A DNA stretch of 64,000 nucleotides from Arcobacter defluvii (lineage in GTDB: Bacteria; Campylobacterota; Campylobacteria; Campylobacterales; Arcobacteraceae). Positions 1-64,000 of this stretch are shown here, one piece after another (the first letter of the stretch is position 1; each line of letters begins with the position of its first letter). The stretch spans positions 2,108,001 through 2,172,000 of the forward strand of contig NZ_CP053835.1 in the NCBI RefSeq assembly GCF_013201725.1, written 5' to 3'. Both the position numbers and the translations under genes were made by a program. The notes under the pieces are model-generated. The model made no database searches and was not told the origin of the DNA. It worked only from the letters and a program-made list of their open reading frames with translations.

Positions 1-612
1 TTCATTTTCAAGAATAGCACTATTTAAGATTGAATAACTATCCAAAAATTCACAATCTTGAAAAAACACTTCAATATCTATCAAATCAAAAAATTTAGCT
101 TTAAACTTACAAGTATCAAAATGTACTTTTTTTAATTTTCTAATTATCTTCATATAATTAAATTTGTCCCTAGCATCATAAGTAGGAAAAAATATTTGTT
201 CAAAAATTATAATTTTTTCTTTAAAAAACTCATCTAAATAAGATTGAAATACATACCCATCAATTGATAAATCACTATTTTCAATTTCATTGATTATTAA
301 ATCAGCAAAATATTTATCCAATTGTTCTTCATTTTGTATTTCAAAGTAATTCCTAATAACTTTTTTTAATTCTTCTTCATTATTTAATATTTGAAAAATT
401 TTTTTACCATCAATAGTATTTTCTTCACCATAATTAATATTTATTTTTATTTTTACATAATTTTTTATTTCTTCATAATCAATAACATAATTAAATAATT
501 CTTCGTAAAAATTATCTAAAAATCCAACTTTCCCAAAATCTGTTCGATAATCTGACTTTTCTATATGTAGTATACATTTTTTAGTAGGTGTGCAGTTTAG
601 ACAATCATCCAT
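1..612 (-). CDS. Pentapeptide-repeat-like protein, 3' end outside the window
   Basis: The reading frame stays open to the left edge, so about 204 residues of the N-terminal part are visible and the C-terminus is missing. The N-terminus has a cysteine cluster (DCLNCTPTKKCILH, C-x2-C-x5-C-x2-H), then about 130 residues of charged, acidic sequence without a motif I know. From about residue 170 phenylalanine and cysteine recur every five residues (FDTCKFKAKFFDL, FFQDCEF), which looks like the start of a pentapeptide-repeat right-handed helix. An ATG at 624 is in frame, but the one at 612 has a GGAAA ribosome-binding sequence at proper spacing, so I prefer it. A TATAAT lies at 643-648 on this strand. 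Function unknown; family assignment is tentative. Confidence 0.6.
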   Translation of the reverse strand, partial: MDDCLNCTPTKKCILHIEKSDYRTDFGKVGFLDNFYEELFNYVIDYEEIKNYVKIKININYGEENTIDGKKIFQILNNEEELKKVIRNYFEIQNEEQLDKYFADLIINEIENSDLSIDGYVFQSYLDEFFKEKIIIFEQIFFPTYDARDKFNYMKIIRKLKKVHFDTCKFKAKFFDLIDIEVFFQDCEFLDSYSILNSAILENE

Positions 613-653
613 GATATTTTCCATATAATAATTTTTTTGTTATTATACATAAA

Positions 654-872
654 AATCCATAGCCTGTGGATTTGAAGTGAGAGACTAATTCATTCATAAT
701 TATTTATGTGACAAGGAAACGAACACATAAATATAAATCCACAGCACTATGAAGTTAAGCTTATAAGTGTTTATAAACTTAAGTATGGATTCCAAAATAT
801 CTGAAAATTTGATGTTTTGTTTTGTTGTTGAATAATCAGTTTTTAGGAAAACTTAATATTTTGAAATCCATA
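654..872. other. Non-coding region of nested inverted repeats, candidate structured RNA
   Basis: The 296 bases between the two flanking genes carry no convincing reading frame but several long complementary segments. P1: AATCCATA (654-661) with TATGGATT (784-791). P2: CTGTGGATTT (664-673) with AAATCCACAG (735-744). P3: TATTTATGTG (701-710) with CACATAAATA (724-733), closing a 13-base loop. P4: AAGCTTATAA (757-766) with TTATAAACTT (771-780), one mismatch. A rival pairing joins 784-800 to 856-872 with 16 of 17 matches and would break P1. A TATAAT at 624-629 could start a plus-strand RNA. I do not recognise any known riboswitch, 6S, tmRNA or SRP core. Strand and function are inference. Confidence 0.5.
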
Positions 873-880
873 ATTAAATC

Positions 881-906
881 TATAAAGGAAGAAATCTTCC
901 TTTATA
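881..906. terminator. Terminator hairpin after TonB receptor gene
   Basis: TATAAAGGAAGA (881-892) and TCTTCCTTTATA (895-906) are perfectly complementary, with short T/A runs on both sides. It lies directly beyond the stop codon of the leftward receptor gene and could also end a rightward RNA from the inverted-repeat region. Confidence 0.6.
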
Positions 907-908
907 TT

Positions 909-3314
909 TTAAAAAGTGTATTTCATAGCAAGAGTGAAATTTCTAGGCTCTCCATAATTTATATTAGATTGAGCAATACCTTCATAATATTTTTTATCAA
1001 ATATGTTATCTATATTAAGCTGTAAATTCATATTCTTATCTATGTTATATTTAAACATTGTATTTACAATTGTGTATCCACCTTGTCCAACATGATTTCC
1101 CATAAATGTTTCTTCTATTTTACTTCTATAGTTTAAACCTGCACCTAACTCAAATCTATCAAAAATATATTTACTCCATAAATTTGCCGTTGTTCTTGAT
1201 GATTCAGCTTTATATTTTTCTCCATTTTCTTCTTTTGCATCAAAATGTGAAATACCAAAACTTAAAGCCCAGTTATCTGTAATTGCTCCATCCATTTCAA
1301 ATTCAACACCTTTACTAACAACACCCTCTACTAATTTTGATGGGATACTACCATCAGGAAGACGAGGAGCATCGTTATCTGATGCAACACCATCTTTTTC
1401 TACTCTAAAAAAAGCTAATGAAGCATTTAGTTTACCATCAAAATATTCTCCCTTTATTCCTGCTTCATAATTATCTCCTTCAGCAGGATTTAAAGTTTTA
1501 GCATCTCTATCCAATTCCGTTCTTGGTTCGAAAATATTTGTATAACTTGTATAAATTGAATGATTATCATCAATATCATAAACTACACCTATATAAGGAG
1601 TTACTTCATCTGTAAACTCTCTTTTATAATCTGTTCCATTTGTATTTTTTTCTTCCCAATCTGAAACTCTCACTCCAGCAATAATTTTCAACTCTTCCAT
1701 AAGTGAAAGCTTACTTGCTAAAAACTTAGCTGATTGTTCTCTCTCAAATATTCTAAATTTATCTGTAGGTGATAAATTTGGATTAGCAATATTTATATTA
1801 TTAAAATCCAATTGTGTACAAGGCAAAAATCCCATTTGACAAAACATATCAAATCCTGAACCAGGAGCATAAGTATATTTATAATCACTTTTTTGATTAT
1901 TCTTTTTCAAATTATATTTGTTATATATATACCCAGCAACTACTTCATGTTTTAAATTAGCTAATTCAAATGGAATAGAAACATAAAAATTGATATTATC
2001 CTCTTTTTCTTCTACATCACCTACAAAAGTAGAAAGCGAATAATCAGCTGCCAAATTGCTACTTTTATCTACTGAACCTACATAAGCTGCTAATGCACTT
2101 TTTGTAGTCATATCTCTATGAGAATAAAATAAATTTAAAGAAATATCTTTATATACAAATTGTTTTAAATCAGTATAATAAGTTTTTGTTTTTGTATCCC
2201 AATCTGACCAATCTCCGCTTACATTTGTTGATCTACTAAACTTTGTTCTTGAACCATCATTATATGTACTAGGAATTCCAGCCCATCTAACTCCATCTCT
2301 ATCAATATTTTCATAACTAGCACCAAAAGATAGGTATGTTGTATCTGTTAAATCCATATCAAAAACACCATATAAAATATCATTTGTTTTTTCATAAAAA
2401 TCTAAAAATGATTTACTATCTTGGTGTTTAGCTACAAACCTTGCCCTAATACTACCATTATCATTAAGAGGAGTAGATATATCAGTTTTAATACTATAAT
2501 CATCCCAAGAACCAGCAGAAATATTAATATTTCCAGTAAATTCTTTTGAATTTGCATGTTTTCTAATCATATTTATTCCTACTCCTGGATTTCCCGAACC
2601 CGTCATAAGTCCATTTGCACCTTTTACGATTTCTACTCTATCAAACATTATCATATCAGGATCATTTGCACTATAATCTCTAGTATTTGCCATAGCATAA
2701 GTTGGCATTCCATCAAGTAAATAATAATCTACATCAAAGCCTCTTGCTTTTGGATATACTCTTTCATCTATTCTATTTACTGTAACTCCTGTAATATTTT
2801 TTAACATATCTTGATAAGATGTGATATTTGCATCTTCTAAATATTTTTCTGTTAAGACTTTTACAGATTGAGGAGTATCTCTGAGAGATAAGTCAAGTTT
2901 TGTAGCGGTGTTTGTACTTCCTGTAGTATAAGAACCACTTCCTTCTGTTGTTCCACTTGGAAGATAAATCCCCTCATTTATATTTACTTCTTCAAGTACA
3001 GTTCCACTTCCAACAACTACTTTTTTCTTTATAATAATCGCACCATCTTCAATAACAGCTTCTAAACCACTATTTTCTAGTACTTTATCTAAAGCATTTT
3101 TTGTTCCTTTTATATTTTTTATAGCATTAGAAGTTTTACCATCTAAAAATGAACTATTTGCGATATATGGAGTGTTTGATTTTTTTGAAATAGTTTCTAT
3201 AGCATCTTTTAAAGATTGTTTTTCTATTGAATAAGTCAAATCATTCGCCATTGCACTTGAATATAAAAGCAAAGCGACCGCAGGGCTTAATAATCTTTTT
3301 TTGAATAAATTCAT
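909..3314 (-). CDS. TonB-dependent siderophore receptor with N-terminal signalling domain
   Basis: Outer-membrane gated channel of 801 residues. A signal peptide ends about residue 23 (SSAMA). Residues about 26-100 form a secretin/TonB short N-terminal (STN) domain, the periplasmic signalling module of FecA/FpvA-type transducers. A TonB-box-like VLEEVNI follows, then the plug (about 135-250, with DTPQSVKVLT and VEIVKGANGLM) and a beta-barrel ending in the expected C-terminal Phe (KYTF). Barrel and plug resemble the FhuE/FpvA hydroxamate and pyoverdine group; the real ligand cannot be read from sequence. It is the last gene after a sigma factor and FecR regulator, so it probably senses its ligand and switches on its own transcription. 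A Fur-like palindrome lies upstream. Confidence 0.93.
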   Translation of the reverse strand: MNLFKKRLLSPAVALLLYSSAMANDLTYSIEKQSLKDAIETISKKSNTPYIANSSFLDGKTSNAIKNIKGTKNALDKVLENSGLEAVIEDGAIIIKKKVVVGSGTVLEEVNINEGIYLPSGTTEGSGSYTTGSTNTATKLDLSLRDTPQSVKVLTEKYLEDANITSYQDMLKNITGVTVNRIDERVYPKARGFDVDYYLLDGMPTYAMANTRDYSANDPDMIMFDRVEIVKGANGLMTGSGNPGVGINMIRKHANSKEFTGNINISAGSWDDYSIKTDISTPLNDNGSIRARFVAKHQDSKSFLDFYEKTNDILYGVFDMDLTDTTYLSFGASYENIDRDGVRWAGIPSTYNDGSRTKFSRSTNVSGDWSDWDTKTKTYYTDLKQFVYKDISLNLFYSHRDMTTKSALAAYVGSVDKSSNLAADYSLSTFVGDVEEKEDNINFYVSIPFELANLKHEVVAGYIYNKYNLKKNNQKSDYKYTYAPGSGFDMFCQMGFLPCTQLDFNNINIANPNLSPTDKFRIFEREQSAKFLASKLSLMEELKIIAGVRVSDWEEKNTNGTDYKREFTDEVTPYIGVVYDIDDNHSIYTSYTNIFEPRTELDRDAKTLNPAEGDNYEAGIKGEYFDGKLNASLAFFRVEKDGVASDNDAPRLPDGSIPSKLVEGVVSKGVEFEMDGAITDNWALSFGISHFDAKEENGEKYKAESSRTTANLWSKYIFDRFELGAGLNYRSKIEETFMGNHVGQGGYTIVNTMFKYNIDKNMNLQLNIDNIFDKKYYEGIAQSNINYGEPRNFTLAMKYTF

Positions 3315-3349
3315 TCTAAATTTTCTCCTTGTGTATTATAAAACAATTT

Positions 3350-3364
3350 TAATAATCATTCTTA
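3350..3364. promoter_or_regulatory. Fur-box-like 7-1-7 inverted repeat upstream of receptor
   Basis: TAATAAT-C-ATTCTTA is a 7-1-7 inverted repeat with 6 of 7 pairs matching, the geometry of a Fur operator. It sits 36 bases ahead of the receptor start, next to a TATAAT-like -10 on the minus strand, in the gap between fecR and the receptor. Iron control is inferred from position and family. Confidence 0.45.
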
Positions 3365-3417
3365 ATTACATAAGAGTAAAATTTAAAAGAAAAACGGACA
3401 TAAATTTCAAAGAAATT

Positions 3418-4395
3418 TTAAATTTTCTTTGAAATTTTTATTTCTTTATCACTTTTGTCTATTTTGATAGGATATATTTTTGTTATTGTTTTCAAAAATA
3501 TATCAAGTTGAGTTGAATAAAATTCTCCTGTTATTGAGTAGTTTTCAAGTTCTTTTGAGAAAAAATAGATATTTATATCACTATATTTTGAAAATTCTTC
3601 CAATGCTTCTTTTAGAGTTGTTTTATGTAAAACTATCAGATTTTCTCTCCAAAGTGCTATCTTTTCTGAATTGATTTTTTCTTGATTATTTATATCCCCT
3701 TGGAAATTTGAATAAGTTATACTATTGCTTTTAGTAAGCAATTTTTCATTTTGTTTATCAAAAAAATATTTAGAATAGTATGTTTTCACGATACCCTCTT
3801 CCACGTTTATAGTTGTAGTATCTTTTTTGTGTATTACTTCAAACTTTGTTCCAACTACTTCTATATTTATCTCCCCACTTTTTATGATAAATACTCTATT
3901 TTTATCTTTTGCAACTTCAAACATAACTCTTCCATCTTTTAAAGTTACTTCTCTTTTTCCATTGAAAAACTCTATATTTAGATTTGTTTTTGCATCAATA
4001 AAGATACTTGAGCCATCAGGAAGTTGTTTTTTTAAGCTATTTTTATCGGTCATAAATGAATTTGAATATTGAACAGCAAAATTATTATCATAGATTTTAA
4101 AAGCTGAAAAACAAACTATTAGTAAAATTGTAGCTACACTTGAAAAGTATTTTATTTTATTTAAAAATTTTTCTTTTCTTATTTCTAAATGAACTTTATC
4201 ACTTAAATTTTGTGCATTTTCTTTTGATATTGATTTAGCCATTTGATGAACAAATTTCATCCGATTATATATTTTTTTATTAATCTCCTCTTTTATCCAA
4301 TTTTCAAACTCTACTTTTTGATTTTTTTCCAATCCCTCTTTCTCACAGGCAAGCCAATAAATTGCTTCTTCTTTGATTTTAGTTTCTATATTCAC
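3418..4395 (-). CDS. FecR-family anti-sigma regulator
   Basis: Inner-membrane regulator of an ECF sigma factor, 325 residues. The cytoplasmic N-terminus (1-60, AIYWLACEKEGL region) is the DUF4880-type sigma-binding part. One transmembrane helix lies at about 83-99. The periplasmic FecR domain follows (about 110-210, with LPDGSSIFIDAKTNL and VVGTKFEV). The C-terminal 70 residues look like the FecR C-terminal/STN-like fold that contacts the receptor signalling domain. The start is GTG, directly abutting the TAA of the sigma gene, which suggests translational coupling. By analogy with FecIR, it relays the occupied state of the receptor to the sigma factor. Confidence 0.9.
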   Translation of the reverse strand: MNIETKIKEEAIYWLACEKEGLEKNQKVEFENWIKEEINKKIYNRMKFVHQMAKSISKENAQNLSDKVHLEIRKEKFLNKIKYFSSVATILLIVCFSAFKIYDNNFAVQYSNSFMTDKNSLKKQLPDGSSIFIDAKTNLNIEFFNGKREVTLKDGRVMFEVAKDKNRVFIIKSGEINIEVVGTKFEVIHKKDTTTINVEEGIVKTYYSKYFFDKQNEKLLTKSNSITYSNFQGDINNQEKINSEKIALWRENLIVLHKTTLKEALEEFSKYSDINIYFFSKELENYSITGEFYSTQLDIFLKTITKIYPIKIDKSDKEIKISKKI

Positions 4396-4869
4396 TTAAA
4401 ATCCTCTCTTTGCTAGTTCTTCTTCTATTTTTATTGTTGCTCTTTTTATGAGTTTTTCAACTGCATTTGATGTTATATCTAAAATTTTAGCTATTTCTTT
4501 TCTACTATAACCATCAATAGTATATAAAATAAAAGCTTGTTTAACTCGAGGCGAAAGGTCTTCTAATATTTGCATAAAAATCTTTTCTTGATCTTCTTTT
4601 ATTAATACTTCTTCTGGTTGTTCAGAGGTTGGTGAGATGTGAAAATTTTCCTCATATTCTGTACTTGGCATTTTTTGATTTTGTAAAACTTCGTTAATTA
4701 CTATATTTTTTGCTATTTTATATAGATATGCGCGTTCATTATTTATATTATATTTATCTTTAATTTCAAGAAGTTTGATATAAGTTTCTTGTATTATATC
4801 TTTTGCTTTTTCCCTATCACCTACTTGTTTCTGGGCAAAATACAAAAGTTCATTATAGTATTTGAGCAT
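4396..4869 (-). CDS. ECF (FecI-type) RNA polymerase sigma factor
   Basis: 157 residues with only sigma region 2 (about 1-70, including DIIQETYIKLLEI) and region 4 (about 100-150, SRKEIAKILDITSNAVEKLI helix-turn-helix), the ECF layout. It is the first gene of a three-gene set with fecR and the TonB receptor. It should direct transcription of the receptor when FecR signals. A perfect 7-1-7 palindrome lies 26 bases upstream, so iron repression by Fur is likely. Confidence 0.92.
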   Translation of the reverse strand: MLKYYNELLYFAQKQVGDREKAKDIIQETYIKLLEIKDKYNINNERAYLYKIAKNIVINEVLQNQKMPSTEYEENFHISPTSEQPEEVLIKEDQEKIFMQILEDLSPRVKQAFILYTIDGYSRKEIAKILDITSNAVEKLIKRATIKIEEELAKRGF

Positions 4870-4894
4870 CTACACACCTAAAGTTTTTTGATAG

Positions 4895-4909
4895 ACATTA
4901 TCATAATGT
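4895..4909. promoter_or_regulatory. Perfect 7-1-7 palindrome, probable Fur box of the sigma gene
   Basis: ACATTAT-C-ATAATGT is a perfect 15-base inverted repeat with Fur-operator geometry and base composition. It overlaps a TATGAT -10-like sequence on the minus strand, 26 bases ahead of the ECF sigma gene. Binding is inferred. Confidence 0.6.
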
Positions 4910-5032
4910 TTCTTAAAAATATTTTTAAAAAATTTGAATCAAGACAAATAACTTTCTAATTAACTTAACTATTTCCTTAATTATTCTATAATTCAAAATC
5001 AAGAAATATCATATATTGTATTAGGAAAATTT

Positions 5033-6094
5033 ATGTCATACAGAACTTTAGAAGAAGAGATAAAAGTATTAGAATTAGGATTACCTCCAGTTGAAGGTGA
5101 TGGATTTATTGGTGGAAGATTAGACCCAAAAGAAGCTAGTTTAGTTTTAGTTCCAGTTCCTTGGGAAGCAACTGTTTCATTTGGTGAGGGAACTGCAAAT
5201 GCTCCTGATGCTATACGAACTTCAAGCCACCAACTTGACGTTGAGAACTACCACTATATCAAACCATATACTGCTGGTATTGCCATGCTTGAAACTGACA
5301 AAAGTTTACATAAACTAAGCAACAAAGCTAGAAAAAAAGCTCTAAAAGTAATCGAAGCTCTTGAAGATGGAAAAACAAACAAAAAAGCACTAAAATATGT
5401 AAATGAAGCTTCAGCTACACTAAACTCTTCAGTTTATGAAAAATCTCTTGAACAATTAAAAGGTGGTAAGTTTGTAGCTGTTGTTGGTGGTGACCACTCT
5501 TGCCCATTTGGACTTATCAAAGCTTTAAGTGACACACAAACTGAAAATTTTGGAATTTTACATGTTGATGCTCATCATGACCTAAGAGAAGCTTATGAAG
5601 GTTTTACTTACTCTCATGCTTCAATCTTTTATAACGTTATGAAAGAGTGTGAAAAAGTTTCAAATCTTGTTCAAGTTGGAATAAGAGACTATAGTAAAGA
5701 AGAAGCAACTAGAATGATTGAATATGGAGTAAAAGGTGCTTGTTTATATGATACTTTAATGCAAGCCCAACTTGCTAGCGGAAAATCACTTGAAGAAGTT
5801 TTTGCACCATATATAAACCAACTTCCTCAAAATGTTTATTTATCAATAGATATTGATGGATTAGAGCCATTAAACTGTCCAAATACAGGAACTCCTGTTC
5901 CTGGAGGATTAAGATATGGAGAGCTTGAACACTTAATCTTTATGATTGTAAAAAGTGGTAAAAATATCATAGGATTTGACCTTTGTGAAGTTGGCGATAG
6001 TGCTGATAGTTGGGATGCAAATGTTGGTTCACGTGTTTTATACCAATTATGTGGTGCATTACTTGCAAGTCAAGGAAAAATCGAATACAAATAA
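5033..6094 (+). CDS. speB: Ureohydrolase, agmatinase (SpeB) type
   Basis: Arginase-superfamily enzyme, 353 residues. The binuclear manganese motifs are all present: GGDHS (152-156), DAHHD (179-183), SHAS (194-197) and SIDIDGLEP (271-279), giving ligands His155, Asp179, His181, Asp183, Asp273 and Asp275. Agmatinase would hydrolyse agmatine to putrescine and urea, but the family also holds arginases and guanidino hydrolases, and motif reading alone cannot separate them. The protein is longer than E. coli SpeB because of an extra stretch around 85-140. It is transcribed alone, divergent from the sigma gene, and ends in a hairpin shared with leuA. Confidence 0.85.
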   Translation: MSYRTLEEEIKVLELGLPPVEGDGFIGGRLDPKEASLVLVPVPWEATVSFGEGTANAPDAIRTSSHQLDVENYHYIKPYTAGIAMLETDKSLHKLSNKARKKALKVIEALEDGKTNKKALKYVNEASATLNSSVYEKSLEQLKGGKFVAVVGGDHSCPFGLIKALSDTQTENFGILHVDAHHDLREAYEGFTYSHASIFYNVMKECEKVSNLVQVGIRDYSKEEATRMIEYGVKGACLYDTLMQAQLASGKSLEEVFAPYINQLPQNVYLSIDIDGLEPLNCPNTGTPVPGGLRYGELEHLIFMIVKSGKNIIGFDLCEVGDSADSWDANVGSRVLYQLCGALLASQGKIEYK

Positions 6095-6118
6095 AAGTAA
6101 GTTTTAAAACTTACTTTT
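6093..6118. terminator. Bidirectional terminator between speB and leuA
   Basis: AAAAGTAAGTTTT followed directly by AAAACTTACTTTT is a perfect 26-base palindrome. It overlaps the stop codons of both convergent genes, so one hairpin serves both. Confidence 0.7.
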
Positions 6119-7418
6119 AACTATTTAACTTTTTATATAGTCCGATTATTTCTTCTTTTTCTAACTCTCTTTTTAATCTATCAGATTCTTCTTTTATAAC
6201 TAAACCAAATTTTATAGCCTCATCTTTATTCATTTCTACTCCTAAAAATTCACTTATTATAAAACTTGCTCCACCTTTTCCTGATTGAGAATTTACACGT
6301 ATTACTTTTTCATATCCTCTTTTTATATCTTTTGGGTCAATTGGTAAGTATGGTACATTCCAACTTTGGCTATTTGTTTGTCTATAAAAATCTATTCCTT
6401 TTTTTATAGCATCTTGATGTCCACCACTAAAAGCGGTAAATATCATATCACCAACAAAAGGATGTCTTGGATGTACAAAAAGTTGCGTTTTTTCTTCGTA
6501 CATGGCTTTTACTTCATCAATTATTGATAAATCAAGTTTTGGGTCAATTCCTTGTGAATAGATATTAAAAGCAAAATTTATTATGTCCAAGTTCCCTGCT
6601 CGCTCCCCATTTCCAAATAAAGTTCCTTCAACCTTATCTGCTCCTGCAAGTACGGCTAACTCTGCACTTGCTACAGAAGTTCCCCTATCATTATGAGGAT
6701 GAACACTGATTATCAAAGCTTCGCGATTGTGTAAATTCTTACACATCCACTCTATTCTATCTGCATAAACATTTGCTGTACAAGCTTCAAGAGTATTTGG
6801 TAAGTTTATTATCATCTTATTTTCTTTTATTGGTTTTACCACATTTATAACTTCATTACAAATCTTTACAGCAAACTCTAAATCTGTTTGAGAAAAGCTT
6901 TCTGGTGAATATTGATAAGTTACTTTTCCTTTAAAATCTTTTGTTAGTTCAACTAAATATTGCATAGCTTCAATAGCCATTTGAATTATCTCATCATCAC
7001 TTTTTTGAAAAACAACTCTTCTTTGAAACTCATTTGTTGGATTGTATAAATGAAAGATTCCATTTTTTACATCTTTCATAGCTTCTACACTTTTTTTAAT
7101 CCACTCTTTTTTTGCAGGAATCAAAATCTGAATAGCTACATCATCTGGCACTAAATCCTCTTCTATTAATTTTCTAGTAAAGTTAAAATCCGTATCACTA
7201 GCACTTGGGTAACTAACTTCTATTTGTTTAAAGCCTATTTTTACTAAAGATTTAAAATACTCCAATTTTTGCTCTACTGTTAAAGGATTTATCAAAGCTT
7301 GATTTCCATCTCTTAAATCTACACTACAATAAATTGGTGCTTTTGTTATAGTTTTATCTGCCCACTCTCTTTTAAAATTTTGCACAATAGGATATTGTTG
7401 ATATTTTTTGAAACTCAT
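6117..7418 (-). CDS. leuA: 2-Isopropylmalate synthase, short form
   Basis: First step of leucine synthesis: acetyl-CoA plus 2-oxoisovalerate to 2-isopropylmalate. The N-terminus (ITKAPIYCSVDLRDGNQAL, from about 24) is that of the actinobacterial/yeast-like LeuA branch. Metal and catalytic motifs are present: DLRDGNQ (34-40), HPHNDRG (240-246), GNGERAGN (269-276). At 433 residues it ends after the TIM barrel and linker subdomains, about 120 residues short of that branch's usual size, so the C-terminal leucine-binding regulatory domain is absent. The stop lies at a terminator, so this is not an obvious frameshift. No other leu genes are adjacent. A leader peptide precedes it. Confidence 0.9.
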   Translation of the reverse strand: MSFKKYQQYPIVQNFKREWADKTITKAPIYCSVDLRDGNQALINPLTVEQKLEYFKSLVKIGFKQIEVSYPSASDTDFNFTRKLIEEDLVPDDVAIQILIPAKKEWIKKSVEAMKDVKNGIFHLYNPTNEFQRRVVFQKSDDEIIQMAIEAMQYLVELTKDFKGKVTYQYSPESFSQTDLEFAVKICNEVINVVKPIKENKMIINLPNTLEACTANVYADRIEWMCKNLHNREALIISVHPHNDRGTSVASAELAVLAGADKVEGTLFGNGERAGNLDIINFAFNIYSQGIDPKLDLSIIDEVKAMYEEKTQLFVHPRHPFVGDMIFTAFSGGHQDAIKKGIDFYRQTNSQSWNVPYLPIDPKDIKRGYEKVIRVNSQSGKGGASFIISEFLGVEMNKDEAIKFGLVIKEESDRLKRELEKEEIIGLYKKLNS

Positions 7419-7472
7419 GGTTTACTCCGTTATAATTTTTGTTTTTTGATTTGTTTTTTTATGTTTTAAGTA

Positions 7473-7535
7473 TTAGAAAGTTTTGAGGCAGAGGAGAGAA
7501 AAAGAGATAATTTGTTTTATAATATTTACATCCAT
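7473..7535 (-). CDS. Leucine-rich leader peptide of leuA (leuL-like)
   Basis: A 20-codon frame with a strong AAGGAG ribosome-binding site 7 bases before its ATG. It encodes MDVNIIKQIISFSLLCLKTF and then TAA. The stretch CTC-CTC-TGC-CTC uses leucine codons that are scarce in neighbouring genes, where TTA and CTT dominate; that is the hallmark of an attenuation leader. leuA begins 54 bases beyond its stop with its own GGAG site. I see no GC-rich terminator hairpin between them, so control could be translational or Rho-dependent. The existence of the frame is direct; its role is inference from position and codon content, as for E. coli leuL. Confidence 0.7.
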   Translation of the reverse strand: MDVNIIKQIISFSLLCLKTF

Positions 7536-7598
7536 GATAAACTCCTTTTTAAATTTTGCAAATTATAACTTTTACAAAAAATAAAATCTTGTACAAAA

Positions 7599-8384
7599 TT
7601 AACATTTTGAAAAAATATTTTTTTGATACTCTTTTGGTGTAATTTGAAAAATTCTTTTAAAACTTCTATTTAAGTGACTTTGGTCAAAAAAACCACTATC
7701 TTGAGCTATTTGAGATATAGAAATATTTGAAGTCAATAGCTCTTTTGCAAGATGAACTTTTTTATTTAAAATATATGAGTGAATTGGAAGTCCAAACTCT
7801 TTTTTAAATACTCGTATTAGATGAACAACTGTTAAATCAAACTTCAAAGCTAACTCATCTAAGATAAACTCTTCAAGATAACTTTCATCTAAATATTTTT
7901 TTATATTCATTGCTAAAGTTGATTCTTCTTTATAGTTTTGTTCTGTTTGTTCAAAAGAAAAAAATGCCAGACAAAATAGATAAAGATTTTCCTCTTTTTC
8001 TATCAAAGAGACTTTAATATCAAGTAAACAATCACATAATTTTATAAAACTTTTATAAATATTTTTATTTTTGATTAACTCAAAAGCTGATGAAAAATTA
8101 AAATCTAAATTTCTTAAATAATCTTTTTTCAAGTACAAAACATATCCATCTTTTGATTTTTCATTTGTTGTTGCACTATGAGGAATTTGACTATTTATGA
8201 TAGCTATTTCATTTGGTTTTACTGTTATTGAAGTGTCATTGAAAATAAGAGTTAATGAACCTTTTTTTATTGCAGTGATTGTAAGTTCTTCATGTAAATG
8301 CATCTTTACACAATCTTCGATATCTTCTACATATCGTAACTCAATAAAGTCTAGCTTTGGATTTTTAAAGATATCTGATTTCAT
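7599..8384 (-). CDS. AraC-family transcriptional regulator
   Basis: 261 residues. The N-terminal half is a cupin-like sensor (MHLHEELTITAIKKGSLTL, then VKPNEIAIINSQIPHSA, about 28-80). The C-terminal 95 residues hold the paired helix-turn-helix AraC DNA-binding domain (ISQIAQDSGFFDQSHLNRSF and the terminal FQITPKEYQKN). It lies upstream of the leuA leader in the same direction, about 60 bases away, but its target and effector are unknown. Confidence 0.88.
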   Translation of the reverse strand: MKSDIFKNPKLDFIELRYVEDIEDCVKMHLHEELTITAIKKGSLTLIFNDTSITVKPNEIAIINSQIPHSATTNEKSKDGYVLYLKKDYLRNLDFNFSSAFELIKNKNIYKSFIKLCDCLLDIKVSLIEKEENLYLFCLAFFSFEQTEQNYKEESTLAMNIKKYLDESYLEEFILDELALKFDLTVVHLIRVFKKEFGLPIHSYILNKKVHLAKELLTSNISISQIAQDSGFFDQSHLNRSFKRIFQITPKEYQKNIFSKC

Positions 8385-8393
8385 CTATTTAGT

Positions 8394-8723
8394 TTAATAT
8401 TTAAAAATTTCTACTAGTGTTGAAGAAATTTCTTTTGATTTTTCAATATCAACTGTTCCAATTTTTTTTAAAAGTCTTGATTTATCGACAGTTCTAATCT
8501 GGTCAAGTAAAATTAAACCTTTTTTACCTTCAAAATTTATTTTTGGTCTAAATATAAAATCAAAGCCTTTACTTGTAAGAGGAGAAACTATAACTGTATT
8601 TAAAACGTTCATTTCATTGGGAGAGATAATTATACAAGGTCTAGTTTTTTGAATCTCACTTCCTATTGTTGGATTTAATTTTACTAAATATATATCAAAT
8701 CTTTTTATTGTTTCTTCTACCAT
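8394..8723 (-). CDS. mazF: MazF/PemK-family mRNA interferase toxin
   Basis: 109 residues with the MazF fold signature: the N-terminal RFDIYLVKLNPTIGSEIQKTRPCIII, where GSEIQKTRPC carries the conserved Arg-Pro, then TVIVSPLTS and LILLDQIRTVDKSRL. Toxins of this family cleave single-stranded RNA at short specific sites and arrest growth. Its ATG overlaps the end of the antitoxin gene by seven bases (ATGGTAG), the usual translational coupling. Confidence 0.93.
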   Translation of the reverse strand: MVEETIKRFDIYLVKLNPTIGSEIQKTRPCIIISPNEMNVLNTVIVSPLTSKGFDFIFRPKINFEGKKGLILLDQIRTVDKSRLLKKIGTVDIEKSKEISSTLVEIFKY

Positions 8724-8977
8724 TCGTAATCTTCCAAATCACTATCATTTAAAAAATCTTCAAGAATTCCATCATCTTTTTTATTTTTATTTTTTTCAAT
8801 AACTTTTTTAATACTTTTTCCCCAATCTTCTCTAGCAGTTTTTTTAACAGGTTTTAAAAGTAAACCATTTTCAACTACTTCTAAATCTATTTCAACATTT
8901 TCAAGTTGAGCTTCTTTTATAAGAGCTTTTGGTATTCTAATACCTTGTGAATTTCCTATTTTTGTAAGCATTGTCAT
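8717..8977 (-). CDS. mazE: MazE-family antitoxin
   Basis: 86 residues. The N-terminus LTKIGNSQGIRIPKALI is a swapped-hairpin AbrB/MazE DNA-binding domain. The acidic tail (DDGILEDFLNDSDLEDYEW) is the disordered segment that MazE proteins use to wrap and block the toxin. It is the first gene of the pair, so the complex should repress its own promoter. An AGGA site precedes the ATG. Confidence 0.93.
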   Translation of the reverse strand: MTMLTKIGNSQGIRIPKALIKEAQLENVEIDLEVVENGLLLKPVKKTAREDWGKSIKKVIEKNKNKKDDGILEDFLNDSDLEDYEW

Positions 8978-9005
8978 TTTAAAATCCTACAATTTTTATT
9001 TTATT

Positions 9006-9039
9006 TTGTAATTATATTGTAATAACATTTATTAGTCAA
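9006..9039 (-). promoter_or_regulatory. Consensus promoter of mazEF with direct-repeat operator
   Basis: On the minus strand TTGACT (9034-9039) and TATAAT (9011-9016) are 17 bases apart, close to perfect sigma-70 form and unusually good for this phylum, where -35 boxes are often weak. Two copies of ATTACAA (9017-9023 and 9006-9012) stand one helical turn apart and overlap the spacer and -10, a plausible site for MazE autoregulation. The -35 touches the stop codon of the upstream HEPN gene. Confidence 0.6.
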
Positions 9040-10356
9040 TTATCTATCAATATCTGCTATCAACCGTATCAATTTAAAAAATATATCTTGAAGTAAATTT
9101 TTTTGTTTAATAATTTTTTTTATAGAGTCTTCATTTTTATTACCATGAGCAGAATCATTTCTTCCTTGCCAAGCTTTAAGCTCATCTTCATTTATTGAAT
9201 AATTCAAGTGTTTAAATAAGTTTTCTAAAATCATTTTTTGTGGTAATTTATTTAATGAAGCCAACTTTTCTTTTAATATATTTTTTTCTTTATCTTTAAT
9301 ATCTAACTCATCAATTTCTTTTATTATCTTTTCTTTAAATTCTTTAAATTTATCTTTACTAATAATTGCAGCACTCCATCCCTTTGTGTTATTATCAATA
9401 TATGCTTTTTGCAAGGCTTCAATAGTTGCCCCAAACTCTCCACATTTTGTATGAATAGCAGAACATTGTGCATGCCAATATAACCAAGAAAGATGAGAGA
9501 AATCAAATAAATCATATTTCTGATATAATAAATTACAATGCTTTGAAAAGCTTTCTGAATCAATTATATAATCATATTTTATAGGTAATATTGTATTAAT
9601 CTTAAATGCTCGTCCATTCATCAATTTTTTTGGAGAGAAAGCTTTAAATGAAGTTAAATTCCAATCAATATCATAAAAAGATTCTTCCAAGAGAATAATT
9701 ATTCTACCTATAAAAAAAGATATGATGTTTCTAAATTTATCTCTTAATTCTTTACTTGGATTACCCTTATATAAAATAAACCCATCTGTATACTCTTTTT
9801 TTGATTTTTCTTCATTTCTTATTAAATAAATTTCTTGATTATCAATATTTAGAATTAAACCATTACTTCCACCGCTAGATGCAAATTCTTCTTTTTCAAT
9901 CTCAATATCACCTATACTAATAATATTTTTACTTATAATTTCTTTTTCTATAATATCTGACCAAATATGATTAATAGGTATATTATCAATATACTCAACA
10001 ATATATTCACTATTTTTATAAGTCTCACTAACAAATTCTATAGATTCAACAAAAGCTTCTGCACTAATTTTACTTGTATGAAAAGATAAATTAAGAGATT
10101 GATTTAATGAATGAAAATAAACATTTTTTAAAGTGTAATTTGTTTTACCTATATCTAAAATAGACATTGTATCAATAATTTTATGATTCATTTCGAGCTG
10201 TTCATATTGAGTTGAAGATTCATGATTTAATAAAATATTTAATTCATTATCTCTTCTAATTTTTATAATATGTTCATCTTTATATTTTTCATCATTAATT
10301 GTAAAAGTATTTTCAGTAATAAGCTTTTCAAAATTATTTTCATCTAATATAGACAT
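9040..10356 (-). CDS. ApeA-like HEPN-domain protein, candidate antiviral defence
   Basis: 438 residues. The C-terminal helical domain contains WQGRNDSAHGN, which fits the R-x4-H catalytic signature of HEPN ribonucleases. The long N-terminal beta-rich part (about 1-240) is laid out like ApeA N-terminal domains. The middle part includes WLYWHAQCSAIHTKCGEFGATIEAL. ApeA-type proteins are known as single-gene anti-phage systems that act by RNA cleavage. A TTG at 10359 is in frame, but the ATG at 10356 has better spacing from AAGGAA. Adjacent to mazEF, same direction. The family call rests on my reading of the domain pattern, so moderate confidence. Confidence 0.65.
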   Translation of the reverse strand: MSILDENNFEKLITENTFTINDEKYKDEHIIKIRRDNELNILLNHESSTQYEQLEMNHKIIDTMSILDIGKTNYTLKNVYFHSLNQSLNLSFHTSKISAEAFVESIEFVSETYKNSEYIVEYIDNIPINHIWSDIIEKEIISKNIISIGDIEIEKEEFASSGGSNGLILNIDNQEIYLIRNEEKSKKEYTDGFILYKGNPSKELRDKFRNIISFFIGRIIILLEESFYDIDWNLTSFKAFSPKKLMNGRAFKINTILPIKYDYIIDSESFSKHCNLLYQKYDLFDFSHLSWLYWHAQCSAIHTKCGEFGATIEALQKAYIDNNTKGWSAAIISKDKFKEFKEKIIKEIDELDIKDKEKNILKEKLASLNKLPQKMILENLFKHLNYSINEDELKAWQGRNDSAHGNKNEDSIKKIIKQKNLLQDIFFKLIRLIADIDR

Positions 10357-10706
10357 CAATATTCCTTATTTTTATTTTGTTAGATAACAATAAAATTGTA
10401 TTTTTATAAATTATAACTAATTTTACTCAAAACAAAAAATATCAACACCTATAAAATTAGCTTTTATTTTCACAGTTTTAATAATAAAGTATACTTTCTA
10501 TATTTATAAGGGGTTTTAATTAAATCCAAAATATTTTGTAAAAATAGCTGTAAAATTTCATTTATTTAAAACTATAATTGATAAAAGTTATTTAGTTACA
10601 TTTGAAAAGATAGTAGAGTTTAGATAATTAACTTATTGAAAAGGAAGATTTATAGGTGTTGGATTAAAATACTCTTTTAAAAAGAGTATTTTAACTTTAT
10701 ATATTT
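10357..10706. other. 350-base intergenic stretch between HEPN gene and sodB
   Basis: Very AT-rich. At its left end is the promoter and ribosome-binding region (AAGGAA) of the HEPN gene, with a TATAAT-like sequence near 10410 on the minus strand. At its right end is the sodB terminator. In between I see no reading frame with a ribosome-binding site, no repeat and no conserved motif. Confidence 0.6.
10664..10694. terminator. Terminator hairpin downstream of sodB
   Basis: TTAAAATACTCTTTT and AAAAGAGTATTTTAA form a perfect 15-base-pair inverted repeat separated by one base, 13 bases beyond the sodB stop codon. T/A-rich flanks make it usable in both directions. Confidence 0.7.
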
Positions 10707-11282
10707 TTATCCTAAATTTTGTGCTACAAAATCCCAGTTTACAAGTTTCCAGAAGTTTTCTAAGAATTTAGGTCTTGCATTTCTTACATCTATATAATAT
10801 GCATGTTCCCAAACATCACATACTAAAATAGGTTTTAGATTGTCTGTTAGAGGATTTTGAGCATTAGAAGTTGATATAACTTTTAAATTTTGATTTTCAT
10901 CTTGAACTAACCAAGCCCAACCAGAACCAAAATGACTAACAGCTTTTGCTGTAAACTCTTCTTTAAATTTATCTACACTTCCAAAAGCTTTTGTTAAAGC
11001 TTCTTCTACAGAAGTTGGAATTGCACCTTGAGTTGGAGTTAAACCATTCCAAAAAAAGTCGTGATTATAAACTTGTGCTGCATTATTAAAAATACCACCA
11101 TCTGATTCTAAAATAATATTTACTAAAGAAGAATCTTCAAATTTTGTACCAGCAATTAAATTATTTAAGTTATTTACATAAGTTTGGTGATGTTTTCCAT
11201 AATGAAACTCTAAAGTCTCTTTTGACATACATGGCTCTAAAGCGTCCATAGAATAAGGTAAAGTCATTAATTCGTGTTTCAT
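10707..11282 (-). CDS. sodB: Iron superoxide dismutase
   Basis: Converts superoxide to oxygen and peroxide in the cytoplasm. 191 residues, normal length. Metal ligands are visible: His27 (FHYGKHH), His74 (YNHDFFW), Asp156 and His160 (DVWEHAYY). Gln70 in AAQVYNHD is the second-sphere glutamine typical of iron rather than manganese enzymes. No signal peptide. It is transcribed alone with its own terminator. Confidence 0.97.
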   Translation of the reverse strand: MKHELMTLPYSMDALEPCMSKETLEFHYGKHHQTYVNNLNNLIAGTKFEDSSLVNIILESDGGIFNNAAQVYNHDFFWNGLTPTQGAIPTSVEEALTKAFGSVDKFKEEFTAKAVSHFGSGWAWLVQDENQNLKVISTSNAQNPLTDNLKPILVCDVWEHAYYIDVRNARPKFLENFWKLVNWDFVAQNLG

Positions 11283-11398
11283 TTTTATATCCTTTATTAA
11301 AATTTTTTCATCAATTCTAGGATACTACTTTTTTTATTTTTTTTTACTTAAGATAGTATTTAAAAATTTTCTATGGATATTTTTTATTATTTAGTTAC

Positions 11399-11436
11399 TT
11401 TTAGATACAAAGCCAAAATTAGCTTTGTATCTAAAA
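11399..11436 (-). terminator. Hairpin after ppaC
   Basis: TTTTAGATACAAAGC and GCTTTGTATCTAAAA flank an 8-base loop directly after the ppaC stop codon. The stem is strong but the following U-run on the minus strand is weak. Confidence 0.55.
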
Positions 11437-11437
11437 T

Positions 11438-12358
11438 TTAAGCAAATGCAGGTTCTAAGAAAGGAATAATTTGTTTTTTTCTTGATAAACAACCATCTAA
11501 CCAAACTTTTCCATCTTCAAGTTTACAGTTAAATGCTTTTTCAAAGATTGTTGCATCATCAGAAGTTACTAATACTTCACTTCCCTCTTTCATAATATCA
11601 GTTAAAAGTAAAGCAACAGTATGTAATCCTTGCTCTTCTTTTACTTTTTTAATATCAGCCATTAATTCATCTTTAATTGCATCAAAAACGCTCCCATCAA
11701 CAACTTCAAGTTGCCCAACACCAACTTTAGACCCATGCATATCAAAGTTTTTATAATCTCTCATTACAAGCTCTCTTATTGGAGTTCCTGCAACTGCTGA
11801 TTTTACTCTAAACATTTCCATACCAACAGCACCAAAATCTTCAATACCACAAATAGCTGCTAATTCTCTAACAGCTTTAATATCTGTTTCTGTACAAGTT
11901 GGTGATTTGAAAATAACTGTATCAGATAAAATCGCACACATCATAATTCCAGCGATGTTTGCAGGAATTTCAACTTTATGGAAATCATACATCTCTTTTA
12001 CGATTGTATTTGTACAACCAACTGGTCTTATCCAACATTCAAGTGGTGCTGAAGTTGTAATATCACCTAATTTGTGGTGGTCAACAATTCCAACGATTGT
12101 AGTTTTATCAAGTTCTTGAGGAGCTTGTGCAACATCTGAATAATCAGTGATAAACAGTTCATCACCAGCAAAAGATGTTTTTAAAACTGGTGCTTCAAAT
12201 CCAAATCTTTCTAAAATATATTTAGTTTCAGGATTTGGTTCACCTTGACGTGCAGGAGTTGCAGGACGTCCAATTTTATTTAATAAATATGCTAAAGAGA
12301 TTGCTGAACAAATTGAGTCAGAATCTGGAATAATGTGTCCACATGTATATAATGCCAT
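11438..12358 (-). CDS. ppaC: Manganese-dependent inorganic pyrophosphatase (family II, DHH)
   Basis: Hydrolyses pyrophosphate released by biosynthesis. About 306 residues from MALYTCGHIIPDSDS. The DHH-superfamily metal motifs are present: GHIIPDSDS near the N-terminus, TDYSD, and IVDHHKLGD. The C-terminal DHHA2 domain ends with CLSRKKQIIPFLEPAF. An upstream in-frame ATG at 12391 lacks a ribosome-binding site, while the ATG at 12358 has AGGA at good spacing and gives the family's standard N-terminus. Confidence 0.95.
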   Translation of the reverse strand: MALYTCGHIIPDSDSICSAISLAYLLNKIGRPATPARQGEPNPETKYILERFGFEAPVLKTSFAGDELFITDYSDVAQAPQELDKTTIVGIVDHHKLGDITTSAPLECWIRPVGCTNTIVKEMYDFHKVEIPANIAGIMMCAILSDTVIFKSPTCTETDIKAVRELAAICGIEDFGAVGMEMFRVKSAVAGTPIRELVMRDYKNFDMHGSKVGVGQLEVVDGSVFDAIKDELMADIKKVKEEQGLHTVALLLTDIMKEGSEVLVTSDDATIFEKAFNCKLEDGKVWLDGCLSRKKQIIPFLEPAFA

Positions 12359-12437
12359 TTTATAAAGTCCTATATTTTTATTTTTGGGCATTTTATCTAA
12401 AAAGAAGTTATGTTACTTTTAAATAAAAAAATTACTC

Positions 12438-13037
12438 TTAATATCCCAACTCTTCATCAACTAGGATTATAATTATTCTTCCTTTTATATCATCACCTTT
12501 AATCCAAGAAAATTTATTTGCAATATTTTCAAGATTATATTTTGGTTCTTTGCCCATTTCTATTGCTTTGTTGTTTATTCGATTTATATTTTTAACAGCC
12601 GCAACTTCCATAACTCTTTTAAAACCATTTTCTAAAGTATCAACTATTTTATTAATTCCAACTATTAATAAAACATTTGTTGGTCCATAACAAAGTGCAG
12701 CTACTCTATTTCCACTTCCATCTGCATTTACAAGTTTCCCATCTTTTGTGATGGCATTTGTACTTGAAACAAAAATATCAGAAACTAAACCTTGTCTTCT
12801 TCTTTTGATATTTTCTTCCATTGAAATACCAGCTTCATATTGGTTATATAAAGTGATTTCTTTGTTATTTAGTAAATAATCAAGTAAACCAATCTCTTTT
12901 ACACTTTCACTTCCACCAAGACCAACACTCATATCTGATTTTATATATGTTTTAGCCAAAGATAAAGCTGAAGCTTTATCTTTTACAAAATGTGAATCAT
13001 AACCACAAGATTTTAAAACTTCTAAAAACTCTTTCAT
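12438..13037 (-). CDS. LUD-domain (LutC/YkgG-like) protein
   Basis: 199 residues with LUD features: VGLGGSESVKEIGLLDYL (about 38-55), NIKRRRQGLVSDIFVSS, TKDGKLVNADGSGNRVAAL and YGPTNVLLIVGINKIV. Relatives include LutC of the lactate-utilisation complex and stand-alone proteins of unknown role. No lutA or lutB is next to it, so lactate use cannot be inferred. It is 10 bases from the asparaginase gene and probably in the same transcript as aspA. Confidence 0.85.
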   Translation of the reverse strand: MKEFLEVLKSCGYDSHFVKDKASALSLAKTYIKSDMSVGLGGSESVKEIGLLDYLLNNKEITLYNQYEAGISMEENIKRRRQGLVSDIFVSSTNAITKDGKLVNADGSGNRVAALCYGPTNVLLIVGINKIVDTLENGFKRVMEVAAVKNINRINNKAIEMGKEPKYNLENIANKFSWIKGDDIKGRIIIILVDEELGY

Positions 13038-13046
13038 TTAAATCCT

Positions 13047-13535
13047 TTATGAAATTAAAAATTGTCCTAGTTGTCTATTTTTCAAAAGTTTAGCATAATT
13101 TGTCACACATCCGTGCATAGAAATATAAACTCCATTTGATATTGGTGCATTTAAAAACCCAATTGCTTGTGCGAAATTTAGAGTTGCTTCAACTTTTTTT
13201 ATACTCATAGGAACCATAGCTCCTGTTAAAACTATCTTTTTATCTTTAACTCTTTCATCAATATATTTAGAAGTTATATCTATAGTATCTGTTCCGTGAA
13301 CGATGATAATATTTTCACTACTTTCATTTATAATTTTTACAAGATAATCTCTATCATCATTGTCTATTTCTAAACTATCTTTTGAAATTACATTTTTAAT
13401 TTCAAATTCAATATTAAAACAACTTTCAATTATCTCATCAAGTGCAATATTGTCTTTTGGAACTTCAAGTTCACCTTTTAAGGGATTATATCTTTTATTA
13501 AAAGTTCCACCTGTATTAATCAGCGTAATCTTCAT
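13047..13535 (-). CDS. Single-domain asparaginase-like protein
   Basis: 162 residues covering only the N-terminal domain of L-asparaginases. Both threonine motifs are present: LINTGGTF (about 4-11) and IVHGTDTI (about 79-86), followed by KKIVLTGAMVPM. The C-terminal domain of full-length asparaginases (about 320-350 residues) is missing, and the frame ends cleanly. The start is the ATG at 13535, inside the last codons of aspA (20-base overlap), with AAGGA ahead of it. Position suggests asparagine to aspartate feeding aspA, but activity without the second domain is unproven. Confidence 0.8.
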   Translation of the reverse strand: MKITLINTGGTFNKRYNPLKGELEVPKDNIALDEIIESCFNIEFEIKNVISKDSLEIDNDDRDYLVKIINESSENIIIVHGTDTIDITSKYIDERVKDKKIVLTGAMVPMSIKKVEATLNFAQAIGFLNAPISNGVYISMHGCVTNYAKLLKNRQLGQFLIS

Positions 13536-14946
13536 TTTTTTCGTCCTTCTCATAATTATGTACCATATTTTTTGGTTGAAGTAATTCATCCAACTCTTCT
13601 TTAGTAAATAAACCTTGTTCTAAAATCAAATCATAAACTCTTTTGTTTGTTTTTAAGGCTTCTTTTGCGATACTTGAGCTTTTTTCATATCCTAAAATTG
13701 GATTTAAACAAGTTACTAAAGTAACTGAATTTAAGATATTATTCATACAAACTTCTTCGTTTGCTGTTATACCTTTTACACATTTTTCACCTAAAGAGTA
13801 AAATGCTCTTCTCATCATATTTATAGAATTAAATAATTTATATGCAATTAAAGGCTCAAATACATTTAGCTGTAATTGCCCATGTTCACTTGCTATTGAG
13901 ATAGTTGTATCTGCTCCAATTACTTCAAAAGCCACTTGATTTACAACTTCAGGAATAACAGGATTTACTTTTCCTGGCATTATTGAACTTCCTGGTTGTA
14001 ATGGTGGTAAATTAATCTCATTTAATCCAGCTCGTGGACCAGAACTTAAAAGTCTTAAATCATTACAAATTTTTGAGATTTTTATAGCAACTCTTTTTAA
14101 AACTCCAGAAATATGTACAAATGCTCCTGTATCTTGAGTAGCTTCAATCAAATCTCCAGCACTTACATAATCAACTCCAGTAACTTCTCTTAAATTTGAG
14201 ATTACTTTTCTTTGATAAGCTGGTTTTGTATTAATTCCTGTACCAATTGCAGTTGCTCCAAGATTTACCTCTTTTAAAAGTGCTTGACACTCTCTTAATC
14301 TAAAAATATCTTCATCAATCATAACTGCAAAAGTTTTAAACTCTTGTCCTAAAGTCATAGGAACAGCATCTTGAAGCTGAGTTCTTCCCATTTTAAGCAC
14401 ATCTTTAAACTCTACAGATTTATTTTCAAAACAATCTCTTAAAAATCTTAAACTATCTTTTAATCTGTAAATCAACTCATGTAAAGTTAATTTTATAGCT
14501 GTTGGATAAACATCATTTGTTGATTGACTCATATTTATATGATTATTTGGATGAATGATGTCATAAGAACTTTTTGGTTTTCCAAGAATTTCTAAAGCAC
14601 GATTAGCTATAACTTCATTTACATTCATATTTGTAGAAGTTCCAGCTCCACCTTGAATAGGGTCAACTATAAATTGATCTCTAAATTTTCCATCAATTAT
14701 CTCATTACAAGCTTGAATGATGGCATCTTTTTGAATATCTGTTAAATCACCTAATTCATAATTAGTTAAAGCACAAGCTTTTTTAACTTTTGCTAGAGAC
14801 TTTATAAAGTTTGGGAACAAAGAAAGACTTGTTTTTGTAATATCAAAATTCTCTTTTGCTCTTAAAGTTTGAATACCATAATATTTAGTTGTTTCTATCT
14901 CTTTTTCACCTAAAAAATCTTTTTCAATTCTATATTGCTTTTCCAT
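13516..14946 (-). CDS. aspA: Aspartate ammonia-lyase (aspartase)
   Basis: Converts aspartate to fumarate and ammonia, supplying fumarate for respiration or the TCA cycle. 476 residues, normal for the fumarase/aspartase family. Key motifs are GAGTSTNMNVNEVIANRA, the HPNNHINMSQSTND segment, and the signature loop GSSIMPGKVNPV with the catalytic serine. It overlaps the downstream asparaginase gene, so the two are coupled. Confidence 0.96.
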   Translation of the reverse strand: MEKQYRIEKDFLGEKEIETTKYYGIQTLRAKENFDITKTSLSLFPNFIKSLAKVKKACALTNYELGDLTDIQKDAIIQACNEIIDGKFRDQFIVDPIQGGAGTSTNMNVNEVIANRALEILGKPKSSYDIIHPNNHINMSQSTNDVYPTAIKLTLHELIYRLKDSLRFLRDCFENKSVEFKDVLKMGRTQLQDAVPMTLGQEFKTFAVMIDEDIFRLRECQALLKEVNLGATAIGTGINTKPAYQRKVISNLREVTGVDYVSAGDLIEATQDTGAFVHISGVLKRVAIKISKICNDLRLLSSGPRAGLNEINLPPLQPGSSIMPGKVNPVIPEVVNQVAFEVIGADTTISIASEHGQLQLNVFEPLIAYKLFNSINMMRRAFYSLGEKCVKGITANEEVCMNNILNSVTLVTCLNPILGYEKSSSIAKEALKTNKRVYDLILEQGLFTKEELDELLQPKNMVHNYEKDEKNEDYAD

Positions 14947-15011
14947 AATTATCCTCTTGATTAATAATTTTAAAATATTATAAAATAAAAGTATGCAAAA
15001 AGTGTCTTTTA

Positions 15012-15692
15012 TTATTTTTGTAAAGTATACCCTTCTTGAGGTACATTTTTGATTACGTTTATTGGTAATTTACTTCGTAATTCTTTTATAAATGATTTTA
15101 GTGCATGGGTTGTCATCTCTTTATCATTCCACAGCTCAAACTCTATCTCTTCATATTTCAAAATTGAATCTTTTCTTTCATATAATAAATATAAAAAATC
15201 TTTTTCTCTTTTTCGCAATGGAATTATTTCGCTATTTTTATAAACTAATTCTCTTTTTTGTAAATCAAAAAGTAAATCTTCACTTAACATCACTGGTTTT
15301 GAAGATTTTACAAGATATTTTTCCAAAGCTTGTGACAATTTTTTTAGATTTAAAGGTTTTAAAATATAATGATTTACATTAGAATTTATTAATTCCATTA
15401 AATATTCTTCATTTGAGTGAGCTGTTAACATAATAATCATTGTTTCAAAATCATTTTCTCTAATTCTTTTAACTAACTCAACACCATTTCCATCTCTCAT
15501 TTGAATATCTGTTATTACAATTTTTGGTTTATAATATTCATAAAGTTCAAATCCTTCATTTCCACTTGTTGCTTCATATACATCTTTAAAATAGTAATTT
15601 AAAGTATTTACAATTGTTTCTCTTATTCCATCTTCGTCTTCAACACATAAAATAGAGATATTTTTTAACTCTTCAATTAATTCTGGTTTCAT
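15012..15692 (-). CDS. OmpR-type response regulator
   Basis: 226 residues. The receiver domain (about 12-125) has the acidic pocket VEDED, phosphorylation Asp in VITDIQM, Thr in MLTAHS and Lys in ILKPLN. The C-terminal winged-helix domain (about 140-226) has LRKREKDFLYLL and ENVPQEGYTL-like ending (KNVPQEGYTLQK). It starts two bases after the kinase gene ends, so it is its cognate partner. Target genes unknown. Confidence 0.92.
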   Translation of the reverse strand: MKPELIEELKNISILCVEDEDGIRETIVNTLNYYFKDVYEATSGNEGFELYEYYKPKIVITDIQMRDGNGVELVKRIRENDFETMIIMLTAHSNEEYLMELINSNVNHYILKPLNLKKLSQALEKYLVKSSKPVMLSEDLLFDLQKRELVYKNSEIIPLRKREKDFLYLLYERKDSILKYEEIEFELWNDKEMTTHALKSFIKELRSKLPINVIKNVPQEGYTLQK

Positions 15693-15694
15693 TT

Positions 15695-16789
15695 TTATCC
15701 TGCTACAACTATTTTAAAAACAGCACCATCACTGTCGTTAGATACACTTAAATCTCCACCCATATTTCGCTCAATTATTAGTTTTGAAATATAAAGACCA
15801 AGTCCAGTTCCTTTTGATGAATCTTTTGTACTATAATATGGGTCAAAAATTTGTTCTAAATTTTTTTCTTCAATTCCACCTGCATTATCTTTTATTGTAA
15901 TAATTGATAAAATACCTTTTGATTCTATATTTATCTCAATTTTTGGATTTTTTATATTTTTTTCAATTAAAACATCTTTAGCGTTACTTATAATATTTAA
16001 AATAACTTGAGAAAATTCTGTTGGATATCCAAAAATTTTTTTATCATCTTTTATATCTAAAATAAGATTTATTCCAAGGTTTTCTAAAGTTGCATCTATA
16101 ATATTTATCGCTTTTTTACAAGCATCAGAAACATAGAAATCCTCTTTTTTCTTATCTGGTTTATAGAAATTTCTAAAATCATCTATTGTATTTGACATAA
16201 ATTCAATCATCTTATCACTTTTATCAATAGCATTTAAAATATAATCATTATCTACTTTTTTAAATCTTGTTGTGTTTTCTAATTCCATTAAAATTCCAGA
16301 TAATTGACTTAAAGGTTGTCTCCATTGATGAGCAATCATACTAATCATAGAACCAATTCTTGCTAACTTAGCTTGTTCTAAGATTTTTCTATCTTTTTGT
16401 TTAGCCTCGTCAATCCCTTGTTTTACTTTTAAAGATAAATTTTCATTCAAACTTTCAAGTGCATTTTCTCTATTTTGAACTTGTAATTTATATTTTTTTA
16501 TAACATCTTTTATAATTGATAACATTAAAAAAGTAAATAACATCATAAAAATAATAATTACTGATGTAACTGCAAGCATAAATTTTATAAATTTTGTTTT
16601 TTCATTTTGGTGATTTTGTTTTTTGATTTCTGAAAAACTACTTGTTTGCTCTTTATTGAGTATTAACTCTTTTTGGTAAGTTTCATCTGATAATTTTAAA
16701 TAATATGAAATTGATAAAAAAGATACAAAAAATATAGCTAAAAAAGGTATAACTATGATAAAAAATGGTATTCCTTCTTTATTAAACAT
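15695..16789 (-). CDS. Sensor histidine kinase
   Basis: 364 residues. Two transmembrane helices (about 9-31 and 66-93) flank only about 35 periplasmic residues, so there is no sizeable extracellular sensor. A coiled coil (about 95-145) leads to the H-box MIAHQWRQPLSQL. The ATPase domain has N-box NIISNAKDVL, G1 DNAGGI and G2 GTGLGLYI. The HQWRQPL H-box subclass is common in Campylobacterota. First gene of a pair with the response regulator; the signal is unknown. Confidence 0.92.
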   Translation of the reverse strand: MFNKEGIPFFIIVIPFLAIFFVSFLSISYYLKLSDETYQKELILNKEQTSSFSEIKKQNHQNEKTKFIKFMLAVTSVIIIFMMLFTFLMLSIIKDVIKKYKLQVQNRENALESLNENLSLKVKQGIDEAKQKDRKILEQAKLARIGSMISMIAHQWRQPLSQLSGILMELENTTRFKKVDNDYILNAIDKSDKMIEFMSNTIDDFRNFYKPDKKKEDFYVSDACKKAINIIDATLENLGINLILDIKDDKKIFGYPTEFSQVILNIISNAKDVLIEKNIKNPKIEINIESKGILSIITIKDNAGGIEEKNLEQIFDPYYSTKDSSKGTGLGLYISKLIIERNMGGDLSVSNDSDGAVFKIVVAG

Positions 16790-16840
16790 AAAAAACCTTT
16801 GTTTATATCTTTTAGTTTATATGATGTCTAAAAATTGCTT

Positions 16841-16870
16841 AAAAGATTAAGAGTTAACTCTTAATCTTTT
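16841..16870. terminator. Terminator overlapping the symporter stop codon
   Basis: AAAAGATTAAGAGTT and AACTCTTAATCTTTT make a perfect 30-base palindrome that includes the stop codon of the leftward symporter gene. It separates that gene from the downstream two-component pair. Confidence 0.65.
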
Positions 16871-18297
16871 TTATCGTTGATATTATCAACAATCTCTTTC
16901 CAAGTATTTTTATCGATGTTAAATTCATTATAATCATTGTATCTAAGAACTGGACCTTTCCCTTCTTTTAATTGTCTTTCATAACCTTTGATTAATTGAA
17001 GTACTGGTTTATATAATATTGCAATAACAATCATATTTATAATTGCTAATAATCCCATAGATAAATCAGAGAAAGCAAAAATAGAACTTAAATCTTGAAA
17101 TGAACCCCAAATAACAAGTAAAATACATAATATTCTAAAAATATTAAATACTGTTACATTTCCCTTACTAAAGAAATTTAAACTATTTTCAGCTAAATAA
17201 TAGTTATAAATCATTGATGAAAAACCAAATAAAAATAGTGCAATAGTTACAAAGTATCCACCAAATGGTCCAATATGTTCAATTAAAGCATTTTGAGTTA
17301 ATAAAACTCCTTGAACACCACTAATTCCTGGAGTATAAACACCAGATAAAAGAATAATAAATGCTGTACAAGAACATAAAATTATTGTATCAATAAACAC
17401 TGAAAAAGATTGAACTATTCCTTGTTGCACAGGATGTGCCACATAAGCAACGGCTGCAACATTTGGCGCACTTCCAAGTCCTGCTTCATTTGAGAACATA
17501 CCTCTTTTTGCACCTTGAATAATAACAGCACCAATTCCTCCACCAATTGCAGAACTTGGATTAAATGCTTCAGTTATAATCATAACAATTAAAGAAGGAA
17601 TTTTGTCAAGATTTAAAACAATAACAACTAAAGCAATTAACAAATATCCTAAAGCCATAACAGGAACAATAACCTCAGACATTCTAGCTATTCTTTTTAC
17701 TCCACCAAAAATAGTAATACCAAAAACTAAAGTTAATACTAATCCAGTTATGTATGTTGGTATATTAAAAGATGCATTAAAAGATGTAGATATAATAAAT
17801 GATTGAGTTGCATTAAATGCAAAACCAAAAGTGATTAAAAGTAAAATAGAAATAACAATACCAAGCCATTTTTGTTTTAAAGCTTTTGTCGCATAATAAG
17901 CTGGTCCTCCTCTATAAAGACATGAATCTAATCCATCTTTTTCTTTATATAATTGAGCTAAGGAACATTCAAAAAAACTTGTTGCCATTCCAACAAGTGC
18001 AATAAGCCACATCCAAAAAACAGCACCAGGACCACCTAGCGTTATAGCAACAGCAACACCAGCAATATTTCCACCACCAACACGTCCAGCAACGCTAAGC
18101 ATTAAAGCTTGAAAAGAAGAAATATGTCCCTCTTTATCTCTAACTGTTTCTCTTAAAATATGAAACATTTTAAAAAAATATCTAAATTGTACAAATCTAG
18201 AACTTACTGTAAAAAATAATCCTAATATAGGTAATAAATATATTAAAATAGAACCCCAAATAATATCACTTAAAAATGTATTTATTTCAGCTAACAT
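16861..18297 (-). CDS. Alanine/amino acid:sodium symporter (AGCS family)
   Basis: Inner-membrane transporter of 478 residues with about ten hydrophobic helices. AGCS features include the early VGGGNIAGVAVAITLGGPGA segment, FECSLAQLYKE, YRGGPAYY and QGAKRGMFSNEAGLGSAPNVA. It should import alanine or glycine (or similar) with sodium. It is monocistronic, bounded by terminators on both sides. Confidence 0.94.
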   Translation of the reverse strand: MLAEINTFLSDIIWGSILIYLLPILGLFFTVSSRFVQFRYFFKMFHILRETVRDKEGHISSFQALMLSVAGRVGGGNIAGVAVAITLGGPGAVFWMWLIALVGMATSFFECSLAQLYKEKDGLDSCLYRGGPAYYATKALKQKWLGIVISILLLITFGFAFNATQSFIISTSFNASFNIPTYITGLVLTLVFGITIFGGVKRIARMSEVIVPVMALGYLLIALVVIVLNLDKIPSLIVMIITEAFNPSSAIGGGIGAVIIQGAKRGMFSNEAGLGSAPNVAAVAYVAHPVQQGIVQSFSVFIDTIILCSCTAFIILLSGVYTPGISGVQGVLLTQNALIEHIGPFGGYFVTIALFLFGFSSMIYNYYLAENSLNFFSKGNVTVFNIFRILCILLVIWGSFQDLSSIFAFSDLSMGLLAIINMIVIAILYKPVLQLIKGYERQLKEGKGPVLRYNDYNEFNIDKNTWKEIVDNINDKKD

Positions 18298-18375
18298 CTT
18301 GTCTCCTTTTTATAATAGAAAACTTTATCATTGAAAAGAGTGTTAAAAGAGGGTTTTAAATTAGAAAAAATATAC

Positions 18376-18410
18376 AATAAAGTTGAAATAATTATAATTT
18401 CAACTTTATT
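18376..18410 (-). terminator. Terminator after mtnN
   Basis: AATAAAGTTGAAAT and ATTTCAACTTTATT pair perfectly around a 7-base loop. On the minus strand a T-rich tract follows, ending the fabD-mtnN transcript. Confidence 0.75.
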
Positions 18411-18424
18411 TTAATTAAGAAGTA

Positions 18425-19120
18425 TTATTTAATTAATTCTTTTACTATTTTGATTAAATAATCAGCAGAATTTTTAGCACTTGATTTTAAAAATTCATCA
18501 AAATCAAATCCAGCATCCATATCAGCAGTATCAGAGATAGCTCTTAGTATAAAGAATGGAACATTTAAAGCATCACAAACAACTGCAACACTCGCACCTT
18601 CCATCTCTAAAGCATCTGCATTAAAAGTAGATTGAATAAAATCTTTTCTTTGTGTTGAATGGACAAACTGATCTCCAGTTGCAATTGTTCCAACAATAAT
18701 TTTAAGATTATTTTCATTTGCAACTTTAATCGCGATTTCTCTTAAACTTTTTGTAGTTTCAACAAAAACCTTTCCACCTGGAACATATCCATGAGCATGA
18801 CCAAAAGCAGTGATATCTAAATCATGTTGGCATAATTTATCTGCAATAATCAAATCACCAATTTTAAGTTTAGGATTAATTCCTCCTGCAACACCAGAAA
18901 ATAAAAGTGTATCACAAGCAAATTTTTCTATCATTGTTGCAGCTGTCAAACTTGCAAATACTTTTCCAATTTTTGAATAAGCAATTACAATATCTAAACC
19001 ATTATAATTTACTTCATAATATTTATTATTTGCAAACTCAACAATATTTACATTTTCAAAGTGAGCTAAAAGAGGTTCAATTTCCTCTTCCATTGCTCCC
19101 ATAATTGCTAATTTAGTCAT
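18425..19120 (-). CDS. mtnN: 5'-Methylthioadenosine/S-adenosylhomocysteine nucleosidase
   Basis: 231 residues of the purine phosphorylase-like nucleosidase fold: LAIMGAMEEEIEPLL at the start, FSGVAGGINPKLKIGD, ATGDQFVHS, MEGASVAVVC and RAISDTAD, which contains the catalytic Asp. It recycles methylthioadenosine and SAH and is the Pfs step toward autoinducer-2. In Campylobacter and Helicobacter the same enzyme also cleaves aminodeoxyfutalosine for menaquinone, which may apply here. It overlaps fabD by eight bases. Confidence 0.95.
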   Translation of the reverse strand: MTKLAIMGAMEEEIEPLLAHFENVNIVEFANNKYYEVNYNGLDIVIAYSKIGKVFASLTAATMIEKFACDTLLFSGVAGGINPKLKIGDLIIADKLCQHDLDITAFGHAHGYVPGGKVFVETTKSLREIAIKVANENNLKIIVGTIATGDQFVHSTQRKDFIQSTFNADALEMEGASVAVVCDALNVPFFILRAISDTADMDAGFDFDEFLKSSAKNSADYLIKIVKELIK

Positions 19121-20042
19121 TTAATTCACCTATTACAGCTTCTAATGTTTTCATATCTGAAACATTAACTGTTGGTTTATCTGTGATTTTTTTATTTAAA
19201 CCTTTTAAAACAATTCCATTCCCAAATTCAATAAATAAATCAACTTTATCTTCATGAGCTTTAATTGATTGTTTATATTTAACTGGGCTTGTAAGTTGCG
19301 AAGCTAATAATTCTATAGCTTCATCTTTTGTAGTATAAGCTTGAGTACTTACATTTGAAATAACAGGAGCAAATTCATCTTTTAAAAACTCTTGTAAATA
19401 TGGTTTTAAATTTTCAACTGCACTTTTTAATAATTCACAATGTGATGCAACTGACATATCTAAAACAATGGCTCTTTTAGCACCTGCACCTTTAAATACA
19501 TCAACTAAAGATTCTAAATCTGATTTAATACCTGCAAGTACAAGTTGTCCATCCATATTATAGTTTGCTGGCCAAACTTTTTTACCAAGTTCTCTTTGCT
19601 CAACACATACTTTTTCAACTGTAGCATCATCAATTCCAACTAAAGCCATCATACCAGCATTTCCACCAGCGCAAGCTTCACTCATAAATAAACCTCTTTT
19701 ATGAACTAATTCAACAGCATCTAAATAATCAATAGCACCAGCAGCAACTAAAGCTGAAAATTCACCTAAAGAGTGCCCTAAAACAAATTCTGGTTTAATA
19801 TCACATTTTTCTTTAAAAATTGCATTTGCAATAGAACTTACAAGTAAAATTGCAGGTTGTGTAAATTCTGTTTTTCCTAAATTTTCATTTTCTTCAAATA
19901 AAAGTTTTTCAAAATCAATACCCAATCTATCACTTGCTTTTGAAATCATATTTTTTGCAATTTCACTGTTCTCAAAAAAATCTTTTCCCATCCCAACTGT
20001 TTGACTTCCTTGCCCAGGAAATATAAAAGCAACTTTTTTCAT
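19113..20042 (-). CDS. fabD: Malonyl-CoA:ACP transacylase
   Basis: Loads malonyl groups onto acyl carrier protein for fatty acid synthesis. 309 residues, normal length. The N-terminal FPGQGSQTVGMG and the active-site GHSLGE (Ser91) are present, plus SVASHCELL with the catalytic His. Its stop overlaps the start of mtnN. A terminator separates it from slyD upstream. Confidence 0.97.
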   Translation of the reverse strand: MKKVAFIFPGQGSQTVGMGKDFFENSEIAKNMISKASDRLGIDFEKLLFEENENLGKTEFTQPAILLVSSIANAIFKEKCDIKPEFVLGHSLGEFSALVAAGAIDYLDAVELVHKRGLFMSEACAGGNAGMMALVGIDDATVEKVCVEQRELGKKVWPANYNMDGQLVLAGIKSDLESLVDVFKGAGAKRAIVLDMSVASHCELLKSAVENLKPYLQEFLKDEFAPVISNVSTQAYTTKDEAIELLASQLTSPVKYKQSIKAHEDKVDLFIEFGNGIVLKGLNKKITDKPTVNVSDMKTLEAVIGELND

Positions 20043-20123
20043 TATAAATACCTCTTATATATAAATTTCAAATTTATTCAAAATCATTTTTTAAAGTTAA
20101 ATTTCATAACCCTAAAAAATAAT

Positions 20124-20155
20124 TTTGCCCAAATGTATAAATACACTTGGGCAAA
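20124..20155 (-). terminator. Terminator after slyD
   Basis: TTTGCCCAA (20124-20132) pairs with TTGGGCAAA (20147-20155); an inner TGTA/TACA pair closes the loop. A run of six Ts follows on the minus strand. It ends the tol-pal-slyD block before fabD. Confidence 0.8.
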
Positions 20156-20184
20156 TTTTCAAATTTTTCTTTATATAAAAAAGA

Positions 20185-20754
20185 TTAGTGACAACCACAA
20201 CCACCATGAGAGTGTCCGTGTTCATGTCCAGTTCCACAAGAACCTTCACCATGTGAGTGACCTCCGCCACCACAACATCCACCACCCATAGCAGCCATAC
20301 CACCAACAACACCTGTTTGAACTTCTTCTTCAGTTGCATCTCTTAAACTTAAAATTGCTACTGAGAACATTAAAGTTCTTCCAGCCATTGGATGATTATA
20401 ATCAATTGTTACATCTGAATCAGAAAAAGATTTAACTACAACTTGTACAGTTTCACCATGTTCACCTGTTCCATATAATGACATACCTTCAACTAATTCA
20501 ATACCAGCGAATTGTTCTTTTGGTAATGTTTGAACTGCTTCTTCATTATACTCACCATAAGCATCTTTTGCTTCAACCATAACATCCGCTTCTTCATTTG
20601 CTGACATTTCAACTAATTTAACTTCTAAACCAGGAATGATTTGTCCTTTTCCAGAAATAAATTCTAATGGAGCTTGACCAACATTTGTATCTAAATGTTC
20701 ACCTGTTTTTGCATCTTTTAATGTATATTCTATACCTATAACTTTATGTGACAT
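20185..20754 (-). CDS. slyD: FKBP-type peptidyl-prolyl isomerase, SlyD
   Basis: 189 residues. The FKBP domain (1-70) with an inserted IF flap domain (about 70-130, EDAYGEYNEEAVQTL-type region) is SlyD-like: VIGIEYTLKDAKTGEHLDT at the start and NHPMAGRTLMFSV at the end. The C-terminal 40 residues are rich in His, Cys and Gly (CCGGGGHSHGEGSCG), the metal-binding tail known to bind nickel. It helps protein folding and possibly nickel delivery for hydrogenase or urease. It follows ybgF by 28 bases. Confidence 0.95.
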   Translation of the reverse strand: MSHKVIGIEYTLKDAKTGEHLDTNVGQAPLEFISGKGQIIPGLEVKLVEMSANEEADVMVEAKDAYGEYNEEAVQTLPKEQFAGIELVEGMSLYGTGEHGETVQVVVKSFSDSDVTIDYNHPMAGRTLMFSVAILSLRDATEEEVQTGVVGGMAAMGGGCCGGGGHSHGEGSCGTGHEHGHSHGGCGCH

Positions 20755-20782
20755 ATTTTTTCCTTATTTAATTTTATAATTA

Positions 20783-21745
20783 TTATAATTTAGCTAAATT
20801 TTTTTTTGCTACTTTTGCTTCACTTGAATCAGGATAAAGATCAATTAAAGTAGAATAAAAACTTTTAGCATTATCTTTATCTTTTGTATTTTCAAATGAA
20901 ATAGCACTATGCAATAATAATGTAGGCATATAAGCTGCTTTATCATTTAGTATTGCAGATTTTTTAAAATGACTTATTGCAACGTCAAATTTTTTTCTTA
21001 TATACCACATTTCACCTAAATAATAATTACTTTCAGCAGGTTTATAGTTAACTTCAACAAGTTTTTCATATTTAGGAATAGCATTATCATATTTTTTTGC
21101 ACTAAAATCTTTTTTTGCATCAGATAATAATTTTGCTTTATCATCTGAAGTAAGATTTTTTTTGATTTCATCTACTTCAGCTGATTTTTTTTCGTTAGTT
21201 TTTGTAGGATTTACTTGTGATGTTTTAACACCAACTGCTTTTTTCAAGGCCTCAAATTCTTCTCTTGTTATAAATTGCTGCATATTTTTCTCAAGTTCAG
21301 TTGAAGACACATATTCAGAATTAATTTTGTTAACAAGAGCTGTCAATTTACTAAGAGCAGCTTTTAAATTATTCACGGTATCAGTCAAATCATTATTTGT
21401 TGACTGAGTTGTAGGTGTTGTATTAGAAGCTAGATCTGAAGATAAATTTAGTTTCTGCGATAATTCATTTACTTTAAGTACAGTTGAATTTAATTTTGCA
21501 GAATCACCTTCATATGTAGATTCTAAGCCTTCTAACCTTCTATTAATTGATTCAACTAAAGTATTTATATCTCCTAATTTAGAAGATATATTACTTATGT
21601 TTGTCTGGTTTTTTAAAATATGCTTTTCTGATGAACTAAGTCCGTAAGGACTATCAGCATTTAAACTCCCAGCTCCATAAACCGAAACCTCTTCGGCTAC
21701 GGTTAATGAAGTTACTACTAATAAAGGTAGAAGATACTTATTCAT
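20783..21745 (-). CDS. ybgF: Tol-Pal system protein YbgF/CpoB
   Basis: 320 residues, periplasmic. A signal peptide (about 1-17, LLPLLVVTSLTVAEE) is followed by a long coiled-coil region (about 40-175). The C-terminal part has TPR-like helices (DNAIPKYEKLVEVNY, DVAISHFKKSAILN, FYSTLIDLYPDSSEA), the YbgF layout. CpoB coordinates outer-membrane constriction with peptidoglycan synthesis. It is five bases from pal. Confidence 0.9.
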   Translation of the reverse strand: MNKYLLPLLVVTSLTVAEEVSVYGAGSLNADSPYGLSSSEKHILKNQTNISNISSKLGDINTLVESINRRLEGLESTYEGDSAKLNSTVLKVNELSQKLNLSSDLASNTTPTTQSTNNDLTDTVNNLKAALSKLTALVNKINSEYVSSTELEKNMQQFITREEFEALKKAVGVKTSQVNPTKTNEKKSAEVDEIKKNLTSDDKAKLLSDAKKDFSAKKYDNAIPKYEKLVEVNYKPAESNYYLGEMWYIRKKFDVAISHFKKSAILNDKAAYMPTLLLHSAISFENTKDKDNAKSFYSTLIDLYPDSSEAKVAKKNLAKL

Positions 21746-21750
21746 CAGAA

Positions 21751-22290
21751 TTATTTACTTAATTCGTGTTCAACTCTTCTGTTTTTTGCCCAACAATCTT
21801 TAGTTTTTTCAGTACAAACTGGATTACTTTCACCTAAAGATACTAAAGAGATATTAGCTGTTACACCATTTGAAACTAAAACATCTTTTACAGAGTTAGC
21901 TCTTTTTAAACCTAATGCGTAGTTATACTCATCAGTTCCCCATTCGTCAGTGTTACCGAAAACTTTAACTGTTGTATCAGCAGTTAATGGAGATAATTTA
22001 GAAGCATTAGAAACTGCTTTTTCTTTATTTTCAGCAGTTAAATCATATTTATCAAATCCAAAATAAACATGCTCAATTAACACTTTTTGTCCATTAATCA
22101 TATAGTAATTTCCATTACCAACTTTTTCTAAAGCTGAGAAACTTCCATCAGCAATATTTGTATCTGGTGTACTAACAACTTCTGGTTGAGAAGCACCATT
22201 ATCAACATTCATATCAACATTTTTTTCACTACAACCTGTAGTAAATAATAATGCTGCAACTAATACAGAGTAAATACCTAACTTTTTCAT
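21751..22290 (-). CDS. pal: Peptidoglycan-associated lipoprotein Pal
   Basis: 179 residues. Lipoprotein signal with lipobox ending at Cys20 (LLFTTGC). The OmpA-like peptidoglycan-binding domain (about 70-179) has VYFGFDKYDLT, GNTDEWGTDEYNYALGLKRA and CWAKNRRVEHEL. It tethers the outer membrane to the wall and works with TolB. First gene of the pal-ybgF-slyD set on this side of the divergent ferritin gene. Confidence 0.97.
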   Translation of the reverse strand: MKKLGIYSVLVAALLFTTGCSEKNVDMNVDNGASQPEVVSTPDTNIADGSFSALEKVGNGNYYMINGQKVLIEHVYFGFDKYDLTAENKEKAVSNASKLSPLTADTTVKVFGNTDEWGTDEYNYALGLKRANSVKDVLVSNGVTANISLVSLGESNPVCTEKTKDCWAKNRRVEHELSK

Positions 22291-22374
22291 AATTTTTTCC
22301 TTGAAATAAAATTTCCTGAAATGATATTAAATTGAACCTTAATTATTGTTTAGATTTTAAATAATAATTAATTG

Positions 22375-22396
22375 ATTCTTATTGCTTATTAAGAAT
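22375..22396. promoter_or_regulatory. Inverted repeat upstream of ferritin-like gene
   Basis: ATTCTTA (22375-22381) and TAAGAAT (22390-22396) are perfect inverted halves 8 bases apart, in the region shared by the divergent pal and ferritin genes. The position about 45 bases ahead of the ferritin ATG would suit a Fur or PerR site, but the 7-8-7 geometry is not a standard one. Confidence 0.35.
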
Positions 22397-22440
22397 TACT
22401 TATGTAATATCAAATAACATTCTATTTTAAGGAGAAAAAG

Positions 22441-22956
22441 ATGGCAAGAGTAGGAAATTCAATAATAAAAGATATTGAAATAAGTGAAATTATTCATCTG
22501 TTAAATAGAGCTTATGCAGATGAATGGTTAGCATATTATCAATACTTTATTGAAAGTAAAGTTGTAAAAGGTATTATGAAAGATGCTGCAATTGTTGAAC
22601 TTAATCAACATGCAACTGATGAATTAAGACATGCTAATATGATTGCAGATAGAATTCTTCAACTAGGAGGAACTCCTCTTCTAGATCCTAATGAATGGAT
22701 AAAACACACAAATTGTGGATATGATGCACCAAGAAACTTTGATGTAGTAGCTATTTTAAAAGATGCTATAAAAGGTGAACAATGTGCCATAAATACTTAT
22801 TCTAAAATTGTTGATATAACAAGAAATAAAGACATAGTAACTTATGATATTGTAAGCCAAATATTAGCAGATGAAGTAGAACATGAAGAAGATTTGCAAA
22901 CACTTCATGATGATATTACAGAATTTATTGCCGATTTAAAGAAAAATCTAAATTAA
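22441..22956 (+). CDS. DPSL-type ferritin-like protein (thioferritin)
   Basis: 171 residues in a four-helix ferritin fold: the first iron ligands in AYADEWLAYYQYF, then ELNQHATDELRHANMIADR, then KGEQCAINTY and LADEVEHEEDLQTL. Two cysteines (TNCGYD and KGEQC) sit where DPSL/thioferritin proteins keep a conserved pair near the metal centre. These cages oxidise and store iron using peroxide and protect DNA. It has an AAGGAG site and is divergent from pal. Confidence 0.88.
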   Translation: MARVGNSIIKDIEISEIIHLLNRAYADEWLAYYQYFIESKVVKGIMKDAAIVELNQHATDELRHANMIADRILQLGGTPLLDPNEWIKHTNCGYDAPRNFDVVAILKDAIKGEQCAINTYSKIVDITRNKDIVTYDIVSQILADEVEHEEDLQTLHDDITEFIADLKKNLN

Positions 22957-22958
22957 AA

Positions 22959-22988
22959 AATTAAAGTATGGAAATCCATACTTTAATT
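22959..22988. terminator. Bidirectional terminator between ferritin gene and tolB
   Basis: AATTAAAGTATGGA and TCCATACTTTAATT are perfect inverted halves two bases apart, lying between two convergent stop codons. Confidence 0.7.
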
Positions 22989-22993
22989 AAACC

Positions 22994-24274
22994 CTACCAA
23001 TCAATAGATTGAATTCGTCCTGTAGATAAAGGGAATAAAAAAGATTTACTATAATCTAGTCTAATTATACCAACAGAACTCACTCCTTCAAAAGTTTTTA
23101 TAAAAAGTAAAGTTTCACCATCATTAGAAAATTTTGGAAATTGGTTAACTCCACTAGATGTAAGTCTCTTTAAACTATCAGTTTTAGTAGAAATTAAATA
23201 TAAGTTAAAACTTTTTCCACCTAATTCATTATCTGAATCTTTACTACTATAAACAATATTATTTTCATGTGCAGTAGCTGAAGAATTATTATTACTATGA
23301 TAAACTAATCTTTCAACTGCAGTTGAGTTAATTCCTTGAGCAAAAATATTAGGATTTCCTAATCTATCTGATACAAAAACAATTCTTGAATCATTTTCGA
23401 TAAATTGTCCACCTACATCAATTCCACTAAATCTGCTAATTTGAGTTTTCTTTTTCGTTCTAGTTTCATATAAGAAAATATCAGGTTGCCCTGTAGGTGA
23501 TGCAGTAATTAAAAGTTTAGTTCCATCTTTATTTACATCAGAACAAGCTATCATACCATCAGAATCCATGATTATTTCTTTACCTCTATTATAAATATTT
23601 AATTTAACTAATGTAGGTTTTTTATAATTATAAGTAGTATAATATATAGTTTTTTGTTCTTTATCTGCCCATTTTGGGAAAATATTTAATCCACCAGTTA
23701 CAACAGTTTTTTTATAAGTTAGAGTATAATCACCAATCATAATATCTGCTTTACCAGCTCCACGATATGTTGAGAATACAACAAATTTATCCATCCAAGC
23801 AATACTCGGAGCTTTAAAAAAATCATTTATCGATATTGCTGCTTTATGAGCTAAAAAAACATATCTATCTTCTTGTGAAGTTGTAAAGTTTTTTTCTAAA
23901 ATTAAAGCTCTTGCATTAATATCATACAATTTTGTCATCAAAGTATAATCCCCTGATGCTTCTTTTTTAGCTGATAAATTTAAATATAATCCAACACCTT
24001 GGTTTGATAAAGCTAAAATATCAGGTAAACTATCATAAGCAGTTTGGCTATTTACACTTGCTATTTCAAAATGACCACTTACATTTAGGTCATCAGATAA
24101 ACTCTTTTTTATTTTATTAAGAGTTTCAACTTCCATTGCATCTGTAGCAACTGAAACTAAAACTTTTGGTACAGAGTTTGCTTTTTTAATTATTTCTAAA
24201 TTTGCATCAACTTCTGCAAAAACTGAACTAAATATCAATGATATTAACAAAAATATTTTAAACATAATTCTCAT
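22994..24274 (-). CDS. tolB: Tol-Pal system translocation protein TolB
   Basis: 426 residues, periplasmic. Signal peptide about 1-20. An N-terminal domain (about 25-160) precedes a WD40-like beta-propeller built from repeats such as DIFLYETRTKKKTQISRF, IVFVSDRLGNPNIFAQG and NLYLISTKTDSLKRLTSSG. It links TolA to Pal during cell division. Its start overlaps tolA by four bases. Confidence 0.96.
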   Translation of the reverse strand: MRIMFKIFLLISLIFSSVFAEVDANLEIIKKANSVPKVLVSVATDAMEVETLNKIKKSLSDDLNVSGHFEIASVNSQTAYDSLPDILALSNQGVGLYLNLSAKKEASGDYTLMTKLYDINARALILEKNFTTSQEDRYVFLAHKAAISINDFFKAPSIAWMDKFVVFSTYRGAGKADIMIGDYTLTYKKTVVTGGLNIFPKWADKEQKTIYYTTYNYKKPTLVKLNIYNRGKEIIMDSDGMIACSDVNKDGTKLLITASPTGQPDIFLYETRTKKKTQISRFSGIDVGGQFIENDSRIVFVSDRLGNPNIFAQGINSTAVERLVYHSNNNSSATAHENNIVYSSKDSDNELGGKSFNLYLISTKTDSLKRLTSSGVNQFPKFSNDGETLLFIKTFEGVSSVGIIRLDYSKSFLFPLSTGRIQSIDW

Positions 24275-24996
24275 CCTTCTGATTTGAAATCAACATTAAT
24301 TTTAACTGCCTTTCCTTTTGTTGGCTTAGGATAAGCAATATTCTTTTGTTCTTCTAAAAAAACTTTTAAAGAAGTATCAAAAGTTTCATCACCTGATTTT
24401 TTTACAAAACTATAATCAAACTTACCATCTAAATCAATCATAATTAATACAACAGCTTTAAGTCCAGAACCAACAGGTACCCAAGCAGATAACATATCAC
24501 TTATTTGAGCAAAATATTCATCTGTTTCAACACCTTTTGCAGCATTTGTACTTTTAGTATTAGTTGCTGTTTTTTCATCTTCTAATAATTTATCAATTTT
24601 AATATTTGAAGATTTTTTTTCTTTTTCAAATTTTGATTTAAATCTTTTAGGATCAATCGATTTTTGAACATTATTAACTTCTTCTTTTGTAACTTTAGGT
24701 GCTTTTTCTTTAACATTAGCAAATAAAGATTTTAAGTCAGGTCTCTTTTCATTTGAAGCAGAAGCTGATTTTTCTTTTACCTCTTCTTTTTCAATTATTT
24801 TATCTACTTTTCTTTCAACCATCTTTTTTTCAGCTTTTTCAACTATCATATCAAGTTCTATTGAAGTAGAAGTTGGCGTAATATTAATAGTATTTGGTAC
24901 TGGACTCATTATATAAAAAAGTACCGAAAAAGCTAAAAGAAGATATAGAGAAATCGCAATTATACCTGAAACTGTAAATGAAAGATTATTTTGCAT
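24271..24996 (-). CDS. tolA: TolA-like energy-transducing envelope protein
   Basis: 241 residues. One N-terminal transmembrane helix (about 12-34), a charged middle rich in Lys and Glu (IIEKEEVKEKSASA, about 50-150), then a compact C-terminal TonB/TolA domain (about 165-241). It bridges inner and outer membranes using the TolQR proton motor. Placement between tolR and tolB settles the name. Confidence 0.88.
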   Translation of the reverse strand: MQNNLSFTVSGIIAISLYLLLAFSVLFYIMSPVPNTINITPTSTSIELDMIVEKAEKKMVERKVDKIIEKEEVKEKSASASNEKRPDLKSLFANVKEKAPKVTKEEVNNVQKSIDPKRFKSKFEKEKKSSNIKIDKLLEDEKTATNTKSTNAAKGVETDEYFAQISDMLSAWVPVGSGLKAVVLIMIDLDGKFDYSFVKKSGDETFDTSLKVFLEEQKNIAYPKPTKGKAVKINVDFKSEG

Positions 24997-24999
24997 TTA

Positions 25000-25407
25000 T
25001 TATCCATCTGTCACTAATGCCACTTTAAAAAAACCAGCTTCTTTAACTGATTTTAAAACATAAATAATATCATCATATTTTAAACTTTTATCTGCACGGA
25101 TATAAATTGGTGTATTTTGATCTTTTCCATTTGAGAACTGTAAAAAACTATCTGCAAAGTTTGATATTTCAACCTTATTTTTATTTAATGTTACAATTCT
25201 ATCTTTTGTAATAATAATATCAATTTTTTGAACATCTTGTGTTTGTTGTGATCTACTTCCTGTTGGAAGTGTAATTGGTTCTTCAAATTCGATAACAGGA
25301 GCTGTTACCATTAATATTGCTAATAAAACTAGCATAATATCAACTAAAGGAGTAATATTTAAATCTGGTTTTTGATTAAAATCATACACTATTTTACCCT
25401 TTAGCAA
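25000..25407 (-). CDS. tolR: TolR/ExbD-family motor protein
   Basis: 135 residues. The N-terminus DLNITPLVDIMLVLLAILM is the single transmembrane helix with the essential Asp of ExbD/TolR. The periplasmic remainder is the usual TolR dimer domain. It couples proton flow to TolA. Its start overlaps the end of tolQ by 14 bases. Confidence 0.94.
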   Translation of the reverse strand: MLKGKIVYDFNQKPDLNITPLVDIMLVLLAILMVTAPVIEFEEPITLPTGSRSQQTQDVQKIDIIITKDRIVTLNKNKVEISNFADSFLQFSNGKDQNTPIYIRADKSLKYDDIIYVLKSVKEAGFFKVALVTDG

Positions 25408-25954
25408 TTAAAATTTGCGATTGTGCCTTAAGAAAAATATTAAGTTCATAAACTTTTCTTGTAAGTATTTGATGGAATGTATAAGCAAAAATCGCCACTA
25501 ATATACCTGCTGCTGTCGCAACTAATGCTTCACTAATTGCAGGAGCAATTATTGAAAATGCAACTTTTGACTGATTTGCAAATTTTGCAAATGATTCTAA
25601 TATACCAACAACTGTACCAAAAAGACCAATAAATGGTGAAGTTGACGATATTATAGCTAACCAAGAAAGACCATTACTTGCATCTTTAACTATATTAATT
25701 TCACATGCATGCAATAACTCTTTTGAAGTTGAATTATTTGAACACTTGTTAAGTGCTGACAACGGCGAAAATCTAGCTTCTCTTGAAGTTAAAGCTTCTA
25801 AAGATTTCTTCTCATTACTAAGAAGTGAATTTAAAATGCTATTTCTATAAAAGAAAACCCAGAATGTAATGATTAGATAAGTTGACAATAGTGCTAAAAC
25901 TATATAAGTTATAGCACTACTATTTGCCAAATAATTTAGTAATGTAGTAATCAT
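25394..25954 (-). CDS. tolQ: TolQ/ExbB-family proton channel subunit
   Basis: 186 residues with three transmembrane helices (about 14-34, 100-124 and 145-168). The MotA/TolQ/ExbB motifs GLFGTVVGILESF and SEALVATAAGILVAI are present. It forms the stator with TolR. It begins only a few bases downstream of atpC, so Tol genes may be read from the ATP synthase transcript. Confidence 0.94.
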   Translation of the reverse strand: MITTLLNYLANSSAITYIVLALLSTYLIITFWVFFYRNSILNSLLSNEKKSLEALTSREARFSPLSALNKCSNNSTSKELLHACEINIVKDASNGLSWLAIISSTSPFIGLFGTVVGILESFAKFANQSKVAFSIIAPAISEALVATAAGILVAIFAYTFHQILTRKVYELNIFLKAQSQILIAKG

Positions 25955-25960
25955 GTGCTT

Positions 25961-26338
25961 TTATGCAAATGAATTAATTTTTGCTTCAACTGAAGCAACA
26001 GAAATATTAGAATCTTTTACAGAATTAACTAATGCTTTTGCTGCTTCAATATTTTTAGCGATTTCTGAATCTTTTCCAGCTGTTAATGCAATAGCTCCAT
26101 CTGCTAGCACATCAACTGATTTTTCATCTACTTTCACATGTCCCCAGTTAATAGCAACAGCTTCTGTAGAATTTGCTTTTTCAATAACGATAACACCAAC
26201 AGTTAATGAAGAAATTAAAGATGAATGTCCTGGTAGAACACCGAACTCTCCCTCTTTTCCAGGAAGAGTCACAGTTTTCACATCATCATTAAATATTTCT
26301 CCATTAGGTGTAACGATTGATAATCTAATTGTATCCAT
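25961..26338 (-). CDS. atpC: ATP synthase F1 epsilon subunit
   Basis: 125 residues: beta-sandwich domain (about 1-85, LSIVTPNGEIF and LPGKEGEFGVLPGHSSL) plus a short helical end. It links the rotor to F1 and inhibits ATP hydrolysis. Last of seven consecutive atp genes. Confidence 0.97.
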   Translation of the reverse strand: MDTIRLSIVTPNGEIFNDDVKTVTLPGKEGEFGVLPGHSSLISSLTVGVIVIEKANSTEAVAINWGHVKVDEKSVDVLADGAIALTAGKDSEIAKNIEAAKALVNSVKDSNISVASVEAKINSFA

Positions 26339-26360
26339 GTTATGCCTTAATGGTTTTTTG

Positions 26361-27773
<1,413 letters not shown>

Positions 27774-28658
27774 TTATTTTAATGCTTCAACACCACTGAT
27801 AATTTCTATCAGCTCTGTTGTAATTGCAGCTTGTCTAGCTTTATTATATTCAACTGTTAAACTATTAACTTTTTCTTTTGCATTTTTAGTTGCAGCTTCC
27901 ATTGCTTGCATTCTTGCACTGTGTTCAGCAGCTAAAGAATCAATCAAAGCATAATACATATTGAAATCAATATATTTATCAGTTAATTCGTTTAAAACTT
28001 CTTCATCATCATCTGGCTCAATATTTAACATAGATGAGTTATCTTCTATTTCAACAGCATCTAAACTAATTGGTAATAACTCTCTAACTCTAATTTCTTG
28101 AGATAGCATATTTAAGAAACCATTGTAAACAACTATTACTTTATCAGTAACTTCATTTTTAAAATCTTCAACAACACTATGAATAAACTCAGCAGCTCTA
28201 TCATATTCAGGTGCAGATGATAAATCACTTGCTTTTTGCTCTAACGCAACACCTTGGAAAGAGAAGAAATCTACTCCTTTTCTTCCAGCAGCTCTTAATC
28301 TAACTTTTGAACCTTTTGCTTCATATTCTGAAATCAATTTACTAACAGTTTTAATTGTTGCCATATTAAAACCACCGCAAAGTCCTTTATCAGCAGTTAC
28401 AAAAACAATATCAACTGTTTTTGGAGTATCATTTTGTACAAATGCTCTACCAATATTTCCTTCGTCTTGAACTTTGCTAACTCTAGCAGCAATATCAGAA
28501 AGCACATCATTTATCTTTCTAGCATAACTTCTAGCTTGTTCAGACAATTGTCTTGTTCTAGTTAGTTTTGCAGAAGATACAAGCTTCATAGCTTTCGTTG
28601 TTTTCTGAGTATTTTTAACACTACCTATTTTTAATTTTATTTCTTTTAAGTTAGCCAT
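27774..28658 (-). CDS. atpG: ATP synthase F1 gamma subunit
   Basis: Central rotor shaft, 294 residues. N-terminal helix with TKAMKLVSSAKL and the C-terminal NKARQAAITTELIEIISGV helix are the conserved ends. The middle has TADKGLCGGFN. Between atpA and atpD as expected. Confidence 0.98.
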   Translation of the reverse strand: MANLKEIKLKIGSVKNTQKTTKAMKLVSSAKLTRTRQLSEQARSYARKINDVLSDIAARVSKVQDEGNIGRAFVQNDTPKTVDIVFVTADKGLCGGFNMATIKTVSKLISEYEAKGSKVRLRAAGRKGVDFFSFQGVALEQKASDLSSAPEYDRAAEFIHSVVEDFKNEVTDKVIVVYNGFLNMLSQEIRVRELLPISLDAVEIEDNSSMLNIEPDDDEEVLNELTDKYIDFNMYYALIDSLAAEHSARMQAMEAATKNAKEKVNSLTVEYNKARQAAITTELIEIISGVEALK

Positions 28659-28668
28659 TGACTAATCC

Positions 28669-30186
28669 TTAGTTTGCACTAAATACAGTTTTAAACTCTT
28701 CTAATGCAGCTTTTAATTCTGCTTCTGTATCATCATCTATTTTTTGTTTAGATTTAATTGCTTCTAAAATATTTGAATATTTTTGTTCAAAGAATGAATG
28801 TAATTCAGCTTCAAATCTAACAACATCTTTAACTGCAATATCATTTAAGTACCCTTTAGTACCTGCATAAATAATTACAATTTGTTTTTCAATCACTAGA
28901 GGTTTATTAACACCTTGTTTTAAAACTTCAACCATTCTTTGACCAAGTTCTAATTCTCTTCTAGTAGCTTCATCTAAATCTGATGCAAATTGAGCAAATG
29001 CTTCAAGTTCTCTATATTGAGCAAGTGATAATTTTAAAGTTCCTGCAACTTGTTTAGTAGCTTTAATTTGAGCAGCTCCCCCAACCCTAGAAACAGATAA
29101 ACCTACATTAATTGCAGGTCTTATACCTGAGTTAAATAAGTTAGTTTCTAAGAAAATTTGTCCATCAGTAATAGAAATTACGTTTGTTGGAATATAAGCA
29201 GCAACATCTCCAGCTTGTGTTTCGATGATTGGTAACGCAGTCATAGAACCAGCACCTTTTTCATCTGACATTTTTGCAGCTCTTTCTAATAATCTTGAGT
29301 GTAGATAAAATACATCCCCTGGATATGCTTCTCTTCCTGGAGGTCTTCTTAAAATTAATGACATTTCTCTATATGCAACAGCATGTTTAGATAAATCATC
29401 ATAAATAATTAGTGCATGCTTACCATTATCTCTGAAATATTCACCAATAGTTACACCTGTATATGGAGCTAAGAATTGTAAAGCTGATGAATCAGCAGCA
29501 GATGCATTAACAACGATTGTATATTCCATTGCACCTGATTCTTCTAATGTTCTAACTACAGAAGCAACAGAAGATGATTTTTGTCCAATTGCAACATAAA
29601 TACAAATTACATTTTCACCTTTTTGGTTAAGAATTGTATCAATTGCAACTGTTGTTTTACCAGTTTGTCTATCACCAATAATAAGCTCTCTTTGCCCTCT
29701 TCCAATTGGAACTAATGCATCAATAGCTTTAATACCAGTTTGTAATGGTTCATGTACAGATTTTCTTGCCATAATTCCAGGAGCTTTTTCTTCTACAAAT
29801 CTATATTCAGCTGCTGCAATTGAACCTTTACCATCAATAGCTTCACCAAGAGCATTTACAACTCTACCAACCATTGCATCACCAACTGGTGTTTCTAAAA
29901 GTTTTCCAAGTCTTCTACAAGAAGTACCTTCTCTAAGACCTTCTCCTTTTCCAAGAACAACGATACCAACAGAAGATTCTTCTAAATTTGAAGCAAGACC
30001 TCTCTCACCATTTTCAAACTCAACTAGTTCCCCAGCCATAACATTTTTTAGACCGTAAACTTGTGCAATACCATCTGCATAAGAGATAATTTTACCTGTT
30101 TCATTTACATCTACATTTAATTCAAAGTTATCAATTCTTTCTTTTATTATAGAACTGATTTCATCAGCTTGAATTTTTGCACCCAT
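28669..30186 (-). CDS. atpA: ATP synthase F1 alpha subunit
   Basis: Non-catalytic nucleotide-binding subunit, 505 residues. P-loop [13 protein letters not shown] (about 170-182) and the signature [14 protein letters not shown] are present. It alternates with beta in the F1 hexamer. Normal length. Confidence 0.99.
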
Positions 30187-30207
30187 TCAATTTCTCCTTT
30201 ATAAGTT

Positions 30208-30738
30208 CTAAACTGCTTTTAAAATATGATCAATTAACTGTGATCTTAATCTCTCTTTAGAAAAAGAGATTTCTACCCCAAGTCCGTCAATATCTACTTT
30301 AATACCATCATAATCACAAACATTTTGTGATAATGATAATTTAACATCAAATTTTTTACTAAATTGTTCTTCAATTGAAGATACATAATCACTTGATAAT
30401 TCAAGATTTGTATAAACAACACCTACATAACTATTATTCATTTTTGCAATTTGTGTATTTAACTCTTCTGCAATAAATGGTAATAAAGCTAATCTTCTTT
30501 TCTCACCAAGTAATTTAATAAAATTATTTAATGTATAATCTATACCATCAACTAAAGAGATTATTAAATCAATTTTTGCATTATCTGCAACTTCTGGTGA
30601 AGATATAATAAAATTAAATTTTTCATCAGCAAATGCCGAAGAAATTTCATTTAACTTACTACTAATAGTATTTATAGTGTTACTATCTCTACCATCAATT
30701 AAAGCTTTTACGTATCTTTTTGCTACTAAATCTTTCAT
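30208..30738 (-). CDS. atpH: ATP synthase F1 delta subunit
   Basis: 176 residues, the peripheral-stalk cap that joins F1 to the b subunits. N-terminal helical half (VAKRYVKALIDGRD) and the C-terminal DGIKVDIDGLGVEISFS region fit the family. Its start overlaps the last base of atpF. Confidence 0.95.
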   Translation of the reverse strand: MKDLVAKRYVKALIDGRDSNTINTISSKLNEISSAFADEKFNFIISSPEVADNAKIDLIISLVDGIDYTLNNFIKLLGEKRRLALLPFIAEELNTQIAKMNNSYVGVVYTNLELSSDYVSSIEEQFSKKFDVKLSLSQNVCDYDGIKVDIDGLGVEISFSKERLRSQLIDHILKAV

Positions 30739-31250
30739 TATGCTACCTTTTTAAGAACAATATTCGCTAACTCATTTTGAGTTAATTTAATATTTTCTGA
30801 ATTTAATAGCTCTTCAAGAACTTCTGTAACAACTTGTTTTTTAGCTTTTGATGTTTCAACTTTCATCATTTCATCTAAATTTTTATTTAGATTTGCGATA
30901 TCCGCATCAACAGCAGTTGCGACTTTTTGTTTAACTGAATCAATATCAGCTTTTGCACCTTCAATAATATCAGCAGCAATTTTTTTTGCTTCTTCTAATT
31001 TTTTTTGTGCATCTGAAACTTTATCTTGAGAAGCTTTTAAAGTCTCTTGAACTTTGTCAAGTTCCGCTTGAATAGATAAAGTTCTATTGGCAAAAAATGC
31101 TTTAATTTTATCAGCAAGTAAATACCATAAAATTCCAGCAAATATTATAAAGTTAACGGTTCTTTGTACTATATCAGTTTCAACCGCGCCTTCGTTTGCA
31201 AATAATGCAACAGGAGCTAAAGCTAACCCAAGTAATAACATTCTTTTCAT
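30738..31250 (-). CDS. atpF: ATP synthase FO b subunit
   Basis: 170 residues, half of the peripheral stalk. An extra hydrophobic N-terminal segment (MKRMLLLGLALAPVALFANEG) looks like a signal peptide ending near residue 19 and comes before the usual membrane helix (FIIFAGILWYLLADKI, about 33-50). The rest is a long charged coiled coil. This longer b form with a signal-like start occurs in Campylobacterota. Paired with b' upstream. Confidence 0.93.
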   Translation of the reverse strand: MKRMLLLGLALAPVALFANEGAVETDIVQRTVNFIIFAGILWYLLADKIKAFFANRTLSIQAELDKVQETLKASQDKVSDAQKKLEEAKKIAADIIEGAKADIDSVKQKVATAVDADIANLNKNLDEMMKVETSKAKKQVVTEVLEELLNSENIKLTQNELANIVLKKVA

Positions 31251-31263
31251 ATTCTCTTCCCTT

Positions 31264-31686
31264 TTAAATTGAGCTAAGCTTAGCTTTTAGGCTCTCATTA
31301 AATTGAGGCATAGAAGATACTAAAGAATCTTTTAAAGCTTTAGTCTCGTCTTGTAAGTTTTTAGCAAATTCAACAGATTTTGCTTCTAAATTAGATTTAG
31401 CACTTGCAAGTTTTGCATCAGCACTATCCTTTGCTTCCTTATAAGCTTGTTCTCTAATTGCAGCTGCTTCTTTTTTAGCTTTAGAAATAATTTCATTTGC
31501 TTCAGCTAACAAACCATCTACATCTGCACCATTTGACTTTGCATCTTCTAAATCTTTTTTTATAGAAGCTGCTCTATCATCCATGTGCTTTAATAATGGT
31601 TTGAAAAGACAACTGTTTAGTCTAGCAACAACTAAAAGAAAGATGATACCAGAGCTAAGCAATAATACAGGACTTATGTCTAACAT
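31264..31686 (-). CDS. atpF': ATP synthase FO b' subunit
   Basis: 140 residues. One membrane helix (about 5-25) and a charged coiled coil. It forms a heterodimer with b, as in organisms that carry two b-type genes. It starts the seven-gene atp block; the a and c subunit genes are not in this window, in keeping with the split ATP synthase loci known in Campylobacterota. Confidence 0.92.
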   Translation of the reverse strand: MLDISPVLLLSSGIIFLLVVARLNSCLFKPLLKHMDDRAASIKKDLEDAKSNGADVDGLLAEANEIISKAKKEAAAIREQAYKEAKDSADAKLASAKSNLEAKSVEFAKNLQDETKALKDSLVSSMPQFNESLKAKLSSI

Positions 31687-31799
31687 TCATTCCTCCATAT
31701 TTTTTACAGTTTAGTTTAACTAAAACTCTAATATTTTAGCAAAACAAAGTATAAAAATATATTAAAAGAAAAAATTAGCTTGGAAATTTTTAGATTTTG

Positions 31800-32687
31800 T
31801 TACAATTGTAAATTAAAGTAACTAGATATTTTGTCTATCTCTTCTTGCGAATTAAATTCAATTTTAAAATAGTTTTTTTCTACTTTAACTTTTAAATCAT
31901 TTTCTTGAAGTTTTGCCATTAAATTTTTCAATGGGTCTATATTATAATTTGTAGAAATTATTTCTTTTTTAGGTTTTTCAGTATTTCTTTCTTTTAATTC
32001 TTTTACAAGTTTTTCAGTTTCTCTAACTGAAAGTTTTTGTCCTATAATTGAATCACAAACCATTCTTTGTTCATCATTAGATAATCCAAGCATAACTTTT
32101 GCATGCCCTGCACTAATTTTGTCAGTTGCTAAAAATTGTTGTACATATGAGTTTAATTGTAACAATCTTAATGTATTTGTAATAGACGTTCTACTTTTAA
32201 ATACTTTTTTTGATAATTCTTCATGAGTGATATTATGTTCATTTAGTAACTGTGCGTAACAATATGCCAATTCGATAATATTTAAATCATCTCTTTGAAT
32301 ATTTTCAATTAATGCTAATTCTCTTAATTTTAATACATCAGTATCAACAATAATAGCTTTTATTTTATCAATTTTTGCAAGTTTATGAGCTCTTAATCTT
32401 CTCTCACCTGCAATTAATGTATATGTATTATCTTCATTTTCTACAACAACTATTGGTTGTAATAAACCATGCTCTTTTATCGATTCACTTAGTTCAAATA
32501 ATTTATCTTCATCAAAAATTTTTCTTGGCTGATTTGGATTAGCTTTTATTATTGAAACATCTATTTTTTTTACACCTGATGTATTATTTCCTGTTGAATT
32601 TACATAAGCAGATTCAACTTCACCTAATAATTCTCCTAATCCTCTTCCTAGTGCCATATTATTTCCTATAAATAAATTATCCTGCAA
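31800..32687 (-). CDS. parB: Chromosome partitioning protein ParB
   Basis: 295 residues. ParB/Spo0J N-terminal CTPase domain (about 45-130, with ANPNQPRKIFDEDKL, ELSESIKEHGLLQPIVV and the GERRLRAHKLA box), then a helix-turn-helix (HEELSKKVFKSRTSITNTLRL) and a C-terminal dimerisation part. It binds parS sites near the origin and loads as a clamp. It overlaps parA by 11 bases. I found no convincing parS in the window. Confidence 0.96.
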   Translation of the reverse strand: MQDNLFIGNNMALGRGLGELLGEVESAYVNSTGNNTSGVKKIDVSIIKANPNQPRKIFDEDKLFELSESIKEHGLLQPIVVVENEDNTYTLIAGERRLRAHKLAKIDKIKAIIVDTDVLKLRELALIENIQRDDLNIIELAYCYAQLLNEHNITHEELSKKVFKSRTSITNTLRLLQLNSYVQQFLATDKISAGHAKVMLGLSNDEQRMVCDSIIGQKLSVRETEKLVKELKERNTEKPKKEIISTNYNIDPLKNLMAKLQENDLKVKVEKNYFKIEFNSQEEIDKISSYFNLQL

Positions 32688-33453
32688 TTGCTCTTGCTAA
32701 GTTTGTATATGCTTTTGTTCCACTTGAATTTGTATCATAAAGCATGATTGGTTTACCAAAACTTGGACTCTCAGCTAATTTTATATTTCTTGGTATAACA
32801 ACATATGAGTTATCATCTATTTTAAATAACTTATTTTCAAAATGTTGTGCTAAATCTGCAAATACTTGTTTTGATAAATTATTTTGAGAACTATACATTG
32901 TAGGTAAAAAACCTCTAATTTGTAAAGATTGATTAATTGTTTGTTTAACTAATTTTATAGTATTTAGTAATTGTGCTAAACCTTCCAATGCAAAAAACTC
33001 ACATTGAATTGGTATTAATACAGATGTTGAAGCACTTAGTGTATTAATAGTTATTGGTCCTAATGCAGGAGGCGAGTCAATTATAATATAATCAAAATCT
33101 TTTTTAACTGGATCAATTTTTCTTTTTAATACCAATTCTCTTTCTTTTGTATTTTTATAAAATTCTTTTTCTATTCCTACAAGTCCAATATTTGAAGGTG
33201 CAACTTTTAAATTCTCTATTTCTGAATCTAAAATAATTTCATTTAATTCTTTTGTTCCTAACATTACATGATAAATGTTATATTCATAAGTATCTCTATG
33301 AAAACCTAATGATGTGGTTGCATTTGCTTGAGGGTCAGCATCTATTAATAAGACTTTTTTTCCCTCTAAGGCAAGTGCTGCACTTAAATTTACAGCTGTA
33401 GTAGTTTTACCTACTCCACCCTTTTGATTAGCTATTGAAATAATTTCTGTCAT
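32677..33453 (-). CDS. parA: Chromosome partitioning ATPase ParA/Soj
   Basis: 258 residues. The deviant Walker A motif KGGVGKTTTAVNLS (about 11-24) and DYIIIDSPP Walker B are present. Works with ParB to move the origin region. Its start overlaps birA by four bases, so birA-parA-parB are co-transcribed. Confidence 0.97.
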   Translation of the reverse strand: MTEIISIANQKGGVGKTTTAVNLSAALALEGKKVLLIDADPQANATTSLGFHRDTYEYNIYHVMLGTKELNEIILDSEIENLKVAPSNIGLVGIEKEFYKNTKERELVLKRKIDPVKKDFDYIIIDSPPALGPITINTLSASTSVLIPIQCEFFALEGLAQLLNTIKLVKQTINQSLQIRGFLPTMYSSQNNLSKQVFADLAQHFENKLFKIDDNSYVVIPRNIKLAESPSFGKPIMLYDTNSSGTKAYTNLARAIAG

Positions 33454-34100
33454 CTTAAACTAAATACCTTTTTGTTGTTTACTTGAATTGAACCATCTTC
33501 GTTTAATATCGCATTTTCGAGTGAAACTTTTTGATTATCTATGGTCGTTTGGAACTTTTTGCTAAGTTGAAATTCTATCTTAAAATCACTAAATATTTGC
33601 TTCCATAAAATCTTTTTTTCTATTTCAGAAAAATAATCTTTTAACATACTATTTATATCGACTTTTATATCTAATTTACCAAATCCTTCATCTACTTCTA
33701 AAAGATTTAATCCTATCCCACAATAGATTATATCTTTTGACATAGTTGTAATAGTTCCACCAATTTTTTTATTTTCTATATAAAAATCATTTGGCCATTT
33801 TATCCAAACTTTTGATTTTAAGTTTTTCAAAATATTTTTCAAAATATATGAAACATAGATTGAAATACTTTGCAAAGGCAAATCTTTTGGTAAATCTTTT
33901 ATATTTAAAACAAAAGAAAAAAACAAATTTCCTTTTCTACCTGTCCAAGAATTTCCTCTACTTCCAATTCCATTTGTTTGAAAATCTGATACTATACATA
34001 AAGGTTCACTAAATCCATTTAAACTTATATATTTTTTTAAATACGTATGAGTTGAATCAACTTCATCTAATCTTATAATTTTCATTTTTGGATTATACAT
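33450..34100 (-). CDS. birA: Biotin-[acetyl-CoA carboxylase] ligase
   Basis: 216 residues: only the catalytic domain of BirA, with no N-terminal DNA-binding domain, so it should ligate biotin without acting as a repressor. Motifs include GIGSRGNSWTG (the biotinyl-AMP loop), WIKWPNDFY and KIGGTITTM, IYCGIGLNL. It attaches biotin to the carboxylase carrier protein. First gene before parA. Confidence 0.93.
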   Translation of the reverse strand: MYNPKMKIIRLDEVDSTHTYLKKYISLNGFSEPLCIVSDFQTNGIGSRGNSWTGRKGNLFFSFVLNIKDLPKDLPLQSISIYVSYILKNILKNLKSKVWIKWPNDFYIENKKIGGTITTMSKDIIYCGIGLNLLEVDEGFGKLDIKVDINSMLKDYFSEIEKKILWKQIFSDFKIEFQLSKKFQTTIDNQKVSLENAILNEDGSIQVNNKKVFSLR

Positions 34101-34150
34101 AATTAAAATAGAAGATATTATTAATTATAATCTTTGCAAAAAAGGTTAGT

Positions 34151-35044
34151 ATGTTAGACCCTGTTTTACCGATTGCAATTTATTTAGCTTTGGGATACTT
34201 ATTTAAAGTATTTTTTCATGATAATTCAAAGCAATTAATTGAATTTATCATCTACTTTTCTCTTCCGTCCATTGTTTTTTCAAAAATTTATCCTTTGATT
34301 ATTGATCAAAGAATCATTGGATTAATTTTAATGTTTATATGTTTCATTTTATTTAATCTTACTCTAGCATATCTAGTAGGAAAATTAATGAGATTAAATA
34401 GAACATACTTTGCTACATTTATGATTATGGCAACATTTGGAAATACTTCATTTATAGGGTTTTCATATATAGATGCTTTTTATGGGCAAGATTTCATTGT
34501 GTATGGTTTGATATATGATATTTTTGGTTCATTTTTACTTTTAGTTTCAGTTGGTATGTTTATAATTACTTGGGGAAATGGTAAAAAAAATAGTGTAAAA
34601 TCTATTTCAAAATCTATTTTTTTATTCCCACCTCAAATTATGTTTTTTGTTACATTAATTGCAAAGAATTTTGAAATACCAAACTTCATATTGTTAACTA
34701 CTCAAACACTTGGTTCAACATTAGTGCCACTTGCTATGATTGCTATTGGTATGAAGTTAGAATTGAAAAATATTTTTGCAAGATTACATATTGTTTCTGT
34801 TGCAATGATTTTAAAAATGATTGTTGTACCAATAATAATTTTAATTGGATTCAAATACTTCTATGGAATAGATCAAACTTGGGTAAAAGTAACTATTATC
34901 GAAGTTGCAATGCCTCCAATGACTATGGCAACAGTTTTAGCTATAAAAGGTGGTTTAGATGAAAAAATCGCAATCAATTCTCTTGTATTAGGAGTTTTAT
35001 TAAGTCTATTTACAATAACGATGTATACCACATATTTAGCGTAA
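34151..35044 (+). CDS. AEC-family transporter (auxin efflux carrier-like permease)
   Basis: 297 residues, about ten hydrophobic helices arranged as two repeats: the start PIAIYLALGYLFKV, FATFMIMATFGNTSFIGF, and the second half with LVPLAMIAIGMKLEL and AMPPMTMATVLA. Bacterial members carry small organic anions such as malate or malonate, but the substrate here is unknown. It is alone on the plus strand, divergent from birA. Confidence 0.9.
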   Translation: MLDPVLPIAIYLALGYLFKVFFHDNSKQLIEFIIYFSLPSIVFSKIYPLIIDQRIIGLILMFICFILFNLTLAYLVGKLMRLNRTYFATFMIMATFGNTSFIGFSYIDAFYGQDFIVYGLIYDIFGSFLLLVSVGMFIITWGNGKKNSVKSISKSIFLFPPQIMFFVTLIAKNFEIPNFILLTTQTLGSTLVPLAMIAIGMKLELKNIFARLHIVSVAMILKMIVVPIIILIGFKYFYGIDQTWVKVTIIEVAMPPMTMATVLAIKGGLDEKIAINSLVLGVLLSLFTITMYTTYLA

Positions 35045-35058
35045 TTTTTACGCTAAAT
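35034..35058. terminator. Bidirectional terminator between AEC gene and fmt
   Basis: ATTTAGCGTAA and TTACGCTAAAT are perfect inverted halves around TTT. The left half contains the AEC stop codon, and fmt ends one base to the right, so it serves both convergent genes. Confidence 0.75.
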
Positions 35059-35979
35059 TTATACTAAAATATCTCCTACTTCAAGTCTTTGACCCCTTAT
35101 AAAATCAACTGAACTAATAGCTTTTTTTGAAGGAGCTTGTAATGTTTTTATTTTTAGACTTCCTTTTTTACATCCAATAACGATAAAATCTTTAGAGATT
35201 TCTAAAATCTCTCCCTCTTTATTTATTGATTCTTCTTCACATAATTCAATATCTTTTAATTTTAACTCTGACTCTAAAAAAACTCCTGGCCAATAAGAGT
35301 AAGCTTTATATTTCAAATACAATTTTTTTGCATTTAAGAAATTTACTAAACCATCATCTTTTTTAATTTTTTTGCAAAAACTAACTTCTGATTCATTTTG
35401 TTTAAGGGGTTTAATATTTTCAAAATTATCTAAAGTAGTTATTGTTAAATTTGCTGCAATAATTGACAATTTTTCAAAGGCTTCAGATACTTCCATAGTT
35501 GAATTGATTTTTAGATATTGTAAACCTAAAATATCTCCACTATCAAGACCTTCTTCCATAAGCATAGATGTAACACCTGTAAAATAATCATCATTTAATA
35601 ATGATTCTTGAATAGGACTTGCACCTCTATATTTTGGTAAAAGTGAAGCATGAAGATTTATGCAAGGAGCAATATCTAAAATCTCTTTTGGTAGAATCTG
35701 TCCATAAGCAGCAACTATTATAAAATCTGGTTTTAATTCTTCTATTTGTTTTTTAGCTTCTTCATTCCCTCTCAATTTAATAGGTTGAAAAATTGAAATA
35801 TCTAAATTTTCATCTAAACAATATTGTTTTATATGAGGAGGAGTTAAAATCTGTTTTCGCCCAACTGGTTTATCAGGCTGAGTAAATAAAGCAACTACAT
35901 CATATTTACTATTTATCAACTCTTTAAAAATTGTTGTTGCATAATCAGGAGTTCCCATAAATAGAATTTTTTTACTCAA
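35059..35979 (-). CDS. fmt: Methionyl-tRNA formyltransferase
   Basis: 306 residues. Formylates initiator Met-tRNA using 10-formyl-tetrahydrofolate. N-terminal domain has FMGTPDYATTIFK, VAAYGQILP, the catalytic NLHASLLPKYRGASPIQ and the Asp in GLDSGDIL; a C-terminal OB-like domain follows (about 205-306). Just downstream of proB. Confidence 0.97.
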   Translation of the reverse strand: MSKKILFMGTPDYATTIFKELINSKYDVVALFTQPDKPVGRKQILTPPHIKQYCLDENLDISIFQPIKLRGNEEAKKQIEELKPDFIIVAAYGQILPKEILDIAPCINLHASLLPKYRGASPIQESLLNDDYFTGVTSMLMEEGLDSGDILGLQYLKINSTMEVSEAFEKLSIIAANLTITTLDNFENIKPLKQNESEVSFCKKIKKDDGLVNFLNAKKLYLKYKAYSYWPGVFLESELKLKDIELCEEESINKEGEILEISKDFIVIGCKKGSLKIKTLQAPSKKAISSVDFIRGQRLEVGDILV

Positions 35980-35990
35980 TATTTATCCTT

Positions 35991-36761
35991 TTATTTTTTT
36001 GATTGAAAAATTGTTCCATTTTTATGATTTCCTTCAACTAAAAAATCATAAGCATTTGTTAGATTAAATCCAGAAGATAAATACATAGGAATGTTATTTT
36101 GCATTAAAAAATCTGCTGCTTTAAGTTTTGTTACTATTCCACCTGTTGCAAATTGTGAATTTGCACTAGGTTTTTTTTCAAGTTCCTCACAAGATATAAA
36201 AGAAATGTTTTTTTGTAATTTTGCATCTTCATATTCTCTTGGATTTTTGTCATAATATCCATCAATATCTGTTAAAATTGCCAACATATCTGCTTTAAAA
36301 TAATAAGTTACAAAAGCTGCTAATTGATCATTATCTCCAATTAATTCATCTGTTGAGATAATATCATTTTCATTGATAATAGGAAGTACTTTGTTTTCTA
36401 ATAAAATTTCCATTACATTTCTAGCATTTTGTAATCTTTTTCTTGAATCAAAATCATCAGCCGTAAAAAGAAGTTGAGAACACGGTATCTCATATTTTTC
36501 AAACATATTTTGATATGTTTTCATCAATTTTGGCTGACCAATTGCTGCTAGTGTTTGTTTATTAGCTAAAATTTTCTTATCAAGTTTTAGTACTGTATAT
36601 CCAGCACCAACAGCACCCGATGAAACTAAAATAACTTCTAATTTTTTTTCATTTTTTAATTTAGCTATTAAATTAACTAAATTTTGGATTCTTTCTAATG
36701 CAAGTTTTTTATTATCTTCAGTTAAAACTGCAGTTCCAACTTTTATAACTAATCTTTTCAT
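35991..36761 (-). CDS. proB: Glutamate 5-kinase
   Basis: First enzyme of proline synthesis. 256 residues, which covers the kinase domain ([39 protein letters not shown]) but not the C-terminal PUA domain of E. coli ProB (367 residues). Short forms of this kind exist in other Campylobacterota. Its start overlaps obg by four bases. Confidence 0.95.
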
Positions 36762-37849
36762 TTATCTTGTTCCAATAAATTATATAAGGCAAAACTTAAT
36801 GGTTTAATATTTAATTTTGTTAAAGATGAAATTGGCAAAACAAAGTATGGCTTACTATTATCAAATCTTGAATAAATTAAATCTTGAATAAAATATGGGT
36901 AATCACCTTCAAATTTAAATTCATTTGAATTACTCTGTTCTAAACCAATTTCTTTTATAAAATTTTTAATATCGTTTTCTAAATCTTCACCAAAATATCC
37001 ATCAACTTTACTTAGTACAATTGCAAAATTTCTTTTTGATAATTCTGTAGAGAACTTTGTAACTTCTTCTTTTAAAACTTTATATTGTTCAATCATTGTT
37101 CTATAATTTGCAACATCAATTACAAATAATAAAGTTTTTGTTCTTTCAATATGTTTTAAAAATTCAAGTCCTAAACCTCTTCCTTCACTAGCTCCATCTA
37201 TAATTCCTGGAATATCAGCCATCACAAAAGAGTTAAAATCTCCAACATTAACAACTCCAAGTTTTGGTGTTATTGTTGTAAATTCATAATTTGCTATTTC
37301 AGGAGTTGCATTTGATGTAACAGAAATTAGAGTTGATTTCCCTACATTTGGATAACCTACTAATCCAACATCTGCAATTAGTTTTAACTCTAATCTAATG
37401 TTTTTTGTAACTCCTGGTAATCCTGGTTGGAAATATGTAGGTCTTTGATTTCTTGAATTTTTAAAGTGAACATTTCCTAATCCACCTTTCCCACCTTCAA
37501 GAAATAAAACTTTTTCTCCAGGAATTAATAAATCAAATATAATTTCATTTGTTTCATCATCAATAATTTGAGTTCCTGGAGGAACAACCAATACAAGTGT
37601 TTCTCCAGATTTTCCTGTCATATTTCCACCCATACCTTGCTTTCCATTATCAGCTTTAAAGAATTTTTTTCCTTTATAACTTGATAGAGTATCAGTATTG
37701 TTGTCAACTAAAAAGTAAACATCACCACCTTTTCCTCCATCTCCACCATCTGGTCCACCTTTAACAACAAATTTTTCTCTTCTAAACGAAGCGCACCCTT
37801 GTCCACCTTTTCCAGATGTAACGGCAAATCTAGCGCTATCTATAAACAT
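36758..37849 (-). CDS. obg: Obg-family GTPase (CgtA)
   Basis: 363 residues. Glycine-rich Obg fold (1-158, [28 protein letters not shown]) followed by the G domain with [20 protein letters not shown] and LSKVD. A ribosome-assembly GTPase needed for growth. It lies downstream of rplU-rpmA with a terminator between, which may be leaky. Confidence 0.97.
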
Positions 37850-37943
37850 ATAACTTTCCTTTTAATAAATAATTAAAAACTAAAAGTAAAATTGTGATTT
37901 TCACTGTTAACTTTTAATTAGTTATGTTAATTTTTAAATAAAA

Positions 37944-37973
37944 AAAGGGTGTAGGCAAAGCCATACACCCTTT
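37944..37973 (-). terminator. Terminator after rplU-rpmA
   Basis: AAAGGGTGTAGGC and GCCATACACCCTTT flank AAA, with one bulged base. On the minus strand it is followed by seven Ts, a classical intrinsic terminator. Confidence 0.88.
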
Positions 37974-37996
37974 AAAGAAAATAATTTGATTCAGAA

Positions 37997-38254
37997 TTAC
38001 GATGCTGCGTAAACTGAAACTTTTTTTCTTTTTTTATCTTTAATTTCAAATTTAACAACACCGTCAATTAAAGAATAAATAGTATGATCTTTACCCATAC
38101 CAACATTTTGACCTAAATGTACTTTAGTACCTCTTTGTCTAATAATGATATTTCCAGCTCTTACAACTTCACCACCAAATTTTTTAACACCAAGTCTTCT
38201 ACCAGCTGAATCTCTATTATTCTGTGTACTTCCCTGACCTTTTTTGTGAGCCAT
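37997..38254 (-). CDS. rpmA: Ribosomal protein bL27
   Basis: 85 residues with the bL27 sequence [20 protein letters not shown] at the N-terminus and [19 protein letters not shown]. Sits at the 50S peptidyl-transferase centre. The very N-terminus starts directly with MAHKKG, so there is no leader that needs cleavage as in Firmicutes. Confidence 0.98.
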
Positions 38255-38281
38255 GATTGTTCTCCTTAACTTTTATTATGC

Positions 38282-38599
38282 TTATGCAGCAATTTTTGTA
38301 ATTCTAATTTTTGTGAAGCTTTTTCTAAAACCTCTTTTTAATTTTGAATCTTTTCTTCTTCTTTTTTTGTAAATGATTACTTTTCTAGCTCTATTTACAC
38401 CAGTACCATCTAATACTACAACTGCTTCTACTTTTGCATTTGCAACTGCTTCACCAGTTTTTAATTCACCGTTGTTTACAGCTAAAACATCAGTAATTTC
38501 TAAAGTTTCTTTTGCAGCTTTACCAGTATAATCAACATCTAAGATATCACCCTCAGAAACTTTATACTGTTTTCCACCACACTTGATAATTGCGTACAT
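38282..38599 (-). CDS. rplU: Ribosomal protein bL21
   Basis: 105 residues, starting MYAIIKCGGKQYKVSEGD and with KRRRKDSKLKRGFR near the end, the family signature region. First gene of the rplU-rpmA pair, 27 bases ahead of rpmA. Confidence 0.98.
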   Translation of the reverse strand: MYAIIKCGGKQYKVSEGDILDVDYTGKAAKETLEITDVLAVNNGELKTGEAVANAKVEAVVVLDGTGVNRARKVIIYKKRRRKDSKLKRGFRKSFTKIRITKIAA

Positions 38600-38715
38600 C
38601 TTTCTTCCTCTAATTCAATTCTATATGCATAAGTCGATACTTTTTCATATTAACTCTATTTTTCGAACCGGAATAGTATCTTAATTTAGTTTAAACTTTC
38701 TTTAAGCCTAAGATT

Positions 38716-39099
38716 TCAATGATAATCATTTGCTAAAGCAATTGCATCTACCATTATCAAAGAATTCTTTGGTAATCCTTTTACAGAAATTGTGCTTCTT
38801 GCTGGTTTATGTTCACCAAATGCTTCAGCAAATAAAACATTAACTACTCCAAAATCATCTATATTTTCTAAATAAACTGATATTTTCACTACTTTTTCCA
38901 TGCCACTATCAGCATCTTCTAAAAGTGTTCTAAGATTTGTTAATACTTGTCTTGTTTGAACTTTTATATCTCTTTCAATCATTGTACCATCTAAAGTTAC
39001 TGGAACTTGAGCAGATGTATAAATCATACCATTTACCTTAACAGCAGGTGAATATGGTCCTATAGCTTGTGGTAAATTGTCACTTTCAATAAATTTCAT
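38716..39099 (-). CDS. ridA: RidA-family enamine/imine deaminase
   Basis: 127 residues. The N-terminal NLPQAIGPYSPAVKVNG and the C-terminal ARSTISVKGLPKNSLIMVDAIA regions, with the Arg and Glu-type pocket, match RidA. It removes reactive enamines formed by PLP enzymes such as threonine dehydratase. A single gene between dnaG and rplU. Confidence 0.94.
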   Translation of the reverse strand: MKFIESDNLPQAIGPYSPAVKVNGMIYTSAQVPVTLDGTMIERDIKVQTRQVLTNLRTLLEDADSGMEKVVKISVYLENIDDFGVVNVLFAEAFGEHKPARSTISVKGLPKNSLIMVDAIALANDYH

Positions 39100-39193
39100 C
39101 GGATTTTCCTTATTTTCCTTAAGAAGTTAAAATAACTTTTTGGAATTTTACAAAAAATAAACTACTAATAAAATTAATTTTAAAAATTAATTT

Positions 39194-40828
39194 TCATAGA
39201 TTATAACTTACAAGTTTTCCTTGTTTTAATTGATAAATATTATCTTTAATTTTTCTAATCAAATTTGCTTTTTGTTTAAAATCTAGACTTTTATCATATG
39301 AAATTGCTGTTAATTTATTTGTATAAAATTTATATACCAATGTAAGAAGTTCTTGATTAAGTCTTTCATCATCATAATTTTCAAGCTTTTCATTTAAAAT
39401 AATCGAATTTAAAGATGGATTTTCTATATCAGTTAAGACTAATTCAAATTCATTTTTATGAAATTCAAACATAGAAGTATCAACTATATCTAAAACTGAA
39501 TCTAACCTTTTTGGTTTTTCAAGTATTGATTTTATTATACAAAGTTCAGCAATATCTATTTTTGATAAATTAACATCATTTATTCTGTGTTTATCTCCAC
39601 TAATTTTTATTCTATCTTCTCTTATATTCAGTTTTTGTGCTAAATATCTTTTATATTCATCTTGATTTAATAGACTTAAACTTTTTAAATAATCATTTGC
39701 TTCATTTAATGCTTTTTGTTTTTGACTAGGTTCATTTATATCATATTTTGAAATAATATAATCTATAGCATAAGGAATAAAAGATATTGGATTTATAAAA
39801 ATATTATTTAATTCTTCAATTTTTTTTCCCTTAACCATATCAGCAGGATCTTGTCCATCACTAAAAATTACAACTCCTCCTTCAAAATCACTTTGACTAA
39901 GCATTACAGATGCTTTAAAAGCTGCAGCAAGTCCAGCTTTGTCTCCATCATAAGCAAGTATTACTTTTGGCTCACCTCGTCTTAGAAGCGGTAAGTGTTC
40001 CGTTGTAAGTGCAGTTCCAAGTGTTGCAACTGCTGAATTAAATCCTGCTTGATGAAGCATAATTACATCTAAATAACCTTCACAAACAATTATTTGTTTA
40101 TTTTTATAAATCTTTTCTTTTGCTAAATGATACCCATATAAAAGTCTTGATTTATTAAAAAGTTTTGTTTGTGGGGAATTTACATATTTTGCATTATGTC
40201 CTGTTATTGTTCTTCCACCAAAACCTACAAGTTTGCCATTTATGGAATATATTGGAAAAGTTATTCTTTCTATAAATCTTGAATAAAGTCCATTTGTTCC
40301 TGTATCTATTATTCCTAAATCAATTGCTTCAGTTAAATTAAAATGATTTGATTTTAAAAAATTTATTGTATCAATAGAAACTGGAGCATAACCAATTTCA
40401 AATTTTTCTATTGAAAAATCAGAAATTCCTCTATCTTTTATGTACTCTTTTGCTACAGAATTATTTACAAAAAGTTTTTGATAAAATTTATTAACTTCTT
40501 CTAATACTTTAATATCTTGTTGTTTTTCATTATTATTGTCATACTCCAAATTAAAATTATACATTGAAGCTAATTTTTCTATTGTTTCAGGATATGATAA
40601 TTTTTCATATTCCATAACAAATTTTATAGAGTCTCCACCTGCCCCACATCCAAAACAATGATATATTTGTTTAGCTGGGCTAACCACAAAAGATGGAGTT
40701 GTTTCACCATGAAAAGGGCAACATGCTTTGAAATTTGCTCCAGATTTTTTTAATTCTATAAATTGTGAAACCACATCAACTACATCAAGATGGTTTTTTA
40801 AGTTTTCAATCGATTCTTTTTTTATCAT
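39194..40828 (-). CDS. dnaG: DNA primase
   Basis: 544 residues. Zinc finger CHC2 domain (CCPFHGETTPSF and HCFGCGAGGD, about 36-65), catalytic TOPRIM core (VCEGYLDVIMLHQAG, LAYDGDKAGLAAA), and a C-terminal helicase-interaction part. Makes RNA primers for replication. Transcribed leftward, divergent from the TPR gene. Confidence 0.97.
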   Translation of the reverse strand: MIKKESIENLKNHLDVVDVVSQFIELKKSGANFKACCPFHGETTPSFVVSPAKQIYHCFGCGAGGDSIKFVMEYEKLSYPETIEKLASMYNFNLEYDNNNEKQQDIKVLEEVNKFYQKLFVNNSVAKEYIKDRGISDFSIEKFEIGYAPVSIDTINFLKSNHFNLTEAIDLGIIDTGTNGLYSRFIERITFPIYSINGKLVGFGGRTITGHNAKYVNSPQTKLFNKSRLLYGYHLAKEKIYKNKQIIVCEGYLDVIMLHQAGFNSAVATLGTALTTEHLPLLRRGEPKVILAYDGDKAGLAAAFKASVMLSQSDFEGGVVIFSDGQDPADMVKGKKIEELNNIFINPISFIPYAIDYIISKYDINEPSQKQKALNEANDYLKSLSLLNQDEYKRYLAQKLNIREDRIKISGDKHRINDVNLSKIDIAELCIIKSILEKPKRLDSVLDIVDTSMFEFHKNEFELVLTDIENPSLNSIILNEKLENYDDERLNQELLTLVYKFYTNKLTAISYDKSLDFKQKANLIRKIKDNIYQLKQGKLVSYNL

Positions 40829-40912
40829 AAATTGGATTATACTCTTTTATTATTTTATATGAACTTTTATGTTAATATGCACTACTTTTAAGATAGATAA
40901 CAAAGGTTTTTT

Positions 40913-41962
40913 TTGGATAATATAGTTTTAGAATATAGGGATCCTCTATTTGGAATAATACTTATTGTTGCTCTAATTTTTGTAATTTCATTTATTACAT
41001 ATTCTTATGGTATTTATAAAGAAAGAAATGCAAGAAAAGATTATAGAAAACTTTCATTAAGATTTGAACTTGGAAAATTAAAAGAAGAAGATTACGTTCA
41101 TTTATATAAAACTTATAATCTTCCTTTTGATTCTATATTACTTTTAGCTTCAACTTTTTTACATAAAGGTGATTATAATAAAGCTATATCTGTTTATTTA
41201 ACACTTCTTGAACATGTTAATGAAAGAGTAAAAAAAGAAGAATTATTAGAACTTTTAGGAACAACATATTTTAAAGGTGGATTTTTACAAAGATCAAAAG
41301 AGATATTTTTAAGAATATTAAAATTTTCTCCTCATAATAAAAATGCATTAACTTATCTATTATTGATAAATGAAAAATTAAAAGATTTTAAAAAAGCAAA
41401 AGAAATTACATCTTCATTAGAAGAATTAGATGCAAATATGGAAACTGACAAAATTTATCTAGATTCACTAATAATTTTAAATGATTCAATTTTATCGTTT
41501 GAAAGAAGGACAGAACTTTTATATGAAATTTTTAAAGAAAATAAAATTATTGAAAGAATTTTTATTAATTTTTTAATTCAATTTAATAAACAATTTTTTT
41601 GGGAACATATAAAAGAATTTGACTGTTCAAAATTTATTGATGTTATGTGGTATTTAAACTTTGATGACATTAATTTTGAAAAAGTTTTAGAAAATAAATT
41701 TTTAGTTGAACTTTACAATGCAAAAGGTTACTTAAACACAATAAAACACAGTGATGATTTCGATTTAGATATTTTAATTCTAATAAATCAACATGAACAT
41801 AAAATCAAAGCTTCTTTAGATTTTGAATTTATTTGTAGTTCTTGTAAACACTCTCATCCTGTATTTGACACAAGATGTCCTCATTGTCATAATATTTTAA
41901 CATTTAATGTAAAACATCATTTAACTAAATCGTTTTATGAATCTTATCAATCTTTACAATAA
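40913..41962 (+). CDS. Membrane-anchored TPR protein with C-terminal zinc ribbon
   Basis: 349 residues. One N-terminal transmembrane helix (about 14-34) followed by TPR-like helices (GDYNKAISVYLTLLEHV, GGFLQRSKEIFLRILKF) and, near the end, CSSCKHSHPVFDTRCPHCHN, a four-cysteine zinc ribbon. This order recalls LapB/YciM, an envelope regulator of lipopolysaccharide synthesis, though the similarity is of architecture only. The start is TTG at 40913, with AAAGG 8 bases ahead. In the same group a gene at this place lies between dnaG and rnc. Confidence 0.75.
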   Translation: MDNIVLEYRDPLFGIILIVALIFVISFITYSYGIYKERNARKDYRKLSLRFELGKLKEEDYVHLYKTYNLPFDSILLLASTFLHKGDYNKAISVYLTLLEHVNERVKKEELLELLGTTYFKGGFLQRSKEIFLRILKFSPHNKNALTYLLLINEKLKDFKKAKEITSSLEELDANMETDKIYLDSLIILNDSILSFERRTELLYEIFKENKIIERIFINFLIQFNKQFFWEHIKEFDCSKFIDVMWYLNFDDINFEKVLENKFLVELYNAKGYLNTIKHSDDFDLDILILINQHEHKIKASLDFEFICSSCKHSHPVFDTRCPHCHNILTFNVKHHLTKSFYESYQSLQ

Positions 41963-42042
41963 TGTAAAAATAAAAAAATAACTAGATATAACATAATAAA
42001 ATATGTGATATACTTCCAAAGAAATTAAAAAAAAGGAAATAA

Positions 42043-42717
42043 ATGAGTGATTATTCTAAGTTAGAAAAGTGTTTGGATTATCAGTTTAAAAATAAAAATC
42101 TGATAATCGAAGCACTTACACATAAAAGTTATAAAAAACCTTATAATAATGAACGTTTAGAGTTTTTAGGTGATGCAGTTTTAAATCTAATTGTTGGAGA
42201 ATATTTATATTTAAAATTCCCAAAATCAAATGAAGGTGAACTCTCTAAAATTAGAGCTAGTTTAGTAAATGAAACAGGTTTTACAAGACTTGCAAATGAG
42301 ATAAAATTAGGCGATTATATTTTTATTTCTACAGCGGAAGAAAGAAATAAAGGAAGAACTAAAGCTTCTATTTTATCAGATGCTTTTGAAGCAATTATGG
42401 GTGCTGTTTACTTAGAATCAGGACTTGACGTTTTAAAACCTATTATTTTAAAATTACTTGAAAAATCTTATGTCAAAATAAATCTTGATGTATTATTTAG
42501 TGATTATAAAACAGCTCTTCAAGAGATAACTCAAGCAAAATTTGCATCAATTCCTGAATATAAAATAGAAGGTTCATATGGACCAGACCATAAAAAAGAG
42601 TTTGAAGTATCAATTTGGATTGATGGAGTAAATTATGGTTATGCTAGTGGTAAAAGTAAAAAACTAGCTCAACAAGCAGCTGCTAAAATTGCAATTGAAA
42701 AACTAAAAGGAGAATAA
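42043..42717 (+). CDS. rnc: Ribonuclease III
   Basis: 224 residues. Catalytic domain with [14 protein letters not shown] (about 38-51) and the C-terminal double-stranded RNA-binding domain with [19 protein letters not shown]. It cleaves rRNA precursors and double-stranded RNA. Five bases from aroC and co-transcribed with it. Confidence 0.98.
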
Positions 42718-42722
42718 CCAAT

Positions 42723-43799
42723 ATGAATACATTTGGTCATAGATTTAGGTTTACAACTTTTGGTGAATCTCATGGGAAAGCTCTTGGATGCATAGTTGAT
42801 GGCGTTCCAGCTGGAATTAAAATAGATGAAGAATTTATCCAAAGTGAAATGAATAGAAGAAAGCCTGGTCAAAATAAATTTGCAACTGCGAGAAAAGAAG
42901 GTGATGTTGTAGAAATTTTAAGTGGAGTTTTTGAAGGAATAACTACTGGAACTCCTATTTCTATGGTAATTTTCAATGAAAATCAAAAAAGTAGTGATTA
43001 TTCAAATGTAAAAGATTTATTCCGTCCAGGACATGCAGATTTTACATATTTTAATAAATATGGAACAAGAGATTATAGAGGTGGAGGAAGAAGTAGTGCT
43101 AGAGAAACAGCTGCTAGAGTAGCTGCTGGTGCTATTGCAAAACTTTTATTAAAAGAGTTAAATATAGATATCAAAAGTGGAATTTGTGAAATAGATGGTA
43201 TTCAAGCTTCAACTTTTGATTTTGAAAATGTTTCTAATTCTGAAATATTTGCCTTAGATAAAAATGTTGAAGAAGCACAAAAAAATGCTATTTTAGAAGC
43301 TAAAAATTCACATAATAGTGTTGGAGGAGTTGCACTTATAAATGTATCAAATGCTCCTATTGGTCTTGGTGAACCACTTTATTTTAAGCTTGATTCTCAA
43401 ATAGCAAATGCAATGATGGGAATAAATGCTGTAAAAGCTGTTGAAATTGGAGATGGAGCATTATCTTCAAGAGTAAAAGGTTATGATAATAATGACCAAA
43501 TACGAAAATCTGGATTTAAAACAAATCATAGTGGTGGAATTCTTGGTGGTATTTCAAATGGTGATGATATAAATGTAAAAGTTTATTTCAAAGCAACTCC
43601 ATCAATTTTTATAGAACAAGAAACTATTGATATAAATAATAATGAAGTAGAATGCAAACTAAAAGGAAGGCATGACCCTTGTGTTGCTGTACGTGGAAGT
43701 GTTGTTGCTGAGTCAATGATGGCTTTAGTTCTTGCTGATATGGTATTACTTAATATGTCATCAAAAATGGAAAATGTTAAAAAAGTCTATAATAACTAA
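42723..43799 (+). CDS. aroC: Chorismate synthase
   Basis: Last step of the shikimate pathway. 358 residues. Signatures [38 protein letters not shown], and [18 protein letters not shown] are present. Needs reduced FMN. Its tail overlaps the following peptidase gene. Confidence 0.98.
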
Positions 43800-44532
43800 T
43801 TTTTCTTTTTTGCTTATTCTTTCTTTTGATTTATTAGCAAATGATGCAAATAAATTTGTTCAAGCTTATCCAGATTATATAAAAGAGTATTCAAACAATT
43901 ATTTAATCTGGAATGATAATGAAAAAATGATTTTTGATGACAAAATTGAAAATAAAACTTTTAAAGAAACACTAAAAAATGCTTCATTAAAAAATCAACT
44001 AGATATTCCATATATAAAAGTTTCAGAAAATAAAAACTACATTCCATCTAAAAATGAAGATTCTGGAAGAATAAGACATGAACCATTCTTTAAAAAAATG
44101 TACGGACATAATGAAAAAGAAGTAAAACAAAATCTTGTAAAAATTGTATGGCTTCCTAATAGTGCAAAAAAAAATATTTGGGTTAGTAAAATAAATAATA
44201 TAGATAAAAAATTAGAAGCTATTTCAAATGAAATTGAAAAACTTCCCAAAAATATTAAAATTTTTGCACAGCATCCAAGTGGAGTATTTAATTGGAGAAA
44301 AATAAGTAATACAAATAGACTGAGTGTTCACAGTTTTGGTATTGCAATTGATTTAAATGTAAAAGATTCGCATTATTGGTTATGGGACAAAGAAAAAGAT
44401 AATTTTACTTACAAAAATAAAATTCCTTTACAGATAGTAGAAATTTTTGAAAAATATGGATTTATTTGGGGAGGTAGATGGTATCACTATGATACTATGC
44501 ATTTTGAATATCGTCCTGAACTTCTCAATTAA
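43774..44532 (+). CDS. M15-family (VanY/D-Ala-D-Ala carboxypeptidase-like) peptidase
   Basis: 252 residues. N-terminal signal peptide (about 1-22, [17 protein letters not shown]). Zinc-site motifs [12 protein letters not shown] (about 188-199) and [15 protein letters not shown] near the C-terminus, as in M15 peptidases that trim peptidoglycan peptides. An upstream in-frame ATG at 43732 would put coding sequence before the signal peptide, so the ATG at 43774 is chosen; it overlaps aroC by 26 bases. Confidence 0.85.
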
Positions 44533-44570
44533 AGAAGCATTTAACTTTTTTTAAATATAATACAAATATA

Positions 44571-44602
44571 AAGCAACTCTTTGGTCAAGGGTTGCTTTTT
44601 TT
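44571..44602 (+). terminator. Terminator after rnc-aroC-peptidase operon
   Basis: AAGCAACTCTT and AAGGGTTGCTT pair with one G-T wobble around a five-base loop, followed by a run of Ts on the plus strand. Confidence 0.85.
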
Positions 44603-44604
44603 AT

Positions 44605-45465
44605 TTATCTTCTTTTTAATTCAGCTTTTAACTCTTCAAGTCTTGCTATTCTATCTTCAGTTGTTGGATGTGTTCTAAATAAATTTGCAATATTTGATTT
44701 TAATCCTGAAAATGGATTTATAATAAACATATGAGCTGTTTGCTCTGTTGCATTATGAATTTGATGTCCACTTCTTGCATAATTCTCAAGTTTTGATAAA
44801 GCACTTTGTAAACCAGCTGGGTTTCCTGTAAGTCTAGCAGCTCCTTCATCAGCCATAAATTCCCTACTTCTACTAACTGTCATTTGAATAATTGAAGCAG
44901 CAATAGGAAGTAAAATAGCCATAGCTATCATCATAATGGGATTTGAATTTTGTCTATCACTATTATTTCCAAACATTGCACCAAATTGCATCATATTTGC
45001 AATCATTGCAATGGCTCCTGAAAAAACAGCTGCAATTGTACCAATTAAAATATCATAATGTTTTATATGAGATAACTCGTGTGCAATAACACCTTCAAGT
45101 TCTTCTTCATTTAACATCTCATATAATCCCATTGTAACAGCAACAGCTGCGTGCTCATAATTTCTTCCTGTTGCAAATGCATTTGGTGTATGATCAGGTA
45201 TCAAATATACCTTTGGCATAGGGAGTCCAGCTTTTTGTGTTAATTTTTGTGTAATTCTATAAACTGGATGCCGAACATCATCTAAAGGTGTAGCATCATA
45301 ATGTTTTAACACTTGTTGATCTGAATAGTAATAAGCATAAAAATTCATACCACCAGCAATCAAAAATGCTATTAACATACCATTTGTTCCACCAAATGAA
45401 TAACCTATAAATACGAATAATACCGTTAGAAATGTAAGTAAAAAAACTGTTTTTATTTGTTCCAT
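44605..45465 (-). CDS. htpX: Membrane zinc metalloprotease HtpX
   Basis: 286 residues from [15 protein letters not shown]. Hydrophobic helices at about 7-50 and 140-190. HEXXH motif in [14 protein letters not shown], the third ligand in [11 protein letters not shown]. It degrades misfolded membrane proteins with FtsH. An ATG at 45489 lies upstream, but the one at 45465 has AAGGAGG at good spacing. Confidence 0.94.
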
Positions 45466-45519
45466 AGTATCCTCCTTAATTTTCAACATTTTAACAAATA
45501 TTAGTTAATAAAAATTAAA

Positions 45520-46434
45520 CTAAATATTATTTAAAATTGACTCTTTTTTATAAGGAACCTTCGCACTAGGAGTTACTTTTGAAGTAGTTTCAAGATGTAC
45601 ATCTTGGTCATCAAAAAAAATATCAGCTCCAAAAGCTTTGACAACTTCATATTTATCAACTCCACCTAAAAAAAATGCTTCATCAAGTCTTACTCCCCAT
45701 TGAGAAAGAGTTCGTATAACTCTTTCATGTGCAGGTGAATTTCTTGCTGTTATTAAAGCTGTTCTTATTGGTGTTTGTTCTTCTGAATATTTTGCTTGTA
45801 TGTTTGAAATAACTCTTAATAATTGAGCAAAAGGTCCTGTTTTCATAGGATTTGAAGCATTTTGTTTTTCATATTCTAAAAATGCGTTTAATCCTTGTGT
45901 TTTGTAAATAACTTCTGATTCTTCTGAAAATAAAACTGCATCTCCATCAAAAGCTATTTTTACTTGATTTGAAAATTCATCTTCCTCATTTTCATAAGGT
46001 AATATTCTAGCTGCTGCTATTCCTTCATTTATTGCATCTTGAACATCTTGTTCATTTGCAGATAAAAATAAATCAACTTTAAATGGTTTTAAATATTTTG
46101 AAATATCACTTCCTCCACTCCAAGCTGATCTTGCAATATCAAGTTTATATTTTTCTATTGATTTAGTAATTCTTAAACTTGTTGCTGAATTATTTCTTGA
46201 CATAATAATAACTTCAACTTGTTTATCATTTGGAAAATCATTATTTATTCTTAGTAAATTTTTTACAAGTCTAAAACCTGTCCCTTTTTTAAGTTGTATA
46301 TCTTCATTTTCAATTTGATATTTATAATATTCATCAAGACCTTTTTCTTCGAATATTTTATTTTCATCTTCTAAATTAAATAAAGCCCTTGAGGAAATTG
46401 CAATAACTAATTTTTTATTTAAATCATATCCCAA
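45520..46434 (-). CDS. 5'-Nucleotidase (NT5C1-like)
   Basis: 304 residues. The N-terminal LVIAISSRALFNLEDEN, then VIIMSRNNSATSLRI, IAFDGDAVLFSEESE, TGPFAQLLRVI and ALITARNSPAHERVIRTL match the cytosolic 5'-nucleotidase family. The aspartate nucleophile of the HAD-like core is in FDGDAVL. It should dephosphorylate nucleoside monophosphates. Single gene. Confidence 0.88.
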   Translation of the reverse strand: MGYDLNKKLVIAISSRALFNLEDENKIFEEKGLDEYYKYQIENEDIQLKKGTGFRLVKNLLRINNDFPNDKQVEVIIMSRNNSATSLRITKSIEKYKLDIARSAWSGGSDISKYLKPFKVDLFLSANEQDVQDAINEGIAAARILPYENEEDEFSNQVKIAFDGDAVLFSEESEVIYKTQGLNAFLEYEKQNASNPMKTGPFAQLLRVISNIQAKYSEEQTPIRTALITARNSPAHERVIRTLSQWGVRLDEAFFLGGVDKYEVVKAFGADIFFDDQDVHLETTSKVTPSAKVPYKKESILNNI

Positions 46435-46529
46435 AATAGTATCCTTATATTTTTTTTATTATACAAATTTTATAGAAAAAAAAGCATAAATCATTTAAAA
46501 TCAAAGATAATTTTTAAGTAAGAGAGAAT

Positions 46530-47009
46530 ATGAAAAAACTTTACATTATAAGACATACAAAAAAAGAAAATGAAGATTTAAACCAAGATGATTATGATAG
46601 AGAATTGTCAGAAGAAGGGATTGAAGAAGCAAAAAAAATAGCTATAAAGTTTGCAAAAAAAAAGCCTAATATTGATTTAATAGTTTCAAGTCCAGCAAAA
46701 AGAACTAGACAAACAGCAGAAATATTTGCAGAAATATTAAATTATAATAAAAGTATTATGCTAAATGAAGTTTTATATATGGCATTTGTAAATGAATTAC
46801 TTGAAACAATATCTTATACCTATGATACTGTTGATTCTATGATAATAGTAGGACATAATCCATCATTAACAGCTCTTGCTATAACTTTAGTTGGTTTTAA
46901 AGAGAAATTTGAAATGGGAGCAATTATGGAAATAGAATTTGATTGTAATAGTTGGATTGATATTTCTAAAGAAAACGCAAAACTGATAAATTATACTTTA
47001 TCAAATTAA
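46530..47009 (+). CDS. SixA-like phosphohistidine phosphatase
   Basis: 159 residues of the histidine phosphatase fold. The N-terminal catalytic motif is LYIIRHTKKE (His as nucleophile, with Thr in place of the usual Gly of RHG); SSPAKRTRQTAEIF and VGHNPSLT supply the other phosphate-binding residues. SixA removes phosphate from HPt domains or PtsO/PtsH-type histidines; the target here is unknown. Confidence 0.85.
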   Translation: MKKLYIIRHTKKENEDLNQDDYDRELSEEGIEEAKKIAIKFAKKKPNIDLIVSSPAKRTRQTAEIFAEILNYNKSIMLNEVLYMAFVNELLETISYTYDTVDSMIIVGHNPSLTALAITLVGFKEKFEMGAIMEIEFDCNSWIDISKENAKLINYTLSN

Positions 47010-47039
47010 ATAAGAAAAGTTAAAAACTTTTTCTTATTT
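47008..47039. terminator. Bidirectional terminator between sixA and the small secreted gene
   Basis: AAATAAGAAAAGT and ACTTTTTCTTATTT pair with one bulged base. It lies between the two convergent genes, with T-rich ends. Confidence 0.65.
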
Positions 47040-47451
47040 ATTCCAAATTTTTATTCAAAAGAACAACTGAAGCTAACTTTGTAAGTTCTTTTAATGTTTC
47101 TTTATTTAATTCTTGTTCTCCAACAACTGATGAAAATATCTCTGTAAAATTTTCCCTTGCCCAAGATCTAAGTTCAATTGCTGTCATAAATTTCTTTGTT
47201 GATAAAACTTTACCTTTGCTATTTGTAATAGTAACTTTTGCACTATCATTATTTTCAAAATTACCTTTTATTCCATCATTATTTGATATTTGATAACTTA
47301 CTTTTGCCTGATATAATTTACCTTTTACAATAGAACCATCATCAATAACTTTCCTTGGGAAACCTGTTTCTTTAAAAAAACCATCCCATTGATCAGCAAA
47401 TAAAGTAGAAAAACTAAATACCATAAAAATAAAAAATAAACTTTTTTTCAT
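47038..47451 (-). CDS. Secreted protein of unknown function
   Basis: 137 residues. Signal peptide about 1-19 (FIFMVFSFSTLFADQ). The remainder is charged and beta-rich (VKGKLYQAKVSYQI, AKVTITNSKGKVL) with no motif I recognise. It is the last gene after mnmE in the same direction, 12 bases away, and probably in the same transcript. Confidence 0.7.
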   Translation of the reverse strand: MKKSLFFIFMVFSFSTLFADQWDGFFKETGFPRKVIDDGSIVKGKLYQAKVSYQISNNDGIKGNFENNDSAKVTITNSKGKVLSTKKFMTAIELRSWARENFTEIFSSVVGEQELNKETLKELTKLASVVLLNKNLE

Positions 47452-47463
47452 TTATTAACCTTT

Positions 47464-48804
47464 TTATTTACCTAAACAAAATTCACCAAACATAACATCT
47501 AACATTTCATCATTTTCATAAGGTCTAGTAATTGATGAAATATTTCCTAAGGCTTCTGTTATAAAGTGAGCAAAAAATTCTAATTCTCCACTTACTAAAG
47601 GTTCTTTAGCAAGATTGATATTATACAATGTATCTTCAACTGATGTAACTTGTCTTTTTGAGATTAAAGTCATTTCATCACTATGTGTATTTGAATCTAA
47701 AAAATTCTCAACTTTTTTTATAAGTGGATTTATATCTTCTTTTGTTGAAAGTTCAATAAAATCCATAAGATTTGACTTATCAAATTTATTTTCTAAATCA
47801 GATTTATTTAAAACTTTTATTATCTCTTTATTTAAATTTTCATTTATTAATTCTAATATTTTTTTATCTTCATCATCACAAATTTTACTATTATCAAATA
47901 AAGCTATTACAATATCTGCTTCATTTATTGTTTGAATTGATTTTTCAATTCCAATCTTTTCAATTATATCACTCGCTGTTCTAATACCAGCTGTGTCAAC
48001 TATTTTGATAATATGTGTACCAATTCTTACTGATTCTTCTATTGTGTCTCTTGTTGTTCCTGCAATATCACTAATAATAGCTCTATCATAGTTTAAAAGT
48101 TTATTTAAAAGTGAAGATTTCCCAACATTTGGTTTTCCAATAATTGCTACTTTAAACCCTTCAATCATTCCTTCTCGTCTACGACTAGCTTCCAAGGTAT
48201 TTGATAGTTTTAAAATAATTTTTTGAATTTTATTCTCTATTTGATCAAAAATATCAGAAGGTAAATCCTCTTCTGCATAATCAATAGATACTTCTGTATA
48301 AGCTAACATAAAAAGTAAATCTTCTCTAATTTCATTTACAAAATTTGTTAACTCCCCTTTTAATTGCCGAGCAAGTAATTTAACAGCATCCGCACTTCTT
48401 GCTTCTATGATTTTTGATATTGCTTCTGCTTTAGTTAAATCTATTTTATTATTAAAAAATGCTCTTTTTGAAAATTCACCTGGATTTGCTAATCTTGCAC
48501 CATATTTTAAAACTTCATCAACAATTATATTTGCAATTGCCACACCACCGTGACATTGGAACTCAACAACATCTTCTCCAGTAAAAGAAAATGGTGCTTT
48601 AAAATATAAAACTATTGCTTCATCAATAGTTTCATTATTTTCATCATAAATATATGAAAGTGTTGCAAGTCTTGGTTGAAAAGTATTTTTCTTAGAAATT
48701 TTTTTAGCTATTTCAAGAGCATTTACTCCTGAAATTCTAACTATTGAAATAGAACCTATTCCATTTGCTGTTGCAATTGCAACAATTGTAGCATCATCGA
48801 ACAA
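47464..48804 (-). CDS. mnmE: tRNA modification GTPase MnmE
   Basis: 446 residues. N-terminal folate-binding domain (SIVRISGVNALEIAKK), central G domain with IIGKPNVGKSSLLN, DTAGIR and NKSDL, and C-terminal CLGK ending with the key Cys. With MnmG it makes the cmnm5U34 modification of tRNAs. Upstream of jag in the same run of genes. Confidence 0.97.
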   Translation of the reverse strand: MFDDATIVAIATANGIGSISIVRISGVNALEIAKKISKKNTFQPRLATLSYIYDENNETIDEAIVLYFKAPFSFTGEDVVEFQCHGGVAIANIIVDEVLKYGARLANPGEFSKRAFFNNKIDLTKAEAISKIIEARSADAVKLLARQLKGELTNFVNEIREDLLFMLAYTEVSIDYAEEDLPSDIFDQIENKIQKIILKLSNTLEASRRREGMIEGFKVAIIGKPNVGKSSLLNKLLNYDRAIISDIAGTTRDTIEESVRIGTHIIKIVDTAGIRTASDIIEKIGIEKSIQTINEADIVIALFDNSKICDDEDKKILELINENLNKEIIKVLNKSDLENKFDKSNLMDFIELSTKEDINPLIKKVENFLDSNTHSDEMTLISKRQVTSVEDTLYNINLAKEPLVSGELEFFAHFITEALGNISSITRPYENDEMLDVMFGEFCLGK

Positions 48805-48806
48805 GA

Positions 48807-49679
48807 CTATATTTCTCTTGCTCTGTACTCATTTACAAGTACGTATTTGTCACCTCGGACATTTGTTTTTACTGCAACATATTTATCAGGGAATTCGTCT
48901 CTTAATCTTTTTAAAGCAATATGAACTAAAATACCATCAAGTGGTTTTGTTTTAAATGTGCCTTTTTCTTTGATTATTTCAATAATTGGTTCTAAATAAG
49001 CATGAATTGCTTCTTCTTGATTTTTCAAAAATTGTGCAACTTCTAATCTTAACATTAAACCATATTTCTCATTTATCCAATTAAATAAAATGTATGATAA
49101 AGCTTTATACCTATAACCTTCTTTACCAATTAATAAAGCTGAATCTTCACCTAAGAATTCTATATATAAAGTTTCATCATCATAAAACTCTACATTTATT
49201 TCTTCAATTTGATAACATGTATTATCAAATAAAAGATTTATTCCTTCTCTTACTTCTTGTAGAATTTTATCTCTATCTTTTTTAATTACAATTTTTGAAA
49301 TTTCTGATTGTGAAGACTCTTCATTATAAAAATTATCAAATATTTTATCTTTTGCACCAGCTGTTGGAACTTTAGATAAAACTTCTTTCTTCCCATAATT
49401 ATTGATTTTTTCTTCTTCAAATTTATTTGAATATTCAATTCTTTCAGAAACTTCTTCGATTCTTACATCTTTGTTTTTAAAAGTTTTTGTTTCTTGAACA
49501 TACCTTTTACAATTATCTTTAAAACATACTTCAATAATTGCATTTTTCTTTCCAAAACCAAGAAAACCTTTACTTGGTTGTTGGATAACTTCAATCTCTA
49601 ATTCTGTTATAGAACATTTAAATTCTGCTGTGGCTAATTCATAAACTTTTTCTAAACAATTTGCTTCAAACTTTTTCAT
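48807..49679 (-). CDS. jag: Jag/KhpB RNA-binding protein
   Basis: 290 residues. Jag N-terminal domain (FEANCLEKVYELATAEF and QQPSKGFLGFGKKNA), a variable middle, a KH domain with LIGKEGYRYKALSYIL and a C-terminal R3H region. RNA-binding partner of the YidC neighbourhood, linked to cell-wall control in other bacteria. Follows yidC by eight bases. Confidence 0.92.
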   Translation of the reverse strand: MKKFEANCLEKVYELATAEFKCSITELEIEVIQQPSKGFLGFGKKNAIIEVCFKDNCKRYVQETKTFKNKDVRIEEVSERIEYSNKFEEEKINNYGKKEVLSKVPTAGAKDKIFDNFYNEESSQSEISKIVIKKDRDKILQEVREGINLLFDNTCYQIEEINVEFYDDETLYIEFLGEDSALLIGKEGYRYKALSYILFNWINEKYGLMLRLEVAQFLKNQEEAIHAYLEPIIEIIKEKGTFKTKPLDGILVHIALKRLRDEFPDKYVAVKTNVRGDKYVLVNEYRAREI

Positions 49680-49687
49680 GAGTTTTC

Positions 49688-51310
49688 CTATGCTTTTTCT
49701 GCTCTTTTTCTTTCAAATACTTTATTAATGTAGTATTGTTGACCAATTGTAAATAAATTATTTATAAACCAATATAACGTTAGACCTGCTGGGAACCATA
49801 AAAAGAAGAATGTGAAAACAACTGGTAAAAACTGGAATATTTTCTTTTGCATTTCATCTTGCATAGTATTAGGTGTAATTTTTTGTTGTAAATACATTGT
49901 TGCACCCATTAAAATAGGTAAAACAAAATAAGGATCCATTTCAGCTAAATCATGTACCCATAAAATCCAAGGTGCACCTTTTAATTCAATAGCATTTAAT
50001 AAAACTCTATAGATAGCAAAAAATACTGGAATTTGTAAAATTAATGGTAAACATCCACCCATTGGATTTGCACCATGTTTTTTATAAAGTTCCATCATAT
50101 GCATAGATTGTTTTTGTTTATCATCTTTATATCTAGCTTGAATTTCTTTCATTTTTGGAGCTAAATCTTTTAATTTTTGCATAGAAACCATACCTTTATA
50201 TGATAAAGGATATAAAACTAATTTAATTAAAATTGTAAGAATAACAATTGTCCAACCCCAGTTACCAATATAACCTTGAATGAATTGTAATAATAAAAAC
50301 ATTGGTTTTGCTATAAACGTAAACCAACCATAATCAATAACATCTATTAACTCAGGATTTAAAGCTTCTAAATCTCTATGATTTTTTGGTCCAATATATC
50401 CTGAAAAAGAGATACTATTTCCACCATGTATAAAACCTTGTGGATTAGATGAAGAATCAGGCATAACTGTAACATTTAATGATTTTTCAAAATTATAAAT
50501 TACTGTTGCATAATATCTATCAAAATTAGATATAAACTTAGCTCCAACTATATTTTCATTTTTATCTAAATCACCATCTTCTATCGTTTTTAAAGTATTA
50601 TCATTTAACTTACTAATAAATCCATGAACAGCATACATATCAGCTAATACATTTGGTCTAAATCCATTTGAGATAAAAAATTGTTTATCATTTGTAGTAC
50701 TAACTGTTAAATCGTAATGACCATCTGGATATATAGTAAACTTTTTTGTTAAAATAGAATTTGTTAAGTTTTGAGTTAAAATTAATTCTTGAACTTGTGT
50801 TGTTGCATCAACATTTGATGAACTTGCAATTACATTAACTTTAAATGCTTCTGTATTTAAATTTGCATCTGCAAATCTAACTTCTAAAGGTCTTAATTGA
50901 TTTGATTCCAATAACTTTATTTGATTCGTATTTTCATCTTTATATTTTTTTTCAAGTAAAGTAACTTGTGCAACTCTTCCTAATGTATCAATTTCAATAA
51001 CATTTTTAGCTGTTTTTATAACAGAAACAATTTGAGAACTAGCTATTGCTTTTGAAGATAGTGCATCAGCTGATTTTGACATATCAACTGGATTACCATT
51101 CACATCTGTTGATAACGTTTGAGTTGCAACTGTATTAACATCAGGTGCAGCATTTTGTTTTTGTGATAATTCTTCTTTTGCTTTTTGAGCTCTTGCTTCT
51201 TGCTGTGGCTTTAAAACTAAAAATTCATAAGCTATAAAAAATACAAAAACTACCAATGTCATGATTAACATTCGTTTTTGCATACCGTTATTTTGATTCA
51301 TGTTGTTCAT
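49688..51310 (-). CDS. yidC: Membrane protein insertase YidC
   Basis: 540 residues. N-terminal membrane helix (about 13-30), a large periplasmic beta domain (about 60-335), then the five-helix insertase core (IGNWGWTIVILTILIKLVLY, MGGCLPLILQIPVFFAIYRV, FFLWFPAGLTLYW). It inserts proteins such as FO subunits with or without Sec. It overlaps yidD by 23 bases. Confidence 0.97.
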   Translation of the reverse strand: MNNMNQNNGMQKRMLIMTLVVFVFFIAYEFLVLKPQQEARAQKAKEELSQKQNAAPDVNTVATQTLSTDVNGNPVDMSKSADALSSKAIASSQIVSVIKTAKNVIEIDTLGRVAQVTLLEKKYKDENTNQIKLLESNQLRPLEVRFADANLNTEAFKVNVIASSSNVDATTQVQELILTQNLTNSILTKKFTIYPDGHYDLTVSTTNDKQFFISNGFRPNVLADMYAVHGFISKLNDNTLKTIEDGDLDKNENIVGAKFISNFDRYYATVIYNFEKSLNVTVMPDSSSNPQGFIHGGNSISFSGYIGPKNHRDLEALNPELIDVIDYGWFTFIAKPMFLLLQFIQGYIGNWGWTIVILTILIKLVLYPLSYKGMVSMQKLKDLAPKMKEIQARYKDDKQKQSMHMMELYKKHGANPMGGCLPLILQIPVFFAIYRVLLNAIELKGAPWILWVHDLAEMDPYFVLPILMGATMYLQQKITPNTMQDEMQKKIFQFLPVVFTFFFLWFPAGLTLYWFINNLFTIGQQYYINKVFERKRAEKA

Positions 51311-51635
51311 TCTTCTTTTTCCACTCCCGATTCTTTACTACTAAATACTTCCCATTTTTTAATGGAACATACCAATATATTATTTTGATTTTTTTATAAT
51401 TGATATTTTGATTTGCTTTCAACTTTATAATTGGATAATCAAATCCACCATCGAAAAGTTGATTACACTTTAATATGCGCAATATTGTAAAATAAATCGC
51501 CTTAAAAAAAGTATTATTGTCCAATTGCCACAATGCATATTGGGAACAAGTGGGATAATATCTGCATGATCCAAAAGATAAAACTGTTAAATATTTCTGA
51601 TAAAATCTTATCAAATATTTAAAAATAAGCTTCAT
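51288..51635 (-). CDS. yidD: Membrane protein insertion efficiency factor YidD
   Basis: 115 residues, longer than the common 70-85. The conserved core is IRFYQKYLTVLSFGSCRYYPTCSQYA (in two parts) with the CRYYPTCSQYA signature, then FDGGFDYP. It assists YidC. The C-terminal extension is charged. Its ATG overlaps the rnpA stop codon (ATGA). Confidence 0.93.
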   Translation of the reverse strand: MKLIFKYLIRFYQKYLTVLSFGSCRYYPTCSQYALWQLDNNTFFKAIYFTILRILKCNQLFDGGFDYPIIKLKANQNINYKKIKIIYWYVPLKNGKYLVVKNREWKKKNEQHESK

Positions 51636-51967
51636 TTTAAAACTTCTAATCTTTTTAAAGCAAAATCAAAATCTTTTTTCAATTCTAAAAAATTTTTATC
51701 ATGTAAGGCTATTTTTGCAACAAATATATAATTACCAATTACTAATTGTTTTTCATAAGAAGCAAATAAAGCACGCATTCTTCGTCTTGCTTTATTTCTA
51801 TTTACTGCATTTCCAACTTTTTTTGAAGTAACAAAAGCAGCTTTTAATGTAGGGTTAGAACTAAAAAAAGCGACAAAGCTGGTAGTATGCCATCTTTTGC
51901 CGCTTTTATATAGTCTATTAAAGTCTTTTGGACTATTAAGTCTGTGGTCTTTGCTTAAACAGCTAAT
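51632..51967 (-). CDS. rnpA: Ribonuclease P protein component, non-ATG start
   Basis: The frame encodes about 111 residues with the RnpA RNA-binding signature [20 protein letters not shown] and the N-terminal [16 protein letters not shown]. It binds the catalytic RNA and helps mature tRNA 5' ends. No ATG, GTG or TTG occurs before the conserved part: an in-frame TAG precedes AAA AAG ATT AGC. The ATT at 51965-51967 sits at good spacing from AAAGG and is the best start; it overlaps the last codons of rpmH by 13 bases. Its stop overlaps the ATG of yidD. Confidence 0.85.
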
Positions 51968-52089
51968 CTTTTTCTACCTTTAGCTCTTCTTGCATTAATT
52001 ACTTTTCTACCATTTTTAGTAGCCATTCTTACTCTGAACCCGTGAGTTCTTTTTCTTGGAGTATTATGTGGTTGATACGTTCTTTTCAT
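51955..52089 (-). CDS. rpmH: Ribosomal protein bL34
   Basis: 44 residues, starting [20 protein letters not shown] and ending in the basic GRKRLAV. Standard bL34 length. First gene of the rpmH-rnpA-yidD-yidC-jag-mnmE set. A TATAAT (52126-52131 on this strand) lies upstream, with AGAGGAAA ahead of the ATG. Confidence 0.98.
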
Positions 52090-52154
52090 CTTAGATTTCC
52101 TCTATATTCACTAAATAAGTTGTGGATTATAGTTAAGTTTTACTTAAATATTCT

Positions 52155-54734
52155 TTAGGCAATGTTTACTAAAACTTCATCATCTTTCACATCAAACTCA
52201 ACACTACTTCCTTCACCTATTTTATCTTCTAGAATTAAATCAGCAAGTTTGTCTTCTACAATCTCATAAATAGCTCGTTTTAATGGTCTTGCTCCATATA
52301 CCGGGTCAAATCCAATTTTTGCAATATACTCTTTTGCATTTTGTGTTAAAGAAATTTTTATATCTTTTTCTTCAACTTTTTTCTTAATATTATTAAATAA
52401 GATATCAACAATATTTGTAATAGCACTTAGATTTAATTGTTCAAAAATAACAATATCATCAAGTCTATTTAAAAATTCAGGTCTAAAATGAGATTTTAAC
52501 TCATCTAAAACTGCTTTTCTTCTTTCTTCTTTATCACTAATCTCAATTATTCTTGCACTTCCTATATTTGAAGTTAAAATAATAATTGTATTTTTAAAAT
52601 CAACTGTAACACCTTTATTATCAGTTAATCTTCCATCATCTAATACTTGTAATAAAATATTAAATACATCAGGATGTGCTTTTTCTACCTCATCAAATAA
52701 AATAACACTATAAGGTTTTCTTCTTACTGCTTCTGTTAATTGACCACCTTCTTCATATCCAACATATCCAGGTGCTGCTCCAACAAGTCTTGAAACTGCA
52801 TGTTTTTCCATATATTCACTCATATCAAATCTAATAAGTGATTTTGGGTCATCAAATAAAAACTTAGCTAAAGTTTTTGCACTTTCAGTTTTACCAACTC
52901 CTGTTGGTCCAAGAAATAAAAAACTTCCTATTGGTCTTGAAGTTTCACTTAATCCTGCTTTATTTCTTTTAATTGCTCGACTTATTGCTTTTATTGCTTC
53001 ATCTTGTCCAATAACATCTTGTTTTAAAACTTCTTCAACTTTTAAAACTTTTTGTTTTTCACTATCCATCATTTTATTTACAGGAATTCCAGTCCATCTT
53101 GAAACAATACTTGCTATTGCTTCTTCATCAACTGAATTTCTAAGAAGTGTTCCTTCTTTTTGCATTCTGTCCCATTTTTCAGCATTTTCTTTAATTTTTG
53201 CTTCAAGTGCAGGTATTTCTCCATATTCTATTCTTGCTGCTTCATCAAATTTTGATTCACGTTTTGCGATATTTGCTTTTGTTTTTAGCTCTTCTATTTT
53301 TGTTTTTAATTCACTTGTTGCATTAAAAGTTTGTTTTTCATTTTCAAATTGTGCTTCTAAACTTTGTTTTTCTTCATTTTTATTAGCTAACTCTTTTTCA
53401 ATTTGTTCAATTCTTTCTTCATTCTTTTTATTTTTTTCCATTTTAAGAGCTTCTTTTTCAACATTTAATGTTTGAATCTCTCTTTTTATATGAGATAGTG
53501 CTGTTGGTTCACTCTCTATTTGCATTTTAAGTTCAGCTGCTGCTTCATCAATTAAATCTATTGCTTTATCTGGTAAAAATCTATCTGTAATATATCTATT
53601 TGAAAGTTTTGCCGCTGCAACTAATGCACTATCATTTATAGTTACATTATGATGAGTTTCAAGTTTTTCTTTTATACCTCTTAAAATTTGTAAAGCTTCA
53701 TTTACTGTTGGTTCATCAACTTTAACTGGTTGGAACCTTCTTTGCATTGCTGCATCTTTTTCAAAATATTTTCTATACTCTTTTAGTGTTGTTGCACCTA
53801 TAGTATGTAATTCACCTCTTGCAAGACTAGGTTTTAAAATATTTGCTGCATCCATACTTCCTTCACTAGCACCTGCACCAATGATTGTATGAATTTCATC
53901 AATAAATAAAATTATATTTCCAGCTTTTTTTACTTCATCAACAACTGATTTTAATCTATCTTCAAACTCTCCTCTATATTTAGCACCAGCAATTAGTGCA
54001 CTCATATCAAGACTTACAACTCTTTTATTTAGTAAACTTGTTGGAACATCTTTATTTACAATCCTTTGAGCTAATCCTTCAGCAATCGCTGTTTTACCAG
54101 TTCCAGGTTCTCCTAACAAAATCGGATTATTTTTTGTTTTTCTTATTAAAATTTGCATCATTCTGTTGATTTGTTCGTCTCTTCCAATTACAGGATCAAG
54201 TTCACCATCAATAGCTTTTTTATTTAAATCTATTCCATATTTATTTAAAGCTTCTAAATTATCATCAGCACTATTACTTTCAATTGTTTTTCCAGCACGC
54301 ATTGCTTCAAGTTCTTTTTTTGCTTCTCTTAAATCTATGTATTTTCCTAAAATCTCTTTCATTATTGGTAAATCAAAATTTGATATAAGCCAAGTATCAA
54401 TAGCTATAAATTTATCACCATTACTTGCCATTTGACCTTCTGCTTTTTGTAAACTTGAAAGTAAATTTCTAGATAATTTTATATTCTCTTTTGTTACACT
54501 GCTTACACTTGGAAGTTTTTGCGCATTTGATTTTGCTTCAAGTTCAATTGCTGCTTTATTAACATTCATTTTATTTAATAATTGATTTAATACAGAATTT
54601 GTGTTTGTCAATAAAGCCCAAAGTAGATGAACAACTTCTACTTCTTGATTTTTATTATGTAATGCAAGGGCAACACTTGAATCTATCGTTTCTTGCATTT
54701 GATTCGTCATTTTTTCAAAAATATTATTACTCAT
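52155..54734 (-). CDS. clpB: Disaggregating ATPase ClpB
   Basis: 859 residues. N domain (1-145), first AAA module with [16 protein letters not shown], long middle coiled-coil domain (about 400-520), second AAA module with [16 protein letters not shown]. It rescues aggregated proteins with DnaK. Expression is likely heat-controlled by HrcA because a CIRCE operator overlaps its leader. Confidence 0.98.
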
Positions 54735-54761
54735 TTAGCACTCCTTAAGTTTAACTGCTAA
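54735..54761 (-). promoter_or_regulatory. CIRCE operator (HrcA) at clpB
   Basis: On the plus strand TTAGCACTC, nine bases, AACTGCTAA. The consensus is TTAGCACTC-N9-GAGTGCTAA; the left half is exact, the spacer is nine, and 7 of 9 bases of the right half match. It lies between the -10 and the ATG and includes the ribosome-binding GGAG, so HrcA binding would block transcription. Confidence 0.8.
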
Positions 54762-54765
54762 TAAA

Positions 54766-54794
54766 ATTATACAACTTTAGTCTTTCTTTGTCAA
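54766..54794 (-). promoter_or_regulatory. Consensus sigma-70 promoter of clpB
   Basis: On the minus strand TTGACA (54789-54794), a 17-base spacer and TATAAT (54766-54771): a perfect consensus. The -35 starts just after the stop codon of the upstream kinase gene. Confidence 0.8.
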
Positions 54795-54795
54795 G

Positions 54796-56946
54796 TTATA
54801 TATGAAAATCCAAATTATATTTTTCATTTATTGGAATTTCTAAGATAACCATACAACCTTTATATACTTCATCATTCTTTATAAAATCCATATTCTTAAT
54901 ATCTATTCCTCCTTTCATATGCTCAACAATAATTTGATGAGACATATATAATCCTATTCCAGTTCCTTGAGATTTGTGTTTTGTAGTAAAATAAGGTTCA
55001 AAAACTTTTGATATCACTTCATCTTCTAGTCCACCACCATTATCAGATATTTCTACAAAACATTTTTTATTTTTTATATAAGTATTTATATCAATAAATC
55101 TTTTATTTTTATCTTGATTTAATAAAGCATCTTTTGAATTATTTAAAATATTTATTATTACTTGTAAAAATTCATTTGGATAACCATTTATTATTAAATT
55201 TTCAATATTTTTTGTTTCAATTTTTATATTATGATTTTCAATACTCGATTTCAAAAGGTTTAATACTTTATTAATACTTTTATTTACACAATAATTTTCA
55301 ATATTTTTATCAGCTTTAAAAAAATTTCTAAAATCATCTATCGTTTTAGAAAGATACTGTGTATTATCAACTATTAAATTCAAAGATTCCACCAATCTTT
55401 CATCACTAATAGTTTTATTGAACTCTTTTTCAAATTTGATTCCACTTGCACAAGTACTTATCAAACTTAAAGGTTGTCGCCATTGATGAGCAATATTTTC
55501 TATCATTTCACCCATTGCAGCCATTTTTGATTGTTGAGAAAGTAATTTGTCTTTATCTTTTAACTCTGTAATATCTATCAAAGTTGATAGTTTAACAACT
55601 CTACCATTTAATTTTAAAAATTTTCCTTGTCCTAGACAAGTAAATTTTTGATTATTTATAACTATTTCAAATTCATATGGTAAAGTATTTTTTACATAAT
55701 TTTTTATTAATAATTCTTTATAATTTTCATCAACAAACTCTAAAAGATTTTTACCTAATAATTCATCTTTATTATTTAATTGTAAAAATTTAATTGCCAC
55801 ATTATTTGCATCTACACAAATTCCTTTATCATGAATTATCATAATTTCCATAGTTGAATTAAATAAAGATTTAAAACTATCTAACGAAGCTTCTAAAGAC
55901 TCTTCTCTTTTATCAATCTCTATTTTCATTTTATTAAAACTATTTAATAATAAATTAAATTCATTGTAATATGAATCTTTGATATTAATATCATAATTTC
56001 CATTTGAAATATTTGTTGTAGTTTTTTGTAATTCATCAAAAGAGTTAAAAATTCTTTTTGAAATTTTTAATGATAAACTAATAGCTAATAAAATGAATAT
56101 CAACATACTCAAAAACATTACCAAAACAATGCCAGATAAAGACTTCAATATCAAATCATAACTCTCACTTACAACTATTTTCCAATCTGTTTTTTCTATA
56201 GTTGTATATGTTCCATATAAATTTTCATTATTAAGACTACTATTAAATATTGTAAAATAATATGATGGCAATTTATCTATTAATTTTGTAAATACTTCTT
56301 TTGTTTTTTCATTAAATCTTTGTAACACTAAATCTGGGTTATTCGGATTTAAAACTAAAATTCCATTTTCATCAAATATTTTTACCATATGAGTATCATT
56401 TTGATTTTTAAATCTTGAAATAAATTCAGAAATTTCTTTTAATCTTATCATCAATACAACAACTTTATTATCAAATTTAAAACTATAAGAAATTGCTGGT
56501 TCTTCATCAACTGTTGATAAAAAAACATTAGACCAATAATCACTTTTTCCTTTTTTCAAGCCAAGAAAGTAGTTCTGTTTTGAATAATCAAATCCTTTAT
56601 AAATATTTAAATTCGTTGTTGCATAAAAATCTTTAATTACACCACTATCATCTAAAACTAAAATACTTGAAATATTTGTATTTGTTTCAACTATATTTTT
56701 TAAAAGACTGTTATTATCTTTATAATTGTTTTTTATATACAATGATATATTATAAATTTGAGTTAAAAATTTTTTTACTTCTGATTCAATTTGAAATAAA
56801 ATCTGTTTTTGATTATGTTCTATTATCGTAAGTTTTGAAAAATAAAAATTTATTATTGAAAGTAAACTAATAGCAATAGTTATAAAAATAGAAAAAGATA
56901 TTAAAATATTTTGAATATGCTTTTTTAAGCTTATCTCTTTTTTCAT
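54796..56946 (-). CDS. Sensor histidine kinase with extracytoplasmic Cache-like and PAS domains
   Basis: 716 residues. Transmembrane helix about 13-33, an extracytoplasmic dCache-like domain (about 36-265), second helix (about 270-295), HAMP, a PAS domain (about 355-465), then H-box MIENIAHQWRQPLSLI and ATPase motifs NILNNSKDALL, DNGGGL and GTGIGLYM. Downstream of the binding-protein gene with a four-base overlap. No response regulator gene is adjacent, so its partner must be elsewhere. Confidence 0.9.
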   Translation of the reverse strand: MKKEISLKKHIQNILISFSIFITIAISLLSIINFYFSKLTIIEHNQKQILFQIESEVKKFLTQIYNISLYIKNNYKDNNSLLKNIVETNTNISSILVLDDSGVIKDFYATTNLNIYKGFDYSKQNYFLGLKKGKSDYWSNVFLSTVDEEPAISYSFKFDNKVVVLMIRLKEISEFISRFKNQNDTHMVKIFDENGILVLNPNNPDLVLQRFNEKTKEVFTKLIDKLPSYYFTIFNSSLNNENLYGTYTTIEKTDWKIVVSESYDLILKSLSGIVLVMFLSMLIFILLAISLSLKISKRIFNSFDELQKTTTNISNGNYDINIKDSYYNEFNLLLNSFNKMKIEIDKREESLEASLDSFKSLFNSTMEIMIIHDKGICVDANNVAIKFLQLNNKDELLGKNLLEFVDENYKELLIKNYVKNTLPYEFEIVINNQKFTCLGQGKFLKLNGRVVKLSTLIDITELKDKDKLLSQQSKMAAMGEMIENIAHQWRQPLSLISTCASGIKFEKEFNKTISDERLVESLNLIVDNTQYLSKTIDDFRNFFKADKNIENYCVNKSINKVLNLLKSSIENHNIKIETKNIENLIINGYPNEFLQVIINILNNSKDALLNQDKNKRFIDINTYIKNKKCFVEISDNGGGLEDEVISKVFEPYFTTKHKSQGTGIGLYMSHQIIVEHMKGGIDIKNMDFIKNDEVYKGCMVILEIPINEKYNLDFHI

Positions 56947-58049
56947 TTTATTTTTTCAAACTTTCCATTAATTATTTTATAAGTATTAAATTCTCTTACA
57001 ACATCACCAAATTCATCAAAAGTTATAGTATTTTGAAGTCCATTAAACTCTTTTTTTAATAAAATATTTTTTTTAAGTTCTGTTTCATTTCCCATTTTTA
57101 GAAGTTCAATAATTATTTTGGCTAATTCATATCCCTTAACCGCGTACATCGAAGGAAAAGTTTTATATTTATTCTCAAAATTATTAACAAATTTTACGAA
57201 CTCATCTTTTTTTGAGTTTTCATCATAATCGATATTAAAAATTATTCCTTCACTATATTTACCACTATTTTCTATAAATGTAGAAGTCATTGCCCATTCA
57301 GATGAAGCAATTTGAGTAAAAATTCCATTTATTCTTAAATATTGTACTACTCTTGCTGCATCTACTGAATTTGCACAAATAAGTAATAAATCTGGATTTT
57401 TTTCTTTTATATCTTTTAATAAAAAATCTAAATTTCCTATCTTTGAATACTGTATAAACTTCTTTCCTCCATGAAGTAAAAAACTTTTTTCAAAATTTTC
57501 TAAATAATCTTTTGTATATGTTACATTTTCAGGATCATAAATTCCATAAATTTTTTTAAAACCTGAATCTTTTATATATGTTGCAAAACTTGAAAATCTT
57601 TGTTCATTATTTGCTACATGAACTCTAAAAAACTGGTCATCAATTCCTGAAAATTCATTACTTGCTGAAGCTGCTGAAATCATAAACATATCTTTATGTT
57701 CATTGATTATTGACATTGAAATTTTTGTCATACTACTTGTTACATTTCCTATGACTATTTTTATTCCTTGATTTATAAAATCATTTACGATTTTTTTATT
57801 TACTTCTATATCTTTTTTATCATCTTTAAAAATAAGTTCTATTTCTTTTCCATTTATTTTGTAATTTTCTTCTTCAAAAGCTAAAATAATTCCATTCATC
57901 ATTGCATTTCCTAAAACAGAATATTTTGCAGTTAGAGCTCCTACAAATCCAATTTTTATCACATCTTCTTTTTTATAAAAATAACTATATGATATCGTTA
58001 TTATAAAAAGGAATAAAGTAAATATGATTAGAAAATAACTTTTTTTCAT
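56943..58049 (-). CDS. Periplasmic ligand-binding protein (branched-chain amino acid type)
   Basis: 368 residues of the Peripla_BP_6/Leu-Ile-Val-binding fold: IKIGFVGALTAKYSVLGNAM at the start of the mature part, then GNVTSSMTKISM, YGIYDPENVTYTK and AVKGYELAKIII. The N-terminus is a hydrophobic segment without a lipobox, so it may be secreted or membrane-anchored. The start is the ATG at 58049. No permease or ATPase is near; the next gene is a kinase, so it is probably a sensory accessory. Its ligand is unknown. Confidence 0.82.
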   Translation of the reverse strand: MKKSYFLIIFTLFLFIITISYSYFYKKEDVIKIGFVGALTAKYSVLGNAMMNGIILAFEEENYKINGKEIELIFKDDKKDIEVNKKIVNDFINQGIKIVIGNVTSSMTKISMSIINEHKDMFMISAASASNEFSGIDDQFFRVHVANNEQRFSSFATYIKDSGFKKIYGIYDPENVTYTKDYLENFEKSFLLHGGKKFIQYSKIGNLDFLLKDIKEKNPDLLLICANSVDAARVVQYLRINGIFTQIASSEWAMTSTFIENSGKYSEGIIFNIDYDENSKKDEFVKFVNNFENKYKTFPSMYAVKGYELAKIIIELLKMGNETELKKNILLKKEFNGLQNTITFDEFGDVVREFNTYKIINGKFEKIK

Positions 58050-58140
58050 CTTATTTCCAGATAATATAATATTAAAAAACATTATATAGTTTTTTCTTAT
58101 AGAATGTTATAATAAATCAAATTTAATAAGGATTTTTAAT

Positions 58141-58713
58141 ATGTTATGTGGCATTGATGAAGCAGGACGCGGACCAATTGCGGGTCCTTTAGTAGTTGCA
58201 GGTGCAATACTTCTTGAAAATATTGAAGGATTAAATGATTCAAAAGTTTTAACTGAAAAAAAAAGAGAAAAACTTTTTGAAGAAATAATTGAAAAATCAA
58301 AATATCATATAGTCTTTAGTGATGCTAAAATGATTGATGAAAAAGGAATTAGTTATTGTTTAAAAAATTCAATTCTTGAAATTATGGAAAAATTAAAAGA
58401 ATTTAGCAATGAATTTTTAATGGATGGAAATACTTCTTTTGGAATTACAACTTTACAACACAAAATAAAAGCTGATGCAACAATAAAAGAAGTAAGTGCA
58501 GCTTCAATTTTAGCAAAAGTAAGCCGAGATAGATTTATGGATGATATTTCATCACTCTATCCAAATTATGATTTTCATAAACATAAAGGTTATGGAACAA
58601 AAGCTCATATTGAAGCAATTAAAAAATTTGGAAAAAGCGATATTCATAGAATCAGTTTTAAACTAAAAGCTTTAGGTGAAGTTGAAATAGGTATTCAAAA
58701 AAGTCTATTTTAG
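58141..58713 (+). CDS. rnhB: Ribonuclease HII
   Basis: 190 residues. Active-site motifs GIDEAGRGPIAGPLVVAG (Asp and Glu at about 5-6), DGNTSFG, and ASILAKVSRDRFM with the later YPNYDFHKHKGYGTKAHI. It removes ribonucleotides misincorporated into DNA. Convergent with the next gene. Confidence 0.97.
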   Translation: MLCGIDEAGRGPIAGPLVVAGAILLENIEGLNDSKVLTEKKREKLFEEIIEKSKYHIVFSDAKMIDEKGISYCLKNSILEIMEKLKEFSNEFLMDGNTSFGITTLQHKIKADATIKEVSAASILAKVSRDRFMDDISSLYPNYDFHKHKGYGTKAHIEAIKKFGKSDIHRISFKLKALGEVEIGIQKSLF

Positions 58714-58714
58714 A

Positions 58715-59029
58715 CTATTTTGAAACTTCTCCTATATGTTTTTCAACTGATTCTATTTTTGTTTTAAGTCTATTTTCATGACCTTTTCTAATATCAAATT
58801 TAAGTGTTGCATATACTCTATTACAACCTAATTCTTCCAATTTTGAATAACATTTTTCTACTAATTCTAAAGCCTCTTTTAAAGTATTTGTTTCAATAAT
58901 AGTTGCCATAGCTGTTAACTGATAATTTGCTCCACTATCTCTTACTATTCTTATTACTTCAGCAACTTCTTTACTTTTACTTTCACTTTTATCTGTAGGG
59001 AACATAGACATTTCCATTAAAATACTCAT
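58715..59029 (-). CDS. MTH1187/YqgV-family thiamine-binding-like protein
   Basis: 104 residues. The start MSILMEMSMFPTDKSES, then YQLTAMATIIETNTL and YATLKFDIRKG match the small ferredoxin-like MTH1187 family (TIGR00106-like), which binds thiamine or related ligands. Biological role is uncertain. Single gene. Confidence 0.85.
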   Translation of the reverse strand: MSILMEMSMFPTDKSESKSKEVAEVIRIVRDSGANYQLTAMATIIETNTLKEALELVEKCYSKLEELGCNRVYATLKFDIRKGHENRLKTKIESVEKHIGEVSK

Positions 59030-59181
59030 TTTAATTACCTTTGATTTTTTATTTTATCTTACATAAAAAAGATAAAAAGCTTAATAAATAAACAAATAAT
59101 AATTTTTTATTATCTATTTTTTAATCATAATTAAAAATAATTTTGATAACATATATTATAATTAAAAAAATAAGGATTGAA

Positions 59182-59520
59182 ATGCAGTTAGACGTATCTG
59201 AAGAAGTTATATTATCTCAATTAGGTTATTCAAAAAGTGAAGCTTCATTGAAACAAGCTGAAAAAATGATTGAATCTACAACAAATTTTGACAAGTTTGC
59301 AAAACATATTTTAACATTAAATGATCATTTAAAAAAAATGAACGCTTATGTTGGATTATCAAATAAAACAAATTATTTAAAAATTAAATGTGATGAAAAT
59401 GACTCTGAAGAGATTTTACAAGAGTTTCATGATGAAGTTTCACATTGGGCTAATAAATACAATGTAAAACTTCAAAGATTAGATAATAAACCTATATACT
59501 ATATTTTAGGAACTATCTAA
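59182..59520 (+). CDS. Conserved-type hypothetical protein
   Basis: 112 residues from MQLDVSEEVILSQLGYSKSE. No signal peptide or membrane helix. The first half is helical (KQAEKMIESTTNFDKFAKHI), the second has ESEEILQEFHDEVSHWA-type sequence. An earlier ATG at 59143 lacks a ribosome-binding site, while AAGGA precedes the one at 59182. I do not recognise the family. Its end overlaps msrA by four bases on the opposite strand. Confidence 0.7.
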   Translation: MQLDVSEEVILSQLGYSKSEASLKQAEKMIESTTNFDKFAKHILTLNDHLKKMNAYVGLSNKTNYLKIKCDENDSEEILQEFHDEVSHWANKYNVKLQRLDNKPIYYILGTI

Positions 59521-59999
59521 AATATTTTTTTATAACTATGACAATAAGGCATCTTTTGATGTCTTTCATAGTAATTTTGATGATATTCTTCTGCTTCATA
59601 AAAAGTTGTATAAGGATAAACAGAAGTAGCTACTTTAAACCCTTTATTTTCTAGTTCACAAATTAAATTTTCACTAATATCTTTTTGTTTCTCATCTAAA
59701 TAAAAAATTGCTGATAAATATTGACTTCCAATATCTGGACCTTGTCCATTAGTTTGAGTAAAATCATGTATTTCAAAAAACAACTTAGCTAATTCCTCAA
59801 AACTTACAATTGTTTCATCATAAGTTATTTCTACTGCTTCTAAATGTCCTGAAAAACCACTACAAACTATTTCATAAGTTGGATTAGGAATACTTCCACC
59901 CATATAACCAGAAATTGCACTAATTACACCCTTTAATTTTTCAAAATGATACTCTACTCCCCAAAAACAACCTGCTGCGAAATATGCTTTATTTATCAT
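59517..59999 (-). CDS. msrA: Peptide methionine-S-sulfoxide reductase MsrA
   Basis: 160 residues. The active-site Cys is in AAGCFWGVEYHF (about 11); ISGYMGGSIPNPTYE and FFEIHDFTQTNGQGPDIGSQY complete the family pattern. Repairs oxidised methionine with thioredoxin. Single gene. Confidence 0.96.
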   Translation of the reverse strand: MINKAYFAAGCFWGVEYHFEKLKGVISAISGYMGGSIPNPTYEIVCSGFSGHLEAVEITYDETIVSFEELAKLFFEIHDFTQTNGQGPDIGSQYLSAIFYLDEKQKDISENLICELENKGFKVATSVYPYTTFYEAEEYHQNYYERHQKMPYCHSYKKIF

Positions 60000-60053
60000 A
60001 TTAACTCCTATTTTTATATTTTATTCTAACAAAACTTTTTTTAGTTTATTCTA

Positions 60054-60082
60054 TTGACTTGCGTTATTTATTTAAATATACT
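60054..60082 (+). promoter_or_regulatory. Sigma-70 promoter ahead of globin gene
   Basis: TTGACT (60054-60059) and TATACT (60077-60082), 17 bases apart, about 62 bases before the globin ATG. Near-consensus. Confidence 0.55.
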
Positions 60083-60143
60083 ACGTAATTCATTTACTTA
60101 CTATTTACATTTTTCACATCAATATAATAAGTAAAGGAATAAA

Positions 60144-60743
60144 ATGGAACCAAATAATGTATTCATTAATTTAAAACACGAAACAATCACAGATATAAAA
60201 AGTTTTAGTAACTGTGATCCTACACAAAAATTTAATGCTGATGGTGTAAAACCTATCATGATTGATTTTATCTATCCAGAAGTACCATTTCCTCCAAAAA
60301 CAATTTTTAAAGAGTTTGGAGAAGAAAATATAAAAAAAATGGTTTTTCATCATCATAATCTATTAAAAAAAAGTTCTATTGGTCATCTTTTTTCTCAAAA
60401 TGATGAAATGTTTGAAATTGTAACAAATAGAACAGCGGAATTTTTCATGGAAGCTTTAGGAGCACCAGAAAGATATACTTCACAATATGGACATCCTCAT
60501 CTTCGATCAAGACATTTTCCATTTTCTATAGATGAACAAGCAAGAGATATATGGTTAATGTTTTATAAAAAAACATTAAAAGAAGTGAATTTTCCAAAAG
60601 TATATATTAAAGAATTTTGGGAATGGATTGAATCTTTATCTTTAAGAATGATAAATCGAAGAACTATGATGGAAGCACCTAAAAGATACCCTTATAAAGA
60701 TATTGCTCATGAATTTGAAAAAGGAGAGAAAGATGAAAACTAA
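60144..60743 (+). CDS. Truncated-hemoglobin-like globin
   Basis: 199 residues. The region GHPHLRSRHFPFSIDEQARDIWL with the proximal His (RSRH) is very like group II truncated hemoglobins. The distal side is in MVFHHHNLLKKSSIGHLF. An unusual N-terminal 60-residue extension precedes it. Globins of this type handle oxygen, NO or redox. The next gene begins 11 bases before its stop, so it is in an operon with an iron-type uptake system. Confidence 0.82.
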   Translation: MEPNNVFINLKHETITDIKSFSNCDPTQKFNADGVKPIMIDFIYPEVPFPPKTIFKEFGEENIKKMVFHHHNLLKKSSIGHLFSQNDEMFEIVTNRTAEFFMEALGAPERYTSQYGHPHLRSRHFPFSIDEQARDIWLMFYKKTLKEVNFPKVYIKEFWEWIESLSLRMINRRTMMEAPKRYPYKDIAHEFEKGEKDEN

Positions 60744-61764
60744 ATTTTTATTTCTATTATTTATAATATTTAATATCTCTTTGTATTCAAAAACTATTGT
60801 AGATATGAGTAATACAAAGGTTGAAGTTCCAAATAAAATAGAAAGAATATTTGGTTCAGCACCGCCTACAACATTTTTAGTTGCATTATATAATCCAAAT
60901 TTATTAGTTGGATTAAATTTTCCAGCAATTAATGAAAACAATATTGCAGATGAAAAATATTTAGGAAAATATTTTATGAATCTTCCTGTTATTGGTGGTT
61001 GGCATGGAAATCAAAAAGGTGCAAATTTAGAAAAACTTTTAAGTTTAAATACTCAAATTATTTTGGCTTGGCAAAATAACTTTTTATTCCAAAAAGTCGA
61101 AAATAGCCTTGGAAAAATTGATATTCCAATTGTTATGATTGATGCAGATAATTTACCTAAAACACCCCAAACTTTTAGATTTTTAGGAGAATTACTTGAT
61201 AATCAAAAAAGAGGTGAAGAGTTAGCAAGTTATGCAGAAGAGACTTTAAATTATATTGAAGAAATGACAAAAAATATTTCAAAAGACAAAGAAGTAAGCT
61301 TTTATTATGCTCAAGGACACAATGGTTTACAAAGTGATTGTCAAGATTCTTTTCATACAACACAATTTAGATTTATTAAAGCAAAAAATATTTTTGAATG
61401 TGTACAAAAAAATATTGTTGGAATGGAAAATTTAAGTTTTGAAACTATTTTAAAAGCAAATCCAGAATATATTATTGTTCAATCTCCCCAATTTTATAAA
61501 CAAATTTTTACAGATACCAACTGGCAAATGCTAGATGCAGTAAAACAAAAAAAAGTATATTTAGTACCAAGAGTTCCATTTAATTGGATTGATAGACCAC
61601 CCTCTTTTATGAGATTACTAGGTATTCACTGGTTAAGTTCTATTATGTATAAAGATTATTATAAAAAAGATATAAAAGAAGAAATTAAAAAGTTTTATAA
61701 ACTTTTCTTTAATTTTGATTTAGATGAAAAAACTTTAGAAAATATTTCAAAAGGTGCTTTATAA
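60733..61764 (+). CDS. ABC transporter periplasmic iron/siderophore-binding protein
   Basis: 343 residues. Signal peptide about 1-18. Class III solute-binding fold (FepB/BtuF-like): NTKVEVPNKIERIFGSAP, LLSLNTQIILAW, VMIDADNLPKTPQTFRFLGEL, ILKANPEYIIVQS and KKVYLVPRVPFNW. Ligand could be a siderophore, heme or cobalamin. Start chosen at the ATG with AAGGAGA ahead of it. It overlaps the globin gene by 11 bases. Confidence 0.88.
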   Translation: MKTKFLFLLFIIFNISLYSKTIVDMSNTKVEVPNKIERIFGSAPPTTFLVALYNPNLLVGLNFPAINENNIADEKYLGKYFMNLPVIGGWHGNQKGANLEKLLSLNTQIILAWQNNFLFQKVENSLGKIDIPIVMIDADNLPKTPQTFRFLGELLDNQKRGEELASYAEETLNYIEEMTKNISKDKEVSFYYAQGHNGLQSDCQDSFHTTQFRFIKAKNIFECVQKNIVGMENLSFETILKANPEYIIVQSPQFYKQIFTDTNWQMLDAVKQKKVYLVPRVPFNWIDRPPSFMRLLGIHWLSSIMYKDYYKKDIKEEIKKFYKLFFNFDLDEKTLENISKGAL

Positions 61765-61940
61765 AATTCAGAAAATGATATTTTTTATACAGGTTTTATG
61801 TTGTTTTAATTGACTTTTTTTTCGTTGTATATTACTATAAACAGCGAAAAATGTATCTAGTTTGAAAATGAAAAGATTTTTTATAGCTTTTTATAATAAA
61901 TCTTAAATAGATTAAAAAAACAGAATCAGGGGGAAAAAGA

Positions 61941-61991
61941 TTGTTATTTAATTTTAAATATAATAAATATTTTGGTGAATACTTACGATGA
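61941..61991 (+). CDS. Small upstream frame coupled to the permease start (tentative)
   Basis: TTG start preceded by AGGGGG at 7 bases, 16 codons (MLFNFKYNKYFGEYLR), and a TGA that overlaps the permease ATG as ATGA. The permease itself lacks a clear ribosome-binding site, so coupling by this short frame is plausible. It could be accidental. Confidence 0.35.
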   Translation: MLFNFKYNKYFGEYLR

Positions 61992-62983
61992 AAGCTATTA
62001 TAGTATTATTTATAATTCTTATTATACTTTCAGTATTTTCACTAACTTTAGGACAATATGATTTATCAATAAAACAAATTGTTCAATTTTTATTGTACAA
62101 ATTGGGATTTGAAAATATACCAAATTCCCAATTGATACAAAACATAATTGTAGAAATACGATTTCCAAGAATAGTTGGTGCTATTTTAATAGGTGCATCT
62201 TTAGCAATTTCAGGAGTTGCATTTCAATCAATGTTTAGAAATCCTTTGGTATCTCCTGGTATTTTAGGAGTATTATCAGGAGCTTCTTTTGGAGCAGCTT
62301 TAGGAATGATTTTTTTTAAAGATTTTCTTTTCATTCAAGCTTCTTCTTTCATTTTTGGAATTTTAGCAGTTTTTATTGCTTTGTTTATTTCAATGTTTAA
62401 TAAACAAAATCAAATAATTTTACTGATTTTAGGTGGAGTAGTAAGTTCTGCTTTTTTTAGCTCACTTTTATCAATTACAAAATATATGGCTGACCCTTAT
62501 GACCAACTTCCTGCGATAGTTTATTGGCTTATGGGAAGTTTAGCTTTAATTGATAAACATACTATTTATATAGTAACTATTCCTATATTACTTGGGATTT
62601 TTTTAATGATATTTTTATCAAAATATTTAAATATTTTAAGTCTTGGTGATGAAGAAGCAAGAAGTTTAGGAATAAATGTAAAACTTATTCGTTTTGTCAT
62701 TATTTTAATTGCAACATTTATAAGTGCATTTACTGTTGTACTTGCTGGAATGATTGGTTGGGTTGGACTTGTAATTCCTCATATTGCAAGATTATTATTT
62801 GGTTCAAATAATATGATTATTGTACCAATTAGTGCCCTACTTGGTGGAATTTATCTTTTAATCATTGATAATATTTCAAGAACTTTATTTAGTGTGGAAA
62901 TTCCTATAGGAATTTTAACTTCGCTTATTGGTATTCCATTTTTTGCATATGCTTTAAAAAATGTAAAAAAAGGATGGGCTTAA
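61988..62983 (+). CDS. FecCD-family iron/siderophore ABC permease
   Basis: 331 residues, about ten membrane helices. FecCD signatures include IVEIRFPRIVGAILIGASLA, AISGVAFQSMFRNPLVSPGI, LGVLSGASFGAALG and GWVGLVIPHIARLLFG. It forms the membrane channel for the binding protein upstream. A 223-base gap separates it from that gene; the small frame ahead may couple its translation. Confidence 0.95.
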   Translation: MKAIIVLFIILIILSVFSLTLGQYDLSIKQIVQFLLYKLGFENIPNSQLIQNIIVEIRFPRIVGAILIGASLAISGVAFQSMFRNPLVSPGILGVLSGASFGAALGMIFFKDFLFIQASSFIFGILAVFIALFISMFNKQNQIILLILGGVVSSAFFSSLLSITKYMADPYDQLPAIVYWLMGSLALIDKHTIYIVTIPILLGIFLMIFLSKYLNILSLGDEEARSLGINVKLIRFVIILIATFISAFTVVLAGMIGWVGLVIPHIARLLFGSNNMIIVPISALLGGIYLLIIDNISRTLFSVEIPIGILTSLIGIPFFAYALKNVKKGWA

Positions 62984-63741
62984 TGTTTAAAGTTGAGAAT
63001 TTAAAATTTTCTTATGGTAAAAAAGAGATTCTAAAAGGAGTTAATTTTGAGATTAATTCTAGTGATATTATCTCAATTTTAGGTCCAAATGGTTGTGGGA
63101 AAACAACTTTATTAAAAATCTTATTAGGTTTTTTAAAACCAAATTCTGGAGAAGTTTATTTTGAAAATAGACCAATAAGAGAAATAAAAATAAAAGAATT
63201 TTGCCAAAAAGTTGCTTACATTCCTCAAATTCACAATGGTGCATTTGGCTACTTAGTAAAAGATGTAGTTTTAATGGGAAGAATGCCTTATAAATCACTC
63301 TTTTCTAATTTTAATAAAGAAGATAAAAAGATTGCTTTAGAAGCTTTGGAAATAATGGGGATTGCCAACTTAAAAGATGAAATATATACAACTTTAAGTG
63401 GTGGGCAAAAACAGTTGATTTTAATAGCAAGAGCTATCGCTCAACAAGCAGATATATTTATTATGGACGAGCCTGTTAATGGTTTAGATTTTGGAAATCA
63501 ATATAAACTACTAAATAAAATAAAAGAGTTATCTAAAAAAGATTTAACTTTTATAAAAACAAGTCACCATCCAGACCATGTTTTTTTTGCTTCAAATGAA
63601 GCAATATTTTTAAATGAAGGAAAAATTTTAGAAAAAGGTAAACCAATAGATATTATCAATGAAGAAAATATTGAAAAAGTTTACAATTTAAAATCAAAAA
63701 TTGAACATTTGCATGATAGAAAAATTTGTATGGCTATTTAA
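62983..63741 (+). CDS. FepC/BtuD-like ABC ATPase
   Basis: 252 residues. Walker A GPNGCGKTTLL, signature LSGGQKQLILIARAIA, Walker B IFIMDEPVNGLD and the switch His in TSHHPDH. It powers the permease. The ATG at 62983 (overlapping the permease TAA by one base) has AAAAGG nine bases ahead; an earlier ATG at 62974 is too close to it. Confidence 0.95.
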   Translation: MFKVENLKFSYGKKEILKGVNFEINSSDIISILGPNGCGKTTLLKILLGFLKPNSGEVYFENRPIREIKIKEFCQKVAYIPQIHNGAFGYLVKDVVLMGRMPYKSLFSNFNKEDKKIALEALEIMGIANLKDEIYTTLSGGQKQLILIARAIAQQADIFIMDEPVNGLDFGNQYKLLNKIKELSKKDLTFIKTSHHPDHVFFASNEAIFLNEGKILEKGKPIDIINEENIEKVYNLKSKIEHLHDRKICMAI

Positions 63742-63804
63742 AAAATTTTAAATAGCGTTATATATAAATATATATAAAGAAACATAGAAAATAAAAGGAA
63801 AAAT

Positions 63805-64000
63805 ATGAAAATAAAATTATCATTAATCACTATTCAAATGTGTGCTTTTGTTGCTTTTGCAGCACAAAATACAAAGATTGAAGAGATTAAAATCAAGGAT
63901 TCTACACTATTAGAAGAATCACTAAGTAGTTCAAAATCAACTATTAATGTTGAAGAAAAAGTTGTTAGTTCAATGAATGATGCTTTAGATAAAGAGTTTT
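63805..64000 (+). CDS. TonB-dependent outer-membrane receptor, N-terminal part only
   Basis: About 65 residues visible before the window ends. Signal peptide to about residue 20 (CAFVAFAAQ). Next comes a TonB-box-like IEEIKIK, then VEEKVVSSMNDALDKEF, typical of the start of a plug domain. AAGGAAAAAT ribosome-binding site. Follows the ABC uptake genes, which fits a substrate receptor for that system. Confidence 0.72.
   Translation, partial: MKIKLSLITIQMCAFVAFAAQNTKIEEIKIKDSTLLEESLSSSKSTINVEEKVVSSMNDALDKEF

Follow-up and report, generated by a model that had tools for sequence, protein, structure and literature searches.

A conserved leucine-codon leader peptide ahead of a second, short leuA in Arcobacter relatives

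Immediately upstream of leuA2, a gene for a short 2-isopropylmalate synthase, lies an unannotated frame of 20 codons with a cluster of rare leucine codons near its end. The locus raises the question of whether this frame, here named leuL2, is a leucine leader peptide and, if so, how such a leader might control leuA2 where no intrinsic terminator separates the two. We examined the locus within a 64,000-nucleotide stretch of the Arcobacter defluvii genome, referred to as the window, and in its relatives, which are Aliarcobacter and Arcobacter species. The host genome comprises 3.02 Mb in a single contig.

The leader frame, its rare codons and leuA2

The features of the locus are all encoded on the minus strand (Table 1), in the order AraC-family gene, TATAAT box, AAGGAG site, leuL2, a spacer of 54 nt and leuA2. 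The original prediction of a 20-codon frame with a strong AAGGAG site and a CTC-CTC-TGC-CTC run was borne out by this arrangement: the run occupies codons 14–17, with TGC as codon 16 between the CTC codons 15 and 17. Transcription is predicted to start approximately 7 nt downstream of the TATAAT box.

Table 1. Positions of the features of the leuL2-leuA2 locus within the window.
Feature	Position	Strand	Description
AraC-family regulator	7599..8384	(-)	261 aa; Pfam HTH_18 and AraC_binding; upstream of leuL2, same direction
Operator-like block	7588..7602	(-)	TTAATTTTGTACAAG; palindromic core TTGTACAA; overlaps araC stop codon
Putative -10 box	7562..7567	(-)	TATAAT; position and TATAMT-like sequence constant across relatives
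Shine-Dalgarno of leuL2	7542..7547	(-)	AAGGAG; as AGGAG in nearly all relatives
leuL2 leader ORF	7473..7535	(-)	encodes MDVNIIKQIISFSLLCLKTF; ATG 7535-7533, stop TAA 7475-7473, 20 codons
CTC codons of leuL2	7496-7494, 7493-7491, 7487-7485	(-)	codons 14, 15, 17
C-rich, almost G-free unstructured stretch	7433..7513	(-)	81 nt with 17 C and 1 G; spans Leu codons and spacer; candidate for Rho loading
Shine-Dalgarno of leuA2	7425..7428	(-)	GGAG
leuA2	6117..7418	(-)	short 2-isopropylmalate synthase, 433 aa, without LeuA allosteric domain

All three leucine codons of leuL2 are CTC. This codon had been described as rare in neighbouring genes, and we found that it accounts for only 12 of the 1722 leucine codons (0.7%) in 54 window ORFs, as compared with 1105 for TTA; against this background, three CTC out of three corresponds to a p of about 3e-7. 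Of the Shine-Dalgarno-led short frames counted in the window, none but leuL2 has three CTC codons. The one further hit, a frame at 43342 with two CTC codons, was discarded because it sits within aroC. Among the tRNA loci scanned, tRNA-Leu was found with anticodons GAG (once), TAA (twice), TAG (once) and CAA (once). The codon bias extends to the family, where CTC makes up 69 of the 135 leucine codons in 33 distinct leaders and TTA only 16, compared with 64% TTA in window genes. In leuL2, as in LeuL leader peptides, rare codons specifying the regulated amino acid are enriched near the end of the ORF. A protein family search with the leuL2 peptide returned no match, and neither did Rfam covariance models, including those of T-box and leucine leaders, run against the leader, even at E values up to 10.

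LeuA2 matched NCBIfam model NF002991 at 650.8 bits (cut-off 455) and the structure in PDB 1sr9 (E 1e-127). It contains the Pfam domains HMGL-like and IPMS_D2 and no LeuA_dimer domain. A convergent gene follows leuA2, which is therefore probably monocistronic. The same genome encodes a canonical LeuA of 518 aa that possesses the LeuA allosteric domain, and this gene is preceded by its own leucine leader, MKIFDFYKNHFIKSVNSLLLLSFSL. Family-wide, short leuA is present in 43 of 104 genomes and canonical leuA in 100 of 104.

Two further observations concern the leaders of canonical leuA genes. A conserved T-rich, promoter-like TTTAAAAAAAGATATAAT lies between canonical leuA and its leucine leader (L005:1150-1480 and L048-L077); because it sits downstream of the leader, transcription of canonical leuA may partly bypass this leader. 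In several other Campylobacterota families (L219-L223, L231-L236), the leucine run of these leaders is preceded by a conserved segment, K-x-LPKIEIKN, which exceeds the needs of a simple codon-counting leader.

Conservation of the leader and of the operator-like block

A search for the same frame before leuA in relatives, as suggested with the original prediction, identified a leader with two to eight leucine codons ahead of 38 of 42 orthologous leuA2 genes, across seven genera. These 42 are the orthologous short leuA genes with an intact 5' end family-wide; the leaders share ancestry and are not independent, so that family-wide p-values are indicative only. Frames and starts were assigned by hand for the leaders of L014, L015 and L008, the last of which has a spacer shortened to 32 nt by a 22-nt deletion. 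A second match in the whole-genome DNA comparison (L002, 83% over 41 nt) was rejected as a chance match inside a histidine kinase gene. Most leaders of the genus contain two or three leucine codons, and those of several other genera contain five to eight, with up to eight in the SLLLLLLSNLL-containing leaders of L046 and L047. Within the nearest clade, the changes at leucine codons were one CTC to CTG and two CTC to CTT, all synonymous, and one CTC to TTC.

Beyond position, Shine-Dalgarno sequence and leucine codons, the leader peptide varies freely between genera. This pattern bears on whether leuL2 could be an ORF that arose by chance, or the gene of a functional micropeptide. Short ORFs are common and the leader has only 20 codons, but conservation of those three properties at 38 loci, free change in the rest of the peptide and the failure to match any protein family make this explanation highly improbable. 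Sensing of cysteine through the CTC-CTC-TGC-CTC run was likewise rejected: the leucine codons are general and TGC is confined to the nearest clade, which argues for leucine as the sensed amino acid. Judged from these comparisons, leuL2 is real and conserved and belongs with the leucine leader peptides known as LeuL. The original prediction of such a peptide ahead of leuA, with rare CTC codons and no intrinsic terminator, is supported by the comparative data.

The short leuA genes of another family with genomes of 2.5-3 Mb (L194-L197, L211-L213) are preceded by a frame with valine and leucine runs (GTC GTC GTC CTC CTC CTG ... CTC). From its sequence, this frame resembles an ilv-type leader.

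The operator-like block TTAATTTTGTACAAG is present exactly in 38 of the 42 orthologous upstream regions and with one mismatch in L034. It is absent in the three genomes without a linked araC and present where the leader has been lost. A linked araC orthologue lies beside short leuA in most genomes possessing the latter, and its product is a candidate ligand of the block. Since the block tracks the linked araC, dual control of leuA2 is suggested. In four genomes (G011, G013, G014 and G026; upstream of L018-L021), araC contains in-frame stops, and the leaders there have only two leucine codons.

These data also allow a reading in which an AraC-type regulator acting at the block controls leuA2 and the leader within the genus is a decaying remnant. 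The block outlasts the leader among araC-bearing loci and follows the presence of araC, the leader is gone at L017, L035, L036 and L039, and the genus mostly retains two or three leucine codons as opposed to the five to eight found elsewhere. Because these four orthologous loci lost the leader yet retain the block, the leader is dispensable. However, the Shine-Dalgarno sequence and CTC codons are retained genus-wide, the changes at leucine codons are mainly synonymous and the leader persists in the four genomes whose araC carries in-frame stops, and we consider this reading improbable.

Composition of the leader RNA and candidate mechanisms

We found no terminator-like site between 7300 and 7700, in line with the claim that no intrinsic terminator precedes leuA, and no terminator or antiterminator hairpins of the E. 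coli leuL type between the leader and leuA2. The minimum free energy of the spacer is 0 kcal/mol. Genus-wide, spacers fold at or near 0 kcal/mol, with no G before the Shine-Dalgarno sequence in 17 of 18 leaders (the exception being L043). Outside the genus, L046, L047 and the Campylobacter-like L220-L223 contain a small hairpin, the 5' arm of which is formed by the leucine codons themselves. In L199, from a more distant family, a long leucine leader before short leuA is followed by a GC-rich hairpin and a T run; by sequence, this is a classical-looking attenuator ahead of the same enzyme type.

The C-rich, almost G-free stretch spanning the leucine codons and spacer of leuL2 has no counterpart elsewhere on the window's minus strand. 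When the regions upstream of 66 genes were ranked for C over G, that of leuA2 came first; the second-ranked, upstream of the gene at 56943, was set aside as antisense of rnhB. The C excess follows partly from codon choice, and the leader region gave no match to a strict rut pattern (six C spaced 11-13 nt, C over G). Non-leucine NNY codons end in C 55 times and in T 63 times in the last nine leader codons (n=118), versus 33 and 174 times in earlier codons (n=207). Within the genus, TTC exceeds TTT in these last nine codons, yet tRNA-Phe(GAA) was the only tRNA-Phe found among the tRNA loci scanned. This C preference at non-leucine codons suggests selection on the RNA beyond slow leucine codons, among related leaders that are not independent. 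The genome encodes Rho (667.7 bits).

Rho-dependent attenuation of leuA2 relieved by ribosome stalling would best fit these features and is the best-supported inference. With moderate confidence, we propose that, by this route, leuL2 makes leuA2 expression depend in cis on how much charged tRNA-Leu(GAG) is available. When leucine is ample, the ribosome would translate past the CTC codons and release at the leader stop codon, and Rho would then load onto the bare C-rich stretch and end transcription before or early in leuA2. Under leucine shortage, a ribosome stalled at CTC would mask the C-rich tract and exclude Rho, so that leuA2 would be transcribed. Counting against this model, some of the C-containing spacer would remain exposed when the ribosome stalls, and there are the four orthologous loci with the operator-like block and no leader.

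Alternatively, attenuation may be translational, with the end of the leader (AAACUUUCUAAUACUU) pairing with the ribosome site and start of leuA2 (GAGUA...AGUUU) and a ribosome stalled at CTC masking the leader side of this pairing, which would free leuA2 for translation. The minimum-energy fold does join these segments; in the nearest clade the mean pairing of the Shine-Dalgarno/start region with the leader end is 0.29-0.46 versus about 0.07-0.19 in shuffles (p 0.02-0.13), and the paired segments remain intact despite the 22-nt spacer deletion in L008. Against this, the overall fold has a z-score of +0.52, Shine-Dalgarno/start pairing across 38 loci is 0.42 as compared with 0.50 in shuffled controls, and sister clades within the genus lack the pairing with the leader end, which is found mainly in the nearest clade, where near identity leaves no covariation available. 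We regard translational attenuation as unlikely. The earlier suggestion of a mechanism that may differ from that of E. coli, for example translational or Rho-based, was reasonable: the C-rich, G-free RNA lends moderate support to Rho, and support for translational control is weak and clade-restricted.

The main effect of the leader might instead be to raise leuA2 translation, by bringing in ribosomes that would reinitiate at the nearby leuA2 start, its leucine codons being secondary. The short spacer (54 nt, or 32 nt in L008), which is unstructured and G-free, agrees with this, and reinitiation at leader genes has been argued for in general terms (PMC4833913). Yet the distance peak published there, 10-16 bp, is far below the 54-nt spacer, leuA2 has its own Shine-Dalgarno sequence, and reinitiation leaves unexplained both the extreme CTC bias and the runs of up to eight leucine codons in other genera. 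We judge this role to be quite improbable.

Relation to known leaders and implications

In E. coli and Salmonella, leuL is the attenuator of leuABCD. The leuL2 leader resembles it as a peptide with leucine codons upstream of leuA and differs in the lack of terminator or antiterminator hairpins.

A closer counterpart is found in the same phylum. LeuL was named in Campylobacter jejuni (Porcelli et al, 2013); that paper reports LeuL ORFs of 20-35 aa from most of the Epsilonproteobacteria that possess leu genes, and C. jejuni LeuL RNAs that end shortly past the stop codon (PMC3847290). Translation of C. jejuni LeuL was shown by Ribo-seq in 2025, in a study in which tBLASTn detected LeuL generally only in related Campylobacter (PMC11955535). 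Our position-based search shows that leaders of the LeuL kind are distributed far more widely than this. As in C. jejuni and other Epsilonproteobacteria, leuL2 is a Shine-Dalgarno-led short ORF with rare leucine codons near its end, directly before leuA. Unlike C. jejuni LeuL, it precedes a second, short leuA without the feedback domain, and unlike the leaders of Campylobacter-like relatives, in which a hairpin overlaps the leucine codons, it has no hairpin.

Leader systems dependent on Rho include the E. coli tna operon and, as proposed candidates, the terminator-less cys leaders of mycobacteria (PMC1262725). Like these, leuL2 has no intrinsic terminator, and its RNA is rich in pyrimidines close to where the leader ORF stops; the differences are that leuL2 would sense leucine and that its Rho dependence is predicted. 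In the actinobacterial LEU element upstream of leuA, leucine codons pair with the leuA Shine-Dalgarno sequence in a pseudoknot (PMC1262725). That element shares with leuL2 a leader ORF with leucine codons close to leuA, but we did not find pseudoknot pairing between the leucine run and the leuA2 Shine-Dalgarno sequence. In a comparison of LEU-element type, most loci beyond the nearest clade showed no more pairing of the Shine-Dalgarno/start region with the leader end than shuffles did; within that clade the pairing involves the stop-codon region of the leader, not the leucine run.

With respect to the enzyme, Leptospira leuA2 encodes an additional isopropylmalate synthase that has no allosteric domain and exists beside a canonical LeuA; this leuA2 is superoxide-induced (PMC12345160). 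The short synthase described here likewise accompanies a canonical LeuA and lacks that domain, but it belongs to a different subfamily, as it scores 191 bits against the IPMS_Lepto model (cut-off 500).

Our results carry LeuL beyond Campylobacter, to a second leuA of Arcobacter relatives that has no feedback domain, and show that a single genome can contain two distinct leucine leaders. Since LeuA2 is devoid of the leucine feedback domain, the leader together with the AraC-type operator may replace allosteric inhibition. A broader and more tentative proposal, which we hold to be possible, is that across much of Campylobacterota leucine leaders such as leuL2 would function with no hairpin, through a selected C-rich, G-free tract, composed of the leucine codons and their neighbours, that would serve both as leucine sensor and as Rho-loading site; leuL2 would then be the main brake on LeuA2. 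The leader is unusual mainly for its absent terminator hairpin, and its terminator-less design is what deserves experiment. If its tail acts through Rho, leuL2 would be a compact leucine attenuator in which the codons that sense leucine would also load the terminator and, if true, such a Rho-based leader would account for the restraint of a LeuA that is not subject to allosteric inhibition.
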